Of a stretch of DNA of 64,000 nt, positions 1 to 64,000 are shown in pieces. The stretch spans positions 62,001 to 126,000 of the forward strand of contig JAOTXU010000008.1 in the NCBI GenBank assembly GCA_029862165.1, in the 5' to 3' direction. A program made the position numbers and the translations under genes. Every line of letters begins with the position of its first letter. Position 1 is the first letter of the stretch. This DNA is from Gammaproteobacteria bacterium. Its GTDB lineage: Bacteria; Pseudomonadota; Gammaproteobacteria; Steroidobacterales; JABDKV01. The notes below the pieces were generated by a model, which saw only the letters and a list, made by a program, of their open reading frames with translations, searched no databases and was not told where the DNA came from.

Positions 1-2
1 TC

Positions 3-461
3 GTATTTTTGCTGACACTTTGGGTACGCCCGGCAGAACGCTGGCAACAATGGGGCTTTCGTGCCGCGCTGATTGTTATCGCTCTGCGCTTTGCAGTGCC
101 TGCGATTATCATCGGTACCGACTTGGTGTTCGATACTTTCCTGGCCGCTCAGCACGCCGCCGCCACACAGGCATTGGAAGCGACCAGCAACGAGATTAGC
201 GAAATGAGTCAGGAAACTGTGCCGCCGCCAACAGAAGCTCGATCGATGCTGGATCGTCTCGGGGCATTCCTGGACGATTCACTTGACCGGGTTAACGTCA
301 CGGAGAAACTGGACCGTTTTCGTGATCGCTTGTCCAACGCCAGCGAACACATTATTAATCTCATAGTGATATTCGTACTACAGACGATTGTTATCCCAAT
401 CCTTTTCCTTTATCTGTTGATACACGGATTGAAAGCGCTAGGAACGCGGGCGATCACCTGA
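3..461 (+). CDS. 3' part of a membrane protein of unknown function
   Basis: The reading frame is already open at the left edge, so the true start lies outside the window; the first start-like codon inside is TTG at 9. The visible part, about 150 residues, has a hydrophobic segment near its beginning (residues 18-45), a hydrophilic and probably helical middle of about 70 residues rich in Glu, Asp and Arg, and a strongly hydrophobic C-terminal segment followed by a short basic tail. This suggests two membrane passes with a soluble loop between them. I do not recognise the family. It converges with the large propeller gene on the other strand, only 7 bases away. Confidence 0.6.
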   Translation, partial: VFLLTLWVRPAERWQQWGFRAALIVIALRFAVPAIIIGTDLVFDTFLAAQHAAATQALEATSNEISEMSQETVPPPTEARSMLDRLGAFLDDSLDRVNVTEKLDRFRDRLSNASEHIINLIVIFVLQTIVIPILFLYLLIHGLKALGTRAIT

Positions 462-468
462 TAACCCC

Positions 469-3400
469 TTATTCGGGTTGCCATTGTGGCAAGCGGCCCG
501 GTGTCCACGGCACCAGATCACGGTCGGCTTGTGCTTCGAAAGCGACGAGATCATCTCGCACTTTATGCAGGCTTGTGAGCAACGTTGCAAAAGCCGAAGA
601 CGCTAGCTGGTAGGCCTTGCGATGCGTTTCGGTAATTTCAGATTGCGATTGCCAGTGCCCACCGACAATACTTCTTACACGCCGCGAAATTGACCACGGA
701 GCCGATTCATAACGTGATGTTTTCGTGTCATCGCCGTTAAGCTCCACATCAATGTCGGCCAACGCCAGCTCGATACCCCGTAAACGTTCGTGTTGATCAG
801 TGCCGGCCGCCGACGTACGAATCAGCGCTGCTTGCAGGTGATCGATTCTTGTCTGGATTTCTTCCACTGCTTCCGATGCACCCAACACTGCTCGACTCAA
901 ACGGGCCGTCTGGAGCTGAAAATCCTGTAGCGGTTTACGGTCGGCAAGCAATACCGCGCCCTGATCCAGCGGCACAACGTTAAACGACAGGGCATCGCTT
1001 ACATCGCGCCACTGGCTATCGACAACAGTAACCAGTGTCGCGCTATAACGACCCGGCAAGGCCAGAGGACCAATCGGTTCATCGGAGCGAAGAGTCTGGT
1101 CGTTCAATTTGACTGGATCTGGCGCCGCAAGACGCAGATTCCAGGCAATACGGTGTAAGCCCTTTTTAGTGGGGCCACTGACGCGATTGACAATCTGCCC
1201 GTTACTATCTCTGACGACTACATAGACTCCTGGATCCTGTTCCCGATCCTCCGCGCGAAGTGCCTCCCATTCAGGGTAGGGCGTATCGCCGCCTTCTTTT
1301 TCGATCTCTTTTTCCCTTTCGCGACGCTGCTCTTTCTGTGTCTTCAGGCCATCGCGCAGGTAATAACTGAAGACGGCTCCGAAAGGCGGATTTGGTGCGG
1401 TAAAAAACTCGTAACCCTGATTACCCTTTTTCTTGCCGCCCCATTTATCCCCCTCGATATAAAGCCAGGCGTCTTTGATCGGGAATAATGTGCTCTCGCT
1501 ATTGCCCAGATCATCGATCGGAATACGTAAGGGTGTGTAGTCATCGAGTATGTAGATTCCACGCCCGAAGGTGCCAACTACCAAATCCTGCTCGCGTCGT
1601 TGTATTTCCAGGTCGCGAACCGCAATGGTCGGGAAGTCCCCGGTCAGCTCAATCCATTTTTTGCCGCCGTCCTGGGTAAAAAACACACCAAACTCTGTTC
1701 CCACGAATAACAGATTGGCATCCACGTGGTCTTCGGCAATCGTGTGCGCTGTGCCACGTTTCGGCAGATCTCCCGTAATAGCCCGCCAACTGCGTCCCCG
1801 GTCCCGCGTGACGTAGACATAGGGTTTGAAATCACCCTTCTTGTGATTGTCGAACACCGCATAGGCCGTATCCGCATCGTGTAGCGATGCGATGACGTCC
1901 TCGACCAGCGACATATCGGGTACGCCACTGAAACGACTAACACGTTTCCAGTTGTCACCACCATCTGTGGTTACGTGGATCAGGCCGTCGTCAGTACCAG
2001 CATAGAGCAGATTCTCGTCGAAGGGGCTCTCGGCAATGGCGATCAAGCTGCCATATATCGATGTCGACCGATTCTTCGAGATCGTATCTACACTCCAGAT
2101 GCGACCCATAATTTCCAGTTTGTTCCGGTCGAGCTGGCGTGACAGATCCGCACTAATTGCACGCCAGCTGTTCCCGCGGTCATCACTGCGATAGAGTTTC
2201 TCGGCACCATAGTAAAGTATGGCTGGATCGTGATGACTGATAATCAGCGGCGAATTCCAGTTCCAGCGTAACGCATCGCTTTCGTTGTCGGGTTGCGGCG
2301 TGATATACACGCGCTCATTAGTCCTCCGGTCGTAACGCGCCAGTCCGCCGTACTGGTATTGGGAATAGACAATATTCGGATCGGTCGGATCAATTTGTGG
2401 CTTGTATCCGTCCCCACCGAGGGTAAACAGCCAATCCGAATTAGTGATTCCGTGGATATTCGTCGTTCGTGATGGTGCGCCCAGTGAGTTGTTGTCCTGC
2501 GTTCCACCATAAACGCGGTAAAAAGGCGTGGCATTGTCAGGTGTAGACCGGTAGAACTGGGTGATCGGCAGATTGCGTACGTGTCGCCAGGCCGCTCCAA
2601 GATCCCAGGTTTCGTAGATACCGCCATCACCGCCGATGATCAGATGGTCGGTATTCGCAGGGTCAATCCACAATGCATGATCGTCCACGTGACGATGCTC
2701 CATATTGAGTCGTTTCCAGGTCTTGGCGCCATCATTGGAGATGCGCGCATACGTATCCATCGAATACACGCGATCCGGATTATGCGGGTCAACAACCAAC
2801 TCGTTGTAGTACTGCGGACTTGATGCCATGTAATCCGAGCGCTTCTCCCACGTATCACCGAAATCCTTCGAGCGGTAGACACCGCGATCTTCTTCGTTTG
2901 CTTCGACTATCGCGTATACAACTTCCGGTTTTGACGGCGACATCGCCAGACCGATGCGTCCCATGTCACCATCAGGCAGGCCGGTGCTGATCTTGCGCCA
3001 GTTCTCACCGCCATCGGTACTCTTGTGGATGCCGCTACCGGGCCCACCGTTTATCAATGTCCAGACGTGACGGCGCCGTTGATAACTGGACCCCAGCATT
3101 TTCTTTGAATTGTTCGGATGAATCAGAAATTCGTTCACCCCAGTGTGTTCATCTACATGCAGAATTCGATTCCAGTTCTCTCCGCCATCAATCGAGCGAT
3201 ACAATCCGCGATCGCCACCGTCATTCCACAGCGGCCCTTGAGCGGCTACATAAACGATGTCTGAATCTTTCGGGTCAAATGCGATTTGACCGATGTGTTC
3301 TGACTCTGTCAGACCCATATTTTCCCAACTGTGCCCGCCGTCTACGGATTTATAGACTCCGTCGCCATAGGCCACGCTGCGTTGACTGTTGTTCTCGCCT

Positions 3401-3741
3401 GTGCCGACCCAGACCGTAAGCGGTTCTGCGGGATCCAGCATGACTACACCAATCGAGTAGGAACTCTCGTCATCGAACACCGGTTTCCATGTAATACCGT
3501 TATTGTTCGTCTTCCACAGACCGCCTGAAGCAGTCGCTGCGAAATATTCCTGCCAGCGATCCGGGTGCATCGCGAAGTCGGTTATTCGGCCCGATGAAAT
3601 GGCCGGGCCTATACCACGCAGACTCAGACCTGAATAAATTGTTGCCGCATCATCGGTCGTATCGTCGGCCGCTATTGCGAGATTCGCGATAAGTACCGCA
3701 ATCAGGACAAAACGGCCACGGTGGCTCGTAAATATGTGCAT
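469..3741 (-). CDS. Exported VPS10/sortilin-like BNR-repeat beta-propeller protein
   Basis: A 1090-residue protein with a Sec signal peptide (hydrophobic stretch about residues 10-24, ending ANLAIAADD). Residues about 35-740 are a long series of BNR/Asp-box repeats of the type SxDGGxxW (for example SVDGGHSWE, STDGGENWR, TTDGGDNWK, TQDGGKKWI), as in the sortilin/VPS10 and glycosyl-hydrolase-like propellers found in many marine bacteria. The last 300 residues are not propeller-like; they include a charged stretch, a beta-rich segment and a helical tail. Proteins of this type are exported or cell-surface and are often annotated as glycosyl hydrolases without proof of activity. The ATG at 3741 has GGGA upstream. 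It stands alone and faces away from the aminotransferase gene. Confidence 0.85.
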   Translation of the reverse strand: MHIFTSHRGRFVLIAVLIANLAIAADDTTDDAATIYSGLSLRGIGPAISSGRITDFAMHPDRWQEYFAATASGGLWKTNNNGITWKPVFDDESSYSIGVVMLDPAEPLTVWVGTGENNSQRSVAYGDGVYKSVDGGHSWENMGLTESEHIGQIAFDPKDSDIVYVAAQGPLWNDGGDRGLYRSIDGGENWNRILHVDEHTGVNEFLIHPNNSKKMLGSSYQRRRHVWTLINGGPGSGIHKSTDGGENWRKISTGLPDGDMGRIGLAMSPSKPEVVYAIVEANEEDRGVYRSKDFGDTWEKRSDYMASSPQYYNELVVDPHNPDRVYSMDTYARISNDGAKTWKRLNMEHRHVDDHALWIDPANTDHLIIGGDGGIYETWDLGAAWRHVRNLPITQFYRSTPDNATPFYRVYGGTQDNNSLGAPSRTTNIHGITNSDWLFTLGGDGYKPQIDPTDPNIVYSQYQYGGLARYDRRTNERVYITPQPDNESDALRWNWNSPLIISHHDPAILYYGAEKLYRSDDRGNSWRAISADLSRQLDRNKLEIMGRIWSVDTISKNRSTSIYGSLIAIAESPFDENLLYAGTDDGLIHVTTDGGDNWKRVSRFSGVPDMSLVEDVIASLHDADTAYAVFDNHKKGDFKPYVYVTRDRGRSWRAITGDLPKRGTAHTIAEDHVDANLLFVGTEFGVFFTQDGGKKWIELTGDFPTIAVRDLEIQRREQDLVVGTFGRGIYILDDYTPLRIPIDDLGNSESTLFPIKDAWLYIEGDKWGGKKKGNQGYEFFTAPNPPFGAVFSYYLRDGLKTQKEQRREREKEIEKEGGDTPYPEWEALRAEDREQDPGVYVVVRDSNGQIVNRVSGPTKKGLHRIAWNLRLAAPDPVKLNDQTLRSDEPIGPLALPGRYSATLVTVVDSQWRDVSDALSFNVVPLDQGAVLLADRKPLQDFQLQTARLSRAVLGASEAVEEIQTRIDHLQAALIRTSAAGTDQHERLRGIELALADIDVELNGDDTKTSRYESAPWSISRRVRSIVGGHWQSQSEITETHRKAYQLASSAFATLLTSLHKVRDDLVAFEAQADRDLVPWTPGRLPQWQPE

Positions 3742-3902
3742 GATTTGGGTCCCGAAGATGTTGTGATTCGTTGCGTTAGGGGCGTCCTAGGGTAGACCCA
3801 GGCCCGCCCGGCGGCAATTCCCGCCCCACCTGGGGGGTCTAAGGCCCATTTTTCGGGCTCTCCGGGTTATCCTAGGCAGCCGAAAAAAACACGACATATC
3901 CG

Positions 3903-5162
3903 ATGCAACTCGATACCACCCAAATTCGAAAACATTTCTCCGCCCTGGCATTGCACGACGACGGCCGACGGCGGATCTATCTGGACAATCCCGCCGGTAC
4001 ACAGGTACCCGAATCGGTGATTGATGCGATCGGCGATTGTCTGCGTCACGCCAATGCCAACCTGGGTGGACCCTTTAACAGCTCAATCGCCGCCGATGAC
4101 ATAGTGAAGTCCGCCCACCTGGCAATGGCCGATCTGCTTAACGCGCCCTCGCCGGCAGAGATAGTCTTTGGCGCAAATATGACTTCGTTGACCTTTCAGA
4201 TTTCTCGTGCCCTTGGGGGGCAGTTGAATCCTGGTGATGAAATTATCGTGTCCGAACTTGATCACGACGCAAACGTGACGCCCTGGGCGTTGCTGGCGCG
4301 CGATCTGGAACTTGTAGTCAAAAAGATTCGACTGGATACCGACAGCTTCACGCTCGATTACGAACAGTTTGACGACTTGCTCAACGACCGTACACGGCTT
4401 GTTTGTGTGGGACATGCCAGCAATCTGTTAGGCACAATCAACGATATTCCACGCATTTGTACTGCTGCACATAAGTATGGTGCGCTGGTCTTTGTGGACG
4501 GCGTGCACTCGGTGCCGCACCTGTCAATTGATGTACAGAGTCTGGGTTGTGATTTCCTTGTGTGCTCGCCCTACAAGTTTTTCGGCCCGCATCAGGGCGT
4601 TCTGTGGGGGCGCAAAGCACTACTCGAATCGCTGGATGCATACAAACTCGTACCCGCACCGGATACACTGCCGGGTCGTTTTGAAACCGGCACACAAAAT
4701 CATGAAGCGATGGCAGGCGTGACGGCAGCGGTTGACTACCTGGCTTCGTTGGCTGGGGAATCAGAGCCCCGTCGAAAACGGCTGGAGCAGGCACTGGAAC
4801 TTATTCGCGAATATGAACACCAATTATGCCGTGCGTTGATAGAACGTCTGACTGTGATCGAGGGGCTAACGGTGCACGGAATCACCGCTGCCAGCGAATT
4901 GAGCCATCGCGCACCAACCGTGTCGTTTACAATGCGTGGCGTGCATCCCGCAACCATCGCCAAAACGCTGGCACAAAACAATATTTTTGCCTGGTCGGGT
5001 CACAGCTATGCAGTAGAACCCTGCAAGGCGCTCGGATTATTGGATTCCGGCGGCGTATTGCGCGTCGGACTGGTACATTACAACACCGCTGAAGACGTCG
5101 ACGCGCTCATTGACGTCCTGCAACAAATCGCCGCTGAGGAACAAGATCGGCTGTCCGCCTGA
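3903..5162 (+). CDS. Class V aminotransferase, cysteine desulfurase-like (VC1184-type)
   Basis: A 419-residue fold-type I PLP enzyme. The Schiff-base lysine is K225 in SPYKFFGPHQG, the cofactor aspartate is D199 in VDGVHSVPH, and the N-terminal YLDNPAGTQVP motif is typical of the cysteine desulfurase-like subgroup named after VC1184. In SufS-type enzymes the catalytic cysteine lies in a GHHCA-like loop. Here that loop reads GHSYA, so the usual persulfide cysteine is missing; a cysteine four residues further on (EPCKAL) is not in the usual place. The substrate is therefore open, and desulfurase activity should not be assumed. The lipoprotein gene follows after 13 bases with its own ribosome site, so the two are probably co-transcribed. 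Confidence 0.85.
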   Translation: MQLDTTQIRKHFSALALHDDGRRRIYLDNPAGTQVPESVIDAIGDCLRHANANLGGPFNSSIAADDIVKSAHLAMADLLNAPSPAEIVFGANMTSLTFQISRALGGQLNPGDEIIVSELDHDANVTPWALLARDLELVVKKIRLDTDSFTLDYEQFDDLLNDRTRLVCVGHASNLLGTINDIPRICTAAHKYGALVFVDGVHSVPHLSIDVQSLGCDFLVCSPYKFFGPHQGVLWGRKALLESLDAYKLVPAPDTLPGRFETGTQNHEAMAGVTAAVDYLASLAGESEPRRKRLEQALELIREYEHQLCRALIERLTVIEGLTVHGITAASELSHRAPTVSFTMRGVHPATIAKTLAQNNIFAWSGHSYAVEPCKALGLLDSGGVLRVGLVHYNTAEDVDALIDVLQQIAAEEQDRLSA

Positions 5163-5175
5163 TTCGGAGAAAAAT

Positions 5176-6927
5176 ATGATCCGGCTTTTTGCCAAATGCG
5201 CTGCCCTGATTTCGCTGATCGTACTGACCGGTTGCGACGATATTCCTGACCTGTCGTTGCCGAATGAACCGCCGATAGCCGCGGACGACATGGTCAACAT
5301 CAAACAAAACGAGACTGTAATCATTGATGTCATCAGCAATGACTTCGACATCGATGGAGATACATTGTTAATTGTCATCACAACGACCACGACTAACGGC
5401 ACACTAGACAACAGCACCGGCAGCATAGTCTACACACCGAATCCATTTTTTATCGGTAGTGATCAATTTTCCTACGAAATCACCGATCAGATCGGGCAAG
5501 CTTCCTCTGCGACAGTTTCGATAGACATTGCCAGGCATGAATCTCGTGCTGTGTTCAGCGCCACCGCCGGAACGGAAACGCGTGTGCTCATGCTGGATTC
5601 CCGCGACCCGGGAACAGCGGTCGACCTGACTCAGGCGTTGGACACGGGCGAAAAACTCCTGAACTGGGGGATCAGCGAACAACTCAGCCAGGCTATTTTG
5701 CTGACCGACGCCGACCGTATTCTTGCCGTTCCCCTTGATGACCCGGCAACACCGGCAAGTATATTTGATCTCGATACGACAACGGGTGCGGTGGATGGTG
5801 GCCTTGCGCTATCGACAGCGGGCAATGTAGCCGCCTATACGCTGGATAACCGCTTCGTCATCCTGCTTGATCTGGTCGAAGAAAACGATGTGCTCGAGTT
5901 TGACACCGGATTTGAGAACAGCACCTTAACACCGTCGTTTTTTTCGCGCACAGACACCGCGCTTATTTTGCAGGGGACCCTGGGCGCCGACGCCGATGAG
6001 CACGCCGCAATTTATTACGTCGGGTTATCCACACCGGGTCTGATTGAAATACTGGACGATATCGACAATATGGATTCAGCGTTTACCCGACTCCTCGATT
6101 TCAATAACATGGTTTGGTTGACCGCGGATGCGGCGACCACCGTTCCACCTGCCGCTTATTCCTGCCAGACACCACCACCGCAGACTTTGTCGGCGGCATT
6201 CAATACTTCTTTGATTTCGCCTGGCCCGGGAATAAATCTCAACGAGGCCTCGGGACTACTGGCCGATCCGACCAACATAATTTCCTACAATAACGGACCT
6301 GGCAGTCTCAGTCTTTTCGTTGCCGCCTGTCCGCCGGAAGCCGAGGTCGTGCAAATTTTTGACATCCCTTACCTGACAGCCGAGTCGGCGCAGATAGTTG
6401 CCGCGGCCACAGACGCCAGTGACGGTCTTTGGAACATCGATGTTGCCCCGAACGGGGACAGGCTGATCTATGTCTTCGAGGGCGATACCGGATTACGCGT
6501 ACTTGCAAACGATTTGACCGGCGAGAATCCAGTCGAATCCGATCTGACAGCCAGCTTGCCTGATTATCAAACGTACACGGTGGGTGCCGAGCTTCGCGTA
6601 CCGCCATCGATATTCAGTGCCGATGGCCGACTATGGCTGTTTCTTGCGCCGGTTGACGGCGCGCTAAGCCGTGTAGTTTGGTTCAATCTGGAAACCTCCG
6701 AACTTAACACCGTTGACCTCCCGTTTACCGCGACCAATCTTGTTTCCGACGGTTTTTTTGTCATCGTGCAAGGGGAGACAGCAGGGGAAGGGACGGCACC
6801 GATCGCGACAATTGAACTTCTCACTGGAAATCTGGATGTGGCAGATGTCCCCGGCGTTGTTGCCGAAGGAATCCTGGACCCAGTTAATCAAATTGAGTCG
6901 GCGATCAATGTGATCGCCGTTCCCTGA
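5176..6927 (+). CDS. Lipoprotein with a cadherin/Ig-like N-terminal domain
   Basis: The ATG at 5176 is chosen over an earlier in-frame start because it follows a CGGAGA ribosome site and opens a clear lipoprotein signal (MIRLFAKCAALISLIVLTGC, lipobox LTGC). The mature protein of about 560 residues begins with one bacterial Ig/cadherin-like domain (about residues 30-125) with the pattern NDxDxDGDTL and NGTLxxxxGSIVYTPNPxFxGxDxFxYxI, seen in tandem repeats of large adhesins but present here once. The rest looks beta-propeller-like without a motif I can name. It is probably anchored in the outer membrane. It is the second gene of a likely two-gene unit with the aminotransferase. Confidence 0.75.
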   Translation: MIRLFAKCAALISLIVLTGCDDIPDLSLPNEPPIAADDMVNIKQNETVIIDVISNDFDIDGDTLLIVITTTTTNGTLDNSTGSIVYTPNPFFIGSDQFSYEITDQIGQASSATVSIDIARHESRAVFSATAGTETRVLMLDSRDPGTAVDLTQALDTGEKLLNWGISEQLSQAILLTDADRILAVPLDDPATPASIFDLDTTTGAVDGGLALSTAGNVAAYTLDNRFVILLDLVEENDVLEFDTGFENSTLTPSFFSRTDTALILQGTLGADADEHAAIYYVGLSTPGLIEILDDIDNMDSAFTRLLDFNNMVWLTADAATTVPPAAYSCQTPPPQTLSAAFNTSLISPGPGINLNEASGLLADPTNIISYNNGPGSLSLFVAACPPEAEVVQIFDIPYLTAESAQIVAAATDASDGLWNIDVAPNGDRLIYVFEGDTGLRVLANDLTGENPVESDLTASLPDYQTYTVGAELRVPPSIFSADGRLWLFLAPVDGALSRVVWFNLETSELNTVDLPFTATNLVSDGFFVIVQGETAGEGTAPIATIELLTGNLDVADVPGVVAEGILDPVNQIESAINVIAVP

Positions 6928-6942
6928 GGGCGGACCTTCGGC

Positions 6943-9900
6943 TTACGGCGACAAGCGGCGTCTTAATATCTCGGCGTCTTCACGGCTTTCAAAGGTCCTA
7001 TCGCCGGCAAGCAGTCCATCTAGTATCGAGATTGCTTCGCTATTTCGGTCGTTGGCGCCAAGTGCTGCCGCAAGGTGATAACGAATTTCGGGGTCGGTGT
7101 CAGCACCGTCGGCAGCCTGCACCAAAAGTTTGAGCGCCTTATCGTTTTGCCCGTCTTTTAGCAGAATCCATCCGTAGGTATCGGCAATGGCTGCAATATC
7201 CGGTTTCAGCTCGTGGGCCTTTGATGCTGCCTTGAGCGCGAGTTGCAAGTCACCGTCAGACCCACGCAACACGTACACCCACGCGATATTATTCAACGCA
7301 AGGAAGTTGTCTGGGTCCGCGTCCAATAAAGTACGATAAACGTCTATTGATTCATCGTTCCAATCGCGTTCGCTGTACGCCTGCGCAAGTTGTATGCCTA
7401 TTCTCAGGTCGTCCGGATTGCGGGAAAACCAACTTTCGAGTCCGCGCCACGCATCCTCGTCACCAGCCAGTTTGGCGGAAGCGTAACGCTTCAACACGAG
7501 CGCCTCCGACGGTTCGGCTTCGATTGCCCGATCAAACGCCCGGGTGCTGCGTTTATAATCCTTATTTGCCAACAGCACCTCGCCTTCCAATGCGTACAAC
7601 TCTGTTGCATCGGGAAATTCTTTTCGCAAGTCGCGCACGAGATTGACTGCGAGTTTGGTATTTCCACGTTGCGCTTCGATTCCCGCCAGGATCGCGCCCA
7701 ATTGCATATCGCCTGGTTTGAGTTCGATTGCCTTGCCCAGCCAGTCTACTGCCGCATCCAGATCACCGCCCCTTCTCTCGATCTTTGCCAGGGTTGACGC
7801 TATGTCGGCACTTGGTTCTGAAGCCATAAGTTGTTCGTAAATCTCGATGGCGCGTTCATTCATCCCCGACTGCAGATAGGCTTGCGCCAGACCTTTGCGA
7901 CCCATCAAATCATCCGGATTATCCTCGACCCATTGCTCCAGCTCGGCCCAGGGTTCCGCATCACCCATCCGTCTTTTGAGTTCGTAACGCTTTCCAACAA
8001 TTATTCGGTTGTAGTCGAGAGCAGCGGCCTTATCCAGCGACTCCATTGCCGCGTTCATATCTTTGCGGGCCACATGCACATCCGCTTCCAACAGGTGTGA
8101 CTTAAAGTCGTCAGGATGTCCTTCAACCATTTGGCGAGCCAACAACAAGGCCGAATTCAGATCACCGCGCGTGATTTCGATTCCGATCAGCTCTGCCAGA
8201 GCCGGTTGAAATTTTCCGTCTAATTCCACTGCCTTTCTGTAAGAGTCGACGCTTGCCTCTGCACGCCCTGATGCTTCCTGGGCACGCGCCAAGTGGTAGT
8301 GCGCTTGTGCCCGGTTTGGCGACAACTCAACGGCCCGCGCAAGAGGTCCCAAGGCTTCGGAATGTCGTTGGTCTTGCAGCAATACTATGCCCATCAGTAA
8401 ATGTCCTTCGTGGTTTGATGGGGCGATGCGAGCCGCCTGACTTGCCCGCTCGTGAGCGAGTTCCAGTTTGCCCGTGCGTAAATAGGAACGCGCCAGTGCC
8501 AGCGCAGGCAATAGCACGTCAGGATTTGCGGCGTGAGCGCGCTCGAGCAGTTGGATCCCCTTCTCAGTGTCACCGCTACTATTTGCAATCCGTGCCAGCG
8601 CTGTTAGCACCTGCGGATCTCCTGGCTTGCGTTCCAGGAATTTCTCAAGTTGGGCTTCCGCCTGCTCTGGTTGTTCGTCTGCAATATCAACCCGCGCCAA
8701 ATTCATAACTGAGGTTGTATCGTCTGGATCTATCTCAAGGGCTTTCTTGAACGCGACGCGCGCCTCATTCAACTCCCTGACCGCCAAATGAAAGGCACCC
8801 AACAAACGATATGCTTCGTTCGATTCAGGTCGTTTCTCTATCACGGACTGCACTTGTGCACGGGCCGCTTCTTTGTCGCCCTTTTTGAGCAATGCCAGGA
8901 CGAGCAATAACTCTCGATGACCTACTCTATCGGCCTCGGGAAGCGATTCCAGCAGCTCTATCGCCCGATCCAGTTCGCCGCTGGCAAGAAAATTTGCCGC
9001 TGCCTGCAGGAGTATCGCCGGGTCGTCCTCTCCGGCCTCGACCGTACGCTCCATGAGCTCGAGCCCGCCCTTGGTGTCCCCGCTGCGGATCGTCGCCGTC
9101 GATGCCAAACCCAATAGCTGGGCATCGTTAGTACCCCCAACCAACAACGGTTCCAGCAATGCCAGTGCCTCATTCGGATCACCCATCTGCATACGCACGT
9201 GCGCCAACACTTTCCGTGCTTTTTCATTGCCTGGGTTAACATTGACCACTGTCTGCAGGTGGGTGGCGGCCAACGCTTCGTTGCCTATTGCGAGTGCCGC
9301 GGCCACCAGGAGCAACCGCGGAGGCTCCGCAACCGGATGGACGGTGATAATTCGTTCGGCCTTGTCGATCGCGCCGTCGAAGTCTTTTGCCGCATAATCA
9401 GCCCGCGCGCCCAGGAACAAAGACAAAGGATGCTGTGACGTCTTTGTCATCATGTCGTTTGCGAGCACCTGTGCTTCAGCGCTTTTCTCCCTAGCGATCA
9501 ATACGTCTATCAACGCAGCCATATACATTATCCGCTCGTGCGCGCGACCCGATTGGTCGACAATTACCAGCGCTTTGCGCAAGTTTTCTTCGGCTGCAGC
9601 GAATTCCCCCATTTCATGCTGCAGTCTGCCCAGTGCGGCGAGGCCCTCGGGATGATCCGGATGCGCGCGCAGCATTTGCTCCAATTCTGCTGCTGCCGCT
9701 TCGACGTCACCACGTTCCTCGGCCAGTCTGGCTTTGCCAATCAACGCGTCCGGCTGTTCAGGCACCAACCCTAGTGCGGCGCCAAATTTTTCCTCGGCAA
9801 GTTGTTGATCGCCGCGTTCCAGCTCGGCCGTTCCAATCAACGCCAATAGGGCGGCTCGCTTATCTATATCAACCAGTGATTCTGGATCGAAAATGACGAC

Positions 9901-10242
9901 TTCCTGGAAACGGCCTTCACGCAATACCGCACGTGCCAGGGCAACCAAATAAGAATCTGCTGAAGCGCCCAACTCACGTGCGCGGCGCAATTCTTTGACT
10001 GCCGTTGCCGTGTCCCCGGTAAGCATGGCAATTTCGCCGAGTAATGCACGAGCTTCCGCATTGTCGGCGTCAGAACGCAAAACGTTCTTCAATTCTATTG
10101 TCGCTGCGCGGTACTGTGCCAGTGAACGAAATTCTTTGGCACGCTCAATTTTGGTGGCGTCGTCTGCGCAAGCAAAGCCAAAAGAGAGAATAAACAGAAG
10201 CAGCAACGCCGATCGCGTATACTCGGAAAATAACTTGCTCAT
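6943..10242 (-). CDS. prsT: PEP-CTERM system TPR-repeat lipoprotein (PrsT-like)
   Basis: 1099 residues from ATG 10242, which is preceded by GGGGGAG; longer in-frame extensions lack a ribosome site and would run into the divergent promoter region. After an export signal (hydrophobic residues 11-24, Cys in FGFACADD) almost the whole protein consists of tetratricopeptide repeats, more than twenty by eye, with a typical start (AKEFRSLAQYRAATIELKNVL, then ARALLGEIAMLTGD). Length, repeat phase and N-terminus match the TPR lipoprotein that accompanies exosortase/PEP-CTERM exopolysaccharide loci. No exosortase is in this window, but a VPLPA-CTERM protein is present at 36845. The role is inferred from the family: scaffold for polymer export or sorting. 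Confidence 0.8.
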   Translation of the reverse strand: MSKLFSEYTRSALLLLFILSFGFACADDATKIERAKEFRSLAQYRAATIELKNVLRSDADNAEARALLGEIAMLTGDTATAVKELRRARELGASADSYLVALARAVLREGRFQEVVIFDPESLVDIDKRAALLALIGTAELERGDQQLAEEKFGAALGLVPEQPDALIGKARLAEERGDVEAAAAELEQMLRAHPDHPEGLAALGRLQHEMGEFAAAEENLRKALVIVDQSGRAHERIMYMAALIDVLIAREKSAEAQVLANDMMTKTSQHPLSLFLGARADYAAKDFDGAIDKAERIITVHPVAEPPRLLLVAAALAIGNEALAATHLQTVVNVNPGNEKARKVLAHVRMQMGDPNEALALLEPLLVGGTNDAQLLGLASTATIRSGDTKGGLELMERTVEAGEDDPAILLQAAANFLASGELDRAIELLESLPEADRVGHRELLLVLALLKKGDKEAARAQVQSVIEKRPESNEAYRLLGAFHLAVRELNEARVAFKKALEIDPDDTTSVMNLARVDIADEQPEQAEAQLEKFLERKPGDPQVLTALARIANSSGDTEKGIQLLERAHAANPDVLLPALALARSYLRTGKLELAHERASQAARIAPSNHEGHLLMGIVLLQDQRHSEALGPLARAVELSPNRAQAHYHLARAQEASGRAEASVDSYRKAVELDGKFQPALAELIGIEITRGDLNSALLLARQMVEGHPDDFKSHLLEADVHVARKDMNAAMESLDKAAALDYNRIIVGKRYELKRRMGDAEPWAELEQWVEDNPDDLMGRKGLAQAYLQSGMNERAIEIYEQLMASEPSADIASTLAKIERRGGDLDAAVDWLGKAIELKPGDMQLGAILAGIEAQRGNTKLAVNLVRDLRKEFPDATELYALEGEVLLANKDYKRSTRAFDRAIEAEPSEALVLKRYASAKLAGDEDAWRGLESWFSRNPDDLRIGIQLAQAYSERDWNDESIDVYRTLLDADPDNFLALNNIAWVYVLRGSDGDLQLALKAASKAHELKPDIAAIADTYGWILLKDGQNDKALKLLVQAADGADTDPEIRYHLAAALGANDRNSEAISILDGLLAGDRTFESREDAEILRRRLSP

Positions 10243-10395
10243 GGCTCCCCCGCGGTCGACACTTTGATCCCGCTTTGCTGCAATCAGACCGGGCATATTA
10301 GCATCCCGGAGGCTGGCCAGTATGACTTGCCACGGCCCTCTTCCGAGAATCCCGGTAACATTAAGAACGAGTGCCCCGAACTGAGTCTTAACATC

Positions 10396-10899
10396 GTGCC
10401 ATTTGCCTACTACCGCAAGCTTAGTAAGAGACAACGCCGCATTTATAACGAAAGCGACGCCGTATCTGCCCTGCGCCTGGCGAAACCAGCAAGACTACGT
10501 TCATTGGTGCACCATGTTGCATCGTCACTGGTTAGCGAAGATCGTATTCAGGTTGAACGAACCAGCCGCGCGCTGATCGAAGCGTTGTGCGAGCAACTCG
10601 GCGTGCCACGCACAAAGTTACGTGTGCGCTCCGTCAGACCGTCGGATGATTGGGGCGAGCTCCACGGTCTGTACACACCACCGGAGGGACGCCGGTTGGC
10701 GTCTATTGAGGTATGGATGCGAACCGCACAACAACGGCGCGTGGTGGCATTTCGAACTTATCTACGTACATTGCTCCACGAACTGAATCACCATCTCGAC
10801 ATCGAGCTGCTTGAGTTAGCGGATTCATTTCATACAGAGGGCTTTTACAAACGTGAATCAAGTCTGTTCAAACAGCTGATTCAGGGAACGGGCCTTTAG
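10396..10899 (+). CDS. Small putative zinc metalloprotease with an HELNH motif
   Basis: 167 residues if it starts at GTG 10396 (VPFAYYRKLSKRQ), where the conserved-looking sequence begins. An earlier in-frame ATG at 10264 would add 44 poorly structured residues. Residues 128-132 are HELNH, an HExxH zinc-binding and catalytic signature, and a later SFHTEGFYKRESSL segment (H146, E148) could give the third ligand. There is no signal peptide or membrane segment, so it is likely cytoplasmic. This kind of short SprT/M48-like protein is widespread in gammaproteobacteria as a conserved hypothetical. It is divergent from the TPR gene and its stop overlaps the stop of the following gene on the opposite strand by two bases. 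Confidence 0.7.
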   Translation: MPFAYYRKLSKRQRRIYNESDAVSALRLAKPARLRSLVHHVASSLVSEDRIQVERTSRALIEALCEQLGVPRTKLRVRSVRPSDDWGELHGLYTPPEGRRLASIEVWMRTAQQRRVVAFRTYLRTLLHELNHHLDIELLELADSFHTEGFYKRESSLFKQLIQGTGL

Positions 10900-11138
10900 C
10901 CTGGTTCTTTGTTATCGAGCAACCTGTCGACTAGCATCCGGCTGCGCAATTGCCCAGCATGCAATGCCTCAAGATCTGTCGCATAGCGTTCTGCCGAACA
11001 CTCTTCACAACGCAGACGATCGGTGTCGCCGTCGTGCCCGAGTACGTGGATCGTGTAAGACCAACCGTTACCGTCCGGACGAATATCGCACACGAGTTCG
11101 TGATCGCGGTAGTGCTCGACCGATCTCTTCTGTTCCAT
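10896..11138 (-). CDS. Small conserved-looking hypothetical protein
   Basis: An 80-residue acidic soluble protein starting at ATG 11138, with no signal peptide. It contains one CxxC pair (RCEECSAERY) and an N-terminal segment that reads like a short beta-sheet domain (ELVCDIRPDGNGWSYTIHV). The pattern resembles small gammaproteobacterial proteins of unknown function, but I cannot name a family. It overlaps the 3' end of the HExxH gene convergently and is followed, in its own direction, only by that gene. Confidence 0.55.
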   Translation of the reverse strand: MEQKRSVEHYRDHELVCDIRPDGNGWSYTIHVLGHDGDTDRLRCEECSAERYATDLEALHAGQLRSRMLVDRLLDNKEPG

Positions 11139-11163
11139 TTTCTGAGGTCACCGGATAGACAGA

Positions 11164-11511
11164 CTAACGGATGCAGCCAGGCTCAAAGATTAGGCGCTGA
11201 ATCGCTTCGCGGTTAACAGCAACGCCATTGATGACCCGCGGTTCAAAAATCCATTTCTCAACTGCAGCGACCGCAGCCTTTTCGAATACACGTTCCGGAC
11301 GCGAACTGACGACCTCAATGTCTTTGGTTGTACCTTCAGTCGTAATGATAAATTTGACTATTACATGCCCTTCGACACATTTCTGAAACGCCTTTTTCGG
11401 ATACTCGGGCTCCGGACGATCCACAGCGACGATCTTGTCGTCGTCTGCCAGGACCGAGGATGCCCAGACGGACCCGGACAACAAGATGGCTGCAAATAAC
11501 AATCTGAACAT
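11164..11511 (-). CDS. Periplasmic TonB C-terminal domain protein
   Basis: 115 residues from ATG 11511, which opens a signal peptide (MFRLLFAAILLSGSVWASSVLA). The mature part is essentially one TonB_C domain: PEPEYPKKAFQKCVEGHVIVKFIITTEG, a VVSSRPERVFEKAAVAAVEKW segment and an RLIFEPGC end. Unlike true TonB it has no N-terminal membrane anchor or Pro-rich linker, so it is a free periplasmic domain. Two cysteines (the one in the FQKC segment and the one near the C-terminus) may form a disulfide, as in related short proteins. The upstream in-frame extension lacks a ribosome site. It is probably monocistronic. Confidence 0.75.
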   Translation of the reverse strand: MFRLLFAAILLSGSVWASSVLADDDKIVAVDRPEPEYPKKAFQKCVEGHVIVKFIITTEGTTKDIEVVSSRPERVFEKAAVAAVEKWIFEPRVINGVAVNREAIQRLIFEPGCIR

Positions 11512-11560
11512 AGAACTCTCGACACACATCACAAAGACAAAGGGTATCAGGGAATCGGGG

Positions 11561-11642
11561 CATAGACCACGGTTTTGCCAGAGGGAAAACGGCGCAAACC
11601 ACTGTCCTGACAGCAAAGACCGCGGTCTGTCCCTATTTTTCA
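11561..11642. repeat. Palindromic intergenic element (AGACCRCGGT type)
   Basis: The 154-bp gap between the TonB_C gene and the amidotransferase gene holds AGACCACGGTTTT (11565-11577) and a perfect 12-bp palindrome AGACCGCGGTCT (11617-11628) followed by GTCCCTATTTTT. The string RGACAGACCRCGGT...CCCTATTTT recalls dispersed elements in other gammaproteobacterial genomes, but only one copy is seen here. A role as terminator or dispersed repeat is inference. Confidence 0.35.
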
Positions 11643-11665
11643 CATTCACATAAACTGGATCGACG

Positions 11666-12415
11666 ATGCGACGTAGAAAAATATTGGTGTTTCAACACGT
11701 GCCCTTCGAACCACTCGGCACACTCAATCCGGTATTGAAAGAAGCCGGTTTTCGAATTCGATATGTGAACTTCGGTCGGGATCCACTGGCTCAGCCATCA
11801 TTGAAAGGCTATTCGGGTCTCATTGTACTGGGTGGTCCAATGAACGTGGATCAGGTCGATGCGTACCCGAATCTGGCCACAGAAGTAGAGTTGCTACGCG
11901 AAGCTGCGAAACAGGGAATGCACGTTCTGGGTATTTGTCTGGGCGCACAACTGTTGGCCAAGGCTTTGGGCGCTCGTGTCAGCGCTGCGGAAGAAAAAGA
12001 AATCGGCTGGTACGACATTCAGCTCACAGAAGCTGGCGCTCAGGACGAGTTACTCGGCGAGTTCTCTCCGGTGCAACGAATCTTTCAGTGGCATGGCGAC
12101 AGATTTGACCTGCCATCAGATGCGATTCAGCTGGCTTCCTCGGACCGATGCCGCAATCAGGCGTTTCGATACGAGGATCGTGCTTATGGTTTCCAGTTTC
12201 ACCTGGAAGTGAGTCAGCCGCTGATCGAGCGTTGGCTGACAACCCCTGCGCATACCCAGGAGCTCAATCAACTTGCTGACAAGGTAAGCCCGCAACAGAT
12301 TCGTGACGAAACAATCCGGCGAATTGCGTCAACAGAGGATCTCAGCTACCGAACATTTAGTCGTTGGGCTAAACGTTTTGGTCTTAGTCCGCGACAACGG
12401 TTGCGTTCGCGTTAG
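11666..12415 (+). CDS. Class I glutamine amidotransferase domain protein (GuaA-like, stand-alone)
   Basis: A 249-residue protein consisting of one class I glutamine amidotransferase domain. The catalytic triad is visible: C91 in GICLGAQLLAKALG, and H179 and E181 in YGFQFHLEVSQ. There is no synthetase half, so it belongs to the stand-alone GMP-synthase-like group (YfeJ type), which is usually cytoplasmic with an unproven acceptor. The C-terminal 60 residues are helical and basic, ending ARG-rich. It starts at ATG 11666 after GGATCGACG and appears to be monocistronic. Confidence 0.8.
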   Translation: MRRRKILVFQHVPFEPLGTLNPVLKEAGFRIRYVNFGRDPLAQPSLKGYSGLIVLGGPMNVDQVDAYPNLATEVELLREAAKQGMHVLGICLGAQLLAKALGARVSAAEEKEIGWYDIQLTEAGAQDELLGEFSPVQRIFQWHGDRFDLPSDAIQLASSDRCRNQAFRYEDRAYGFQFHLEVSQPLIERWLTTPAHTQELNQLADKVSPQQIRDETIRRIASTEDLSYRTFSRWAKRFGLSPRQRLRSR

Positions 12416-12537
12416 CTGCCAAGGCATTCCTCGCGGATAATCGAGAAATAGCAATCGGAATTCAGGCCACCTTGTAATTACTATTAATCTATTGTGAAAA
12501 TAACAGCTGGATTAGAGCCTCCGATTTGAGCGACTTT

Positions 12538-13194
12538 ATGGATAACGACTACTCACAGCTTACTGAGCTAATTCTTTCCCTCTGGGCCGACCAGCCGCCG
12601 GTTTGGTTATTGAACCTGGCAAACTACGAAGAGCTTGTTTACTCCCTAATTGCGTTTATTCCCAGCGTGTTCATTTGGCTTGTCAGGTATTACGAAAAAG
12701 ACAAAAGAAAATATTCCGGCCTTTGGCAATTTGTCATACATTGGGATACTGACTGGGCAAAAGAACAATTAAGGATACCGGCTCCAGATGCGCCCAATTC
12801 AATCGGCACTGTAATTCTGTCGTTTTGCGACAATACGCGCGCGACGGATTACAAGGGCAGGGGATTTTATGAGCTGCATAGTTCGGGTGGGATAAAAGAT
12901 GAAGGAGTAATGAGTTCTCTAGTCATTGAATACACAGATGCTGTTCTCGCGCGGCCTTTAGGACGCTTTTTTACCTATAAACTCGCATCAATCAAGGCAA
13001 CAACGCTTAGGCGTTATCACAAGAATGAAGAGGATTCAAATGGTAGAACATATTTCATTGATGAGAGCGCGAAAAGGACGTACTTAATGCGTTTTGAAAC
13101 TTCTACCTCATCGCAGTTAAAAGGAAGTATGTACTTCGTCGATGCCACTGGTGAAAAAGAAGTAGGGAAAATAGATGCAAGTTGTGAAGGATAA
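12538..13194 (+). CDS. Hypothetical membrane-anchored protein in an AT-rich patch
   Basis: 218 residues from ATG 12538; a TTG four codons earlier is an alternative. One hydrophobic segment at about residues 31-47 (ELVYSLIAFIPSVFIWLV) is followed by charged residues YYEKDKRKY, suggesting an N-out or short N-in anchor with a cytoplasmic domain of about 160 residues. That domain looks beta-rich and has no motif I recognise. The gene and its upstream spacer (AATTACTATTAATCTATTG) are clearly richer in A and T than the neighbours and use rarer codons, which suggests transfer. It converges with the TolB/TPR gene. Confidence 0.55.
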   Translation: MDNDYSQLTELILSLWADQPPVWLLNLANYEELVYSLIAFIPSVFIWLVRYYEKDKRKYSGLWQFVIHWDTDWAKEQLRIPAPDAPNSIGTVILSFCDNTRATDYKGRGFYELHSSGGIKDEGVMSSLVIEYTDAVLARPLGRFFTYKLASIKATTLRRYHKNEEDSNGRTYFIDESAKRTYLMRFETSTSSQLKGSMYFVDATGEKEVGKIDASCEG

Positions 13195-13241
13195 ACTCAT
13201 CTTATGAGACGAGCGCGCCGGCCGTTCTAGATATGCTTCTC

Positions 13242-14804
13242 TTAGCGCGGGGTCTCCTTGACGGGGTATAGCTCGTCAAATCGAGGGTGCCCGCGCAGCG
13301 ATGCCAAGTCAGGATCGTTGCGGGCCCAGTCTGCCGCCATTCTTGGCAGTCGTACCTGCTCGAGCAAGTCAACTGCACGATCCTGAGCGCCGATGCGAGC
13401 ATAAAAGCACGCCGCATTATAGAGAACGGCCGAATCTGTGGGGTCGATAGCCATTGCACGTAATAACACCTGTTCGCCGCGTTGGAGGTCGCCAAGATCT
13501 GCCAGTGCGCCGGACATCAGATACAAAGCGCGGACGTCATCCGGATTCATTTCCAAGTGTTGCTCTGCTTTTTCTATTCCTGAGCGCGCAGTTTCGCGTG
13601 CCTCATCGGTGCGACCAAGTTTTTTGTACAGGGTTTGTAACAATAACGGTGACTGATAATCATCGGGTCGCGCATTCGCCGCACGCTGAAACAACTCTGC
13701 CGCCTGTTCCAATTTTCCCTGGTGCAGACAGGTCCTTGCGTAGAAGTAAAGCGCTTCAAAATGTTCAGAATCCAGTTTCAGCGCATCCTTGAACCGTTGT
13801 TCGGCCTCCGACCAATTACCAAACATGGAGCAGGACAAGCCTCGGGACACGTGGGACTCAGGCAGCCTGGGACACAGCGCCAATGCGCGTTTGCTCGCGT
13901 CCCGCGCCCGATTGCGATACTCGACACGCGATTCCATAAAGATATAAAGCATTGCATTGGCGTCGGCTAGCCCGGCCCAGGCACGAGCGTACTCCGGGTC
14001 CTTATCCAACGCATGCTGGAATAGCTCAACTGCATATCTCAGGTTGCGCGCGCCCCAGCGATGAAAAAAACTCCAACCTTTGAGATAAAGGTCGTAGGCC
14101 TCGATATCGGATGTCCCGGCCCGCTGAGACACGCATCGATCCTGAGGCCGCAAAGATAGTTCCATTACCGAAGCAATGTTCTCGGCAATCTGGTCCTGAA
14201 TCGAAAAGATTTCCCGCTGCTCTCGATCGTAACGATGTGACCAGAGATTATGGCCGCTTGCGACGTCCACGAGCTGAGCTGTGATACGCAGCTTGTCGCC
14301 CTCCTTGCGCACCGATCCTTCCAGTACTGTCGCCACTTCCAGTGCCCCACCGATTTCACGAATGTCTGCTGTGTCTTGCCGGAAACGAAGCGTTGAACGT
14401 CGCGATGCCACACGCAGCCCATCCACACGCGACAACACACTGAGTATCTCCTCGGCAACGCCCTCGCAGAAATAAGCCTGGTCCTGCTCCGGGCTAAGAT
14501 CGGCGAAGGGCAGTATGGCGATTGAATTGTCGGTTGGGGCGACTCCCGGTGCCGCCACCGCCCGGTCGCCTTTGTCCCGCTCTAAACCCTCAGGGGTCAG
14601 ATCAAAGACCCAGGCAAGGATAACTGCCAGCGGCAGTCCAGCGATGACCAGGGCGATCAGCAAGGTGAGAGCCCAATCGGGAAGATGCAAGGGCTCAAAG
14701 GTCGTGTCGGCGATCTGGATGACCAGCCAGGCTACGAAGGCGTAAGCGATCGTTGCCCGAAACACCTTGCGACGACGTATTTCAGACCAGAACTCGCGCA
14801 ACAT
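13242..14804 (-). CDS. TolB-like/TPR membrane protein (paralogue of 48157-49785)
   Basis: 520 residues from ATG 14804 (MLREFWSEIRRRKVFR); a TTG 14 codons upstream is less likely. The architecture is a basic N-terminus, two membrane helices (about residues 16-36 and 45-67, around FEPLHLPDW), a linker, a TolB-like domain (SIAILPFADLSPEQDQAYFCEG to NLWSHRYDRE, about residues 90-215) and TPR repeats to the end. The same layout and the same RRRKVxRAxxAYAxVAWL start occur in the gene at 48157. In other bacteria such N-terminal modules precede adenylate cyclases or winged-helix regulators; here no output domain is present. The function is unknown. It stands alone, divergent from the thioredoxin-fold gene. 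Confidence 0.8.
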   Translation of the reverse strand: MLREFWSEIRRRKVFRATIAYAFVAWLVIQIADTTFEPLHLPDWALTLLIALVIAGLPLAVILAWVFDLTPEGLERDKGDRAVAAPGVAPTDNSIAILPFADLSPEQDQAYFCEGVAEEILSVLSRVDGLRVASRRSTLRFRQDTADIREIGGALEVATVLEGSVRKEGDKLRITAQLVDVASGHNLWSHRYDREQREIFSIQDQIAENIASVMELSLRPQDRCVSQRAGTSDIEAYDLYLKGWSFFHRWGARNLRYAVELFQHALDKDPEYARAWAGLADANAMLYIFMESRVEYRNRARDASKRALALCPRLPESHVSRGLSCSMFGNWSEAEQRFKDALKLDSEHFEALYFYARTCLHQGKLEQAAELFQRAANARPDDYQSPLLLQTLYKKLGRTDEARETARSGIEKAEQHLEMNPDDVRALYLMSGALADLGDLQRGEQVLLRAMAIDPTDSAVLYNAACFYARIGAQDRAVDLLEQVRLPRMAADWARNDPDLASLRGHPRFDELYPVKETPR

Positions 14805-14884
14805 AGACGACAGTTTACCTGAACGTGGATGCGGAACAGAGGTCAAATTGCTACAGTTCCGTGCTCACAGCCTGAGTATCTCAA

Positions 14885-15544
14885 ATGATTGCTATCCATC
14901 GCCGCCTGGTTCTCACGGCTTTCATCGTGACCGTGTCGTGTGGCTGTGCGGAGAATGTGGACACGTTCCGGCAGCGTATCGCAGCCGACTCCAGTGAGAT
15001 TATGCCGTTGCTTGCGGGCATGCCGGCGCCAGAGTTCACGGTGCGTGGTGCCGACGGCGAGGGATATACATTCGTCGCCGGCCCTCGTAACAAGCCTGTC
15101 GTGTTGACCTTTTATCGTGGCGGCTGGTGCCCATATTGCAATCGTTATCTTGCAAAAATGCGCTCTGCCGAAAAAGCCTTGCTCGACTTGGGTTATGAAC
15201 TACTCTTTATTTCAGCCGATCGGCCAGAAAAACTACGACCGTTTCTGGAGGAAACAAAGTCCAAATACACGCTGTTATCGGACAACGATCTGGTGGCAGC
15301 ACGTGCCTTCGGGCTCGCTTTCCGTGTAACCGACGACTACTTCAACAAGCTGCTGCAACACGATATCGACCTGGAGGATGCGTCTGGCAGGAATCATCAC
15401 GCGCTACCGGTTCCCGCCGCATTTGTTATCGGCACCGACGGCATTATCGATTTTCAATATCTCAATCCTGACTACAAAATCCGCGTTGATCCCGACGTGT
15501 TGATAACGGCTGCGCGCGTAGCCTTGACTGACGACACAACCTAA
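14885..15544 (+). CDS. Peroxiredoxin/AhpC-TSA-like lipoprotein
   Basis: A 219-residue thioredoxin-fold protein of the peroxiredoxin-like (AhpC/TSA) type. The N-terminus is a lipoprotein-like signal with VSCGCAEN around residues 18-24. The active site is GGWCPYC with C82 and C85 at the expected place after a YRGG turn; CxxC spacing points to a thiol-disulfide or bacterioferritin-comigratory-like activity rather than the classical two-cysteine peroxidase. The rest (LLFISADRPEKLRPF, YTLLSDNDL) fits the family. The rhomboid gene starts one base after its stop, so the two are very likely translated from one message. Confidence 0.8.
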   Translation: MIAIHRRLVLTAFIVTVSCGCAENVDTFRQRIAADSSEIMPLLAGMPAPEFTVRGADGEGYTFVAGPRNKPVVLTFYRGGWCPYCNRYLAKMRSAEKALLDLGYELLFISADRPEKLRPFLEETKSKYTLLSDNDLVAARAFGLAFRVTDDYFNKLLQHDIDLEDASGRNHHALPVPAAFVIGTDGIIDFQYLNPDYKIRVDPDVLITAARVALTDDTT

Positions 15545-15545
15545 A

Positions 15546-16205
15546 GTGCCACCACTTAGTAAAATTGTCGGAGTCCTGCTTGGGCTCAATGTGGGAGTTT
15601 ATCTACTCCAATTCCTACTGGGTTTACCGGAATTGAGCGACCAGTTCGCGCTGTGGCCGTTGGCGGTGGAAGGTTCTCGCCTGGCCCGGCCCGGTTATAC
15701 CGGCCCCCATTTCTCCCTCTGGCAGGTGTTGAGCTATGGCTTCCTGCACGGCAGCAACCTGCACTTGCTGGTAAACATGTTTGCTCTGTGGATGTTCGGG
15801 ACTCACATTGAGCGTTTATGGGGATCGACGCACTTCTTGTTCTATTACTTCTTCTGCCTGGTCGGGGCCGGGCTGGTTCAACTATTGGTTGTAACAATGG
15901 AAACCTCAAGTGGCGGCATTGTTGTGCCGACTATCGGTGCGTCAGGCGCAGTCTTTGGCTTGTTGCTGGCCTTTGGCATGATGTTTCCCAACGTTAAGTT
16001 GTTATTGTTGTTTTTCCCCGTGCCAATCAAGGCCAAGTATTTCGTCGTACTATACGGCCTGCTTGAGTTGACACTGGGTGTTACCCGTAGCAACTCCGGG
16101 GTTGCTCATTTCGCACACCTGGGTGGAATGCTCTTTGGGATAGTGTTGATTCAGTACTGGCGCGGCAAACTACCGTGGAAACCCAAATACATTTTGCAGC
16201 ACTGA
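15546..16205 (+). CDS. Rhomboid family intramembrane serine protease
   Basis: 219 residues, GTG start at 15546 directly after the stop of the thioredoxin-fold gene. Six hydrophobic segments are visible. The rhomboid signatures are all present: HLLVNMFALWMFG in the second helix, the catalytic serine S133 in GASGAVFG, and the catalytic histidine H191 in HFAHLGGMLFG. It cleaves membrane-spanning substrates within the inner membrane. Coupling to an exported redox lipoprotein hints at a shared envelope role, but this is inference. It converges on the coiled-coil gene with no spacer. Confidence 0.9.
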   Translation: MPPLSKIVGVLLGLNVGVYLLQFLLGLPELSDQFALWPLAVEGSRLARPGYTGPHFSLWQVLSYGFLHGSNLHLLVNMFALWMFGTHIERLWGSTHFLFYYFFCLVGAGLVQLLVVTMETSSGGIVVPTIGASGAVFGLLLAFGMMFPNVKLLLLFFPVPIKAKYFVVLYGLLELTLGVTRSNSGVAHFAHLGGMLFGIVLIQYWRGKLPWKPKYILQH

Positions 16206-18620
16206 TTACGAAGGACGCCGGGCTCCGAGATCAACAACATTGCGCCCAAGGTCGGATTGCCCCGAGTCAGGATCAATCCCGTGACAAGACAAGTCAGTGC
16301 GCAATTCAGAAAGTCGTGCCAACTGTGCCGAACGCGCAGTCTCCAGGCTCTCTATTTGCCGGCATCTGGAGTCATCCAACTCCATCACGCGTGCCAGCTT
16401 TTCACCGGTCTCGGCCAGATCCGTCTCCAACGCCACGATGCGGTCCCATTGACTCTTCATTTCATTCAGGGTGCGGGCGCGTTCGTCTTCGGCCGTCTCG
16501 CCATTTCGTGTCCGATCCAATAATGCCGTGACATCATCAACAACGCCGGCTGCCACCGGAGCCGAATCTAATCCCTGAGTCTGGCGTAACACAGCGACCT
16601 CAGATTCCAGCATATGGATGCGCTCATTACGCGCAACAAGCGCTTCGTGCAGCGGCTTGACCCGGCCACGCCATTTATGCAGATCGGCACGCACTGCTTC
16701 CAGCACTATTAAACTCTGCTGCAGTTCCCGTTCCAACCGCGCCGGTTCCATCGCCAGTTTATCATCGGCTTTATCGTCGCTACCTACTTCCTGTAGACGA
16801 CTCTGCAATGACACCATTGCAACGCGATTGGCCGAAAGTTCATTTCTTAACGTACTGACTTCCTCATCGCGCTCCCTAACCCGGCGACTTGCTTGTTCGA
16901 GCGCAACACGCTCCTCTTCCAGAATGTTTTCCAGAGAATCGGCTAAGTCACGGCGACTTCTGGCAGTGAACCGGAGCGCTTCTATATCCGCTTCGATCGG
17001 TGCCACCGCGTCTTCGTGGTCACCAAAGGGATCTTGCGCAGGGTTCATTGCCAGTCGCAGACGTGTATCAGCATGCTCCTGCGCACCCACCTCATCGCTC
17101 AGCGAGACAACTACGCTGCCGGCCTGCTCGAGCAAATCGCGCAACGACTGTGTTTCTTCGCTGCGTACAATTAGCTGCTTGCGCACATCCTCGATCTCGA
17201 CTTTCAGCAATTCGATCTGTTGTTCTCGAACAGCAAGGTGATCAGCCTGCGAATCGATCAGTGTCGACTTGCGGCGAATCTCGGCCTGCAAACTCGTGAC
17301 TGTAGAGTTCCAGTCATCCACGCGCTCACGGTGCAACTGCACTTCGTCAAGCTTGGAACCGGAGGTAGCAAGCCCTTCCTCCGCCTCGCGTAAGCTCTTT
17401 CTAAGCGCAAGGTTTTCCTCATGCAATTCTTCTGTGCCAGGGTCGCGACTCAGTAATTCATTTTTCTCTAGCGTGGCCGCCAGATCTGCTTCCAGACTTG
17501 CGACTCTGACTTGCTCGGCCTCCAGTAACTCCTGCAGGTACTTCGCCTGAGCCTCCCGGTCGCTGGCGTCTCGATCGCGCTCGACAACTTCATACGAAGT
17601 TGCCTCCAATTCAGACTCCAACGCTCCGATTTGTTCGTCACGATGAAAAAGCTTGTTTTCCAGTTCCGGAACAAGCACTTTGTATTGCCCGCTCTTGCCA
17701 AGCAATTCATTCATCTCATTACGAAGCACCGACAGCTCATCATCCAGAGTTGCAACGCGAATCTCTTTTTCATTCAGCAACTCGGCCTTTTCGCGCAGGA
17801 TGTTCAATTCTGCTCGTGCTTGTTCAAGTTCGCTTTCGCGACTATCCAGCGTGCTTTCCAAGGTTGCGACTCGGTCCTGGTTACCGACAACTCGCAGCTC
17901 AAGCGCCTCACTATCGTCATGCGCAGTCCGCAACAATTCCTCGAGTTCCTGGATATGCGTCTGTTGGTGCTCCAACTGGCTGCGTAACTCCTGCGCCCCG
18001 GCATCATCGCGAGGAAGATCGCGGAGCTCCGGTGCTTCGTCATCGGCGCCCCGCAGACGTTCAATTTCGGCGCGCAGCTCATCGATTGTTTCGTTGTTGT
18101 CCTCCGAACCATCACCACGCAAGTGCAACGCCTTCACTTCGCGAATCAATTCTTCCTTTTCGCCGCGCAGCTCATGTAGTTCGTCGGCATGCATAATCAA
18201 AAGCTGTTCGCGCTCGTAGGCCAGCTCCTCATTACTATGCTGTTGCTTGCCCAGCTCGCTTTCGAGTTCTTCCAGGTCGGCCTGCAATTTTTCTGCGTCC
18301 AGCCATAAAGCAACAGGCGCGTCGGCGACTTCGGTTTTTGGCTCGCGGCGTGCAATCAGGGCGCCTGCTGCAAAGCCGGCTAGTGCCAGCGCGAGTCCGC
18401 CGAGCAACAGAGTCGATGAGATGCCAGTGGTCTCCTGTGTCAACCGGGACTGACCCTGGCTCGCTGAACCATCCGCAATTTTTTCGCGCGACCGTGCGCC
18501 GAGGGCACGATCCATCTCGAGACCGACTGCGGTCTCGGCAGTGTCCTGTGCAGTAACAGACCCGACGCTTAGCAGCGCCAGTGTCACCGTCAGCATTACA
18601 GTGCGGATAATAGTGGCCAT
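16206..18620 (-). CDS. Membrane-anchored long coiled-coil protein
   Basis: 804 residues from ATG 18620, where a signal-like segment begins (MATIIRTVMLTVTLALLSVGSVTAQ); upstream starts at 18647 (GTG) and 18644 (ATG) would add only a few residues. A second hydrophobic segment at about residues 75-93 (LLLGGLALALAGFAAGALIARR) is a clear transmembrane helix with a positive inside end, so the rest is probably cytoplasmic. Residues about 105-780 are nearly continuous heptad-like helix, rich in Glu, Leu, Arg and Ala, with no globular domain. The short tail is SDLGRNVVDLGARRPS. The layout recalls polar-hub proteins such as FimV or scaffolding proteins, but I see no LysM or TPR. Function unknown. Confidence 0.75.
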   Translation of the reverse strand: MATIIRTVMLTVTLALLSVGSVTAQDTAETAVGLEMDRALGARSREKIADGSASQGQSRLTQETTGISSTLLLGGLALALAGFAAGALIARREPKTEVADAPVALWLDAEKLQADLEELESELGKQQHSNEELAYEREQLLIMHADELHELRGEKEELIREVKALHLRGDGSEDNNETIDELRAEIERLRGADDEAPELRDLPRDDAGAQELRSQLEHQQTHIQELEELLRTAHDDSEALELRVVGNQDRVATLESTLDSRESELEQARAELNILREKAELLNEKEIRVATLDDELSVLRNEMNELLGKSGQYKVLVPELENKLFHRDEQIGALESELEATSYEVVERDRDASDREAQAKYLQELLEAEQVRVASLEADLAATLEKNELLSRDPGTEELHEENLALRKSLREAEEGLATSGSKLDEVQLHRERVDDWNSTVTSLQAEIRRKSTLIDSQADHLAVREQQIELLKVEIEDVRKQLIVRSEETQSLRDLLEQAGSVVVSLSDEVGAQEHADTRLRLAMNPAQDPFGDHEDAVAPIEADIEALRFTARSRRDLADSLENILEEERVALEQASRRVRERDEEVSTLRNELSANRVAMVSLQSRLQEVGSDDKADDKLAMEPARLERELQQSLIVLEAVRADLHKWRGRVKPLHEALVARNERIHMLESEVAVLRQTQGLDSAPVAAGVVDDVTALLDRTRNGETAEDERARTLNEMKSQWDRIVALETDLAETGEKLARVMELDDSRCRQIESLETARSAQLARLSELRTDLSCHGIDPDSGQSDLGRNVVDLGARRPS

Positions 18621-18643
18621 TTCGAAATCACACCCGATACGCA

Positions 18644-18904
18644 TCACTGGGCGACGCTCTCCTTATATATCTGACCGCAGAACAAGTACAAGACATAGAC
18701 CTCGCCATCGTTGCCCTGACCAATAGTCGCGATTGCCAGCTTGGTATCTACCAGTTCTCCCAGGTCAGCGCCACCTAGCAGGCCCCAGATTCGCCCACTG
18801 CCATAATTGGCACATAAATAGACGCCCTCAAGGGCCGGAAAATCGGTGCCACTATAGACGTGGCCGCCTGTCACGGAGCTACCCGGCAGACGCACAATAA
18901 TGTA
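18644..18904 (-). pseudogene. C-terminal remnant of a PQQ-dependent sugar dehydrogenase
   Basis: An 86-codon open stretch immediately upstream of the coiled-coil gene matches the last part of glucose/sorbosone dehydrogenase-type propellers: GSSVTGGHVYSGTDFPALEG, then ANYGSGRIWGL, then a late GNDGEVYVLY and GQIY. In intact proteins this sits at the end of a roughly 350-450-residue exported enzyme that oxidises sugars with PQQ. Here a TGA at 18905-18907 closes the frame upstream and nothing of the rest of the gene is visible before gor at 18933. I read it as a decayed fragment and not a short functional gene. Confidence 0.65.
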
Positions 18905-18932
18905 TCACGCAACCACGCGCGGCTAAAAAGAT

Positions 18933-20279
18933 TTAAGCCAGAGTGACTACCTCTTCGGCCGACGTGGGGTGTATCGCGACGGTGTCGTCGAAATCTCGCT
19001 TGGTCGCGCCCATCTTTATGGCCACGGCGAATCCCTGGAGCATTTCATCTGCGCCCGGACCGATTACATGACAACCGACTACACGCTCTTGTGCGCCAGT
19101 AACAACGAGCTTGGCGGCCGCCTGTGCCTCGCGACCACTTAGTTGGTCGTACATCGGCTTGTAGCTTGATTCGTATATACGAACATCGGCCCCGAACTTT
19201 TCTCGTGCTTCGGGCTCGGTTAAGCCGACGGTGCCAATAGTCGGATGACTAAACACGACTGTCGGGATGCAGTCATAGTCCAGCTTGCGATCGGCGTCGC
19301 CGCCAATAACCCTGTCGGCCAGTCTTCTGCCAGCAGCGATCGCTACCGGAGTCAGCTCCGCCCGACCGGTTACGTCGCCGATCGCATAGACACCTGCCAC
19401 ATTGGTATTTTGCATTTCGTCGCTAATCACGACGCCGTCCTCGCGGATCGCAACACCCGCCTTGTCCAGACTGAGGTCTGCACTGTTGGGTCCGCGACCG
19501 ATTGCCCAGAGCACTTTGTCAAAAACCCCCAACGAGGCGTGATTGGTATCCAACAAGGAGATTTCCCCACCGTCCGCGGCTGCCAGTTCTGCCACACGTG
19601 AATCCGGTACCACATCAATGCCGGCGTGGCCTAATTCATCAGTAAGGATGCTACGCAGCATCGGATCAAAGCGCCTGAGTACGCCATCGTATCGAACATA
19701 GATACGTACCTCTGCGCCCAGTGCAGCGAACATGCCTGCCAACTCGACGGCGATATAGCCACTGCCAATTACGGCAACACTATCCGGACATTTCTCCAAC
19801 TGAAAAAAATCATCCGATACGATTCCCAGTTGGGCGCCGGGGATATCCGGCACCCGGGGCTTGCCACCGGTTGCGATAACGATGTGATCGGCACTCATCT
19901 GCCGGTCACCGACGCGCACAGTATGTGCGTCGACAAAAGATGCATGGCCACGATATAGATTCACATCACGTCGCTGCAGATTACGCTCGTATATTGCGTT
20001 CAGTCTTGCAACGTAGGCGTCACGCCGCTCTTTAAGCAGTGCCCAGTTATGTCCGTGTACTGCTACGTCGAACCCGTAACCGCCGGCGTCTTCCAACACA
20101 TGAGCAATTTGCGCCGCATACCACATGACCTTCTTTGGAACACAACCCACATTGACACAGGTGCCACCCAGTCGACCGGATTCGATTACCGCGGCGCGGG
20201 CTCCGTGAATCGCGGCACGTTGGGCAGCGGCAAGACCGCCGCTACCGCCCCCGATAGATAATAAATCGTAGTGTTCCAT
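18933..20279 (-). CDS. gor: Glutathione-disulfide reductase
   Basis: A 448-residue flavoprotein disulfide reductase. The FAD-binding GGGSGG is at residues 10-15 and the redox pair lies in [13 protein letters not shown] (about C41 and C46). The NAD(P)H-binding [10 protein letters not shown] lies mid-protein and is followed by Arg residues (RIYVRYD) consistent with NADPH. The C-terminal HPTSAEEVV supplies the catalytic His-Glu pair. It reduces GSSG to GSH in the cytoplasm. Two ATGs in tandem open the gene (20282 and 20279). It is the last gene of a tight row with the glycosyltransferase (15 bases upstream) and flippase. Confidence 0.93.
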
Positions 20280-20294
20280 CATGTTCTTCCCCGC

Positions 20295-21536
20295 CTACGC
20301 AGACTTACGCAGTATTTCTCTGTACCAGGACTCAAGACCTGCAACGAGCCGGTCCCACCGAAAATAACTCTCCGCAATTTCGCGTGCCCGCCGGCCGATT
20401 GCGGCCGCCTGTTCCGGGTTGGCAATCAACGTCAGGACCGCCTCGGCCATCGCATCGGGCTCGGGCTCGGCCAACACACCCACTTCGTGCTCTGTAAAAA
20501 GTCGCTGCACTTCGCCGACCGGATTGGAAACCGTTGGCCTGCCCACACACATATAATCGCCAATCTTATTTGGCCAGCGCCCGCGGTTACTCACCGTGTC
20601 GGGATAGGGCATCAGAAACACATCGGCCGCGGCCAGGTGGTCAGCCAGCTCCGCATAAGGCACGCGACCCAGTACACGAATAGCCCGGCGCGCGCTTTCG
20701 CCGACGTCGATTTGGCGAATGTCGGCCTCGCGCACACCGACCAGTAGCAACAGTGCGTTTTTGCGGACGGCATGTACTCGTTCGAATGCAGCAAATGCCA
20801 ACGGCAAATCGACCAACACATCCAGACCGGCGAAACATAGCACCGGTTGATCCATTGCTATGCCAAGTCGTCCGCGTATGTCTTTTTTTGTGCAGATCGG
20901 GTCGAACGCCGCAAAATTGGCGCCACCGGGGATCCACTTGCACCGTTCACGCGGCACACCGAGGGTTATGGCGCGCTCAATCAGTGCATGGGACACAGCG
21001 GTAAGGCCGTCAAGTTTGTTGCGGTAATGTTCCTCAAAGAAAGTTTCCACACCGGCAAACGCCGCGCGATACCACAGCGGCCGCCGTTCTTTGATTAACC
21101 CACCGCGACCCCACCAGTCGATCCAGTCACTGACGATGGGAATACCGCGTCTGCGCGCATAGGTAAGCGCCGGCCAGATAACCGCAAGTCGTGTATCCAG
21201 ACAATGAATCAGATCGTACCGACGATCTTCGCGAAACAGGAAACGGCCGCGTCGCAGCGCGCAGACTGGATCCCAACCCTGGCGTAAGGATCCGATCAAA
21301 AGATCGGGGTTCTCGATGAGGCGAAAGCCGTCTACGTGTTCTATCCGAGTGCACAACCGCTCCGTTTGCGCATGGCACATGACATCGACATCATGACCGC
21401 GAGCTGCCAGCTCACGCGCCCATGGCTGTGCACGAAAGCTAATCTTGAAACGGCGATGATTACTAATGAGTAACAATCGCAGCGGTCCGGTTTCGCCAGC
21501 CGTCACTTTCCGCCGCACCGCTGCGTCTGCATTCAT
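20295..21536 (-). CDS. Glycosyltransferase family 4-like
   Basis: A 413-residue GT-B fold glycosyltransferase. The N-terminal half has the ARELAARGHDVDVMC motif seen at the acceptor side. The C-terminal half has YAELADHLAAADVFLMPYPDT and a GRPTVSNPVGEV segment followed by EPEPDAMAEAV, which in GT1/GT4 enzymes hold the donor-binding Glu residues. It starts at ATG 21536 directly behind a GTG. The upstream flippase ends 12 bases away, so a lipid-linked or surface glycan is the likely product; donor and acceptor cannot be read from sequence. Confidence 0.83.
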   Translation of the reverse strand: MNADAAVRRKVTAGETGPLRLLLISNHRRFKISFRAQPWARELAARGHDVDVMCHAQTERLCTRIEHVDGFRLIENPDLLIGSLRQGWDPVCALRRGRFLFREDRRYDLIHCLDTRLAVIWPALTYARRRGIPIVSDWIDWWGRGGLIKERRPLWYRAAFAGVETFFEEHYRNKLDGLTAVSHALIERAITLGVPRERCKWIPGGANFAAFDPICTKKDIRGRLGIAMDQPVLCFAGLDVLVDLPLAFAAFERVHAVRKNALLLLVGVREADIRQIDVGESARRAIRVLGRVPYAELADHLAAADVFLMPYPDTVSNRGRWPNKIGDYMCVGRPTVSNPVGEVQRLFTEHEVGVLAEPEPDAMAEAVLTLIANPEQAAAIGRRAREIAESYFRWDRLVAGLESWYREILRKSA

Positions 21537-21548
21537 CACGCTTTCAAG

Positions 21549-22976
21549 CTAATCCGCTGACCGTTGTCCAAAGCTGAAATGTTGCCCCAGACTATGCAGC
21601 CGTTGCGGCGACAAAGTTGCAATAGACCAGATTCCCAGACGACGTCTAAACAAGACGGCCATCGCGGCACTTTGCATGATTAGCACTGTTGCAGATACTG
21701 CCGCCACGCCTTCCACGCCGTAATAGCGCCCGGCGAGAAAACCCGCCACCATCGTCACGACTACCGACACCGTGGTAATCAGCAATAACGCCCGTTCGTT
21801 ACCGGTCATAGCCAGCCCAACCAGTGCCGGACCCGCCAAAACAAAAGCAAAATGCGAAATTGCCAGAAGCGTCAGCACTGTGGTGCCGCCAGCATAAAAC
21901 GTGCCGTAAAGAACGGTCATCAGGGTTTCTCCGCCAAGTAATATTATTAGCAGAAAAATGGCTGCCGGAACACAGGCTAGAGTGGCAACCGATCGAACCA
22001 GCGATTCCATCAGCCCGGTGTCCTCAACGCTGTGCAGATCCGAAATCATTGGTGGCACAACCGCGTTGACAATCATTGCCGGCATTTGCACAAGAACAGC
22101 CAATCGTAAAGCGGCAGTGTATAACGCCGTGTCACCGGTGCCGGTGGTGGCGGCAACCAACCATACATCGACCTGACCACGCAGCGTAAGCATCAACGTA
22201 GCGGCACCGAGTGGCACCGCAATAAGAAGCATCTGTCGGGTAACCGCGCTTTGTGGACGGGTTGATCGAACACGGATGCGGTCTGCCAAAAATATCAGCG
22301 CGACGAAGGCGGTAATTGCCGCGGCTGCGATTCCGGCCAGCACGACGGTGCGGTAACTGACTATGTCCAGGACATTCAGTGCCAGCAAGCCGATCAGGAA
22401 CAGACTGCCCGACAAGATCCCACTGCGACCCAGTCCGGCAAATATTTCTGCTTCGCGAATATCGTGATAACTACGGTATGTTTCGGCGAGCTGCCGTTGC
22501 ACCGCGAGCGACAAACACCAGATACCAAGTAACAACGCGTTCTGTGCCAGTAGTGGTGCGTTAATAGGACCACTAAACAACGGTCCGGCCACCAGCCACA
22601 GCATGAGGCCAGCGATCAACCCGCTGACAATTGCGATTACAAGGCCGCGACGCGCAAACACCGTCCCGCTTTCGCCGCGCGCACTGGCCGCCGAGACCAG
22701 GCGCACAACGGCCTGATCCGCGCCCAAGCCACCGACCAGGGCCACTACCGTAACGACACTAACCGCCAGTGCATAGGAGCCGAATGACTCTGGCGTCAAC
22801 AACCGCGCCAGCACAACGCCGATCACAAACGCGACGGTTGCCGAGAACACACGACCACCGATTGCCCATACGCCGCCGCCCAGCAGTCTCCTGGCGACCA
22901 GACGTTGACGTGGGTTATCGGGCATAGGCGCTGGTCGGCGCTTCGTGACTGCCCAGGCTGGCGTCGGCAAAGACAT
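21549..22976 (-). CDS. Polysaccharide flippase (Wzx/MATE-like oligosaccharide exporter)
   Basis: A 475-residue integral membrane protein with about 12-14 hydrophobic helices and few charged loops. The early segment ARRLLGGGVWAIGGRVFSATVAFVIGVVLARLLTPESFGSYALA is typical of the Wzx/PST oligosaccharide-repeat flippases. Start is uncertain: ATG 22976 and ATG 22925 (MPDNPRQRL) are both possible and neither has a strong ribosome site. It leads the row flippase-glycosyltransferase-gor. There is no polymerase or chain-length regulator nearby, so this is a minimal fragment of a surface-glycan locus. The 226-bp spacer upstream holds nothing I can identify. Confidence 0.85.
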   Translation of the reverse strand: MSLPTPAWAVTKRRPAPMPDNPRQRLVARRLLGGGVWAIGGRVFSATVAFVIGVVLARLLTPESFGSYALAVSVVTVVALVGGLGADQAVVRLVSAASARGESGTVFARRGLVIAIVSGLIAGLMLWLVAGPLFSGPINAPLLAQNALLLGIWCLSLAVQRQLAETYRSYHDIREAEIFAGLGRSGILSGSLFLIGLLALNVLDIVSYRTVVLAGIAAAAITAFVALIFLADRIRVRSTRPQSAVTRQMLLIAVPLGAATLMLTLRGQVDVWLVAATTGTGDTALYTAALRLAVLVQMPAMIVNAVVPPMISDLHSVEDTGLMESLVRSVATLACVPAAIFLLIILLGGETLMTVLYGTFYAGGTTVLTLLAISHFAFVLAGPALVGLAMTGNERALLLITTVSVVVTMVAGFLAGRYYGVEGVAAVSATVLIMQSAAMAVLFRRRLGIWSIATLSPQRLHSLGQHFSFGQRSAD

Positions 22977-23202
22977 TCGTGGGCATTTATAACTTCTGAT
23001 TTATCGGCACCGCAACAATCTGATTCTACTCGCAAGGGGCGTGTGTCTCCACTGGCGCATCCATACAATGAAAAAAACTGTCCTCAGTACGTGCTGTTCT
23101 GGCCGGTCTCATCTACACTGGCGCCTGCCTGCTGGCAAGCCCGAGGGTTACTTCCGGCTAGCAACTCCATACACGCTGGCCCGCGCCGTTTGAACTACCA
23201 GT

Positions 23203-25215
23203 ATGACTAACCCACTCGTGCAACATGACAAGCTCCCGCAGTTCTCGTGTGTTTGCCCTGAACACGTGGAACCGGCATTGGATCATCTCCTGTCCGAAAA
23301 CAGGCGAGAGATCGAAAAGTTGCTGGCGCATGAGAATCCGACCTGGGAATCGTTAATCGGTCCGCTTGAGCAACTTGGCCATAAACTGAGCCGAACCTGG
23401 TCACCCGTGGGTCATCTCAATGCCGTGTGTAACGATGAGAAACTACGTGAGGCATACAATCGCTGCTTGCCGAAACTCACAGAGTATGAAACTGAGCTAA
23501 AGCAGGACGAAAGACTATACGAAGCGTTTCTGTATGTGCAGAAGAACGACCAGCGACTCGATCCGATGCAGCAGCGATCGATTGATCTGTCGCTGAGAAG
23601 TTTTAGGCTTGCCGGCGTAGCACTGGCGGCAGCGGATAAAGATCAATTCAAAAAGCTAATGCAGAAGCTCACGACACTACAGGCACGCTTTGAAGAGAAT
23701 CTGCTGGATGCAACAAATGCCTGGACCTGTCATATCACCAACGAGAGCTTGCTGGCGGGAATTCCGCAACGGGCCGTGACGCGTGCGGCGGCAGAGGCAA
23801 AAAAGAGGGACAAGACGGGCTGGGTATTCACCCTCGACTACCCGTCGTATAACGCTATTGTCGGTCATGCCGACTCGACATCTCTACGCAAGAAAATGTA
23901 CACGGCATGGGTCACTCGCGCCTCGGATCAAGGCCCCCACGCCGGGCGCTGGGATAACAGTGACATCATGGAAGAGATCCTTGCCGCCCGCCACGAGGCG
24001 GCCAAACTGCTCGGCTACTCAAACTATGCGGATTATTCGCTCGCAACCAAAATGGCGGAATCCGTGGATCAGGTCGGTGTCTTCCTGCGGGACCTGGCCC
24101 AGCGCAGCTACGACGCCGCGACAGATGAATTCGAGGAGTTGGAACACTTTGCGGGTCATGAGCTGAATGCATGGGACGTGGCCTACTTCAGCGAGAAGCT
24201 GCGACGCGAGAAATTTGCCATCTCCGACGAAGAACTCCGGCCCTATTTTCCCATTTCCCAGGTGATGCAGGGAATGTTTGATGTCGTGCAGGAAATTTTT
24301 GGAGTTGACGTGCGCGAGCGGGAAGGTGTGGATGTTTGGAACGCCGACGTCCGTTTTTTTGACGTCATTGGAGCAGACGGTGCATTGCATGGTTCGTTCT
24401 ATATTGATCTCTATACACGCTCAGCCAAGCGTGGCGGTGCCTGGATGGATGATTGCATCGGTCGAACACGCACTACTAGCGGTGTCGTAAATCCGGTTGC
24501 GTATCTGTGCTGTAACTTCATGCCATCGGTCGGTGACACACCGCCGCTGCTCACGCACGACGAAGTTATTACCCTTTTCCATGAATTTGGACACGTTTTG
24601 CATCACATACTCACACGAGTTGATTATCCCAGCGTCTCGGGGATCAATGGAGTGGCGTGGGACGCCGTCGAGTTACCAAGTCAGTTCATGGAAAACTTCT
24701 GTTGGTTTGAGCAGACCGTGCCGATGATCTCGGGCCATTATCAAACCGGGGAGCCATTACCCGACAAAGTCTTCGAACGCCTGTTGGGTAGCCGTGCATT
24801 CCAAACCGGCATGCATATGGTGCGGCAACTTGAGTTTGCTTTATTTGACTTGCGTACGCATGCCGAATACGAACCACAAAACGGATCTCGCATCATGGAG
24901 ATACTCCAAGAGGTTCGACACGAGGTCTCAGTCGTGCCCAGCCCGGCCTTCAACCGCTTCGCCAACGGTTTTGCTCACGTCTTCGGAGGCGGTTACGCCG
25001 CAGGCTACTACAGCTACAAATGGGCAGAGGTGTTGTCGGCCGATATTTTCTCGGCATTCGAGGAGAATGGTGTACTCGATCGCGATACCGGCGATAAATT
25101 TCTTGACAGCATACTGCAGCGTGGCGGTGGTGTAGATCCAATGCAGGCGTTTGTAGCGTTCCGTGGCCGAAAGCCGGATATCAGTGCCTTGCTGCGTTAT
25201 AGCGGCATTGCCTGA
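23203..25215 (+). CDS. prlC: Oligopeptidase A (M3 family zinc metallopeptidase)
   Basis: A 670-residue M3 thimet-type oligopeptidase. The zinc site HEFGH is at residues 460-464 (VITLFHEFGHVLHHILT), with the downstream third-ligand region ELPSQFMENFCW, and the family GGYAAGYYSYKWAEVLSADIFSAF near the C-terminus. Length and order fit PrlC/OpdA, a cytoplasmic enzyme that degrades short peptides, including cleaved signal peptides. The start is ATG 23203 with only a weak ribosome site. Its TGA overlaps the ATG of xthA (ATGA), so the two are translationally coupled. Confidence 0.93.
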   Translation: MTNPLVQHDKLPQFSCVCPEHVEPALDHLLSENRREIEKLLAHENPTWESLIGPLEQLGHKLSRTWSPVGHLNAVCNDEKLREAYNRCLPKLTEYETELKQDERLYEAFLYVQKNDQRLDPMQQRSIDLSLRSFRLAGVALAAADKDQFKKLMQKLTTLQARFEENLLDATNAWTCHITNESLLAGIPQRAVTRAAAEAKKRDKTGWVFTLDYPSYNAIVGHADSTSLRKKMYTAWVTRASDQGPHAGRWDNSDIMEEILAARHEAAKLLGYSNYADYSLATKMAESVDQVGVFLRDLAQRSYDAATDEFEELEHFAGHELNAWDVAYFSEKLRREKFAISDEELRPYFPISQVMQGMFDVVQEIFGVDVREREGVDVWNADVRFFDVIGADGALHGSFYIDLYTRSAKRGGAWMDDCIGRTRTTSGVVNPVAYLCCNFMPSVGDTPPLLTHDEVITLFHEFGHVLHHILTRVDYPSVSGINGVAWDAVELPSQFMENFCWFEQTVPMISGHYQTGEPLPDKVFERLLGSRAFQTGMHMVRQLEFALFDLRTHAEYEPQNGSRIMEILQEVRHEVSVVPSPAFNRFANGFAHVFGGGYAAGYYSYKWAEVLSADIFSAFEENGVLDRDTGDKFLDSILQRGGGVDPMQAFVAFRGRKPDISALLRYSGIA

Positions 25216-25994
25216 TGAAGATTGCAACCTGGAATGTAAACTCGTTACGAGTGCGTCTTCAGCATGTCTGTGACTGGTTGCAGGAACACGAACCGGACAT
25301 ACTCGGACTACAAGAAACTAAATTACCCGATCACGATTTTCCCGCCGATGCATTTTTTGATCTCGGCTACGAATGCCGCTTTAGCGGGCAGAAAACCTAC
25401 AATGGCGTGGCGCTGATCTTCAAAACCGATCGACTGAGTAGCCCCACAGATCTAGTTACCCGTTTCGACGGTTTCGATGACGCTCAAAAACGCGTTATTG
25501 CGGCAAGCTTTGACGATATACGCATTTACAATCTGTACGTGCCCAATGGTCAGGCAGTGGGATCGGAAAAATACGCGTACAAACAAAGATGGATCACCGC
25601 ACTGCATGAGCAGATCGCTACCGAAATAAAAGACCACAAGAAAATTGTACTCATGGGTGACTTCAACATCGCCCCCGAGGACAGAGATATCCACGACCCA
25701 AAAGAGTGGAAAGGCAAGATAATGTGCAGCGATAGCGAGCGTGCAGCGCTAGCCAGTATCTGCGGTTTGGGATTCACCGATTTGTTCCGTTCGTTTGACC
25801 AACCGGAGCAGGTTTTTAGCTGGTGGGATTATCGTATGGGGGCATTTCGGCGCAATCGTGGGTTACGCATCGATCTGATCCTTTGCACCGATGCGTTGCT
25901 CAAAACTTCGACAAAGTGCCAGGTCGATATCGAGCCGAGGAAACTGGAAAGAGCGTCCGATCACGCACCGGTATGGGCCCATTTCAACCTTTAG
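25215..25994 (+). CDS. xthA: Exodeoxyribonuclease III
   Basis: 259 residues, the family's usual length. The start MKIATWNVNSLRVRL, the metal-binding LGLQETKLPD, the GDFNIAPEDRDIHDP loop and the C-terminal SDHAPVWAHF are the ExoIII/AP-endonuclease (EEP fold) signatures, including the catalytic Asp-His pair. It acts on abasic sites and 3' ends of duplex DNA in base excision repair. It starts inside the stop codon of prlC, and an RLRIDLILCTDALL segment before the end is typical. No terminator is obvious in the 110-bp gap that follows. Confidence 0.95.
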   Translation: MKIATWNVNSLRVRLQHVCDWLQEHEPDILGLQETKLPDHDFPADAFFDLGYECRFSGQKTYNGVALIFKTDRLSSPTDLVTRFDGFDDAQKRVIAASFDDIRIYNLYVPNGQAVGSEKYAYKQRWITALHEQIATEIKDHKKIVLMGDFNIAPEDRDIHDPKEWKGKIMCSDSERAALASICGLGFTDLFRSFDQPEQVFSWWDYRMGAFRRNRGLRIDLILCTDALLKTSTKCQVDIEPRKLERASDHAPVWAHFNL

Positions 25995-26104
25995 AAATTC
26001 AAAGTGTGACGAGTGTCTCAATTAGCTGGCATTAATCTCGCTGGACCGCCGCTTTTCTCGTAAACTCGGGGTTCCCCGTGGCAACGCCTCAGCCCGTTTA
26101 GCCC

Positions 26105-27115
26105 ATGAGCACGAACCAGCGCGCCAGCGACTTCGACGTTACCGGAACCGTGCAGGTTAGTTGCCCGAATTCTGTCTGTGCCGCAATTCGCGACATTTAC
26201 GCCCAGCTCTATCCCGGGCAATCCTTCGATACACTGGCGCAGGCATTCGAATACTTCCGCCAACTGTTCGTGGGCGAGGCGCCCGGTTATCGTGGTTGTG
26301 ACACCGTGTATCACGATATGCAGCATACCCTGGACATGACTCTGGCGATTGCGCGTCTGATTGGGGGTTACGAAAAAGCCCACGGCCCGGATGAGCAGCT
26401 CGGTTTTGAAAATGCCACGCTTGGGGTTGTCACCGCTCTTTTTCATGACTCCGGCTACATACTTCGCGACGATGATGACCAGTCCATCAATGGTGCCGAA
26501 TACACGAGCATTCATATCACCAGGGGCGTTGAGATTCTGTCTAACTTTTTGCCTACTATAGGGCTGGCGCATCTGGTCGCGCCGGCATCAGAAATCATCC
26601 ATTTTACCGGTTACGAGAAACCAGCCGATGAAATCAAAACCGACGACCCGCGCCAGCGAGTTGTCGGGCAACTGCTCGGCACGGCAGATCTAATGGCCCA
26701 AATGGCAGACCGGTGCTATCTCGAAAAATGTCGCGATCGTCTCTATTCGGAGTTTGTTCTCGGTGGTGTGGCGGTACACTTGGATGGCGAAGGTGACACC
26801 AAAGTGGCCTACGAATCAGGACTCGATCTCCTGAAGAAAACACCCGAATTCTTCAAGCGCATCTCCACTGAACGACTCGATGGTACTTTCGAGGGTGTCC
26901 ATCGTTATTTCACTGATTGGTTTGGAGGCAAAGACCCGTACCACGCTATGCTGCAGCAAAACCTGCAGTTCCTGGCAAAGATACTGGAAAATGGCGATTG
27001 GTCGGTACTGAAACGACGGCCGCCGGTGTTCACGACCGGTGGCGAAAGCCAGCTAGAAGACACGCAATCAATGGTGCAACTCCGGCTCAAGGACATCCAA
27101 AGCCCCGTCGACTAG
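26105..27115 (+). CDS. HD-domain metal-dependent phosphohydrolase-like protein
   Basis: A 336-residue soluble protein. Residues about 75-215 carry an HD-superfamily pattern: YHDMQHTLDM (first His), LFHDSGYI (the HD pair), ITRGVEIL with preceding SIH, and IIHFTGYE, then GTADLMAQMADRCYLEKCRDRLYSEF. This is the pattern of metal-binding HD/PDEase-like phosphohydrolases of unknown substrate. The N-terminal 50 residues look like a short helical cap. It could be a cyclic-nucleotide or nucleotide phosphohydrolase, but no signature decides this. It follows xthA after 110 bases and is probably separate. Confidence 0.75.
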   Translation: MSTNQRASDFDVTGTVQVSCPNSVCAAIRDIYAQLYPGQSFDTLAQAFEYFRQLFVGEAPGYRGCDTVYHDMQHTLDMTLAIARLIGGYEKAHGPDEQLGFENATLGVVTALFHDSGYILRDDDDQSINGAEYTSIHITRGVEILSNFLPTIGLAHLVAPASEIIHFTGYEKPADEIKTDDPRQRVVGQLLGTADLMAQMADRCYLEKCRDRLYSEFVLGGVAVHLDGEGDTKVAYESGLDLLKKTPEFFKRISTERLDGTFEGVHRYFTDWFGGKDPYHAMLQQNLQFLAKILENGDWSVLKRRPPVFTTGGESQLEDTQSMVQLRLKDIQSPVD

Positions 27116-27120
27116 TCTTT

Positions 27121-27196
27121 CGCCGGCATCCTGCCGCGTAAGTTCTTACTACAGCCAACGTCCGTCTTTGCGAGGAGCGCGGCGACGAAGCAATCT
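27121..27196. repeat. Two dispersed-repeat remnants between the HD and hydrolase genes
   Basis: At 27121-27138 the sequence CGCCGGCATCCTGCCGCG is a degenerate copy of the REP-like hairpin found at 52541 and 62826. At 27163-27196 there is a 34-base sequence (core GCGAGGAGCGCGGCGACGA, then AGCAATCT) that closely resembles a repeat seen in many bacterial genomes with the core GCGAGGAGCGAAGCGACGAAGCAATC. The remaining spacer to 27350 includes another REP-like TCGCGGCAAGGATCC and shows no gene. Confidence 0.55.
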
Positions 27197-27350
27197 AACT
27201 AATCACGCGTTATTGAAGCTGAGTGCGTTGACCCTAGCCCCGGGGCGAGAGGGAATAGTTTCTTGTGGAATCGCGGCAAGGATCCAGGCGGGATTTTCCT
27301 GGCCATATCGTACGGCCTCTTCACCAGCCAATCATATAAAATGTGCGTCA

Positions 27351-28229
27351 ATGACACTGACCCGACAAAACGACACCGCCCCGCTAGCACGCGTCATCGT
27401 CAAGCATGCACGCGATGCGCTGATTGATGACCGGCAGATCGATGCACAATGGCGAGAGTTGAACTACCCGGCACGTCCCGATCTTTCCGCAGCGCTGGCC
27501 GAATACGACGAATTCGTTGCGGCGTTAAACAAGGCAGGTGCGGAACTGTATTTGCTTCCCCCCGACGAGAACACCGGACTTGACTCGCTGTATCCACGCG
27601 ACGCCGCTGTCATGTGCGAACACGGTGCGATCCTTTGCTCCATGGGCAAGGCCGCACGGCGCGGTGAACCAGCGGCCCTCAAATCGATGTTTAGACGTCT
27701 TGAAATTCCAGTCTGTGGCGAGATTTCCGGAGCGGGCCTGCTTGAGGGCGGTGATGTCGTGTGGCTGGGTGAACAGATACTGGCTGTGGGACTTGGTTAT
27801 CGTACCAATGCCGAGGGCATAGAACAGTTACGCGAATTGTTGACGGGCGTGATCGATGAGTTAATCGTGGTACCGCTACCCCATTGGCGCGGTCCCAATG
27901 ATGTCTTCCACTTGATGTCCATGATTAGCCCGATTGATTCAGATCTGGCAGCCGTATACTCGCCGTTATTGCCGGTGCCGTTTCGTGAGCGACTACTAAG
28001 CCTGGGCATAGAACTGGTTGAAATTCCTGACACGGAATTCGCCACACAAGCCTGCAACATTCTGGCCCTGGGTCCGCGCAATGTATTGATACCGGATGGC
28101 AATCCGCAGACACAATCCAGACTCGTCGACGCAAATGTGGCTGTGCATGTATATCGCGGCACCGAAATATCACAAAAAGGCGGTGGCGGCCCGACCTGTT
28201 TAACGCGACCGCTCGAACGCTATGCCTAG
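27351..28229 (+). CDS. Dimethylargininase/amidinotransferase-family hydrolase
   Basis: 292 residues from ATG 27351; an upstream extension of 61 codons runs through repeat sequence and is rejected. The protein has the pentein fold pattern of the DDAH/arginine-deiminase group: LYPRDAAVM (substrate-binding Asp), GAGLLEGGDVVW, the catalytic His in GPNDVFHLMSMISP, and the nucleophile C283 in GGGGPTCLTRPL. Family members release dimethylamine or ammonia from methylated or free guanidino compounds to give citrulline-type products. The betaine-type importer starts 57 bases downstream on the same strand, so a link to uptake of a methylated compound is possible (inference). Confidence 0.82.
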   Translation: MTLTRQNDTAPLARVIVKHARDALIDDRQIDAQWRELNYPARPDLSAALAEYDEFVAALNKAGAELYLLPPDENTGLDSLYPRDAAVMCEHGAILCSMGKAARRGEPAALKSMFRRLEIPVCGEISGAGLLEGGDVVWLGEQILAVGLGYRTNAEGIEQLRELLTGVIDELIVVPLPHWRGPNDVFHLMSMISPIDSDLAAVYSPLLPVPFRERLLSLGIELVEIPDTEFATQACNILALGPRNVLIPDGNPQTQSRLVDANVAVHVYRGTEISQKGGGGPTCLTRPLERYA

Positions 28230-28286
28230 CTTGGGGCAATCTTGCATCGTGATATTCTCCATCACCCCGGTGCCAAAGCCTCAAAC

Positions 28287-29027
28287 ATGAACGAACGATC
28301 CGCGGCAGTGGTCTTCGATTCGGTCACGAAGTCATTCGACGGCCGCCCCGTGATATCGAAAATTTCATTGGCACTTCCTGCGCAGCGTGTTACCGCGATC
28401 GTTGGCGAGAGCGGCAGCGGCAAGTCCACGTTGCTGGAGCACATCAACGGTCTGCATCGACCGGATGATGGAACCGTGACGGTTCTTGATCAGCGGATTG
28501 ACTATTCCGCCGTGAGTGAATTGCGCAAGCGCATCGGCTATGCCGTGCAGGGCGTCGGTTTGTTTCCACATCTGAGCGCCGGAGACAACACCGATCTGTT
28601 GGCGCAACTCAACAACTGGGGCCCCCAACGCATCGTCGAACGCAGGCAACGATTAATGCGCTTGATGGAACTGGAACCGGAACTGGCCAGCCGCTTTCCT
28701 CATCAGTTGTCGGGTGGGCAACAACAACGTTTTGGTCTGTGCCGGGCAATGATGTTGGAACCGCCGTTGCTGTTATTGGACGAACCGTTTTCCGGCGTCG
28801 ATCCTATTACCCGTCTGGGCATCCACCGCGAATTCCTGCAGTTACAAGAAACTGAACCGACAACGGTCGTCCTGGTAACCCATGACTTACGCGAGGCGCA
28901 GAAGCTGGCGCAGTACCTGGTAATCATCCGCGCCGGCCGTATTGTGCAGTCCGGCCCCACCGCGGAGCTTATTGCCGCGCCGGGCGACGACTACGTTGCC
29001 AGATTGTTCCGGGAACACCTGCAATGA
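28287..29027 (+). CDS. ABC transporter ATPase, osmoprotectant (glycine betaine/choline) type
   Basis: 246 residues from ATG 28287 (MNERSAAVVF). It has the ABC ATPase motifs Walker A GESGSGKST, Q-loop, signature LSGGQQQRFG, Walker B LLLLDEPFSGVDP and the H-loop THDLREAQ, as in the ProV/OpuCA branch. Unlike ProV and OpuCA it ends after the ATPase domain, with no C-terminal CBS pair. In the best-studied homologues that pair is the ionic-strength or c-di-AMP sensing element, so its absence suggests different control. Its stop overlaps the start of the permease gene by 4 bases (ATGA). Confidence 0.88.
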   Translation: MNERSAAVVFDSVTKSFDGRPVISKISLALPAQRVTAIVGESGSGKSTLLEHINGLHRPDDGTVTVLDQRIDYSAVSELRKRIGYAVQGVGLFPHLSAGDNTDLLAQLNNWGPQRIVERRQRLMRLMELEPELASRFPHQLSGGQQQRFGLCRAMMLEPPLLLLDEPFSGVDPITRLGIHREFLQLQETEPTTVVLVTHDLREAQKLAQYLVIIRAGRIVQSGPTAELIAAPGDDYVARLFREHLQ

Positions 29028-30490
29028 AGCAGCTTGCCGCATTTATCCTCTTGTGTGCGCTGTGTCTGCCGGCGGCGGGCGAACGAATTGTCGTGGGTAG
29101 CAAGACGTTTACTGAAAGTTATTTGCTAGCCGAAATAATGTCACAACTGCTCGAGGCATCTGGCTACGAGGTTGAACGGAAATATGGTTTTGGCGGCACG
29201 CTGGTGTGCTATCAGGCGCTGGTTAACGGCGAGATCGATGTTTATCCTGAATATACAGGCACCATCAGTGAAACCATTCTGCACCTGGATCCCAATCCGA
29301 GTCCCGCCGAAGTCGACGCCGCACTCTCGGCCATCGGGCTGCAGACCCTTACACCGATTGGCTTTAATAACACTTATGCAATAGCAGCTGGCCCGGAATT
29401 GGCGACCCGTTTGGGATTACAAAAAATTTCTGACCTGGGCGCACATCCGCAACTGCGGTTGGGCTTTAGTCACGAGTTTCGCGACCGTGACGATGGTTGG
29501 CCCGGTCTGGCCGGCGCTTATGGCCTTAACATGCCCACCCGTGGCATCGAGCACGGTTTGGCTTACCGGGCGATAGCAGACGGCAGTATCGATATTACCG
29601 ATGCCTATTCCACCGATGGTGATATCGCGCGTTATCAACTGGTTCTTCTGGACGACGACCGGCAGTTCTTTCCCCGCTATGACGCGCTGGCACTGGCCCG
29701 GCGCGCATTGCCGTCTGTAGCATTAACACAACTGGAGCGCCTGGCCGGGCAGATAGATGACGCCAAAATGCGGCAACTAAACAGCAGCGTCGTTGTGGAA
29801 AAAAAGGACATTGCGGTAGTCGCCCGGACTTTTCTCGCGACCAGCGGCCTGGTGGAAAATCGAACAGGTGCCATTGCTGACAACGCCTGGCGCCGATTGC
29901 TGCGCAATATTGTGCGGCATTTACAACTGACTGTGATTGCTTTGTTGCTTGCCTGTCTGGTCGGTGTGCCGGTTGCAATTCTTATCCACCGCTCCACGCT
30001 TGCCTCCGGTGGCGTGCTCTATGTGGCCGGTTTGCTACAGACTATACCGTCGATTGCCCTTCTTGCTCTGATGATTCCCTTGTTTGGGGTCGGTGTGTTC
30101 CCGGCAATTATTGCCTTATTTCTTTATTCGTTATTGCCGATCCTGCGTAACACCACTACCGCGTTAAAGAGCATCGACCCAGTATTGCGACGTGTCGCAA
30201 CGGGCATGGGTCTGACGACAACCCAGCAAGTGAAACACGTCATTTTCCCGCTGGCCATGCCAAACGTGTTGGCCGGTATACGCACTGCGGCAATTATCAG
30301 TATCGGTACGGCGACGCTGGCGGCATTTATCGGTGCCGGTGGCTTGGGCGAACCGATCGTGACCGGGCTGGCACTAAACGACACCAACCTTATATTACAG
30401 GGCGCTATTCCGGCGGCGCTGCTTGCGCTGGGCACCGAAATATTATTCGAGTTGATCGAGCGGCGGCTGATTCCGGCTCATCTGCGCTAG
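29024..30490 (+). CDS. Fused substrate-binding and permease subunit of a betaine/choline-type ABC importer
   Basis: 488 residues. A signal peptide (about 1-19, LCLPAAGERI) leads into an OpuC/YehZ-like binding domain (residues about 20-275): GSKTFTESYLLAEIMSQLLEA, GFGGTLVCYQALVNGEIDVYPEYTGT, and TDAYSTDGDIARYQL. A permease domain follows (about 300-488) with several helices and the EAA-like GMGLTTTQQVKHVIFPLAMPNV and GAGGLGEPIV. In the well-known OpuF/OpuA-type fusions the permease comes first; here the binding domain comes first. It works with the ATPase encoded upstream. Exact substrate (betaine, choline, or a related quaternary or methylated amine) cannot be read. Confidence 0.88.
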   Translation: MKQLAAFILLCALCLPAAGERIVVGSKTFTESYLLAEIMSQLLEASGYEVERKYGFGGTLVCYQALVNGEIDVYPEYTGTISETILHLDPNPSPAEVDAALSAIGLQTLTPIGFNNTYAIAAGPELATRLGLQKISDLGAHPQLRLGFSHEFRDRDDGWPGLAGAYGLNMPTRGIEHGLAYRAIADGSIDITDAYSTDGDIARYQLVLLDDDRQFFPRYDALALARRALPSVALTQLERLAGQIDDAKMRQLNSSVVVEKKDIAVVARTFLATSGLVENRTGAIADNAWRRLLRNIVRHLQLTVIALLLACLVGVPVAILIHRSTLASGGVLYVAGLLQTIPSIALLALMIPLFGVGVFPAIIALFLYSLLPILRNTTTALKSIDPVLRRVATGMGLTTTQQVKHVIFPLAMPNVLAGIRTAAIISIGTATLAAFIGAGGLGEPIVTGLALNDTNLILQGAIPAALLALGTEILFELIERRLIPAHLR

Positions 30491-30537
30491 TACCTCTGGC
30501 TGATATTACCGCTGGAATGAACAACGTCAGCGATACG

Positions 30538-30999
30538 CTATTCGATGCGGTTTTCGATGTCGGCCAGCAAAACCATCAGCTCGCGCAGACGTGCTTTGCC
30601 GACACGTTTCTCGATGCCCGCATAGATTGCCTCAGATTCTGGGGCAACTGAGGAAAACTTTGCGCGTCCGGAGGGCGTTAAAGAAATCAGGGAGCGCCGC
30701 TGGTCGCCTGCCACTGTTTCACGACTGATTAACCCATCGGTTTCCAAACGCTTGAGTATTCGCGTCAGACTCGGGGCAAGCAATACTGAGCGGCTCGCCA
30801 GCTCGCTCGTCTCGATACGTTCTTGCTCGGCAAGCACGCGGATGACTCGCCATTGCTGTTCGGTCAAACCGTGTTCCCGCAAAGAGGGCCGGAATTGATT
30901 CATGGCTGCTTCTCTGACTTTGAGCAGTGCCATCGGCAACGAGCGACTGATTCTGCGCATCGGTAGCGTGTTTTCGGATTTGTTGCGGTGCTTTGCCAT
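30538..30999 (-). CDS. hpaR: MarR-family regulator of aromatic degradation (HpaR-like)
   Basis: A 153-residue winged-helix MarR protein. The start RRISRSLPMALLKVREAAMNQFRP then LREHGLTEQQWRVIRVL matches the HpaR (homoprotocatechuate operon repressor) pattern; LASRSVLLAPSLTRILKRLETDGLISRE is the DNA-reading helix-turn-helix. HpaR in enterobacteria is a repressor released by aromatic ligands. Start is ATG 30999; ATG 30960 (MRRIS) is an alternative. It lies at the end of the aromatic cluster, separated from the FAH gene by a GC-rich tandem repeat. The perfect palindrome at 33112 is the obvious candidate for its operator (inference). Confidence 0.87.
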   Translation of the reverse strand: MAKHRNKSENTLPMRRISRSLPMALLKVREAAMNQFRPSLREHGLTEQQWRVIRVLAEQERIETSELASRSVLLAPSLTRILKRLETDGLISRETVAGDQRRSLISLTPSGRAKFSSVAPESEAIYAGIEKRVGKARLRELMVLLADIENRIE

Positions 31000-31010
31000 T
31001 ACGCCGGGTC

Positions 31011-31053
31011 AGCCCCTCCCCCTAACCCCCTCCCCGAAGGGGAGGGGGAATAA
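31011..31053. repeat. GC-rich palindromic repeat (copy 1)
   Basis: A run of CCCTCCCCCTAACCCCCTCC followed by CCGAAGGGGAGGGGGAATAA forms a strong hairpin about GAA. The same element, in variant form, is present twice in the 36-kb repeat region (36503-36544 and 36682-36723). It lies just upstream of hpaR in that gene's reading direction. Confidence 0.7.
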
Positions 31054-31062
31054 GATTTTGCC

Positions 31063-31320
31063 CGCCCCGATTGAGGAATTCGCCCGCCCCGATTGAGGAG
31101 TTGGGGAATAGGAATTCGCCCGCCCGATTGAGGAGTTGGGGAATAGGAATTCGCCCGCCCGATTGAGGAGTTGGGGAATAGGAATTGGCCCGCCCCTATT
31201 GAGGAATTCGCGCGCCCGATTGAGGAGTTGGGGAATAGGAATTCGCGCGCCCGATTGAGGAGTTGGGGAATAGGAATTCGCCCGCCCGATTGGGGAGACA
31301 GGGAATAGGAATTCGCTCCC
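31063..31320. repeat. 35-bp tandem repeat (minisatellite) between hpaR and the FAH gene
   Basis: Units of 35 bp start at 31111, 31146, 31203, 31238 and 31273. Each starts GGAATTCGCCCGCCCGATTG and ends AGGAGTTGGGGAATA. A 36-bp unit lies at 31075 and a broken unit of 22 bp at 31181-31202. A degenerate partial unit closes it near 31320. Small changes (CGCGCGC for CGCCCGC, GGGAGACAG for GAGGAGTTG) separate the copies. Because 35 is not a multiple of 3, open frames through it are accidental. It fills the 331-bp gap and may insulate hpaR from the upstream operon or serve as a variable spacer (inference). Confidence 0.9.
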
Positions 31321-31330
31321 ACGTGAAATT

Positions 31331-32194
31331 TCAGGGCGTGTGTTCTGCTTCAACTTGATTACGCAAAATGCCGATGCCGGGCACTTCAACCTCAACGACA
31401 TCACCGGGACGCAGGTATTTTGGCGGATCAAAGCGCGCGCCGGCGCCATTTGGCGTTCCTGTGGCAATAATGTCGCCGGGTTTGAGCCGATAAAATGTGG
31501 ATAAATAACTGATCAGATAACGCAATGGGAACAGCATACTGTCTGTCGTGTCGTTCTGACGCTCCTCGCCATTAACACGCGTGATCACCTGCAACTCGCC
31601 CATGGGGTCGAGTTCGTCCGGCGTGACGAGCCACGGTCCCAGAGCGCCGCTGTGCTCGAAATTCTTGCCCTGTGTCACATTGAATTTTGCGTGACGCAGA
31701 AAATCGCGCAGCGAACCCTCGTTCATGATTGTCAGACCGGCCACGTACTCTTGCGCCTTTGCCTCGGGAATACGGCGACCCTCCTTGCCAATCACAATGA
31801 CGATCTCGCCTTCGTAATCGAGTTGATCCGATTCGGGCGGATCGATAATCGGCTGCTCGTGTCCCACCAGCGACTCGCGTGTACGCATAAATACGCTGGG
31901 ATATTGCGGTGGTTTGGAGCCGTCTTTATATTCTTCGTTGCGATTAGCGTAGTTCACACCGATGCAGATTACTTTTTCGGGGTTCGGAATTGTCGGCAGA
32001 TAGTCGATGTCGGCCAGACTAAAGTCCGGAGATGTTCTGCTGGCCAGTTGAGCCAGATCCCCCAGAGCGCCAGCACGTATGGCCGCGCGCAGGTCGGCAA
32101 AGTCGGGGCAATGCGTGCCCAGATCGACCACGCCACCTTCAACCAAAGCGCCGAATCTTGCCGCGCCGCCGTGTCGAAAACTTAAAAACTTCAT
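31331..32194 (-). CDS. Fumarylacetoacetate hydrolase-family enzyme (HpaG-like)
   Basis: A 287-residue FAH-superfamily protein. The start MKFLSFRHGG and the core NPEKVICIGVNYANRNEEY, DYEGEIVIVIGKEGRRI (metal-binding Glu pair), and GDIIATGTPNGAGARFDP are typical. In the homoprotocatechuate pathway the family supplies the decarboxylase/isomerase HpaG (often two fused domains) and, in a related branch, the hydratase HpaH; here only one single-domain copy is present. Its ATG overlaps the TGA of the aldolase-like gene (ATGA), so they form a two-gene operon on the minus strand. Position in the pathway is inferred from the neighbours. Confidence 0.82.
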   Translation of the reverse strand: MKFLSFRHGGAARFGALVEGGVVDLGTHCPDFADLRAAIRAGALGDLAQLASRTSPDFSLADIDYLPTIPNPEKVICIGVNYANRNEEYKDGSKPPQYPSVFMRTRESLVGHEQPIIDPPESDQLDYEGEIVIVIGKEGRRIPEAKAQEYVAGLTIMNEGSLRDFLRHAKFNVTQGKNFEHSGALGPWLVTPDELDPMGELQVITRVNGEERQNDTTDSMLFPLRYLISYLSTFYRLKPGDIIATGTPNGAGARFDPPKYLRPGDVVEVEVPGIGILRNQVEAEHTP

Positions 32195-33084
32195 AACAAA
32201 CCTGCTCTTTCGAGCACCCCGTCTAGTCTCTTTTCCAATTCAGGCGTGGCCGGCATCATAGGTAATCGATGCTCATTGGCCGGAATGATGCCGAGTTTCT
32301 TCATCATGTATTTCATCGGGATCGGATTGGTGTCATAGAACACTGCCTGATTCACCTCAAGCAGTCGGTCGTGTAACGCCCGGCCACCCGCCAGGTCACC
32401 CTTCCAAACGGCCTCCGCCATTTCTACGAGTACTTCCGGCCGCAGATTTCCGACCGCATTCATCAGTCCGCAAGCGCCGATACTCATCATCGGGAACGAC
32501 AGCTCTTCGAGTCCGACAAAAATACGAAAATCTCCGCCCAATGCATCCAGACATTCGGTGACAAACCCGAGATCGTTGACAGCGTGCTTCATGCCGACGA
32601 ATGTTGGTGACTTCTCACGCAGCGTCCTCATCGTGTCTAACGTGACGCTAACGGCGGTGCGACCGGGAATATGATAAATCATCCACGGCGTGTCGTGTGT
32701 AGCGGCAAGTTTCAGGTAGTACTGAATCAAACCGCGTTGTGGCGGACGGATGTAGTAAGGCGTGACTATGAGCAACGCATCGACACCGGCGTTCACGGCG
32801 TGCTTCGTCAGGTAGTCAGATTCGGCCAATGACTGAGACCCGGTCGCGGCGACGATGGGAACCTTTCCCTTCGCGGCTTCGATCGCTGTATCCACCAAAC
32901 GATTGCGCTCCTCAACTGTCAGGGTCGATGGCTCAGAAGTCGTGCCATTGACGAGGATGCCGTGAGTCCCCCGGCTGATCTGAAATTCCACCAGGCCTGC
33001 ATAGGCCTGGTAGTCCACCTCACCATCACTAAAAGGGGTGATGAGAGGCGGGATAGAACCCTTGATATTGCTGACATCCTGCAT
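32191..33084 (-). CDS. Dihydrodipicolinate synthase/N-acetylneuraminate lyase-family aldolase
   Basis: 297 residues from ATG 33084, preferred because GGAG lies 5 bases upstream; an ATG at 33099 overlaps that ribosome site. It is a class I (Schiff-base) aldolase of the DapA superfamily: GTTSE at about residues 47-51, Y137 in MIYHIPGRT, and the Schiff-base lysine K166 in FVGMKHAVND. DapA itself condenses pyruvate with aspartate semialdehyde; family members also perform retro-aldol cleavage of 2-keto-acids. Its place in an aromatic meta-cleavage operon, where a class II aldolase HpaI is expected, suggests it releases pyruvate from the ring-derived hydroxy-keto acid (inference). Confidence 0.82.
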   Translation of the reverse strand: MQDVSNIKGSIPPLITPFSDGEVDYQAYAGLVEFQISRGTHGILVNGTTSEPSTLTVEERNRLVDTAIEAAKGKVPIVAATGSQSLAESDYLTKHAVNAGVDALLIVTPYYIRPPQRGLIQYYLKLAATHDTPWMIYHIPGRTAVSVTLDTMRTLREKSPTFVGMKHAVNDLGFVTECLDALGGDFRIFVGLEELSFPMMSIGACGLMNAVGNLRPEVLVEMAEAVWKGDLAGGRALHDRLLEVNQAVFYDTNPIPMKYMMKKLGIIPANEHRLPMMPATPELEKRLDGVLERAGLL

Positions 33085-33111
33085 AGCGGCTCCATTCATA
33101 GCTTGACGGCT

Positions 33112-33135
33112 ATATACTTAACATGTTAAGTATAT
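33112..33135. promoter_or_regulatory. Perfect 24-bp palindrome within two facing promoters (probable HpaR operator)
   Basis: The half-site is ATATACTTAACA and its exact inverse follows. On the plus strand a TTGACG at 33103-33108 is 18 bases before TAAGTA (33127-33132). On the minus strand a TTGACC (33143-33138) is 17 bases before the mirror TAAGTA (33120-33115), both preceded by TGT. The palindrome thus covers the spacer and -10 region of both promoters, and each predicted leader is about 24 bases. A bound dimer would block both operons. The regulator is most likely the MarR protein at 30538 (inference). Confidence 0.75.
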
Positions 33136-33162
33136 CAGGTCAACCACTGCTGGATAATCGCA

Positions 33163-33564
33163 ATGCCCCACCAGATCATTGAGTACTCGGCCAACCTGGA
33201 CGATCGCCTCGACGTGCAGGATTTAGTCGATACGATGCACCATACCGCGGCAACCTGCGGCGTTTTCCCGCTGGCCGGGATTCGCACCCGGGCAGTACGG
33301 CGGGCGTATTACCATATCGCAGATGGTCACCCGGACAACACGTTTGTGAACGTCTATATGCGCATTGCACCGCGTCCGGAAGAGCTGCGCAAAAAGGCAG
33401 GGGATATTCTGTTTGATGCGCTTTGTGCTTACCTGAAACCACTGCAGGACAAAATGCCATTGGCAATCTCGTTTGAGATTCAGCAGTTGAACCCCGATCG
33501 GCGCCGCAAAAACAATCTGCGTGAATATATGAAGGAGCGCGGCAGTTACGTGCAGGAGCAATGA
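33163..33564 (+). CDS. hpaF: 5-carboxymethyl-2-hydroxymuconate delta-isomerase
   Basis: 133 residues of the CHMI/HpaF type in the tautomerase superfamily. It starts MPHQIIEYSANLDD, so the catalytic N-terminal proline is Pro2 after removal of Met. IADGHPDNTFVNVYMRIAPR and ISFEIQQLNPDRRRKNN fit the family. It shifts the double bond of 5-carboxymethyl-2-hydroxymuconate in the cytoplasm. It is the first gene of the plus-strand operon directly behind the palindromic promoter, with 1 base between its stop and the hpaE start. The start is ATG 33163, after a weak GGATAA site. Confidence 0.88.
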   Translation: MPHQIIEYSANLDDRLDVQDLVDTMHHTAATCGVFPLAGIRTRAVRRAYYHIADGHPDNTFVNVYMRIAPRPEELRKKAGDILFDALCAYLKPLQDKMPLAISFEIQQLNPDRRRKNNLREYMKERGSYVQEQ

Positions 33565-33565
33565 G

Positions 33566-35092
33566 ATGAGCACCGACTTCGAAAAAAACATCGCCGACGC
33601 CGAGGCGTTGCTGAACCCCTTTCGAAAAAACACGCTCGGTCACTTTGTCGACGGAAAATCGACTATCGGCAGCTCGGGCAAGACTTTCGAAAATGTTTCG
33701 CCTGTGAATAATGAATCAATCGGGCAAGTCGCTGCCGGCGATGCTCAGGAAGTTGACGCCGCGTGCAAGTCCGCTGCGGCCGCGTTTCCGGCATGGAAAG
33801 CGATGAAAGGCGGCGAGCGGCGCAAGCTGCTTAACAACGTCGCCGATGCTATTGAAGCCCGTTCACGGGATATTTCACTGGTCGAAAGCCTGGACACCGG
33901 TCAGCCGATCCGTTTCATGGGCAAGGCGGCAATCCGTGGTGCAGCAAACTTCCGCTTCTTTGCCGATCGTGCCCCGGACGCGCGCAATGGCCAGGCGCTA
34001 CCACAGGATGAACACATCAACTACACGACGCGCCAACCGATCGGGCCGGTTGGTGTGATCACGCCCTGGAATACACCGTTCATGTTGTCAACGTGGAAGA
34101 TTGCCCCGGCGCTTGCCGCTGGCTGCACCGTCGTACACAAGCCGGCGGAGTTCAGCCCGTTGTCCGCAACAATGCTGGCCGAGATTTGCAGTGAGGCGGG
34201 TTTGCCCGACGGTGTGCTTAACCTGGTCAATGGGAAGGGCGAGAGCGCTGGCAAATCCCTTACCGAGCACCCGGATATCAAAGCAATCGCTTTTGTCGGT
34301 GAATCGCGGACGGGCACGATGATTCAGGTACAAGGCGCGCCTACGCTGAAGCGTGTGCACTTCGAACTCGGTGGTAAGAACCCGGTAATCGTCTTTGATG
34401 ACGCCGATCTGGACCGGGCGTTGGATGCCGCGATTTTTATGATCTATAGCCTCAATGGCGAGCGCTGCACCTCCTCCAGCCGCTTACTGGTGCAATCGAC
34501 GATCTACGATGAATTCGTTGCCCGGGTCGTGGAACGTGTGAATAATTTACGCGTCGGCCATCCGCTGGACCCGGCTACCGAAGTCGGACCGATGATTCAC
34601 AAGAGTCATTTCGACAAGGTCTGTGGATATTTCGACATAGCCAAAACCGACGGTGCAACCATCGCCGCAGGGGGTCGGGAATCCGATGTCGGCGGCGGAG
34701 CGGGAAACTATCTGCAGCCAACGCTGTTCACACAGGCGCGCAACGACATGCGCATCGCTCAGGAAGAAATCTTCGGTCCTGTGCTGACCGCCATTCCGTT
34801 CGCTGATGAGGCCGACGCAATCGAGATTGCCAACGACATCGAGTATGGGTTGGCCGGCTATCTCTGGACCAACGACATCGGCCGGGGTCACCGTATTGCC
34901 CAGGCACTCGACGCCGGTATGATTTGGGTGAACTCCGAGAACAACCGTCATCTGCCAGCACCATTTGGTGGCATGAAAGCCAGCGGTATCGGTCGTGATG
35001 GTGGTGACTACAGTTTCGATTTTTATATGGAAACAAAAAATATTTGTGTCGCACTGGGCACGCATCGGGTGCCACAGCTCGGCAAGGGCTAA
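33566..35092 (+). CDS. hpaE: 5-carboxymethyl-2-hydroxymuconate semialdehyde dehydrogenase
   Basis: A 508-residue NAD(P)-dependent aldehyde dehydrogenase of the HpaE/CHMS type. The catalytic cysteine is C301 in NGERCTSSSRLL, the general base E267 in FELGGKNP, and the cofactor-binding lysine lies in TVVHKPAEFSPLS. Its C-terminus is ASGIGRDGGDYSFDFYMETKNI. It oxidises the ring-cleavage semialdehyde to the dicarboxylate. Its position between the isomerase and the dioxygenase genes supports the assignment over general aldehyde dehydrogenases. Start ATG 33566; the LigA-like gene follows 11 bases after its stop. Confidence 0.88.
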   Translation: MSTDFEKNIADAEALLNPFRKNTLGHFVDGKSTIGSSGKTFENVSPVNNESIGQVAAGDAQEVDAACKSAAAAFPAWKAMKGGERRKLLNNVADAIEARSRDISLVESLDTGQPIRFMGKAAIRGAANFRFFADRAPDARNGQALPQDEHINYTTRQPIGPVGVITPWNTPFMLSTWKIAPALAAGCTVVHKPAEFSPLSATMLAEICSEAGLPDGVLNLVNGKGESAGKSLTEHPDIKAIAFVGESRTGTMIQVQGAPTLKRVHFELGGKNPVIVFDDADLDRALDAAIFMIYSLNGERCTSSSRLLVQSTIYDEFVARVVERVNNLRVGHPLDPATEVGPMIHKSHFDKVCGYFDIAKTDGATIAAGGRESDVGGGAGNYLQPTLFTQARNDMRIAQEEIFGPVLTAIPFADEADAIEIANDIEYGLAGYLWTNDIGRGHRIAQALDAGMIWVNSENNRHLPAPFGGMKASGIGRDGGDYSFDFYMETKNICVALGTHRVPQLGKG

Positions 35093-35103
35093 AGAGCATT
35101 GTT

Positions 35104-35406
35104 ATGAGCCTCTACTATGTACAGAAGCTGCTCTATCAGTTGAATCGCGATTCTTATGTGCGCAAACGCTTTGACGATGATTTTGATTTGCTGCTGGCCG
35201 AGTACGAGTTGACGCCGGAAGAAACCGAGGCAATCCGCAAACCCGACATCGGGCTACTGTATGTGCTCGGGGTCAACGGCCAGATACTGATGCACTACGC
35301 AGCAATGCGTGACTACGAGTGGGACGAATACCTGGCGGCTATGCGCAAGGGACTCAAAGATCACGGACCCGTGCGCGCCGGACTTTACGCCACGGTGTGG
35401 GAGTAG
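35104..35406 (+). CDS. LigA-type small subunit of an extradiol ring-cleavage dioxygenase
   Basis: 100 residues from ATG 35104; the longer in-frame extension overlaps hpaE and is rejected. It is all-helical with SLYYVQKLLYQLNRD near the start and a DIGLLYVLGVNGQILMHYAA segment, the pattern of LigA-like alpha subunits of protocatechuate 4,5-dioxygenase. The LigA subunit lids the active site of the LigB partner and contributes to substrate fit. The LigB gene starts 4 bases after its stop, so the two are made together. E. coli-type HpaD enzymes lack such a separate subunit. Confidence 0.83.
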   Translation: MSLYYVQKLLYQLNRDSYVRKRFDDDFDLLLAEYELTPEETEAIRKPDIGLLYVLGVNGQILMHYAAMRDYEWDEYLAAMRKGLKDHGPVRAGLYATVWE

Positions 35407-35410
35407 TGAG

Positions 35411-36232
35411 ATGAGTTTGGTCTACGCAGGCGCGTGCAGCCACGCCCCCGGCATTACCGGCCGCGCCGAACGTGCTGATCCGGAACTACGCGAGAGTTTC
35501 TACAAAAACTTCCGCAGGCTCGGTCAGGAAATTCATGACGCCAAACCTGACGCGCTCGTAATCATCGGTGCCGAACATTTTGCCAATTTTTTTATGGACA
35601 ACATGCCGGCTATCTGCGTCGGCATGGCCGACCACTACGAAAGCCCGATTGAAGACGAACAATGGCTGGGTATTCAACGTACGCGAGTCCCCGGTAATGC
35701 GGAACTATCCAGACGACTGATCGAACGCATCCTGCAATCGTCCGATGTCGCTTATGCCGAAGAGTGGAAATTCGATCATGGCGTCGCCGTACCACTCAAT
35801 TTTCTCACCCCCGACTACGATATCCCGATCATCCCGGTGAATATCAATTGTCAGGGTCCGCCACTGATTCCCTTACACCGGGCTTACGCATTCGGACAAG
35901 CTCTGCGCACGGCTATCGATGGCATACCAGAACGCATCGCCGTGGTTTGCACGGGTGGCATCTCACATTGGCCGGCAACACCGGATTCGGGCAAAATCAA
36001 TGAAGCCTGGGACCGGGAGTTTCTTGACCGGTTTATCAACAACCGCCGCGATGAAATATTGTCTTACACAGACGAAGAAACCTATCGTGACGCCGGTCAG
36101 GGCGGATTTGAGATTCGTACCTTTATCGCTTTAGCGGGTCTTTGCGGGGGTGCAACCGGGGAACTGTATTTTTACGCGCCGATTCCGATCTTTGCTGTCG
36201 GTTGTACGGTCGCAAGGATGAATCTGTCGTAG
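35411..36232 (+). CDS. LigB-family catalytic subunit of an extradiol dioxygenase (homoprotocatechuate-type)
   Basis: 273 residues from ATG 35411. It is a class III (LigB superfamily) extradiol dioxygenase. The Fe(II) ligands are H11 (ACSHAPG), H56 (GAEHFANFF) and E234 (GGFEIRT), and the active-site histidines are H123 (FDHGVAVP) and H186 (GISHWP). It opens the catechol ring next to the hydroxyls. Because hpaE and hpaF lie upstream in the same unit, homoprotocatechuate (3,4-dihydroxyphenylacetate) is the likely substrate; protocatechuate or gallate-type substrates are alternatives. It is the last gene of the operon. Confidence 0.85.
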   Translation: MSLVYAGACSHAPGITGRAERADPELRESFYKNFRRLGQEIHDAKPDALVIIGAEHFANFFMDNMPAICVGMADHYESPIEDEQWLGIQRTRVPGNAELSRRLIERILQSSDVAYAEEWKFDHGVAVPLNFLTPDYDIPIIPVNINCQGPPLIPLHRAYAFGQALRTAIDGIPERIAVVCTGGISHWPATPDSGKINEAWDREFLDRFINNRRDEILSYTDEETYRDAGQGGFEIRTFIALAGLCGGATGELYFYAPIPIFAVGCTVARMNLS

Positions 36233-36304
36233 ATCCCGCGTGATTCGCCCCCCTGTAGAGCCGGGCGGATAGGTAACACTTTTGACCGGGCACATAGGTA
36301 ACAC

Positions 36305-36430
36305 CTATTGAGGCTTAATTATGCGGCCCAGATGGCCATCAAGCACGCCAAGACTCAGTTTAGCGAAGTAAATCTGCCAGCGGTCGTCATCAATCAGCTT
36401 CAGACCTACCGGCTCCCTGGCCAGGGCCTC
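36305..36430 (-). pseudogene. 3' end of an IS481-like transposase (remnant)
   Basis: Forty-one codons and a TAG on the minus strand read EALAREPVGLKLIDDDRWQI, then YFAKLSLGVLDGHLGRIIK. This is the usual C-terminus of integrase-core transposases of the IS481/IS3-like group, with the VGLxxxDDxxWxxYFxxLxLG pattern. Beyond it lies an IS-end-like sequence with two copies of ATAGGTAACAC (36269-36279 and 36294-36304, 25 bases apart). The rest of the transposase is absent; the fragment stops exactly where the 125-bp duplication starts. Confidence 0.7.
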
Positions 36431-36730
36431 CGGGGAGGGGAAAATCATACAAAGATGCTCCTGGCATTACGCGGATCGGGAGAGGAATAATTGCGTGATT
36501 CGCCCCCCACCCTAACCCTCCCCCCAGAGGGGGGAGGGAATAATTTGCGCGTGCGGTCTGCACCGCGGGCGCCGCATCTTGCCGCCACTCTATATTTCCC
36601 CGTCCCCTCCGGGGAGGGGAAAATCATACAAAGATGCTCCTGGCATTACGCGGATCGGGAGAGGAATAATTGCGTGATTCGCCCCCCACCCTAACCCTCC
36701 CCCCAGAGGGGGGAGGGAATAATTTGCGCG
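36427..36730. repeat. Exact 125-bp direct duplication holding GC-rich palindromes
   Basis: Bases 36427-36551 and 36606-36730 appear identical, with a period of 179 and a 54-bp spacer between. Each copy starts CCTCCGGGGAGGGG and contains a GGAATAATTGCGTGATTCGC segment and the hairpin CCCTCCCCCCAGAGGGGGGA followed by GGGAATAATTT, related to the palindrome at 31011. The spacer (TGCGGTCTGCACC...TTCCCCGT) is unique. The stretch from 36233 to 36844 has no gene beyond the IS remnant. Confidence 0.88.
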
Positions 36731-36844
36731 CGTCCTCCGATGAAGTATCAGTAACTGGACGAACCGACGCGTTTTTGCAGCAGCGTGGTCAGACATGATC
36801 GTCTAGGGTGGTGTTCTGTCCAACGGGTCTTAATGGAGGAGACC

Positions 36845-37477
36845 ATGAAGCGCATCATTACCCCGGCTGTGTTGCTGATCTTGCCCTTGCAGGCAATTGC
36901 CACAACGATTCCTTTTATTAATGAGCTCCACTACGACAACGACGGCGCCGATGTTGGCGAAGGCGTGGAAATCGCCGGTCCAGCCGGGATCGTACTCGAT
37001 GGATGGTCATTAATGTTTTACAACGGCAATACCGGCAGTGTTTACGCCACGACGGCTCTTGCCGGGACGATCACAGACCAGGCTGACGGCTACGGCACTG
37101 TTTTTTTTGAAACCGGTGCTTTGCAAAACGGCGCTCCCGACGGCATGGCGCTGGTCGACGATGGCGGCGATGTATTACAGTTTCTGAGTTACGAAGGTGT
37201 CTTCCAGGCCTTGGATGGCGCGGCCGCGGGATCGACCAGCCTCGGAATTGGCTTGTCGGAATCGTCTGATACGCCAGTAGGCTGGTCGCTGCAGTTGGCC
37301 GGTAGCGGCCGGACCTACAGCGACTTCTTCTGGTCCAGTGGCGTAAACAGCTACGATGCAATCAATTCTGAACAGAGTTTTGCCGTGGTGCCGTTGCCGG
37401 CCACGTTACCGCTGTTGCTTTGCGCCCTTGCAGGCTTGTTGACCCGTCGAACAATGAACATGAATGATAACGGATAA
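36845..37477 (+). CDS. Exported protein with a VPLPA-CTERM sorting tail
   Basis: 210 residues from ATG 36845, preceded by GGAGGAGACC; a longer extension upstream is rejected. A signal peptide (MKRIITPAVLLILPLQAIA) leads into a lamin-tail-like start (FINELHYDNDGADVGEGVEIAGPAG) and a beta-rich domain of about 160 residues. The end is VPLPATLPLLLCALAGLLTRR followed by a short Met/Asn tail: a VPLPA motif, transmembrane helix and basic residues, the hallmark of exosortase/PEP-CTERM-type sorting. It should be processed by an exosortase encoded elsewhere. It fits with the PrsT-like protein at 6943. Confidence 0.85.
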   Translation: MKRIITPAVLLILPLQAIATTIPFINELHYDNDGADVGEGVEIAGPAGIVLDGWSLMFYNGNTGSVYATTALAGTITDQADGYGTVFFETGALQNGAPDGMALVDDGGDVLQFLSYEGVFQALDGAAAGSTSLGIGLSESSDTPVGWSLQLAGSGRTYSDFFWSSGVNSYDAINSEQSFAVVPLPATLPLLLCALAGLLTRRTMNMNDNG

Positions 37478-37550
37478 CTCTCTGTAACACTTTACATTTA
37501 TGTAGTGTCCGGTTATGGTGCGCCCAGACTCTCTGGGTTCGGAGCATCTC

Positions 37551-38288
37551 ATGAAGAAGTTTATATCCTTAGTTACAGCGGCCGTCATAACGACGGGCCT
37601 CATCTTCTCTGTGCAGCCGGCCGACGCCGGCATTTTTTCAAGTGCAAGCGAAAAACGGCAGAGAGTAGATCTGAGTGCAAGACATACGATGGAGAGACTG
37701 CTGACCGGCGACCCGAAGGCGCAACGTCTCTATGATCGTGCTTATGGTTACGCGGTGTTTAATGTCACCAAGGGCGCGTTGATCATTACCGGCGGTGGTG
37801 GCACCGGTGTTGCCATCCACAAAATGACCGATGACCGAACCTACATGCACATGGGCATGGGCGGACTGGGTCTGGGAATTGGCGGCCAGGCTTTCCGGGT
37901 CGTACTTCTGTTTGAAGACGAACTCACTTTTGTAGATTTTGTGAGCAATGGCTGGCATGCCAGCTCATCGGCTAACGCGGTTGCCGGACGCACTGGTGCC
38001 AACGCCGAGGCCAGTTTCACAAACGGCGTGGCAATTTATCAGCTCACTGATGCCGGTTTGATGTTACAGGCCGACATTGGCGGGACGCGTTACTGGCGCA
38101 GCAAGCGGCTTAACGACGGACCAACAGAAGAATCTGTACGTACTGCTGCTACAGAGCCAGTGCAGCCAGAGTATTCCACGCAGGACTATTCATCCACGTC
38201 GCAAGTTCAATACGACTACGAAACACAAACAACCGTGTACCCGTTGGAGACCGAGTTTCAGGACGTAACAGAGTATCGTCCGCAGTAA
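37551..38288 (+). CDS. SYLF/Ysc84-domain exported protein
   Basis: 245 residues from ATG 37551, with GGAGC upstream. A signal peptide (MKKFISLVTAAVITTGLIFS to VQPADAG) is followed by a YSC84/SYLF domain: AYGYAVFNVTKGALIITGGGGTGVAI, then GMGGLGLGIGGQAFRVVLLFED, and GVAIYQLTDAGLMLQADIGG. In eukaryotes SYLF binds lipids; bacterial versions are periplasmic or lipid-associated with no proven role. The C-terminal 50 residues are low-complexity, Thr/Gln/Tyr-rich. It is monocistronic and converges on the alpha/beta hydrolase. Confidence 0.83.
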   Translation: MKKFISLVTAAVITTGLIFSVQPADAGIFSSASEKRQRVDLSARHTMERLLTGDPKAQRLYDRAYGYAVFNVTKGALIITGGGGTGVAIHKMTDDRTYMHMGMGGLGLGIGGQAFRVVLLFEDELTFVDFVSNGWHASSSANAVAGRTGANAEASFTNGVAIYQLTDAGLMLQADIGGTRYWRSKRLNDGPTEESVRTAATEPVQPEYSTQDYSSTSQVQYDYETQTTVYPLETEFQDVTEYRPQ

Positions 38289-38297
38289 TTACACGGC

Positions 38298-38329
38298 GGG
38301 TCAGGGCAGCGTCGCAAGCGCCCTGACCC
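38298..38329. other. Strong hairpin at the convergent ends of the SYLF and hydrolase genes
   Basis: The 10-bp arms GGGTCAGGGC and GCCCTGACCC enclose a 12-base loop. The arms overlap the last codons of the hydrolase and lie just after the SYLF stop. There is no T-run on either side, so it is not a textbook terminator, but it may help end both messages. Confidence 0.45.
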
Positions 38330-38828
38330 AGCCGATCAAATCACCGTTCGCAACGGATTTACGCAAGCGGTGGTCATCATCGACCTCAATCAGCCTTACC
38401 GACTTCGCATTGCCAGCGGCAGCGAGCCGCCGACTATCCTGTGGATCGACAACATCATCCGATCTGCCGTGTACCAACCACACGCTGACACCGTCCGGCA
38501 GACTTGCCGACAAGCCGTAATGCAGTCCTGCCTGTGCCAATAATAATGTCGGCCCCGACCATAACCGGCGTTGCACCATCGCCAGCGCGACAGCGCCCCC
38601 GAATGACGATCCGACCAGAACATCGGGTGCAAAAGCGGCCAGTTGTTCGTTTTGAATTTGTACACAAGCCTCGAAATCGCTGGTGTCCATCGCCGGTGTC
38701 AGGGTATTGAACTCGCCCGCAAGCCGTTGCGACTTGGCGCCCTGCGGGCTGCTTTCCAGGCCGTGGATGAACTGGACTTTGAGTAATGACGGCACAGATC
38801 GACTCCCGTGGAGGCTAAAGCGTAACAT
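38301..38828 (-). CDS. Small alpha/beta-hydrolase (YqiA/RBBP9-like)
   Basis: A 175-residue alpha/beta-hydrolase. HGLESSPQGAKSQRL is the oxyanion-hole start, VGSSFGGAVALAMV holds the nucleophile elbow (GxSxGG), and VHGRSDDVVDP and DDDHRLRKSV supply the acid and histidine positions. The short length and HGxxSSPxxxK start resemble YqiA-type esterases of the cytoplasm. It stands back to back with srkA (12-bp spacer, divergent) and ends on a hairpin shared with the SYLF gene. The substrate is unknown. Confidence 0.75.
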   Translation of the reverse strand: MLRFSLHGSRSVPSLLKVQFIHGLESSPQGAKSQRLAGEFNTLTPAMDTSDFEACVQIQNEQLAAFAPDVLVGSSFGGAVALAMVQRRLWSGPTLLLAQAGLHYGLSASLPDGVSVWLVHGRSDDVVDPQDSRRLAAAGNAKSVRLIEVDDDHRLRKSVANGDLIGWVRALATLP

Positions 38829-38840
38829 CCTCGTGATGAT

Positions 38841-39842
38841 ATGCCTTCACCTCATGACAGGTTTGCAATCGTTGTGACAACGGCCGCACCGTTTGCCGAC
38901 TTGAGCCCCGATGCCGTGCTCGACGCCATCGAATACGCCGGTTTTCGTTGCGACGGCCGCAGTCTGGCGCTAAACAGTTATGAGAATCGTGTCTACCAGG
39001 CCGGACTGGAAGACGGCGACTGGGTAGTCGCCAAGTTCTATCGACCGGGTCGCTGGTCAGACGAGGCGATACTCGAGGAGCACAATTTCTCCATCACGTT
39101 ACAGGAGCACGACATCCCGGTAGTCGCACCATTGATTTGCCAGGATCGAACCCTCAATGAACACGGCGGCTTTCGTTTCGCTGTCTTTCCACGCCAGGGC
39201 GGACATTGGCCCGAACTGGGGTCGGTCGAGGACCGTGAGATGATGGGACGTTGCCTGGGTCGCATGCATGCTGTGGGTCGCACCGGACAATTTGCACATC
39301 GTCCCGCCATCGAGATTGACCGCCTCGGTTACCAGTCCTGCAGCTACCTGCGTGACAGCGACTGGATTCCCATGCATATCGTCGACAGCTACGCGGCAGT
39401 TACGGAGCAACTCCTGGCCGAGGTCGAACGGGTCTTCGATGAAGTTGGCGACTACAACGAGTTACGCATACATGGCGACTGTCACTTGGGCAACACACTG
39501 TGGACCGACAGTGGACCGCATTTTGTCGATCTCGATGATTGTCTGACCGGTCCGGCGGTACAGGATCTGTGGATGTTGTTATCGGGCGATGAATCGGAAA
39601 TGAAAAACCAGCTCGACGACATCCTGGAGGGCTACACGCGATTTTGCGACTTTGATCTGCGTGAAACACGGTTGATCGAGGCACTGCGGGCTTTGCGGAT
39701 GATTCACTACACAGCCTGGGTCGCACGTCGCTGGCCGGATCCTGCATTTCCGCTTGCCTTTCCCTGGTTGGCCGAAAATCGCTACTGGGAAGAGCACATC
39801 CTCAATCTCAAAGAGCAGCTCGCCACCGTCCAGGGCGCCTAG
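38841..39842 (+). CDS. srkA: Stress response kinase A
   Basis: A 333-residue protein of the SrkA/YihE (RdoA) family, an aminoglycoside-phosphotransferase-like Ser/Thr kinase of the cytoplasm that counters stress-induced programmed death. YENRVYQAGLEDGDWVVAKFYRPGRW is the ATP-binding region with the lysine, LRIHGDCHLGNTLW the catalytic loop, and FVDLDDCLTGPAVQDLWML the metal-binding DxD region. Start ATG 38841 is about 12 codons ahead of a hydrophobic beginning (FAIVVTTAAPFADL); a start inside is not excluded. It is monocistronic. Confidence 0.92.
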   Translation: MPSPHDRFAIVVTTAAPFADLSPDAVLDAIEYAGFRCDGRSLALNSYENRVYQAGLEDGDWVVAKFYRPGRWSDEAILEEHNFSITLQEHDIPVVAPLICQDRTLNEHGGFRFAVFPRQGGHWPELGSVEDREMMGRCLGRMHAVGRTGQFAHRPAIEIDRLGYQSCSYLRDSDWIPMHIVDSYAAVTEQLLAEVERVFDEVGDYNELRIHGDCHLGNTLWTDSGPHFVDLDDCLTGPAVQDLWMLLSGDESEMKNQLDDILEGYTRFCDFDLRETRLIEALRALRMIHYTAWVARRWPDPAFPLAFPWLAENRYWEEHILNLKEQLATVQGA

Positions 39843-39988
39843 CCGCTGCAGCCCCGCCTCCACTGTCAAAACCCTGCCGGGCCGACACCGTAGGCTCGAA
39901 AAAGATTGTCTTTTCGAGGACTGGGTCAAGTAATTGTCGGGCCAATAACCCTAGAATCATTGATTAAAGTTAAATCGCCGAGGGGCGT

Positions 39989-40522
39989 GTGGACGACAGA
40001 GAACTGGTCGACCGAGTACTGAGATACGATCGCGCCGCCGCTGAAGCGGTCGTGCACGAATACGCCGGGCTGATATACACGATATTTAGTCGAGAGAGCG
40101 ACGACCCCGATCATGTCGAACAGCGCTTTCAGGATTTCTTCGATCTCCTGGCGAAAAACGACTATCAGATGCTGCGTATGTGGAACGACAAGTCGGCGCT
40201 GCGTAGCTACCTGGCAGCCGTGGCACTAAAGATGGTTTTGGAAGCGCGCACCCGCGCTGACGAAGAGCCCGACCACGGTCTCACACAGGAGCTGCTGGAA
40301 CCGCTGCGCGAATCTCTGCATTCGGCGCTCCACACTGTATCCGAGCAAGATCGGCGCATCATTCAGTTGCGTCGTTTCGATGGCCTTGGCTTCCGTGAGA
40401 TTGGTATGCGTCTCGGTATGAAACCAAATGCTGTCGGTGTCATCTTACACCGCGCCGAAAAACGACTACGCGATCAGGTATCGATGGTGTTCCCCGCACT
40501 TTTCCGGGACTTTGTGCAATGA
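39989..40522 (+). CDS. Sigma-70 family RNA polymerase sigma factor
   Basis: 177 residues from GTG 39989. An in-frame stop at 39971 leaves no earlier start. Region 2-like sequence is weakly conserved in the first 100 residues (YAGLIYTIFSR; YQMLRMWNDKSALRSYLAAVALKM). Region 4 is clear: LHTVSEQDRRIIQLRRFDGLGFREIGMRLGMKPNAVGVILHRAEKRLRDQ. It belongs to the small, ECF-like group with a divergent region 2. The AGGGG before the start is only a few bases away. Its stop overlaps the next gene by 4 bases, which fits a sigma and anti-sigma pair. Confidence 0.82.
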   Translation: MDDRELVDRVLRYDRAAAEAVVHEYAGLIYTIFSRESDDPDHVEQRFQDFFDLLAKNDYQMLRMWNDKSALRSYLAAVALKMVLEARTRADEEPDHGLTQELLEPLRESLHSALHTVSEQDRRIIQLRRFDGLGFREIGMRLGMKPNAVGVILHRAEKRLRDQVSMVFPALFRDFVQ

Positions 40523-41358
40523 AACCCGCATTCTCTCAGGAATTTCAGTTAGTACATCTCGATCCCGAGGTGGTGGCGTGTTTTGTCGACGGCCGTAGCG
40601 TCGAGCCAGAACATCTCGCTCACCTTCGCAACTGCGAACTGTGCCAGACACGTGCCAGCGATGGGCGATTGCTACGAGCGTTACTCGCCGGCAATCAGGA
40701 CGCTGCGTCCGCAACAACCGTTCCACTCGATGCAGCTACGATTGCCGGTTACCACGATCAATCGCTACCGGTCGATCAGATGGCTGCCGTGGACCGCCGA
40801 TTGCTGTCCGATAACGATGTATTACTGGAGCTTATCGAGCTGAGAATTGGCCTGCACTCCGCCTTGCGGGCCGCAGAACCACAAACTCAGCTTGTTGCCC
40901 GCACGGCCGCACGCTTTTCTACCGGTCAATCCGAAGAGTCAATGCGCATCGCCTCGCTGGGGACACTGATTGTTGACTGGAACTCGGAGTTACCGGCGTT
41001 TCATTTTCATGCAGCGACTCCGGAAAACGTTGCCAGCATCACAATGCCAAAAGCCGATCCGGCAATCAACGACTCCGGCAGTTTTCCCGCACCGATTGCC
41101 CGGCGGGAGATTAGCCTGCACGCCGGCCGTCACACCTTACGCGTGCGGATAGCGCCGCCTAACCAACTTGAGATTTTTGTCTTTGACGAACAGCATTTCC
41201 GGCCAGCCGGCGGTGTGAAAATCAGTCTTGAACCGGAATCGGGGGTCGGCCGGCAGACAGCAACGCGTCAAGCCGGTATTGCGAGTTTTGACTTGCAGCC
41301 CAGTCCGGCGCGCCTGTTAATTGATGCCGGGGATCGCTGGGTATTGGAAATGCGCTAG
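40519..41358 (+). CDS. Putative soluble zinc anti-sigma factor
   Basis: 279 residues, starting inside the stop codon of the sigma gene. Near the start the sequence HLAHLRNCELCQ gives H35-x3-C39-x2-C42, the ZAS (zinc anti-sigma) motif. The usual next part of a membrane anti-sigma factor, a transmembrane helix and a periplasmic domain, is absent. Residues about 150-279 instead form a hydrophilic, beta-rich domain (FHFHAATPENVASI; ISLHAGRHTLRVRIAPPNQLE) with no signal. This suggests a cytoplasmic sensor for the sigma factor. Anti-sigma function is inferred from motif and overlap; the C-terminal domain is unrecognised. Confidence 0.65.
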   Translation: MKPAFSQEFQLVHLDPEVVACFVDGRSVEPEHLAHLRNCELCQTRASDGRLLRALLAGNQDAASATTVPLDAATIAGYHDQSLPVDQMAAVDRRLLSDNDVLLELIELRIGLHSALRAAEPQTQLVARTAARFSTGQSEESMRIASLGTLIVDWNSELPAFHFHAATPENVASITMPKADPAINDSGSFPAPIARREISLHAGRHTLRVRIAPPNQLEIFVFDEQHFRPAGGVKISLEPESGVGRQTATRQAGIASFDLQPSPARLLIDAGDRWVLEMR

Positions 41359-41410
41359 GCGCACGAAACTGCGCCCAGCCAGACGCCTGCCCTGGCCCAC
41401 CCAAGATCGA

Positions 41411-41446
41411 AAGGGGGTTGTCACTGCTGACAACCCCTCTTTTTTC
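41411..41446. terminator. Rho-independent terminator, probably bidirectional
   Basis: GGGGTTGTCA (41414-41423) and TGACAACCCC enclose a 4-base loop, followed by TCTTTTTTC on the plus strand. It closes the sigma/anti-sigma unit and lies directly at the stop of the RRM gene on the other strand, where the mirror tract CCCTTT is weaker. Confidence 0.85.
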
Positions 41447-41716
41447 TTACCAGCGTTGCTGCCGGGGACGCTGTTCGCGAGGACGGGCCTCGCTGATTCT
41501 CAGCGTGCGGCCGTCTGAATCCTGCCCGTTAAGACCTTCGATGGCGGTTTGTGCCTCGGCGTCAGGCATCTGCACAAAACCAAAACCGCGTGATCGGCCA
41601 CTGTCACGGTCGCGAATTACAGTCACGTCTTCAACGGCCCCAAAAGGCGAAAACATTTCTCGCAACTTATCTTCATCAACACTAAACGGCAGATTGCCAG
41701 CATAAATCTTACTCAT
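41447..41716 (-). CDS. RRM-type RNA-binding protein
   Basis: An 89-residue single RNA-recognition motif. RNP2 is KIYAGNLPF and RNP1 is RGFGFVQM, with the central FGAVEDVTVIRDRDSGRS; a basic Arg/Gln-rich tail ends the protein. Such small RRM proteins occur in cyanobacteria and many proteobacteria and bind single-stranded RNA, often after cold or stress. The start is ATG 41716 with GAGAGAG upstream. The 190-bp spacer to the next gene (41717-41906) is unremarkable apart from its position as a possible long 5' leader. Confidence 0.92.
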   Translation of the reverse strand: MSKIYAGNLPFSVDEDKLREMFSPFGAVEDVTVIRDRDSGRSRGFGFVQMPDAEAQTAIEGLNGQDSDGRTLRISEARPREQRPRQQRW

Positions 41717-41906
41717 TCGTCTCTCTCACTAAAACAAAACAAAGACGGGGCGCATGCCTTTGACACACCAACGGCAGTTCGCACCGATTGACTTGCATCG
41801 GTTTTCACTCTGAAGATACGGGAAAGAATACAACCGGAATCGCCTGGGAAAAACTAAGCTAAGCCAACGAACGTAATCCTAACCGTCACAGAAATCGGAC
41901 GCAAGC

Positions 41907-42278
41907 TTAGTTAGTCGGTTTTTTGAACAGGTCTTCCAGCTCGTCCGTCGGATCGTCGTGCGTTGCATCCTTTCCATCATCACCGAACAATTCACCGAGA
42001 CGGCTAGCGGCCGCGCTTTGCTCCGCGGATGCGGGTTGATAGGCGTTCGGAGCCAGCCGCAGATAATCACAAAAATTGGCGTGTTCTTTGTCGCGGACTT
42101 CTGCCGCGACTGGCTCGCGACAGGATTCTGCGACGTTGGGGTCGAAGAATTCGCACATCTTGCAAACATGCAATTCCGCATGACAGGCCGGACACTCCTC
42201 CAAACGTCGCAGAGGGAAGCTGATCTCTGCCAGCGAGCCACCACAACGCCAGCAGACAATTTCGCTTGTGTCATTCAT
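41907..42278 (-). CDS. Zinc-ribbon-like hypothetical protein
   Basis: 123 residues. The N-terminal half has four cysteine pairs or singles in ribbon-like spacing: CWRCGG, ECPACH, VCKMCEFFDP, and SCREP, with a further FCDYL. This suggests two zinc sites. The second half is acidic and low-complexity (GELFGDDGKD, DDPTDELEDLF). Soluble and probably cytoplasmic. I recognise the general pattern of conserved hypothetical zinc-ribbon proteins but not a named family. It is divergent from the phosphodiesterase gene. Confidence 0.65.
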   Translation of the reverse strand: MNDTSEIVCWRCGGSLAEISFPLRRLEECPACHAELHVCKMCEFFDPNVAESCREPVAAEVRDKEHANFCDYLRLAPNAYQPASAEQSAAASRLGELFGDDGKDATHDDPTDELEDLFKKPTN

Positions 42279-42329
42279 GAAGTAGGCAAGCCCGGGTGAA
42301 AAAAAACATCAATACTGTCTCACAGTTCC

Positions 42330-43559
42330 ATGTTAGTCGGCTATGCTGTGACGATGCCCCATTCCGCCAAAACCGCTGGTGATGTTATCCCCGCCGGCAT
42401 GCAGCGACCGGATTACGGTGGCGGCGGCATCGTAAACCTGATGTCGTCAATCGGCGCAGGCCGGGGTGCCGCTGCCGTCGCCTACCCATCGCTGCAACTG
42501 CTCGATGAAATCCCCTTGTCACGATATCGAACCGTGCTGCTCGTACTCATCGACGGGCTGGGCTATGAGTACCTGCGGCGAGACTGGCCGGACAGCACTA
42601 TTGCGACGCACCTACGTGGGCCAATGACGTCGGTCTTTCCGACCACGACCGCGGCGGCCATCACCACTATCCTGACAGGCCTTGCACCAGCGCAGCATGC
42701 CATCACGGGCTGGCATGTCTGGTTTCAGGAAATCCGCACCCTGGCTGCGGTCCTGCCATTCAGAAGTCGAGGCGGACACGAGTCGCTCCAGGCACGCGGT
42801 TTCGATCCGGCCACTGTGCTCGATGCGCGGCCAATCTATCCGCGGCTGGACGTCGATTCACATGTCATCAGCCCTAAACGCATTGCCCATTCGCCGTTTA
42901 ACACGGCATTCAGTGCCGGTGCAAAAATTCACGGCTACGACGGACTCGACCAGTTTTTTAAAAATATCACCGACGTAGTCCATGCAGACAGCGCGGAGAA
43001 ATATATCTATGCCTATTGGTCTGACCTCGATCATGTCGCACATCAGTACGGTGTCGGCAGCGACGAGACCCGAAATCATTTCAGGGAAATTGATACGGGC
43101 TTTGCACAGCTTTTGTCAGACCTCGACAACAGCGACACGCTGGTGCTGCTAACGGCGGATCATGGTTTTATCGATACCACGCCTGCAACGCGTATCAACC
43201 TGGAAGATCACGTCCCGCTGACCGCCATGCTGGATATACCGCTTTGCGGCGAACCCAGGGCCGCATATTGCTATGTGCATGCGGGTGAGGAACGCGCTTT
43301 TGAAGCCTATGTCGGTGCGGAACTGGCCGATAGCGCCTGTGCTATTCCCAGTAAGCAACTGATGGAAATGGGATTGTTCGGCCCGGGCAAGCCACACCCG
43401 AAACTCAAAGAGCGCATCGGTGGCCAAACATTGCTGATGCAGGACAATTTCATCATCCAGGATAAGTTACCCGGCGAGAAACGCAGCGCCCTGATCGGCG
43501 TGCATGGCGGCCTGACCACTGAAGAACTGTACGTGCCGCTGGTACTCGTCGAAACCTAA
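42330..43559 (+). CDS. Alkaline-phosphatase superfamily phosphodiesterase/nucleotide pyrophosphatase
   Basis: 409 residues; ATG 42330 and ATG 42354 are both possible starts. The alkaline-phosphatase-type metal and nucleophile motifs are visible: LVLIDGLGYEYLR (Asp), SVFPTTTAAAITTILTG (nucleophilic Thr), YAYWSDLDHVAHQYG (Asp/His) and LTADHGFIDT (Asp-His). There is no clear signal peptide. Family members hydrolyse phosphodiesters, pyrophosphates or related bonds. It precedes the DUF6265 gene by 13 bases and is probably co-transcribed with it. Confidence 0.82.
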   Translation: MLVGYAVTMPHSAKTAGDVIPAGMQRPDYGGGGIVNLMSSIGAGRGAAAVAYPSLQLLDEIPLSRYRTVLLVLIDGLGYEYLRRDWPDSTIATHLRGPMTSVFPTTTAAAITTILTGLAPAQHAITGWHVWFQEIRTLAAVLPFRSRGGHESLQARGFDPATVLDARPIYPRLDVDSHVISPKRIAHSPFNTAFSAGAKIHGYDGLDQFFKNITDVVHADSAEKYIYAYWSDLDHVAHQYGVGSDETRNHFREIDTGFAQLLSDLDNSDTLVLLTADHGFIDTTPATRINLEDHVPLTAMLDIPLCGEPRAAYCYVHAGEERAFEAYVGAELADSACAIPSKQLMEMGLFGPGKPHPKLKERIGGQTLLMQDNFIIQDKLPGEKRSALIGVHGGLTTEELYVPLVLVET

Positions 43560-43572
43560 GGAGGAGCCGACC

Positions 43573-44013
43573 TTGCGTAATTCAACACTTGCGATTCTGT
43601 TTATGCTAATGAGCCTGTCCTGTGCTTCAGTCGCAAACAATGGCCTGATGAACTGGCTGGTCGGCGACTGGGAGGCCCAAGACGGTGCCATCACCGAACA
43701 CTGGCGCGCGGTGAGTGCCGACACGCTGGAGGGCAAAGGTGTCACAACGTCGAAAGACAAAGTCAGCACCGAAACCCTGCGGCTGGTGCGTATGGAAGGC
43801 GAGATCTATTTCATTGCCAAGGTTGCACACAACGAATATCCGGTCGCATTTCACATGACCGATGCCTCGACAGCGGATCGCGTTGTCTTCGCCAATCCCA
43901 CCCACGATTTTCCGAAGCAAATTGTCTATCAAAGAGACGGCCCCGACCGCCTGATCGTAACCGTCAGCGACGGCGGCTCGGAAGGATTCGAGATCCGATT
44001 TTCGAGACGTTAA
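43573..44013 (+). CDS. Exported DUF6265-like protein
   Basis: 146 residues from TTG 43573, fixed by an AGGAGGAGC site 6-7 bases upstream. A signal peptide (LAILFMLMSLSCASV) with a cysteine near the cleavage region may make it a lipoprotein. The mature part, LMNWLVGDWEAQDGAITEHWRAV and VVFANPTHDFPKQIVYQRDG with a closing GFEIRFSRR, is a lipocalin-like beta-barrel of the DUF6265 type. Role unknown. A terminator follows at 44061. Confidence 0.78.
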   Translation: MRNSTLAILFMLMSLSCASVANNGLMNWLVGDWEAQDGAITEHWRAVSADTLEGKGVTTSKDKVSTETLRLVRMEGEIYFIAKVAHNEYPVAFHMTDASTADRVVFANPTHDFPKQIVYQRDGPDRLIVTVSDGGSEGFEIRFSRR

Positions 44014-44060
44014 ACGCCATCGGAACCGACCATTAAAAGCTCCACTGCCCAAAAGAAAAA

Positions 44061-44086
44061 CCCCGCCTAAGCGGGGTTGTTTCTGT
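44061..44086 (+). terminator. Rho-independent terminator
   Basis: CCCCGC-CTAA-GCGGGG followed by TTGTTTCTG, preceded by AAAAGAAAAA, so it can act in either direction. It ends the phosphodiesterase/DUF6265 unit. The 73 bases to the propeller gene stop hold nothing else. Confidence 0.85.
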
Positions 44087-44159
44087 TACGGACAACAACG
44101 CACGTTGACGCTGTTGATTAGTTATTTGCTGCGACACCCTTCTCAATCACTCCATGGCG

Positions 44160-46334
44160 CTACCGGAAAACATAAACCGCACCAGAACTCGTTGCGTTGT
44201 TGTCCGATTCATCGCCGTTCACGCCGGTGGCGGCACTGTTTTCGCCGCCCGCTCCCGCGGCCAATGTCGAGGCGTCGCCCGACAGGGCGACACCGAACCC
44301 AAAGAAATCGCCGCTGTCGGGATTGGATGCCTTGACATACGCCTGCTGGGTCCAGACACCGCCGCCGTTGCGGGTGAACAGATAAGTCGCACCGGCATTC
44401 TGTAGCGTGTTATCAGCTTCATCGCCATTCACGCCGGTGGCGGCGCTGTCTTCAGATACAGCCCCGACCGCCAATGTCGATCCGTCACGCGCCAGAGCAA
44501 GGGGGATCCCAAAGCTATCACCGGAATCGGTATTGGATGCCTTTATATAGGCCTGCTGAGTCCAGACACCTCCGGTGTCACGGGTGAAAACATAAGTCGC
44601 ACCGGCATCCTCTAGCGTGTTATCAACCTCATTCCCATTCACGCCGATGGCGTTGCTGGCTTCCCCTTGGGCCCCGACGGCCAAAGTCGATCCATCGCCC
44701 GACAGGGCCAGGCCAATCGCTGCAAAAAAATCTGAGCCGTCGGTGTTGGACGGCTTCACGTAGGCCTGCTGAGTCCACACCCCCCCGCCATCGCGGGTAA
44801 ACACATAGGCCGCACCAGCAGACGTTGCGCTATTGTCCGATTCATCGCCGTTCACGCCGATGGCGTTGCTGTCCTCCGATTCGGCCCCGACGGCCAGGGT
44901 CAACCCGTCACCCGCCAGCGCGACGCTACCCCCAAACCGATCATTGAAATCAGTGTTGGACGCTTTGACGTAGGCTTGCTGGGTCCAGACCCCGCCGCCG
45001 TCGCGCGTGAAGACGTAGACCGCACCAGCGCCGAATGCGCTGTTGTCAGCTCCATCGCCATTAACGCCGGTCGCGGAGCTGGCTTCAGTATTTGCCCCGA
45101 CGGCCAGTGTTGATCCGTCACCCGCCAAACTGACGCTGAATCCAAATTGATCTCGCGTGTCGGTATTGGACGCTTTGACATAGGCCTGCTGGGTCCAGGT
45201 TCCAACGCCATCGCGCGTATATACATAAACCGCACCGGCCCTGTCGGCGCTGTTATCCGTATCATCGCCATTCACGCCGGTGGCGGCGCTGTCTTCAGAT
45301 AGGGCCCCGACGGCCAGTGTTGATCCGTCGCTCGACAGGGCGACACTAATTCCGAAATTATCAGTGGCATCGGAGTTGGACGCTTTGACATAGGCCTGCT
45401 GGGTCCAGACACCCCCGCCGTCGCGGGTGAACACGTAGACCGCACCGGCACGCGACGCGCTGTTGTCCGTTTCATCGCCGTTCACGCCGGTGGCGGCGCT
45501 TTGTTCATTAAGTGCCCCCACGGCCATCGTTGATCCGTCATCCGAAAAGGCGATGGCGCTGCCTCCAAATATATCAGTAGGGTCGGTATTTGATGCTTTG
45601 ATATAGGCCTCCTGCGCGATAGCCGCCGCAGCCTGACGGGTCACCTCGATGGTGTAGGTCCGGTTGGTGGTACCGTCCTCGGCCGTCATCAGGACGGTGA
45701 TTGTGTTGCTGCCTACATTCAGCGTAATCGGGTCGCTGGCCGTACCTGAATCAACCGCCGTGCCGTTGACAGTAATCGTGGCATTGGGGTCTTCCGCTGT
45801 CGGCGTTACTGCCGTACTGGAGACCGCAAAGATGACCATTGACGTATAGCTAAAGACCACCGGGTCGAATGCAGGATTCAATGTGACGCCCGTTAAGCTC
45901 AGGTTACTGAGATTGGCATTGTTTGAGCTTGAGGATTGCCGGGTGATACCCATCGTATAGCTCTGCGTCGACGTACCATTTTCTGCCGTCACCAGGATAG
46001 TGATGGTGTTAGCACCCTCAGCTAGCGCAACCGTGGCATTGCTGCCACCATTGATCGTAAAACCGGCATTGCTGTCGGTTGTGACCGCGACGACATCGAC
46101 GCTGCTGGTGCTATTGGGCACGGTAGCGGTGTAACTGGTCGTCGCCGGGTTGAACTCGGGGCTGAGCGTCGCGTCACTTGCGGACAGCGCTGATAATGTC
46201 GCAATCGCGCTTGCAACTGGCGGTAAAGGCGTAACGACTACACGATTATGATTATCGTTATCACAACCAAACAAGCCCATGCATGCGAGCAGCGTAGCAA
46301 TGGCGGTGGTTTGTGTTGTGGTGGGCACATTCAT
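44160..46334 (-). CDS. Lipoprotein with two cadherin-like beta-sandwiches and a seven-bladed FG-GAP propeller
   Basis: 724 residues from ATG 46334, chosen for the AGGGAG site upstream. The lipobox is GLFGC in the first 25 residues. Two beta-sandwich domains follow (about 40-125 and 130-225; for example LSALSASDATLSPEFNPATT and LNPAFDPVVFSYT). Then seven repeats of about 70 residues run to the end, each with Y[VI]KASNxDxxDxFG, GDGSTLAVGA and AGAVYVFTRDGGGVWTQQA. The repeats are alike at the DNA level too (period about 210 bases). Seven blades make a closed propeller. Likely outer-membrane anchored, facing outward. It sits behind the dyad cluster at 46477 and the LuxR gene. Confidence 0.85.
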   Translation of the reverse strand: MNVPTTTQTTAIATLLACMGLFGCDNDNHNRVVVTPLPPVASAIATLSALSASDATLSPEFNPATTSYTATVPNSTSSVDVVAVTTDSNAGFTINGGSNATVALAEGANTITILVTAENGTSTQSYTMGITRQSSSSNNANLSNLSLTGVTLNPAFDPVVFSYTSMVIFAVSSTAVTPTAEDPNATITVNGTAVDSGTASDPITLNVGSNTITVLMTAEDGTTNRTYTIEVTRQAAAAIAQEAYIKASNTDPTDIFGGSAIAFSDDGSTMAVGALNEQSAATGVNGDETDNSASRAGAVYVFTRDGGGVWTQQAYVKASNSDATDNFGISVALSSDGSTLAVGALSEDSAATGVNGDDTDNSADRAGAVYVYTRDGVGTWTQQAYVKASNTDTRDQFGFSVSLAGDGSTLAVGANTEASSATGVNGDGADNSAFGAGAVYVFTRDGGGVWTQQAYVKASNTDFNDRFGGSVALAGDGLTLAVGAESEDSNAIGVNGDESDNSATSAGAAYVFTRDGGGVWTQQAYVKPSNTDGSDFFAAIGLALSGDGSTLAVGAQGEASNAIGVNGNEVDNTLEDAGATYVFTRDTGGVWTQQAYIKASNTDSGDSFGIPLALARDGSTLAVGAVSEDSAATGVNGDEADNTLQNAGATYLFTRNGGGVWTQQAYVKASNPDSGDFFGFGVALSGDASTLAAGAGGENSAATGVNGDESDNNATSSGAVYVFR

Positions 46335-46476
46335 CACATTCTCCCTGCAGGACCTTTCCAAGACCGGGGCGACGGGACAGGCGCTGTTCAGCCACCCAAT
46401 GCTTACTTCTTAGTTCTTAAACCCAAGCATAGGAGGCCCGGGTTCGCGGGCATATGAGCCAAGTACGTCATTCCCA

Positions 46477-46579
46477 TGATGCAAATGCATCACCTGAACC
46501 AAGCTGCATTACACGGGGTTCTTTCGAGTCAGCTGAGCAATCTGCATCACTGCCCTGATGCAGATGAATCATATGATTC
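46477..46579. promoter_or_regulatory. Cluster of dyads built on TGATGCA, upstream of the propeller lipoprotein
   Basis: Three elements: TGATGCA-AA-TGCATCA at 46477-46492; a 10-bp-arm dyad ATCTGCATCA-6-TGATGCAGAT at 46540-46565; and a perfect palindrome GAATCATATGATTC at 46566-46579. The first two share the half-site TGATGCA, so four copies occur within 86 bases. The region lies between the LuxR stop and the propeller start and has no ORF. A dedicated binding site is likely (inference); the LuxR protein next door is the first candidate. Confidence 0.7.
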
Positions 46580-46592
46580 GGGGGGCGGCGGT

Positions 46593-47201
46593 CTAGATGA
46601 GGCCCAGTTTCTGACCCAGGTTTACCGCCGCGGCGCGGCTGTGCACATTTAACTTGTGGATGATGTGTTGGGTGTGATTACGAACGGTTGCGGTGCTGAT
46701 GCACATGGTCGAAGCCATCTCCTGCGTACTCTGTCCCTGGGAGAGCAAATCGAGCACTTCCTTTTCTCTATCGGTTAGATTGCCACGCTCCTGATTGCTG
46801 GTCGGCTGGCCGGCGCAGTTCATTGTGGTACAGCCTTCGCCCACTTCGCATTCTGGGCGACATAAATGCACCATCAATTCTTCACCAGGCCCGTCATAAA
46901 TGACCAGCGTGGTCACACTAAATTGCTTCAGCTCGTTGGCGGCCGTCCGAAAGACTATTTTGCTACTTTTGACGGACTTGTGACGAAATGCCATCTCCTG
47001 CAGCGGACAACCCGAGCAGCAGTACTGGTTACCAAACAGGTCCTGGCCTGCCAGGAGTTCCCAGCATTGCTGGCCCACAGCTTCTCGTTCCTTGTATCCA
47101 AACGCCTGCTCGGCGGCCGGGTTCCAGCTTACGATTACGCCACTGTGATCGACAGCGTAGGCCGGTTCGCCGGTGCTGAACAAGGCTTTTGAGACTTTCA
47201 T
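46593..47201 (-). CDS. PAS-LuxR transcription regulator with a cysteine cluster
   Basis: 202 residues from ATG 47201. The N-terminal half is a PAS domain (YAVDHSGVIVSWNPAAEQAFGY). It holds an unusual set of cysteines: C46, C61, C62, C65 (NQYCCSGCPL), then C114, C118, C124 and C129 (HLCRPECEVGEGC). The C-terminal part is a LuxR/GerE helix-turn-helix: LTDREKEVLDLLSQGQSTQEMA to NHTQHIIHKLN. Cysteine clusters in PAS proteins can bind Fe-S or haem or act as thiol switches. Nothing else resembling a receiver domain is present. The 226-bp spacer upstream (47202-47427) shows no feature. Confidence 0.82.
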   Translation of the reverse strand: MKVSKALFSTGEPAYAVDHSGVIVSWNPAAEQAFGYKEREAVGQQCWELLAGQDLFGNQYCCSGCPLQEMAFRHKSVKSSKIVFRTAANELKQFSVTTLVIYDGPGEELMVHLCRPECEVGEGCTTMNCAGQPTSNQERGNLTDREKEVLDLLSQGQSTQEMASTMCISTATVRNHTQHIIHKLNVHSRAAAVNLGQKLGLI

Positions 47202-47427
47202 GTGTTCCAGCCGCTCAAGCGTCCTGGTTGAAATCAGTAGGCACGCCCGGCACTGAGAATCCCTCCTACCAATAGTACCCATAGACCATAGAGAACGCGT
47301 TGTATATGCGTAATTGCCGCAACGCTCAGTAAAGTTAAGCTACTCAGAGATCGCGGCGCAGTGTCATTTCTGCAAAACAACTGCGGGATTGCGAGGCGTC
47401 ACGCGCGCTGCTCGGCGAAGCTTCCTG

Positions 47428-48081
47428 TCAACTGAAGAAGTACATCGTCTGAGACACTGTATCGACAAATCCATGACCGATCATTAGGGGAATTAGAGCG
47501 CGGCGTCCGCGCGTGACGAAATAGGTACCGACAACAACGCCGATGATGCCCACCATAATCATGCCGCTGACGCCTTGCGTAATGTGGCCGGCGCCAAACC
47601 AGATGGCTTGTGCAACAACTGCCAGCACCACCGCCCGGCGTCCACCACCAAATAAGGTCGTAAATTTGGTCAGCAATATTCCGCGGAAGAAGAGTTCTTC
47701 GCCTATGGCCGCGCCGATCCAGACGCCAAAAACGATGTCGAGAAGAAATCCGGGGAGAGTTTCCGGTTGTTGCGTGAGTACAGCGGATTGACTCGGTGGA
47801 TAGCCAAACGCTGTCGCAAGGCCAATGACCGCAAAACCGGTCGCGAGCGTCAGAATTGAGAACTCGGCGGCCCGACTCAATACGAAACGCGCATCACCGC
47901 CAGCACGCAAACCAAAGTCGCGCCAGTTCTCCTTTTGCATTGTTATCAACACCGCGCCGGCGCCCACGGCCGCCAATATGGTCCAGAAACCGACTTTCTC
48001 GACTCCGGCGAACCGCAGCGACCAGACACTCCAGAACACAAGCCCCAAGATCGCTATGTCGACAAACGCGCGTTTTCGCAT
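47428..48081 (-). CDS. CPBP-family intramembrane glutamic endopeptidase
   Basis: 217 residues with about 7 hydrophobic segments. The CPBP (CAAX protease-like, Abi) motifs are E128-E129 and R133 in GEELFFRGIL, FGAGHITQG and GHGFVDTVSQ. Such proteases cleave membrane proteins or peptides in the inner membrane; some bacterial members act in bacteriocin self-immunity or maturation. Start ATG 48081, with a weak upstream GGAGAT. It follows the TolB/TPR gene after 75 bases on the same strand. Confidence 0.88.
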   Translation of the reverse strand: MRKRAFVDIAILGLVFWSVWSLRFAGVEKVGFWTILAAVGAGAVLITMQKENWRDFGLRAGGDARFVLSRAAEFSILTLATGFAVIGLATAFGYPPSQSAVLTQQPETLPGFLLDIVFGVWIGAAIGEELFFRGILLTKFTTLFGGGRRAVVLAVVAQAIWFGAGHITQGVSGMIMVGIIGVVVGTYFVTRGRRALIPLMIGHGFVDTVSQTMYFFS

Positions 48082-48156
48082 TAATCATATCTCCGGGTCG
48101 ATGATGCTTTGCGCATTGCGGCACTGGCAGCTTTGGTTCATAGACCCATAATAGAG

Positions 48157-49785
48157 TCAGTCGAAACTTGTAGTCGGTTCCTGCTTGAAGCGATCCATCA
48201 ATGCAAGGAAGCGAGGATCATCGTGGAGTGAAGCCAGATCCGAATCATTCTCTGCCCACTCAGCAATCGACATACCACGCAAACGGGCTCGCTCCAGACA
48301 ATCCAATGCCTCACCGGGTTCCCCGGCCAAAGCATAAGTACAAGCGATGTTATACAAGGTATCGGCATTATCACCGTCGATTGCCAGCGACCGCCGAGCC
48401 CATTGCATCGCCTTGTCCTTGTCGCCCTGTTCAATCAGCCCGGCGCATCCCAGGTTGAGCGCACGGGTATCGTCAGGATTGAGTTCCAGATGCCGTTCGG
48501 CCCGTATGACCCCGCGAGTGGCGGCGGCCAAGGCTTCATCCTCACGTCCCAGGCTGCGATATACCTGACGCAACAGGATCGGTGCCTGGAAATCATCCGG
48601 GCGAATCCGTTGCGCGCTTTCGAACAATTCTGCAGCCCGATTGAGTTCGGCACGTTGGAAGCGAATCCGGCCATAGAAATAGTTAGCCTCGAACAACTCC
48701 GGGTTAAGACGCAAGGCAGTCTCAAACTCCGCGATCGCCTCGCGGTCGTCGCCGTGCACAAAATGGCTCAAACCGCGGGAGACATGCGATTCAGCCAGAC
48801 CCGGTAACAACTCCAGCGCCTTCATGCTGGCAGTATCAGCGCCGGCGAGATTGTCGTCGGTGGCATTCCAATACATACAAGCCATGGCATAGCTGTCTGC
48901 GAGTGCCGCCCAGGCACGGGCAAACGCCGGATCAATTTCCACCGCCTTGCCAAACATATCGACGGCGTAGCGTACATTCCGCAAGCCCCAACGGTGAAAG
49001 TAATGTACGCCTTTCAGATAATAGTCGTATGCCTGTGCATCGCTGGTTGTAAAGCTTTCTTCGTTGGGACCGGCGCGCAGCGTTACTTCCAGCGCCTCGG
49101 CAACATGGGTTGCGATCTCATCCTGAATTTCGAAAATATGTTCCAGCTTGCGGTCATAACTGTGTGCCCAGAGGTGGTAACCATCCTCGGCATTAATCAA
49201 CTGCGTTGTGATACGCAGATCATCACCAGCCTTGCGCACACTGCCTTCGAGCACCGTGGCAACATTCAGCTGTAACCCGATACTGCTGACATCCGTCGGC
49301 TGCCCTTTGAAGCGAAACGACGAGGTGCGCGAGGCGACCCCCAACGCTTCGATCTGCGCCAGCCGGTTCAATATCTCTTCGGCAATGCCATCGCAGAGAT
49401 ATTCCTGATCCTTTTCCGGACTCATGTCCTCAAATGCGAGCACCGCGACGGAAGGTCCGGTGGGTAACGTCGCTGTCTGAGCGGCGGTGTTCGGCCCAGC
49501 GGATTGCAGCGCAGGGGCCGCGTCTTTCCTGAATCCGTGCAATGTGAGATCAAAAAACCAGGCGAGTACCATCGCAATGGGGAAGCCCACGATCACCAAC
49601 ACCACGAGCACCGTTAATGCCCAGTCGGGGAAATGCAGCGGCTCGAAGGTGACCTCGGCAACTTGCAGGAGAATCCACGCCACGATGGCATAAGCCGCGG
49701 CGGCCTGCAGCACCTTGCGCCGCTTCAATTCATCGAAATAACGAGCCCATCTGGAACGTGTTGGTGCCAAGTAATCCCTCCTCAT
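48157..49785 (-). CDS. TolB-like/TPR membrane protein (paralogue of 13242-14804)
   Basis: 542 residues from ATG 49785, with GGAGGG just upstream. As in the paralogue, a basic start (RYFDELKRRKVLQAAAAYAIVAWILLQ) leads through two membrane helices around FEPLHFPDW, then a linker, a TolB-like domain (SVAVLAFEDMSPEKDQEYLC to GYHLWAHSYDRK, about residues 110-235), and TPR repeats to the end. The two proteins share many residues in the same order but differ in the linker. The role is unknown; the TolB-like part may bind a ligand and the TPR part partners. A 165-bp gap upstream holds no gene. Confidence 0.8.
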   Translation of the reverse strand: MRRDYLAPTRSRWARYFDELKRRKVLQAAAAYAIVAWILLQVAEVTFEPLHFPDWALTVLVVLVIVGFPIAMVLAWFFDLTLHGFRKDAAPALQSAGPNTAAQTATLPTGPSVAVLAFEDMSPEKDQEYLCDGIAEEILNRLAQIEALGVASRTSSFRFKGQPTDVSSIGLQLNVATVLEGSVRKAGDDLRITTQLINAEDGYHLWAHSYDRKLEHIFEIQDEIATHVAEALEVTLRAGPNEESFTTSDAQAYDYYLKGVHYFHRWGLRNVRYAVDMFGKAVEIDPAFARAWAALADSYAMACMYWNATDDNLAGADTASMKALELLPGLAESHVSRGLSHFVHGDDREAIAEFETALRLNPELFEANYFYGRIRFQRAELNRAAELFESAQRIRPDDFQAPILLRQVYRSLGREDEALAAATRGVIRAERHLELNPDDTRALNLGCAGLIEQGDKDKAMQWARRSLAIDGDNADTLYNIACTYALAGEPGEALDCLERARLRGMSIAEWAENDSDLASLHDDPRFLALMDRFKQEPTTSFD

Positions 49786-49950
49786 TTAGCTCCGTCTCCG
49801 GCTCCACCGTAGTACGGGACGCTAATATTTTCCATTCCCTGACGAGGAGAGTTCGGAAAAGGTGTCGGATTGGACTTGATACAACAACCCGGCAACCAGT
49901 TCCTGCAGATCGCTATATCAGTTCACTCTGCAATGCCATATCGCCGCAGG

Positions 49951-50304
49951 TTAAACGGTAGTCATGCTTGCCTTAACGCTATCGTTAATAACAACACCTG
50001 CCATAAGGATCGGCAAAATGGAGAAGAATCCGAAACCGATTTTTCCAGCCATAAAGATAATGATCGTGGATATAAGCAGAGTCATTGCCAGTATTAATGC
50101 GCCAACTATTCTCGTTTTTTGAAAAACAAGCAACGCGGCTCCGGCTAACTGCGCCACCCCAAACAGAACAATCGTATTCGCGCTAAACCCCATCACACCC
50201 TGGAAGAATTCCATTTCCTGTGGAGTTTGCATGATCTTTGATATCCCTGAGGCTATGCCTAATAGAATCAGCAAGACCAAAATCACTCTTCTTAATATTT
50301 TCAT
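49951..50304 (-). CDS. Small DoxX-like membrane protein
   Basis: 117 residues with four hydrophobic helices (about 5-22, 40-60, 65-85 and 90-110). The segment FFQGVMGFSANTIVLFGVAQLAGAALLVF recalls the DoxX-type small membrane family, but the match is loose. The gene is richer in A and T than its neighbours. Start ATG 50304. It ends far from the TolB/TPR gene and begins 20 bases after the S46 peptidase gene on the same strand, so they may share a message. Function unknown. Confidence 0.6.
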   Translation of the reverse strand: MKILRRVILVLLILLGIASGISKIMQTPQEMEFFQGVMGFSANTIVLFGVAQLAGAALLVFQKTRIVGALILAMTLLISTIIIFMAGKIGFGFFSILPILMAGVVINDSVKASMTTV

Positions 50305-50324
50305 TTCGCCTAAGCCCCTCCGAG

Positions 50325-52388
50325 TTATTCGACTACGGTCAACTCATCGACCAGGTGATCCGCTTCGTAGACCTTGTCGAGTGCCTCGAGAATAATTGCC
50401 GTATTTACACCGACCGTACGGTTATCGGTCGAGTCGAACCAGTAGCCACCCGCGATCGAATGAATATTGCCGTCGAAAGCGAGACCAACCAGCGCACCGT
50501 CTGCGGCCAGCATCGGACTGCCGGAATTGCCGCCGGTAATATCCGTCGTGGCGACGAAATTAAACGGCGTATCAAGATTCAAAGCTTCGCGATGACCCAC
50601 CCAGGAAGCGGGCAATGCGAACGGGTGCTCCCCGGTAGCTCGCTCAAACAAGCGCTCTGCCCGTGTGAAGGGATTGACCATGGCGCCTTTTTCCTGCCAG
50701 CCTTCAACGGCGCCATACGTCACACGCAGCGTGAATGTTGCGTCCGGATATGTATCCGTGCCGTATACGCCAAACCGCGCGTCGGCGATCATTTCCTCAC
50801 CACGAATCCGCGGCGCCTCTACTTCGTCTTCGTAGCGCGTGCGCAGCGCCCGCGCGTCGTCATCAATACGCAACGCCAACTCAATCAGTGGGTCATCGCT
50901 GGCTTTGACGGCATCGGTACCCCCCTCCCATAACGCTTTGCGGACATCGGCATCGTCAAGCCTCGTACCGTCCACCAGTCTGGCCGCCATGGCCTTGGGC
51001 GATTCCTTGGCCAGAACCAGATGCACGTACTCGCTATCGGGACCCAGCCACTCTCGCAATTTGTCCAGTGAGAACGTGAGCCCGAGTTTTTCAAATTCAC
51101 GATCGATCGGACGGGCAGCGAATAATCCCTGTTCGACAGCCGGTAATGCAGTTTCCGTATAGGCTCTGATACGATCTTCATTCGGCAGCTCGCGTTCTGC
51201 AGTACCGCGAACAATAGTTCTGGCATAGTTAAACAGATCACCATAAAACGCGGCACCGAGCTCGACAAACAAATGCTCTTCGTAAAAAGTGCGATAGGTC
51301 GTCATTGCACCATCGATCAGGTTCCAGGCGTCGCCGTACTTGTTTCGCAGCTTGCGCTTGCGGTTAACAGTCGCCTTGAGCGACACTTCTTGTGCCGCTT
51401 TCTCTGCCATCTTTTCGTCATTCTGTAGGGCCTTAAGCTGATTGCGGCGTACCTTGATGCCATTCTCCAGATTCAGTATTCGTTGCTGCACGGTCCGTGC
51501 AGCTTCCGGGCTGGTGTCCTGCCAGGCCAGCATGCGACCACGCAACTCGGAATAGCGCAGTAGCCACAGCGGGTACTGCGCGTCACGCAGCATGCGTAAC
51601 TGCGACATCGTCAGGGAACGATCCGTTGAGCCCGGGTGACCGGTGATGAACACGGGATCGCCGGACGAAGGTCCGCCTTTTCTCCATCGCAAGTAATTGG
51701 GCGTTTGAGCGGGTTTACCGTCTTCGTATACGCGCAGGAACGACATGTCGAGACACCAGCGCGGAAAATTGAAGTTATCCGGGTCGCCACCGAATGCGGC
51801 GATATCGAGTTCCGGCGCGAAAACCAGTCTGACGTCGGTGTAACGCTTGTATTTGTAAATAAAATACTGGCCGCCGTTGTAAAGCGTGACGGCCTCGCAG
51901 TTCAAACCACCATCCGACTCATCTTCGCAGGCCGATTCCAGGTTCGTCAGCGCTGCTTTGCGTGCCTTGTTGGCTTCGGCATCCGGCATCCCACCCGTAG
52001 CGCGGGCTATCTGGTTGGTGACTTCTTCCATGTCAGTCAGAACGGATATTTGCTGCCCAGGGCATTGCAGTTCCTCGTCCCGGTTCCTTGCGTTGAAGCC
52101 TTCGTTCGACAGATTGCGATCATCCGTGCTGAGATTACGAATACAACCCCACGTGCAGTGGTTGTTGGTCAGAACCAGGCCATCGGCAGAAGCGAATGAG
52201 CCGGTGCAACCGTTTTCCAGACGAGTCGTCGCAAGTTGCGCGGAGCGGAGCCATTGCTCGTCGACGTTGACGTCATACTTTTTCGCCACCGTGGCTGATG
52301 GAAAATTATCGATCGTCCACATGCCCTCGTCTGCCAGCCCGCTTAGCGGCAGACACATTGCAATTACAGCCGATAACAGTCTCTTCAT
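50325..52388 (-). CDS. S46-family dipeptidyl peptidase (DPP7/DPP11-like)
   Basis: 687 residues from ATG 52388 (GGGGAT upstream); a GTG four codons earlier is unlikely. A signal peptide (MKRLLSAVIAMCLPLSGLA) leads into the S46 pattern: GMWTIDNFP, CTGSFASADGLVLTNNHCTWG with the catalytic His, DxDNFNFPRWCLDMSFLRVY with the Asp, and TDITGGNSGSPMLAADG with the catalytic Ser. These periplasmic exopeptidases release dipeptides from the N-termini of oligopeptides, a trait of peptide-eating bacteria. Whether it prefers hydrophobic (DPP7) or acidic (DPP11) residues needs the S1-pocket position and was not read here. Confidence 0.92.
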   Translation of the reverse strand: MKRLLSAVIAMCLPLSGLADEGMWTIDNFPSATVAKKYDVNVDEQWLRSAQLATTRLENGCTGSFASADGLVLTNNHCTWGCIRNLSTDDRNLSNEGFNARNRDEELQCPGQQISVLTDMEEVTNQIARATGGMPDAEANKARKAALTNLESACEDESDGGLNCEAVTLYNGGQYFIYKYKRYTDVRLVFAPELDIAAFGGDPDNFNFPRWCLDMSFLRVYEDGKPAQTPNYLRWRKGGPSSGDPVFITGHPGSTDRSLTMSQLRMLRDAQYPLWLLRYSELRGRMLAWQDTSPEAARTVQQRILNLENGIKVRRNQLKALQNDEKMAEKAAQEVSLKATVNRKRKLRNKYGDAWNLIDGAMTTYRTFYEEHLFVELGAAFYGDLFNYARTIVRGTAERELPNEDRIRAYTETALPAVEQGLFAARPIDREFEKLGLTFSLDKLREWLGPDSEYVHLVLAKESPKAMAARLVDGTRLDDADVRKALWEGGTDAVKASDDPLIELALRIDDDARALRTRYEDEVEAPRIRGEEMIADARFGVYGTDTYPDATFTLRVTYGAVEGWQEKGAMVNPFTRAERLFERATGEHPFALPASWVGHREALNLDTPFNFVATTDITGGNSGSPMLAADGALVGLAFDGNIHSIAGGYWFDSTDNRTVGVNTAIILEALDKVYEADHLVDELTVVE

Positions 52389-52540
52389 GATTATCCCCAC
52401 AGATCTGTACGAAGTATGGCAACGGGATTCGCTCCCGCGCTTGGAGTTTTAGGTCATTGGATGAACCGAAGTCTATCGCGTCCACAGAGAATGTGGGAGT
52501 GCTGTCCCTGTCCTCTCCAGGAGGGGTAGGGGAAGATCCC

Positions 52541-52565
52541 GTAGGAGCGGCATCCTGCCGCGATC
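52541..52565. repeat. REP-like hairpin
   Basis: GTAGGAGCGGCATCCTGCCG continues CGATC; the arms GCGGCA and TGCCGC enclose TCC. It has the shape of the REP element seen at 62826 (inverted) and, degenerate, at 27121. It lies just after the end of the cyanophycin operon, where it could stop or protect that message. Confidence 0.65.
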
Positions 52566-52577
52566 CTTTCCCAAAGC

Positions 52578-54251
52578 TTAATGCGGCGGGGTCTGATTCT
52601 GGAGGTGCGCCAGCACCGCTTCCTGCTCGGCCAGCGAGAGCATGATTACCAGATCGCCGGGCTCTGCCCAGTTAAGTGCGTCCTTAAGTGCGCCAATCTC
52701 GGTTTCATGATGCTGCAACTGCGTCTTGCCGGCACCTAAAGCTAAGAACCGTTCGTGCAGCAGTTTCGCTATCTCCCCACGTTCTCGACCCCGTGCGTAT
52801 TTTTCTATCTCTAGCGTGATGACGCGGTCGGGCTTGAGCTGCCAGGCCGTTGTTGCCAGATCGCAGATCAACTCATCGGTTCGATCACCGGCCTCGCCGA
52901 AAGCAATCAACCGTCTTTTTGCAGACAAGTTTGAAGCCAGTTCGACGATAGCGCGGAACGCATCGGGGTTATGCGCGAAATCGACCAGCACTTTGACCCC
53001 GCCGACATCATAGAGGTTTCCGCGTCCGGGATTTTCCGCGGGACTGAATGCCTTAAGGCCGCGCACGATTGCGTCGCGATCAATCCCGAGAGCCTCACAC
53101 AACGCAGCAACCCCGAGTGCGTTGCCGATGTTGTGACGCGCCGCACCACCGAGTGTTAGTGGAAGCTCATCGGCGCGCACGACTTGCCGCCACTGACCGT
53201 CCCGGGCGACCGACAAAGACTCGCCATCGTACGCCCAGGCTTCGCCGCCGGTATCGACATGCCGGTGGATAACCGGATTGTTTGTATCCAGTGAAAAGAA
53301 CACGACCGGGGCAGGCGACTGTTCCGCGCGCGCGACCAGCAACCGATCATCCGCGTTGAGCACTAGTCTTCCGTCGGCTCCGAGCGCACGGGTCACCACC
53401 CATTTCGCATCGAGCAGTTCGTCGAGGTTGCGCGAGCCAAAATCGCCGATGTGATCTCGCGCAATTCGCGTGATCAACGCGGCCTGCGCCCGTGGCACGC
53501 CTATACCACGGCGTAACAACCCGCCACGCGCTGTTTCGAGTATCGCAATCTCTACTTGTTTGTGACGCAAGGTAGTGCGGGCGCCGCCAGGTCCGGCAAA
53601 GTCTCCGGGCTCGATGAGCTGTTCGTCCACGACAAGCCCATCCGTTGAACTAAATCCCACATGTAGACCCGCCGCACGTGCGACCGCAGACGCCAGTCGC
53701 GCCGATGTGGTCTTGCCATTGGTACCGGTTATGAGTCCGACCGGAATATCGTGTAGCCGCTGCCAATCAACCGTATCGGGTGCCGGTAATTCCCGCACGG
53801 ACCAGGTTTCGCTACCGGTACCCAGACCGATCGAGGCCTCGTCATCGTCGCTTAAAAATACCTGCCTGTGCTGGCGTGCGGCGGCTTCGAGTTCTAATAA
53901 AGCCGGATTGGATTCTTCTTTGATAGCGTCACGCAGACGATTCTCTGCCGCGTCCAATTCTTCGTCAGTCTGTCCGGCGACAGTTGCCCACGCCCACTCG
54001 TTAACTTCAGTTGCCGCATAGAGCGCATCGATGGGTGCAGATATGGCAAGGCTCGCCCCACCCTCACAACGACGTATAAACAGGCGCTGGTCCTGCCATC
54101 CGACGGCGTCGAGTACACGACGGATCTCTGTACGCCATTTTGATATGACCGTATCGAGTTGACTCTCGTCGACAGCGACGTCGATAACAGCACCGGCACA
54201 ATCAGAGACTGCGTTGGCCCCTGTCAGCCGGCGGCTGTCAAGCAGTTCCAC
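52578..54251 (-). CDS. Mur ligase-domain protein of the cyanophycin operon (CphA-like, no ATP-grasp)
   Basis: 557 residues from GTG 54251, which shares a G with the TAG stop of cphA. The N-terminal 170 residues are not a known domain (DSRRLTGANAVSDCAGAVID at the start). Then a Mur-ligase core follows: P-loop GTNGKTTSARLA (about residue 182), ETARGGLLRRGIG, RIARDHIGD, NADDRLLVARA, and the C-terminal domain with VDFAHNPDAFRAI and FGEAGDRTDELIC. The Mur half resembles that of CphA (same ETARGGLLR and DHxGxxG), but the ATP-grasp that adds Asp in CphA is absent. It may ligate arginine or a related residue, or process or prime cyanophycin. Its exact role is open. Confidence 0.82.
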   Translation of the reverse strand: MELLDSRRLTGANAVSDCAGAVIDVAVDESQLDTVISKWRTEIRRVLDAVGWQDQRLFIRRCEGGASLAISAPIDALYAATEVNEWAWATVAGQTDEELDAAENRLRDAIKEESNPALLELEAAARQHRQVFLSDDDEASIGLGTGSETWSVRELPAPDTVDWQRLHDIPVGLITGTNGKTTSARLASAVARAAGLHVGFSSTDGLVVDEQLIEPGDFAGPGGARTTLRHKQVEIAILETARGGLLRRGIGVPRAQAALITRIARDHIGDFGSRNLDELLDAKWVVTRALGADGRLVLNADDRLLVARAEQSPAPVVFFSLDTNNPVIHRHVDTGGEAWAYDGESLSVARDGQWRQVVRADELPLTLGGAARHNIGNALGVAALCEALGIDRDAIVRGLKAFSPAENPGRGNLYDVGGVKVLVDFAHNPDAFRAIVELASNLSAKRRLIAFGEAGDRTDELICDLATTAWQLKPDRVITLEIEKYARGRERGEIAKLLHERFLALGAGKTQLQHHETEIGALKDALNWAEPGDLVIMLSLAEQEAVLAHLQNQTPPH

Positions 54252-57040
54252 TAGTCGCTGTCTTCGGGTTCGCGCGCAATTCGCACGCCACGTTCGTCGC
54301 GAATAATCTCGAGACTCTCATCGATGCGGAACTCCTCAACGTCGTCCGGTGGTGGTGTCTTGACAACGGGCGTCAGGTCGTCCGACGTTGTGCGGTCACT
54401 ACCAAAGTAGATGATCTGTTTCCAGGTCCGCTTGATGTTGTCTCCAAGTATCAGCACCAAATCGCCTGTAGCCGCTTTGTTGAGCGCCGCGTCGGTTGCC
54501 TCGGACTCGTCTTTGATGATCTCTATCTGATTTTCATTGACACCGTTTTCAAGCAGCGTGGCACGAAGCATGCGCGGGATATCGCCCGACTGACGTCCAC
54601 GCAGGCCATCATCCTGGCGACAGATGTAGTAATCAAAATGACCGGCTGCGTGCTTGGCAATCTGCTGGATATCTTCATCGCGGCGATCGCCCGGCGCGGA
54701 CAGAACGACGATGCGCTGCCCATCGACTTCGAAACGATCGACCAGATCGCACATGGCTTTGACGGCAGCGGCGTTGTGCGCGTAATCGAGTATCACCTTG
54801 AAGGGGTGCTCGGTGTAGATATTCATGCGGCCAGGCGCCTGGAAGAACGTCGTATCAAAGGTGCGCAGACCGTGGCGGATATTCTCGAGACTCACGCCCA
54901 TCGAATACGCTAATCCCGCCGCGAACATCGCATTTTGCACGTTGTGCATCGCGCGACCTTCGATAGTGGCCGGGATCAGATGAGTCCAAAGCAACGGGAT
55001 ATGACTCTCCGAGTCGTATATCGTGATCATGTGGCCGTTCATGCCTTCCTCGAGAACGACTCCACGTCCACCGGCTCGGATGTGTTCTTTCACCAGCGCA
55101 TGATGTGGATTCATGGTCACATAACAAAGATGTTCGGCCTGGGTGTAATCGGCCATACGCAGACATAGCTCATCGTCGGCATTCAATATCGCCGCGTCGG
55201 TTGCCACTTCGATCGGTACCCGCTTGAGTTCTGCCAGTTGTTCCAGCGTGTCGATGCCCTTTAGCCCAAGATGATCCGCTGACACATTAAGGCAGGCCGC
55301 TACATCGCATTGGCTGTAGCCCATTCCGGCACGCAGCAAACCACCACGCGCGGTTTCCATGACCGCGGCATCGACACTGGGGTCACGCAAGGCCATTGCT
55401 GCCGATACCGGACCGGTCATGTCGCCTTCCACTGTGAGCTGGCCGTCGACATAGAGCCCATCGGTGCTGGTCAATCCAACGGTGTGACCATTGAGCTTGA
55501 GGATATGTGCGAGCATGCGCGACGTCGTAGTCTTGCCGTTGGTACCGGTAATCGCCGCGATGGGGATGCGGGTCGGCGTATCTGCTGGGAAAAGCATGTC
55601 GATCACCGGACCTGCGACATCGCGTGGTGTGCCTTCGCTAGGCGCAACATGCATGCGAAAACCCGGGCCGGCATTGACTTCACAGATAGCACCACCATTC
55701 TCGTGGTAGGACTGCGTGATGTCGTCAGTCAGAAAATCCACACCACCGATATCCAGCCCGATGCCCTTAATCGCCCGCTCTGCCATTTCGCGATTATCCG
55801 GATGGATTACGTCGGTCACATCGATGGCGGTGCCGCCGGTAGACAGGTTCGCCGTCGTGCGCAGATATACGATCTCATCGTTGGCCGGCACGGTTGCCCG
55901 TTCATAACCCTGTTTGTCTAACAAGCGCTCGGCCTGGTGGTCCAGTTCGAGTCGCGTCAGGACCTTTTCGTGACCCACACCGCGGCGTGGATCCAGGTTT
56001 ACCTCATCGACCAGTTGTTCGATCGTGTGAGAACCGTCACCAACGACATGACCCGGTACGCGTTTTGCGGCGGCAACCAGACTGCCATCGACCACGAGCA
56101 GACGATGATCGAAACCGGTGATAAAACTCTCGACTATGACACTGTTGTGATGCTCTTTGGCTTTGTCGAAAGCGACTTCGATCTGGTCTGCGTCAGTCAG
56201 ATTCGTGGAAACCCCGCGACCGTGATTTGCGCTGAGTGGTTTGATGACTACCGGGTATCCAATACGCCGCGCCGCGCGCTTGGCTTCGGAACTGCTGCGC
56301 ACGATACGTTGAATCGGCACCGGGAGCCCAAGATCATGCAGAATACGATTCGTTTCTTCTTTGTCCGAGGCGAGATCGACGGCGATATTGCTGGTGCGTC
56401 CAGTCGTGGTTGCCCAGATACGTTGTTGATAACGACCGTGTCCGAATTGCACCAGGCTGTAGTCACCAAGACGAATCCACGGGATACCGCGTTCTTCGGC
56501 GGCGGTCACAAGTGAAGCCGTGCTCGGGCCTAACGCTCGACGCTGGGTATAGCGTATGAAGCGATCACGTTCGGTATCAAAATCCCAGTCGTCTCCGGGT
56601 GCGTCATCGGGCCGCAGATCTTTTGGCAGCAGGTGGTGCAGAATCTCAAGTGCGAGCCGGCTGGCTTCGCGGCCAACCTCTGCATCCTTGTATTGGAACA
56701 CCATGAAGTATTGACCCGGTTCGCCCGTCGAGCGGGTCTTGCCAAAGGTGACTGGTGAACCGGCGACGTTTTGCAGCTCGATTGCGACATGCTCCATGAC
56801 GTGACCAAGCCAGGTGCCTTCGTCCTCGGTTAGCCGGCGTACAAAACCGCCTGGTTCGCCATAGGAACAGCCGTGATCCTGTAGTCCCGGTAAAAACTCG
56901 AGCAGACGATCATTAAAATCACCGCCAAGCCGGCCAGTCGGCCAGTCTTCGAGCACACCGAGATCGATGATGTGGCGTATAACCGGAAAGTGGGCGTAGA
57001 AATTGGGTCCTACGTAGACATTCGTCGAGAGTATTTTCAT
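54251..57040 (-). CDS. cphA: Cyanophycin synthetase
   Basis: 929 residues, the size of classical CphA. The N-domain (about 1-160) leads to an ATP-grasp (about 220-480: GYPVVIKPLSANHGRGVSTN; GFDHRLLVVDGSLVAAAKR; GGDFxD-type end) that adds aspartate, and a Mur-ligase-like half from about 490 with the P-loop GTNGKTTTSRML, ETARGGLLRAGMG, SADHLGLKGIDT, and the C-terminal DYAHNAAAVKAM and SAPGDRRDEDIQ that adds arginine. It makes multi-L-arginyl-poly-aspartate, a nitrogen and carbon store. Start ATG 57040, 12 bases after the cphB stop. No strong ribosome site is visible, so coupling to cphB is likely. Confidence 0.95.
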   Translation of the reverse strand: MKILSTNVYVGPNFYAHFPVIRHIIDLGVLEDWPTGRLGGDFNDRLLEFLPGLQDHGCSYGEPGGFVRRLTEDEGTWLGHVMEHVAIELQNVAGSPVTFGKTRSTGEPGQYFMVFQYKDAEVGREASRLALEILHHLLPKDLRPDDAPGDDWDFDTERDRFIRYTQRRALGPSTASLVTAAEERGIPWIRLGDYSLVQFGHGRYQQRIWATTTGRTSNIAVDLASDKEETNRILHDLGLPVPIQRIVRSSSEAKRAARRIGYPVVIKPLSANHGRGVSTNLTDADQIEVAFDKAKEHHNSVIVESFITGFDHRLLVVDGSLVAAAKRVPGHVVGDGSHTIEQLVDEVNLDPRRGVGHEKVLTRLELDHQAERLLDKQGYERATVPANDEIVYLRTTANLSTGGTAIDVTDVIHPDNREMAERAIKGIGLDIGGVDFLTDDITQSYHENGGAICEVNAGPGFRMHVAPSEGTPRDVAGPVIDMLFPADTPTRIPIAAITGTNGKTTTSRMLAHILKLNGHTVGLTSTDGLYVDGQLTVEGDMTGPVSAAMALRDPSVDAAVMETARGGLLRAGMGYSQCDVAACLNVSADHLGLKGIDTLEQLAELKRVPIEVATDAAILNADDELCLRMADYTQAEHLCYVTMNPHHALVKEHIRAGGRGVVLEEGMNGHMITIYDSESHIPLLWTHLIPATIEGRAMHNVQNAMFAAGLAYSMGVSLENIRHGLRTFDTTFFQAPGRMNIYTEHPFKVILDYAHNAAAVKAMCDLVDRFEVDGQRIVVLSAPGDRRDEDIQQIAKHAAGHFDYYICRQDDGLRGRQSGDIPRMLRATLLENGVNENQIEIIKDESEATDAALNKAATGDLVLILGDNIKRTWKQIIYFGSDRTTSDDLTPVVKTPPPDDVEEFRIDESLEIIRDERGVRIAREPEDSD

Positions 57041-57052
57041 AGTGTCACGCTA

Positions 57053-57871
57053 TCAGGGCATCGCGGTTCGGGTGGTGATGTCGAAAGTACCGCCCTGCAC
57101 GAGTATGTGCAGTCGCACCCCGATCAGACTGACCGGTTCGCCACGCGATGCAAGGTCCATGGAAGAATGTTGCAGATCCGACGGATCGACAATAGTTATA
57201 CCACCGGAACCGACTACCTCCAGCGAATCGCCGGGTTGAATGAACGCAGCGGTGTCTTCGTCGAGTCCTATACCGACCGCAAATGGGTTGTACGCCAGCG
57301 CCGTCAACAGACGGCCGAGCCGGTCACGTTGGCGAAAATGCTGATCGATAATGAAATTATTCGTAAGTCCTAGGCCGGGAGCCAGCGTCACCTTGTCGGG
57401 ACTGGGTGTACTGCCCTCTGCACCACCGGCGATCATATGCTCTGACATGAATGCAGCACCGGCAGACGTGCCGGCTATGTGCGTACCGGCTGCATTGCGA
57501 TGGCGTATGAGTTGGGCCACGCGCGTGCCACCGAGCGTTGTGGACAAACGCAATTGATTGCCACCAGTCATGAATATGCCCGTGGCGCGCTCCAGATACT
57601 CGGTGTATTTATCGTCCTCGCAATCCGCGCGCGTGGTGATCGGCAACACCATAGCGTGACTCACCCCGAGATCGCGAAACAACTTTTCGTAGTTTCGTCC
57701 GGTGTCTTCGAGCTCTGAGGCCGTCGGGATGATGGCAATACGCGCCGGTTCGGCGCCACCGCAAATCTCGACGAAACGATTCAGGATCTCCGGGTTACGC
57801 AGTTTCTCCTCGGCACCACCGATGGGTACCAGATATCCACGCCCTGCATTGCTTGATCGAGAAGGAGCCAC
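57053..57871 (-). CDS. cphB: Cyanophycinase
   Basis: 272 residues from GTG 57871, with GGGAGAG at the right distance. It is an S51-family serine peptidase: nucleophile S136 in GTSAGAA, H178 in IIDQHFRQRDRLGRL, and E205 in GLDEDTAAF. GGNQLRLSTTLGGT is the family's substrate loop. It hydrolyses cyanophycin to beta-Asp-Arg dipeptides in the cytoplasm. It is the first gene of the operon cphB-cphA-Mur ligase. A further isoaspartyl dipeptidase, needed to split beta-Asp-Arg, is not in the window. Confidence 0.93.
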   Translation of the reverse strand: MAPSRSSNAGRGYLVPIGGAEEKLRNPEILNRFVEICGGAEPARIAIIPTASELEDTGRNYEKLFRDLGVSHAMVLPITTRADCEDDKYTEYLERATGIFMTGGNQLRLSTTLGGTRVAQLIRHRNAAGTHIAGTSAGAAFMSEHMIAGGAEGSTPSPDKVTLAPGLGLTNNFIIDQHFRQRDRLGRLLTALAYNPFAVGIGLDEDTAAFIQPGDSLEVVGSGGITIVDPSDLQHSSMDLASRGEPVSLIGVRLHILVQGGTFDITTRTAMP

Positions 57872-58561
57872 ACATCTCTCCCGCGGGTAAAAGGACCGAT
57901 ACCTTCCGGGATGCGGCGCTGCCGGTCAAGGTTTTTGTCCGTCCCCCCTTTTTTTTCAGGTAGTTTGGATGCGCGGAGATCGCGGATGTGGCCAATCGGG
58001 TGCCACGATCGTGGTTCTATGGCAGGTAGCGGCTCCCACATCAGCCTTTTGCCGACCGGTCCGACGCCGGCCCGACCCCCTGCACGGACATCATTTATGG
58101 AGACTTTGAACCTCGCGTATCGGAATGTGTGGGCGCTTGTTCCTCCGGTGTCCTTGCCGCTAACAAAGCGATTCGATAGTTTTGAATTTTGACCCCATAC
58201 TCGCGGCTTCTGTTAGTACTCGGAGGACCAAAGTTTTGAATCAACCGCTTGCGGTGGCTTCAGGTTACCGTGGTAACGTGTTTCAGACGTCCGCTTGGCG
58301 TCTCGTCGTTTAAAAAGCACTTCCCTGGAACCAGCGACTGACGCCAACCGGCACAAGCAGACGACCGGTGTTGCGTTGGGCGACCGTGCCATGGCCAGCG
58401 AATCGGGCTGGCTACCACATCACCAAAAAGCGTAATGCGTAGACGTGACCCCTGTCCTTTACGGACCAGCGATCACCGATCAGTAGCCGAGACTAGTCAA
58501 TGAGAACCTCGGTCCTGCCCTCCCTTATACTGCACATCCGGACTGGCGTAGCGAGTGACTG
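57872..58561. other. Gene-free stretch of about 690 bp before the DUF3667 gene
   Basis: No convincing coding sequence was found on either strand. It contains a T/C-rich block (CCCCCCTTTTTTTTCAGG near 57942), a 14-bp palindrome-like GTTACC-GT-GGTAAC at 58264-58277, two copies of AGTTTTGAAT (58179-58188 and 58232-58241), and the cphB promoter at its left end. The right part (58280-58560) has no recognised signal; short frames in it look accidental. Confidence 0.6.
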
Positions 58562-59332
58562 ATGGACCCGACACCCTGCAAAAATTGCGGTGAGGAGTGC
58601 GCCGGCAAGTTCTGCCGGGCCTGCGGGCAGCCGCGCGCGCAGCGATTGACATTCGGTCACCTCCTCGGCAGTGCGCTGGGCTCGCTGATCGATGTCGACC
58701 GCGGCTTCCTGCATACCTTCCTGCGGCTCAGTACGAAGCCGGGTTCGGTGCCACGGGACTACGTAGACGGACGCCAGCTACCCTACACGCATCCGGTCAA
58801 ATACTGTTTCATCGCCGTCACTGCGTATGCGCTTGCCATCAACCTCCTGGAGATTTCGATCGAACTCCCGGGGACACCGGCCCGCACGGCGCTGGAGCAG
58901 CAACTGTTCCAGATCATCCATGGCCTGCTGGCCTACCTGCTATTCCTGACGCTCTACGTGGTCGCGCTGCTGCAGACCAGGCTGTTCCGCGCTTCTGGCC
59001 GGTCTACCGCCGAGAGCTATGTGTTCTGCCTGTACGCTTTCGGCCACGTCACATGGCTCAGTTTTCTGTTTGCGGTAACCCGGTGGGTGGAGACCATGAC
59101 CGGGGTTGGCATCCTGATCACGCTGCAGTGGTTCTATACGCTGTGGGCCTTATATGGATTCTACGGCACCACGCGCCCGCCTGTGTTACGCAGCCTGTTG
59201 CTGCTATTCGTCAATGCCCTGATCCTCAATACCGCGTCGATGGTACTCGCGAGCCTGATCGTTCAGCTGGGGCTGGTCGACTTCCTGAGCCGGCTGCTCG
59301 TGTCGGGCCTCAAACCACCGATTACGCTGTAA
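58562..59332 (+). CDS. DUF3667-family membrane protein with an N-terminal zinc ribbon
   Basis: 256 residues from ATG 58562. The first 25 residues hold two CxxC pairs (PCKNCGEECAGKFCRACGQ), a zinc ribbon. Then YVDGRQLPYTHPVKYCFI and about five hydrophobic segments follow, the pattern of DUF3667 proteins in the inner membrane. Base composition is clearly higher in G and C than the neighbouring genes, and repeats lie on both sides (58225-59499). The role of the family is unknown; no neighbour suggests one. Confidence 0.8.
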   Translation: MDPTPCKNCGEECAGKFCRACGQPRAQRLTFGHLLGSALGSLIDVDRGFLHTFLRLSTKPGSVPRDYVDGRQLPYTHPVKYCFIAVTAYALAINLLEISIELPGTPARTALEQQLFQIIHGLLAYLLFLTLYVVALLQTRLFRASGRSTAESYVFCLYAFGHVTWLSFLFAVTRWVETMTGVGILITLQWFYTLWALYGFYGTTRPPVLRSLLLLFVNALILNTASMVLASLIVQLGLVDFLSRLLVSGLKPPITL

Positions 59333-59362
59333 GGGTTCGGTGTCGTATTGTCGTTTGCAACG

Positions 59363-59401
59363 AACTGATCAGGACACTCACTAACTGATCGGGACACTCA
59401 C
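59363..59401. repeat. Two near-identical 19-bp direct repeats
   Basis: AACTGATCAGGACACTCAC (59363-59381) and AACTGATCGGGACACTCAC (59383-59401) differ at one base. Sequences of the form CTGATCGGGACACTC are typical of the ends of old insertion sequences. The rest of the 188-bp gap before glmS holds AT-rich sequence and no gene. Confidence 0.55.
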
Positions 59402-59520
59402 AATAAGTCCAAGCCTCGCCCAGAAATCGCGATAGCGCCCTGAGTGATGGTCCGGGAATCTTTATTAGCTAATTCAAAACTTTATTATCAAGGACCAAAC
59501 CGCAAATTTGCTGTTGTGAA

Positions 59521-61356
59521 CTATTCCACCGTGACGGACTTGGCGAGGTTGCGGGGCTGGTCGATGTCGGTGCCTTTCAGTACGGCGACGTGATACGCGA
59601 GTAACTGTAGCAACACGGTATAGACCAGTGGCGCCTGTGAATTGGAGACGGCTTCGGACAAAGTGATGACAGTCGTTTGTTCGTCTTCTTCAAAACCGGT
59701 ATTGGGGTCGGTAAACACGATGAGTTGCCCGCCCCGCGCACGAACTTCCTGTAGGTTGGATTTCAGTTTTTCCAGCAGGGCATTGTCGGGTGCAACGGCG
59801 ATGACGGGCATGTCGGCATCGACTAGTGCAAGCGGACCGTGTTTCAACTCACCCGCGGGGTACGCCTCGGCGTGGATGTAGGAAATTTCCTTGAGTTTTA
59901 GCGCGCCTTCCATGGCAATGGGGTATTGCGTTCCGCGACCCAGGAAAAGAGCGTGATGCTTGTCGGCGAAACGCTCTGCGAGTTTCTTGATAGTGCCATC
60001 GAGCGTTAATGCCGATTCCAGCAAAGCAGGCACATGCTGTATCAGTTTCGTGAGCTTTTTCTCATCGTCTTCACCCAAGCCGTTGCGACGAGCAAGCGCC
60101 AAGGTTAGCAGGCTTAACGCGGCCAACTGCGTAGTGAAGGCCTTGGTTGAGGCAACACCGATTTCCGGTCCTGCTCGTGTCATTAATACTAGACCCGACT
60201 CACGAACGAGGGAACTCTCCGGCACATTGCAAATAGCAAAGGTCGTCAGGTAATCCAGTTCTTTGGCAATGCGTAGCGCAGCGAGCGTATCGGCCGTCTC
60301 ACCGGATTGCGAAATTGTCAGGAACAGCGTTCCCTTTTTGACGACCGGCTGGCGATAACGGTATTCGCTGGCGACTTCCACGTAGCATGGCAGCCCGCAT
60401 AACCGCTCAATGTTATAACGGGCGACCGCACCGGCATGATAGCTGGTCCCGCAGGCGACGATATGCACGACTTTCACTTGTTCGAGCAGGGTTGCGGCGC
60501 CTGGGCCGAAAGCGGCATCAAGTACTTTGCCGTTCGCGATGCGTTCTTCCAACGTCTCAGCCACGGCTTGTGGCTGCTCGTGTATTTCCTTGAGCATGTA
60601 GTGGGGATATTGCCCTCGTTCAACAGCATCGGCGCTGATTTGGCTTTCAAATACTGGCCGCTCGACCCTATTACGATTGCTGTCCAAAATATGAACCGCG
60701 TCCCGGCGTATTTCGGCCAGATCACCCTCTTCCAGGGCGATAAAATTCTTTGTTACCGGTAGCAGCGCGGTGACATCCGAGGCAACAAAATTTTCACCGT
60801 CGCCCACACCGAGTACGACCGGACAACCGGCACGCGCGACAACGATACAGTCGGGATCGTCGTTGCTCATCACTGCCAGCGCGTACGCGCCTTCAAGTTC
60901 CGCGACGGTCATCGCCACGGCGTCGGTCAAGGATTTGGCGTTTTGCAAGTGGTGGCTAATACGGTGCGCGACAACTTCGGTATCGGTCTCGGAATGGAAC
61001 TCGTATCCCGCACTGATCAGTTCGACTCTCAGCTCTTCGTAGTTTTCAATTATGCCGTTGTGTACGAGAGCGATGCGGTCGTCGGAAAAATGCGGGTGCG
61101 CATTGACTTCGCTCGGTATGCCGTGCGTAGCCCATCGAGTGTGGGCGATGCCACGATGCGCGAAAATGGGGTTTGCGTCGAGTGCGTCCTGCAGTTTTTG
61201 CACCTTACCGACCGCACGCACACGCATGAGCTTGTCGCTGCCATTGGTTGCCGCCAGTCCGGCTGAGTCATAGCCGCGGTATTCCAGACGACGCAACCCC
61301 TCCATCAGGACGGGGATGACATTACGTTCGGCTACGGCTCCTACTATTCCGCACAT
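59521..61356 (-). CDS. glmS: Glucosamine-6-phosphate synthase (isomerizing)
   Basis: 611 residues, the standard length. The N-terminal glutaminase starts MCGIVGAV with the catalytic Cys2 (after Met removal Cys1), and has HTRWATHG and [10 protein letters not shown]. Two SIS isomerase domains follow: [25 protein letters not shown] and [10 protein letters not shown], then [20 protein letters not shown] and the end [13 protein letters not shown]. It makes glucosamine-6-phosphate from fructose-6-phosphate and glutamine, for peptidoglycan and LPS. It follows glmU after 67 bases. No glmS ribozyme is expected or seen. Confidence 0.97.
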
Positions 61357-61423
61357 ATTCGGATCTCTGCTTCGCTACACACTATCCTGAAGCCGGAACA
61401 GAATAGTGGCCACGGCACAGTTC

Positions 61424-62791
61424 TCATTTTGCCTTTTTCTCGGGCTTTTTCCAGCCTTTTACGGAGGACTGCCGGACCCTGGCTACAGTCAGCTCACCCT
61501 CGGGTGCGTCCTTGGTAATAGTCGACCCGGCCCCGATCGTGGCATCGGCGCCCACCTTGACCGGGGCGACGAGATTTGTGCCCGAACCGACAAATACGTT
61601 GTCACCAATTACCGTGCGATGCTTGTTGACGCCATCGTAGTTACAGGTAATCGTCCCGGCACCGACGTTGACGTCTTTGCCGATTTTCGCATCGCCAATA
61701 TAACTTAAATGGCTGACTTTGCTGCCCTTGCCGATCGCACTCTTTTTAACTTCGACAAAATTACCTACTTTTACTTCGCTGCCGACAAAAGTCTCGGGCC
61801 GCAAGCGTGCGAACGGGCCGATCTGGGAACGCGGCCCGATATGCGCGCTATCGATGAGCGTGTTGGGCAACACCTGGCAATCCTGTTCGATCTGTGAATC
61901 GCGGATATAACAGTTGGGCCCTATCGAGACATTGTCATCCAGTTTTACGTTGCCTTCGAAGACGACGTTTATATCTATCGTGACATCGTGGCCGCACTCA
62001 AGCCGGCCACGGACATCAACACGCAATGGATCGACCAGCGTAACACCAGCATCGAGTAATGCGTTGGCATTTCGCTGACGCAGAGCCGCTTCCACCTGTG
62101 CAAGCTGGCGTCTGTCGTTAATACCAAGTGTCTCTACGACCGAGTCTGGCTGGCTGGTATGCACGGCTACTCCATCCTTTACTGCCATGCCGATGATATC
62201 GGTCAGGTAATACTCGCCCTGTGCATTGTCGTCGGAAAGTTTCGCGATCCATGTTTTCAAGAAGTGGGCTCGACAAGCAATCAAACCTGTGTTGATCTCG
62301 GAAATCGCACGCTCGGCTTTGGTCGCATCTTTTTCTTCAATGATTTTTGTAACGCGGCCCTTACTGTCGCGTACGATACGCCCGTAACCGGCAGGATCTT
62401 CCAAACTGGCGGTCAGCACTGCAAGACCGGCGGGGCCAGCAGCCTTGATGAGTGTCTGCAGGGTTTCGGCGCGGACCAGGGGAACATCACCATACAAAAC
62501 CAGCGCAGTGTTCTTGTCAGAAATTGCCGGCAAGGCCTGGGCGACAGCATGCCCGGTACCGAGCTGTTTTGCCTGTTCGACCCAGCGAATGTCGTGATCG
62601 GCGAAGGTCTCCCTGACCGCTTCGGCGCCATGGCCGATGACCACGTGAGTCTCGTTTGCATTTAATTGCGCACAGGTCTCGAGCACATGCGCCAGCATCG
62701 GCCGTCCAGCCAATGGCTGCAGCACCTTTGGCAGGTTTGAATGCATGCGGGTGCCCTGGCCGGCGGCCAGAATTACGATACTCAGCGGCAT
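61424..62791 (-). CDS. glmU: Bifunctional UDP-GlcNAc pyrophosphorylase/glucosamine-1-phosphate acetyltransferase
   Basis: 455 residues. The N-terminal uridyltransferase has LAAGQGTRMHSNLPKVLQPL (nucleotide-binding start) and LYGDVPLVRAETL. The C-terminal left-handed beta-helix holds the acetyltransferase, with many hexapeptide repeats from about residue 250 (NVVFEGNVKLDDNVSIGPNC; HLSYIGDAKIGKDVNVGAGT; CNYDGVNKHRTVIGDNVFVG). It makes UDP-GlcNAc from the product made by GlmS and GlmM. It follows atpC after a REP-like hairpin. Confidence 0.97.
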   Translation of the reverse strand: MPLSIVILAAGQGTRMHSNLPKVLQPLAGRPMLAHVLETCAQLNANETHVVIGHGAEAVRETFADHDIRWVEQAKQLGTGHAVAQALPAISDKNTALVLYGDVPLVRAETLQTLIKAAGPAGLAVLTASLEDPAGYGRIVRDSKGRVTKIIEEKDATKAERAISEINTGLIACRAHFLKTWIAKLSDDNAQGEYYLTDIIGMAVKDGVAVHTSQPDSVVETLGINDRRQLAQVEAALRQRNANALLDAGVTLVDPLRVDVRGRLECGHDVTIDINVVFEGNVKLDDNVSIGPNCYIRDSQIEQDCQVLPNTLIDSAHIGPRSQIGPFARLRPETFVGSEVKVGNFVEVKKSAIGKGSKVSHLSYIGDAKIGKDVNVGAGTITCNYDGVNKHRTVIGDNVFVGSGTNLVAPVKVGADATIGAGSTITKDAPEGELTVARVRQSSVKGWKKPEKKAK

Positions 62792-62825
62792 AGAGGATCC
62801 TCAGACCAGACAGGATTCTAACGCA

Positions 62826-62849
62826 ATCGCGGCTGGAAGCCGCTCCTAC
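62826..62849. repeat. REP-like hairpin
   Basis: TCGCGGCTGGAAGCCGCTCC followed by TACG; read on the minus strand it is GTAGGAGCGGCTTCCAGCCG followed by CGA, with arms GCGGCT and AGCCGC about TCC. It has the same layout as the element at 52541, which lies in the other orientation. It sits between atpC and glmU and may limit read-through from the ATP synthase operon. Confidence 0.7.
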
Positions 62850-62877
62850 GAAAAAGGGGGGAGGGCATAAGTCTCGG

Positions 62878-63300
62878 TTAGCGGCGTCGTTTGCGGAGTT
62901 TCTGGATGGCCTGGAGCATGGCCGCAGCCTCGATCAGTTCCGACTGGGCAACGGCAAGATCGACCTCGTCCTTCTGGTCGCGCAAACTCTCTTCTGCTCG
63001 GCGCTTGGCTTCCAGCGCCGCGGCTTCATCGAGGTCATGAGCACGCAATGCAGTGTCGGCCAGAACCGTGACCAGGTGCGGCTGCACCTCAAGCATGCCG
63101 CCGGAGACAAAGAAAAATTCCTCTTCACCGCCATCGGCAGGTTGCACCCGGATTTCACCGGGTCGCAAGCTGGTAAGCAAAGGTGCGTGTCTTGGGGCTA
63201 TACCGATATCGCCGAGTCTGGCCGGCGCGAATACCATCGCGGCCTCTCCGGCATAAATTTCCCCTTCGGCGCTGACTATGTCGACATGAATTTTTGACAT
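62878..63300 (-). CDS. atpC: F1 ATP synthase epsilon subunit
   Basis: 140 residues. It starts MSKIHVDIVSAEGEIYAGEA, with the N-terminal beta-sandwich (GDIGIAPRHAPLLTSLRPGEIRV), GGMLEVQPHLVTVLADTALRA, and a helical C-terminal hairpin (DEAAALEAKRRAEESLRD). It couples F1 rotation to Fo and regulates ATP hydrolysis. It follows atpD after 9 bases, as expected, and is the end of the atp operon. Confidence 0.97.
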   Translation of the reverse strand: MSKIHVDIVSAEGEIYAGEAAMVFAPARLGDIGIAPRHAPLLTSLRPGEIRVQPADGGEEEFFFVSGGMLEVQPHLVTVLADTALRAHDLDEAAALEAKRRAEESLRDQKDEVDLAVAQSELIEAAAMLQAIQKLRKRRR

Positions 63301-63309
63301 CGATATGAG

Positions 63310-64000
<691 letters not shown>

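Follow-up and report, generated by a model that had tools for sequence, protein, structure and literature searches.

A perfect palindrome between divergent homoprotocatechuate operons is a predicted HpaR operator

Introduction

A perfect 24-bp palindrome lies between two divergent operons in the 64,000-nucleotide stretch of DNA analysed here (hereafter the window). Which regulator binds this palindrome, and can a single site control both operons? A preliminary description of the sequence had placed the palindrome inside two facing promoters of an aromatic-degradation cluster and had named a MarR/HpaR-like protein encoded nearby as its probable binding partner. HpaR sites footprinted in Yersinia have the form TTAA-N4-TTAA and are similar to those of Escherichia coli W, and one of them overlaps a -10 element (PMC7180172). 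In this study, we examined the gene context of the palindrome, its conservation in other genomes, the regulator and the candidate promoters.

Results

Gene cluster around the palindrome

The palindrome separates two operons of a homoprotocatechuate meta-cleavage cluster (Table 1). Outward from it, the minus operon is composed of a gene for a DapA-like aldolase, an HpaG-like gene of the fumarylacetoacetate-hydrolase (FAH) family and hpaR, and the plus operon of hpaF, hpaE and then the genes of a LigAB-type ring-cleavage dioxygenase, small subunit before large. The hpaR, hpaF, hpaE, LigAB-type dioxygenase, FAH and DapA-like genes were all recognized by profiles, so the assignment to an aromatic-degradation cluster was right, and hpaR is linked to a homoprotocatechuate meta-cleavage cluster as expected for an HpaR operator. 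There are 63-78 bp between the two divergent genes, and the DapA-like gene may start at 33084 rather than 33099. Besides its best match, its product scores 253.7 bits against the dapA model TIGR00674, above the cut-off of that model.

Table 1. Features of the hpa locus and their positions in the window
Feature	Position	Strand	Evidence
hpaR, MarR-family repressor	30538..30999	-	TIGR02337, 164.6 bits against a curated cut-off of 121.2
FAH-family gene, HpaG-like, single domain	31331..32194	-	PF01557; TIGR02303 169 bits, under cut-off
DapA-superfamily aldolase (HpaI-NOT-DapA-like)	32191..33099	-	best match TIGR02313, 288 bits, under cut-off of 396.7
TTGACG, candidate -35 toward hpaF	33103..33108	+	hexamer present
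Perfect 24-bp palindrome, predicted HpaR operator	33112..33135	no strand	exact, unique in genome
Conserved operator core TTAACATGTTAA (TTAA-N4-TTAA)	33118..33129	no strand	conservation and published HpaR footprint (PMC7180172)
TTAAGT/TAAGTA, weak candidate -10 toward hpaF	33126..33132	+	7.4 / 5.9 bits in total with TTGACG
TGATATACT, extended -10 candidate toward DapA-like gene	33129..33137	-	9.9 bits; -35 TTATCC at 33157-33152
TTGACC, candidate -35 toward DapA-like gene, as first proposed	33138..33143	-	hexamer present
hpaF, 5-carboxymethyl-2-hydroxymuconate isomerase	33163..33564	+	PF02962
hpaE, CHMS dehydrogenase	33566..35092	+	TIGR02299, 819.6 bits against a cut-off of 638
LigA-like small subunit, extradiol dioxygenase	35095..35406	+	PF07746
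LigB-like catalytic subunit, extradiol dioxygenase	35393..36232	+	PF02900

The lower homoprotocatechuate pathway is present, yet no HpaB-type hydroxylase was found in the whole genome. HpaB, HpaH and HpaI have no detectable relative in this genome, so any inducer, upper pathway or source of substrate named for it is tentative. Among 80 hpa loci, 17 carry the DapA-like aldolase gene, none of them alongside relatives of HpaH or HpaI. Other hydratase-aldolases of the DapA superfamily combine hydration and aldol cleavage, and by analogy the enzyme encoded here may do both.

The palindrome and its conserved core

The palindrome ATATACTTAACATGTTAAGTATAT is exact, as had been described, and has no spacer; the next-longest perfect palindromes of the window are 14 bp. 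When the window was shuffled 40 times with dinucleotides preserved, 38 of the shuffles had a longest arm of 7-9 bp, one of 10 bp and one of 12 bp. Its length is therefore unusual by itself (about one in 40 windows) but not decisive. Length alone is suggestive, and the evidence that matters is comparative. The centre reads TTAA CATG TTAA, which is the TTAA-N4-TTAA arrangement of HpaR-type operators.

For the comparison, 80 loci with HpaE relatives were taken from public genomes, plus some hpaR loci from the class, and the divergent gap between hpa genes was readable in 47 loci from other genomes. The core TTAACATGTTAA was found exactly in 21 of these 47 gaps and in 30 when up to one mismatch was allowed, whereas 59 scrambled palindromes with the half-site permuted and the composition kept gave on average 0 exact matches and 0.05 with at most one mismatch. 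The core thus has the same position in the hpa loci of other genomes, including the divergent gaps of Woeseiaceae, Rhodospirillales, Bradyrhizobium and Mameliella. It is hardly credible that this AT-rich inverted repeat arose by chance, or forms a terminator-like structure, and plays no part in regulation: an equally long palindrome did appear in one of 40 shuffled windows, but the identical 12-bp core lies in the same gap of 21 other loci and the scrambled controls gave none. We rejected chance on this conservation across distant genomes, and the terminator because no GC-rich stem with a run of T was called at the palindrome.

Presence of the core follows that of hpaR. Of 41 loci with a nearby hpaR, 29 have the core when up to one mismatch is allowed, versus one of six without hpaR; the other 12 hpaR loci lack it within one mismatch in the gap examined. 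The lone core-bearing locus without hpaR is L008, whose contig breaks off within the FAH gene, before the expected position of hpaR.

The full 24-bp symmetry is not what is conserved, and symmetry fades beyond the core. The base beside the core is symmetric in 4 of 21 sites, and of all sites read, L023 alone has another uninterrupted palindrome of 24 bp, whose flanks differ. The conserved unit is therefore the 12-bp core, usually with AT-rich flanks, and the 24-bp perfection is local. Since hpaF is absent from the other genomes of the same family that were examined, there is no closely related copy of the gap to align.

Within the 3.34 Mb genome, TTAACATGTTAA has one exact copy, and the inner 18 bases of the palindrome, TACTTAACATGTTAAGTA, occur at a single place even with up to three mismatches allowed. 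A search for a wider regulon found TTAAYNNRTTAA at three places in the genome versus 7 for its reversed control; allowing one mismatch in TTAACATGTTAA added one further place (C17, L115), a total no higher than that of the reversed control. Because neither count exceeds its control, no further sites are claimed.

The HpaR regulator

The putative regulator is 44% identical to HpaR of E. coli BL21 over 129 residues, and it is the only protein of this genome above the HpaR cut-off. Its nearest solved structures are 2fbi, 7el2 (HpaR) and 5aip, and the residue numbering of 5aip agrees with that of NadR in PMC4841544. NadR of Neisseria meningitidis, a MarR protein that is HpaR-like and responds to 4-hydroxyphenylacetate (4-HPA), holds the carboxylate of 4-HPA via Ser9, Trp39, Arg43 and Tyr115 (PMC4841544). 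These contacts are conserved here, as the four residues align without gaps with Ser20, Trp50, Arg54 and Tyr126. NadR differs in its target gene and at other positions: Asp36 is replaced by Glu47, and Asn11 and His7, which are required for the response to 4-HPA (PMC4841544), by Pro22 and Ser18. The conserved contacts suggest that the inducer is likely to be of the hydroxyphenylacetate type.

It is very improbable that the palindrome is bound by another regulator, such as a MarR paralogue or a TetR-type protein like FabR, and that HpaR acts elsewhere. FabR was located at the hpaR/hpaG intergenic region of Salmonella by ChIP, without an effect on expression (PMC4804515), and some related loci have HpaR paralogues with variant sites of their own (TTAATATATTAA). 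Against this, the core tracks hpaR across several bacterial classes and equals the footprinted HpaR site, and one protein over the HpaR cut-off with one core in the genome is the pattern of a local regulator. The predicted binding of HpaR at the palindrome is strongly supported by these comparisons.

Candidate promoters over the operator

In the window, TTGACG on the plus strand and TTGACC on the minus strand are present, and their spacings to TAAGTA are 18 and 17, as had been proposed. TAAGTA is, however, poor as a -10 element, with two of six consensus positions, a score of -1.0 bits and promoter totals of 5.9 and 5.8 bits on a scale that is rough in absolute terms (it uses approximate E. 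coli sigma-70 frequencies). A consensus promoter scan called none at the palindrome. A better candidate on the plus strand is TTGACG-N17-TTAAGT (7.4 bits), which 13% of shuffles matched, and on the minus strand TTATCC-N17-TATACT with the extended -10 TGA (9.9 bits), which was equalled in 21 of 1000 shuffles (2%). On the two strands the best -10 candidates lie in different places, so a shared symmetric -10 is not seen in the window. Leaders of about 24 nucleotides, also proposed, hold only if the weak TAAGTA serves as the -10 and translation of the minus gene begins at the ATG at 33084, which has a GGAG Shine-Dalgarno sequence; the alternative start is the ATG at 33099. Whichever -10 is chosen, the operator would cover the promoter core, and the proposed repression is therefore independent of the choice.

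The predicted promoters of relatives are clearer. In nine Woeseia-type loci, TTGAYN-N16/17-TATRCT on the plus strand and a TTGAAN-N17 promoter on the minus strand meet in one short near-palindrome that adjoins the core. This shared -10 near-palindrome is AGTATACT in seven of the nine, with variants in L021 and L055, and both promoter scores were reached in 0 or 1 of 1000 shuffles of the same 100 bases. In four Rhodospirillales loci (L010, L011, L013 and L014), TTGACN-N16-TAACAT is found on both strands with the -10s overlapping at the operator centre; this pair is less significant (1 to 10 of 1000 shuffles). TTGACN lies upstream of the core in relatives too, about 12 bp farther away than in the window. 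Overlap of the operator with the -10 or start region is thus clear in relatives, whereas the matches in the window are modest. The proposal of promoters on both strands that share the operator is strongly supported in relatives, but the -10s and start sites given for the window are weakly supported.

We consider it unlikely that HpaR binds here and represses one operon only, the other having a separate promoter outside the palindrome. The weak plus-strand match in the window and a minus-strand candidate that departs from the mirror-image scheme would fit such an arrangement; the short distance between the two genes and the overlap of both-strand promoters with the core in relatives argue against it. 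The reading of these sequences that we favour is that one dimer controls both operons jointly.

Discussion

The palindrome is very probably the operator of the HpaR encoded at 30538-30999, whose dimer would keep both divergent operons off until a ligand releases it. That an HpaR-bound operator could switch both operons, as the preliminary description suggested, is well supported by the TTAA-N4-TTAA site, the conservation of the core, its association with hpaR and the identity of the regulator.

From sequence comparison we infer that HpaR binds and represses, to which ligand it responds and which exact promoter elements act in this genome, and propose the following mechanism: An HpaR dimer would occupy TTAACATGTTAA, cover each of the two divergent promoters at its -10 or start region and bar RNA polymerase from either strand. 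Both halves of the meta-cleavage pathway would be kept off, and probably hpaR too, as the third gene of the minus operon. A ligand such as 4-hydroxyphenylacetate or 3,4-dihydroxyphenylacetate would bind the dimer and release it, and both operons would be turned on together.

The predicted operator of the aromatic-acid sensor HpaR is well preserved, widely conserved and essentially ordinary, and it belongs to a known kind. As in the hpa-meta systems of E. coli W and Yersinia pseudotuberculosis, a TTAA-N4-TTAA palindrome and a MarR-family HpaR are found, and the divergent gap lies beside the homoprotocatechuate operon. In E. coli BL21, TAATCATTAATATGTTAATGATTA lies beside hpaG, with TTAATATGTTAA as the site equivalent to the core; its central bases are TATG, whereas those of the core here are CATG. 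In BL21, hpaR itself faces hpaG across the gap; here two enzyme operons face each other and hpaR is the third gene of one of them. Yersinia uses two HpaR sites, whereas one is seen here. With the present data, the range of the HpaR operator reaches beyond enteric bacteria to include a DapA/LigAB-type hpa cluster, and the sharp consensus TTAACATGTTAA is usable for assigning HpaR regulons by sequence.

The less ordinary feature is found in relatives, where operator and bidirectional promoter are predicted to form one fused, conserved element. The Woeseia-type hpaR-FAH-DapA/hpaF-hpaE-ligAB loci (L005, L006, L008, L015, L024, L029, L037 and L055) have the gene order found here and the core CTTAACATGTTAA. 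They differ in that TTGAYN-N16/17-TATACT on the plus strand and a TTGAAN-N17-TATACT-type promoter on the minus strand share AGTATACT, or a close variant, by the core; in the window the left-hand TTGACG is closer by about 12 bp, and the palindrome reaches a length of 24 bp. The predicted promoters of relatives resemble the bidirectional promoters of Warman and Grainger (PMC12825309, PMC10268837), in which a symmetric -10 is shared by both directions. However, the inferred spacing of start sites in relatives is about 21 bp, the usual one being 18, a repressor site is built in, and the window lacks a shared -10. We lean towards the idea that DapA-type hpa loci (Woeseia-like and Rhodospirillales) combine the HpaR operator and a bidirectional promoter in one element. 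The -10s of opposite strands would overlap or abut one another as well as the operator, so that one dimer, and one polymerase at a time, would control both halves of the pathway. Repression of bidirectional promoters could naturally be studied on this conserved arrangement, in which two predicted promoters and one operator overlap.

Some related loci carry HpaR paralogues that are more distant (34-37% identity). Just upstream of them lie variant cores, TTAATATATTAA or TTAATATGTTAA (L024 3318-3333, L029 3303-3318, L037 2323-2338 and L055 3250), in tandem in three loci. These paralogues are probably autoregulated sister regulators with shifted specificity.

In the window, a tandem repeat of about 36 bp, AGGAATTCGCCCGCCCGATTGAGGAGTTGGGGAAT, fills 31038-31316 between the FAH gene and hpaR and has no copy elsewhere in the genome. 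The region adjoining hpaR on its other side (27168-30490) encodes a dimethylargininase-like hydrolase and then a glycine-betaine-type ABC transporter, in which the binding protein and the permease are fused.
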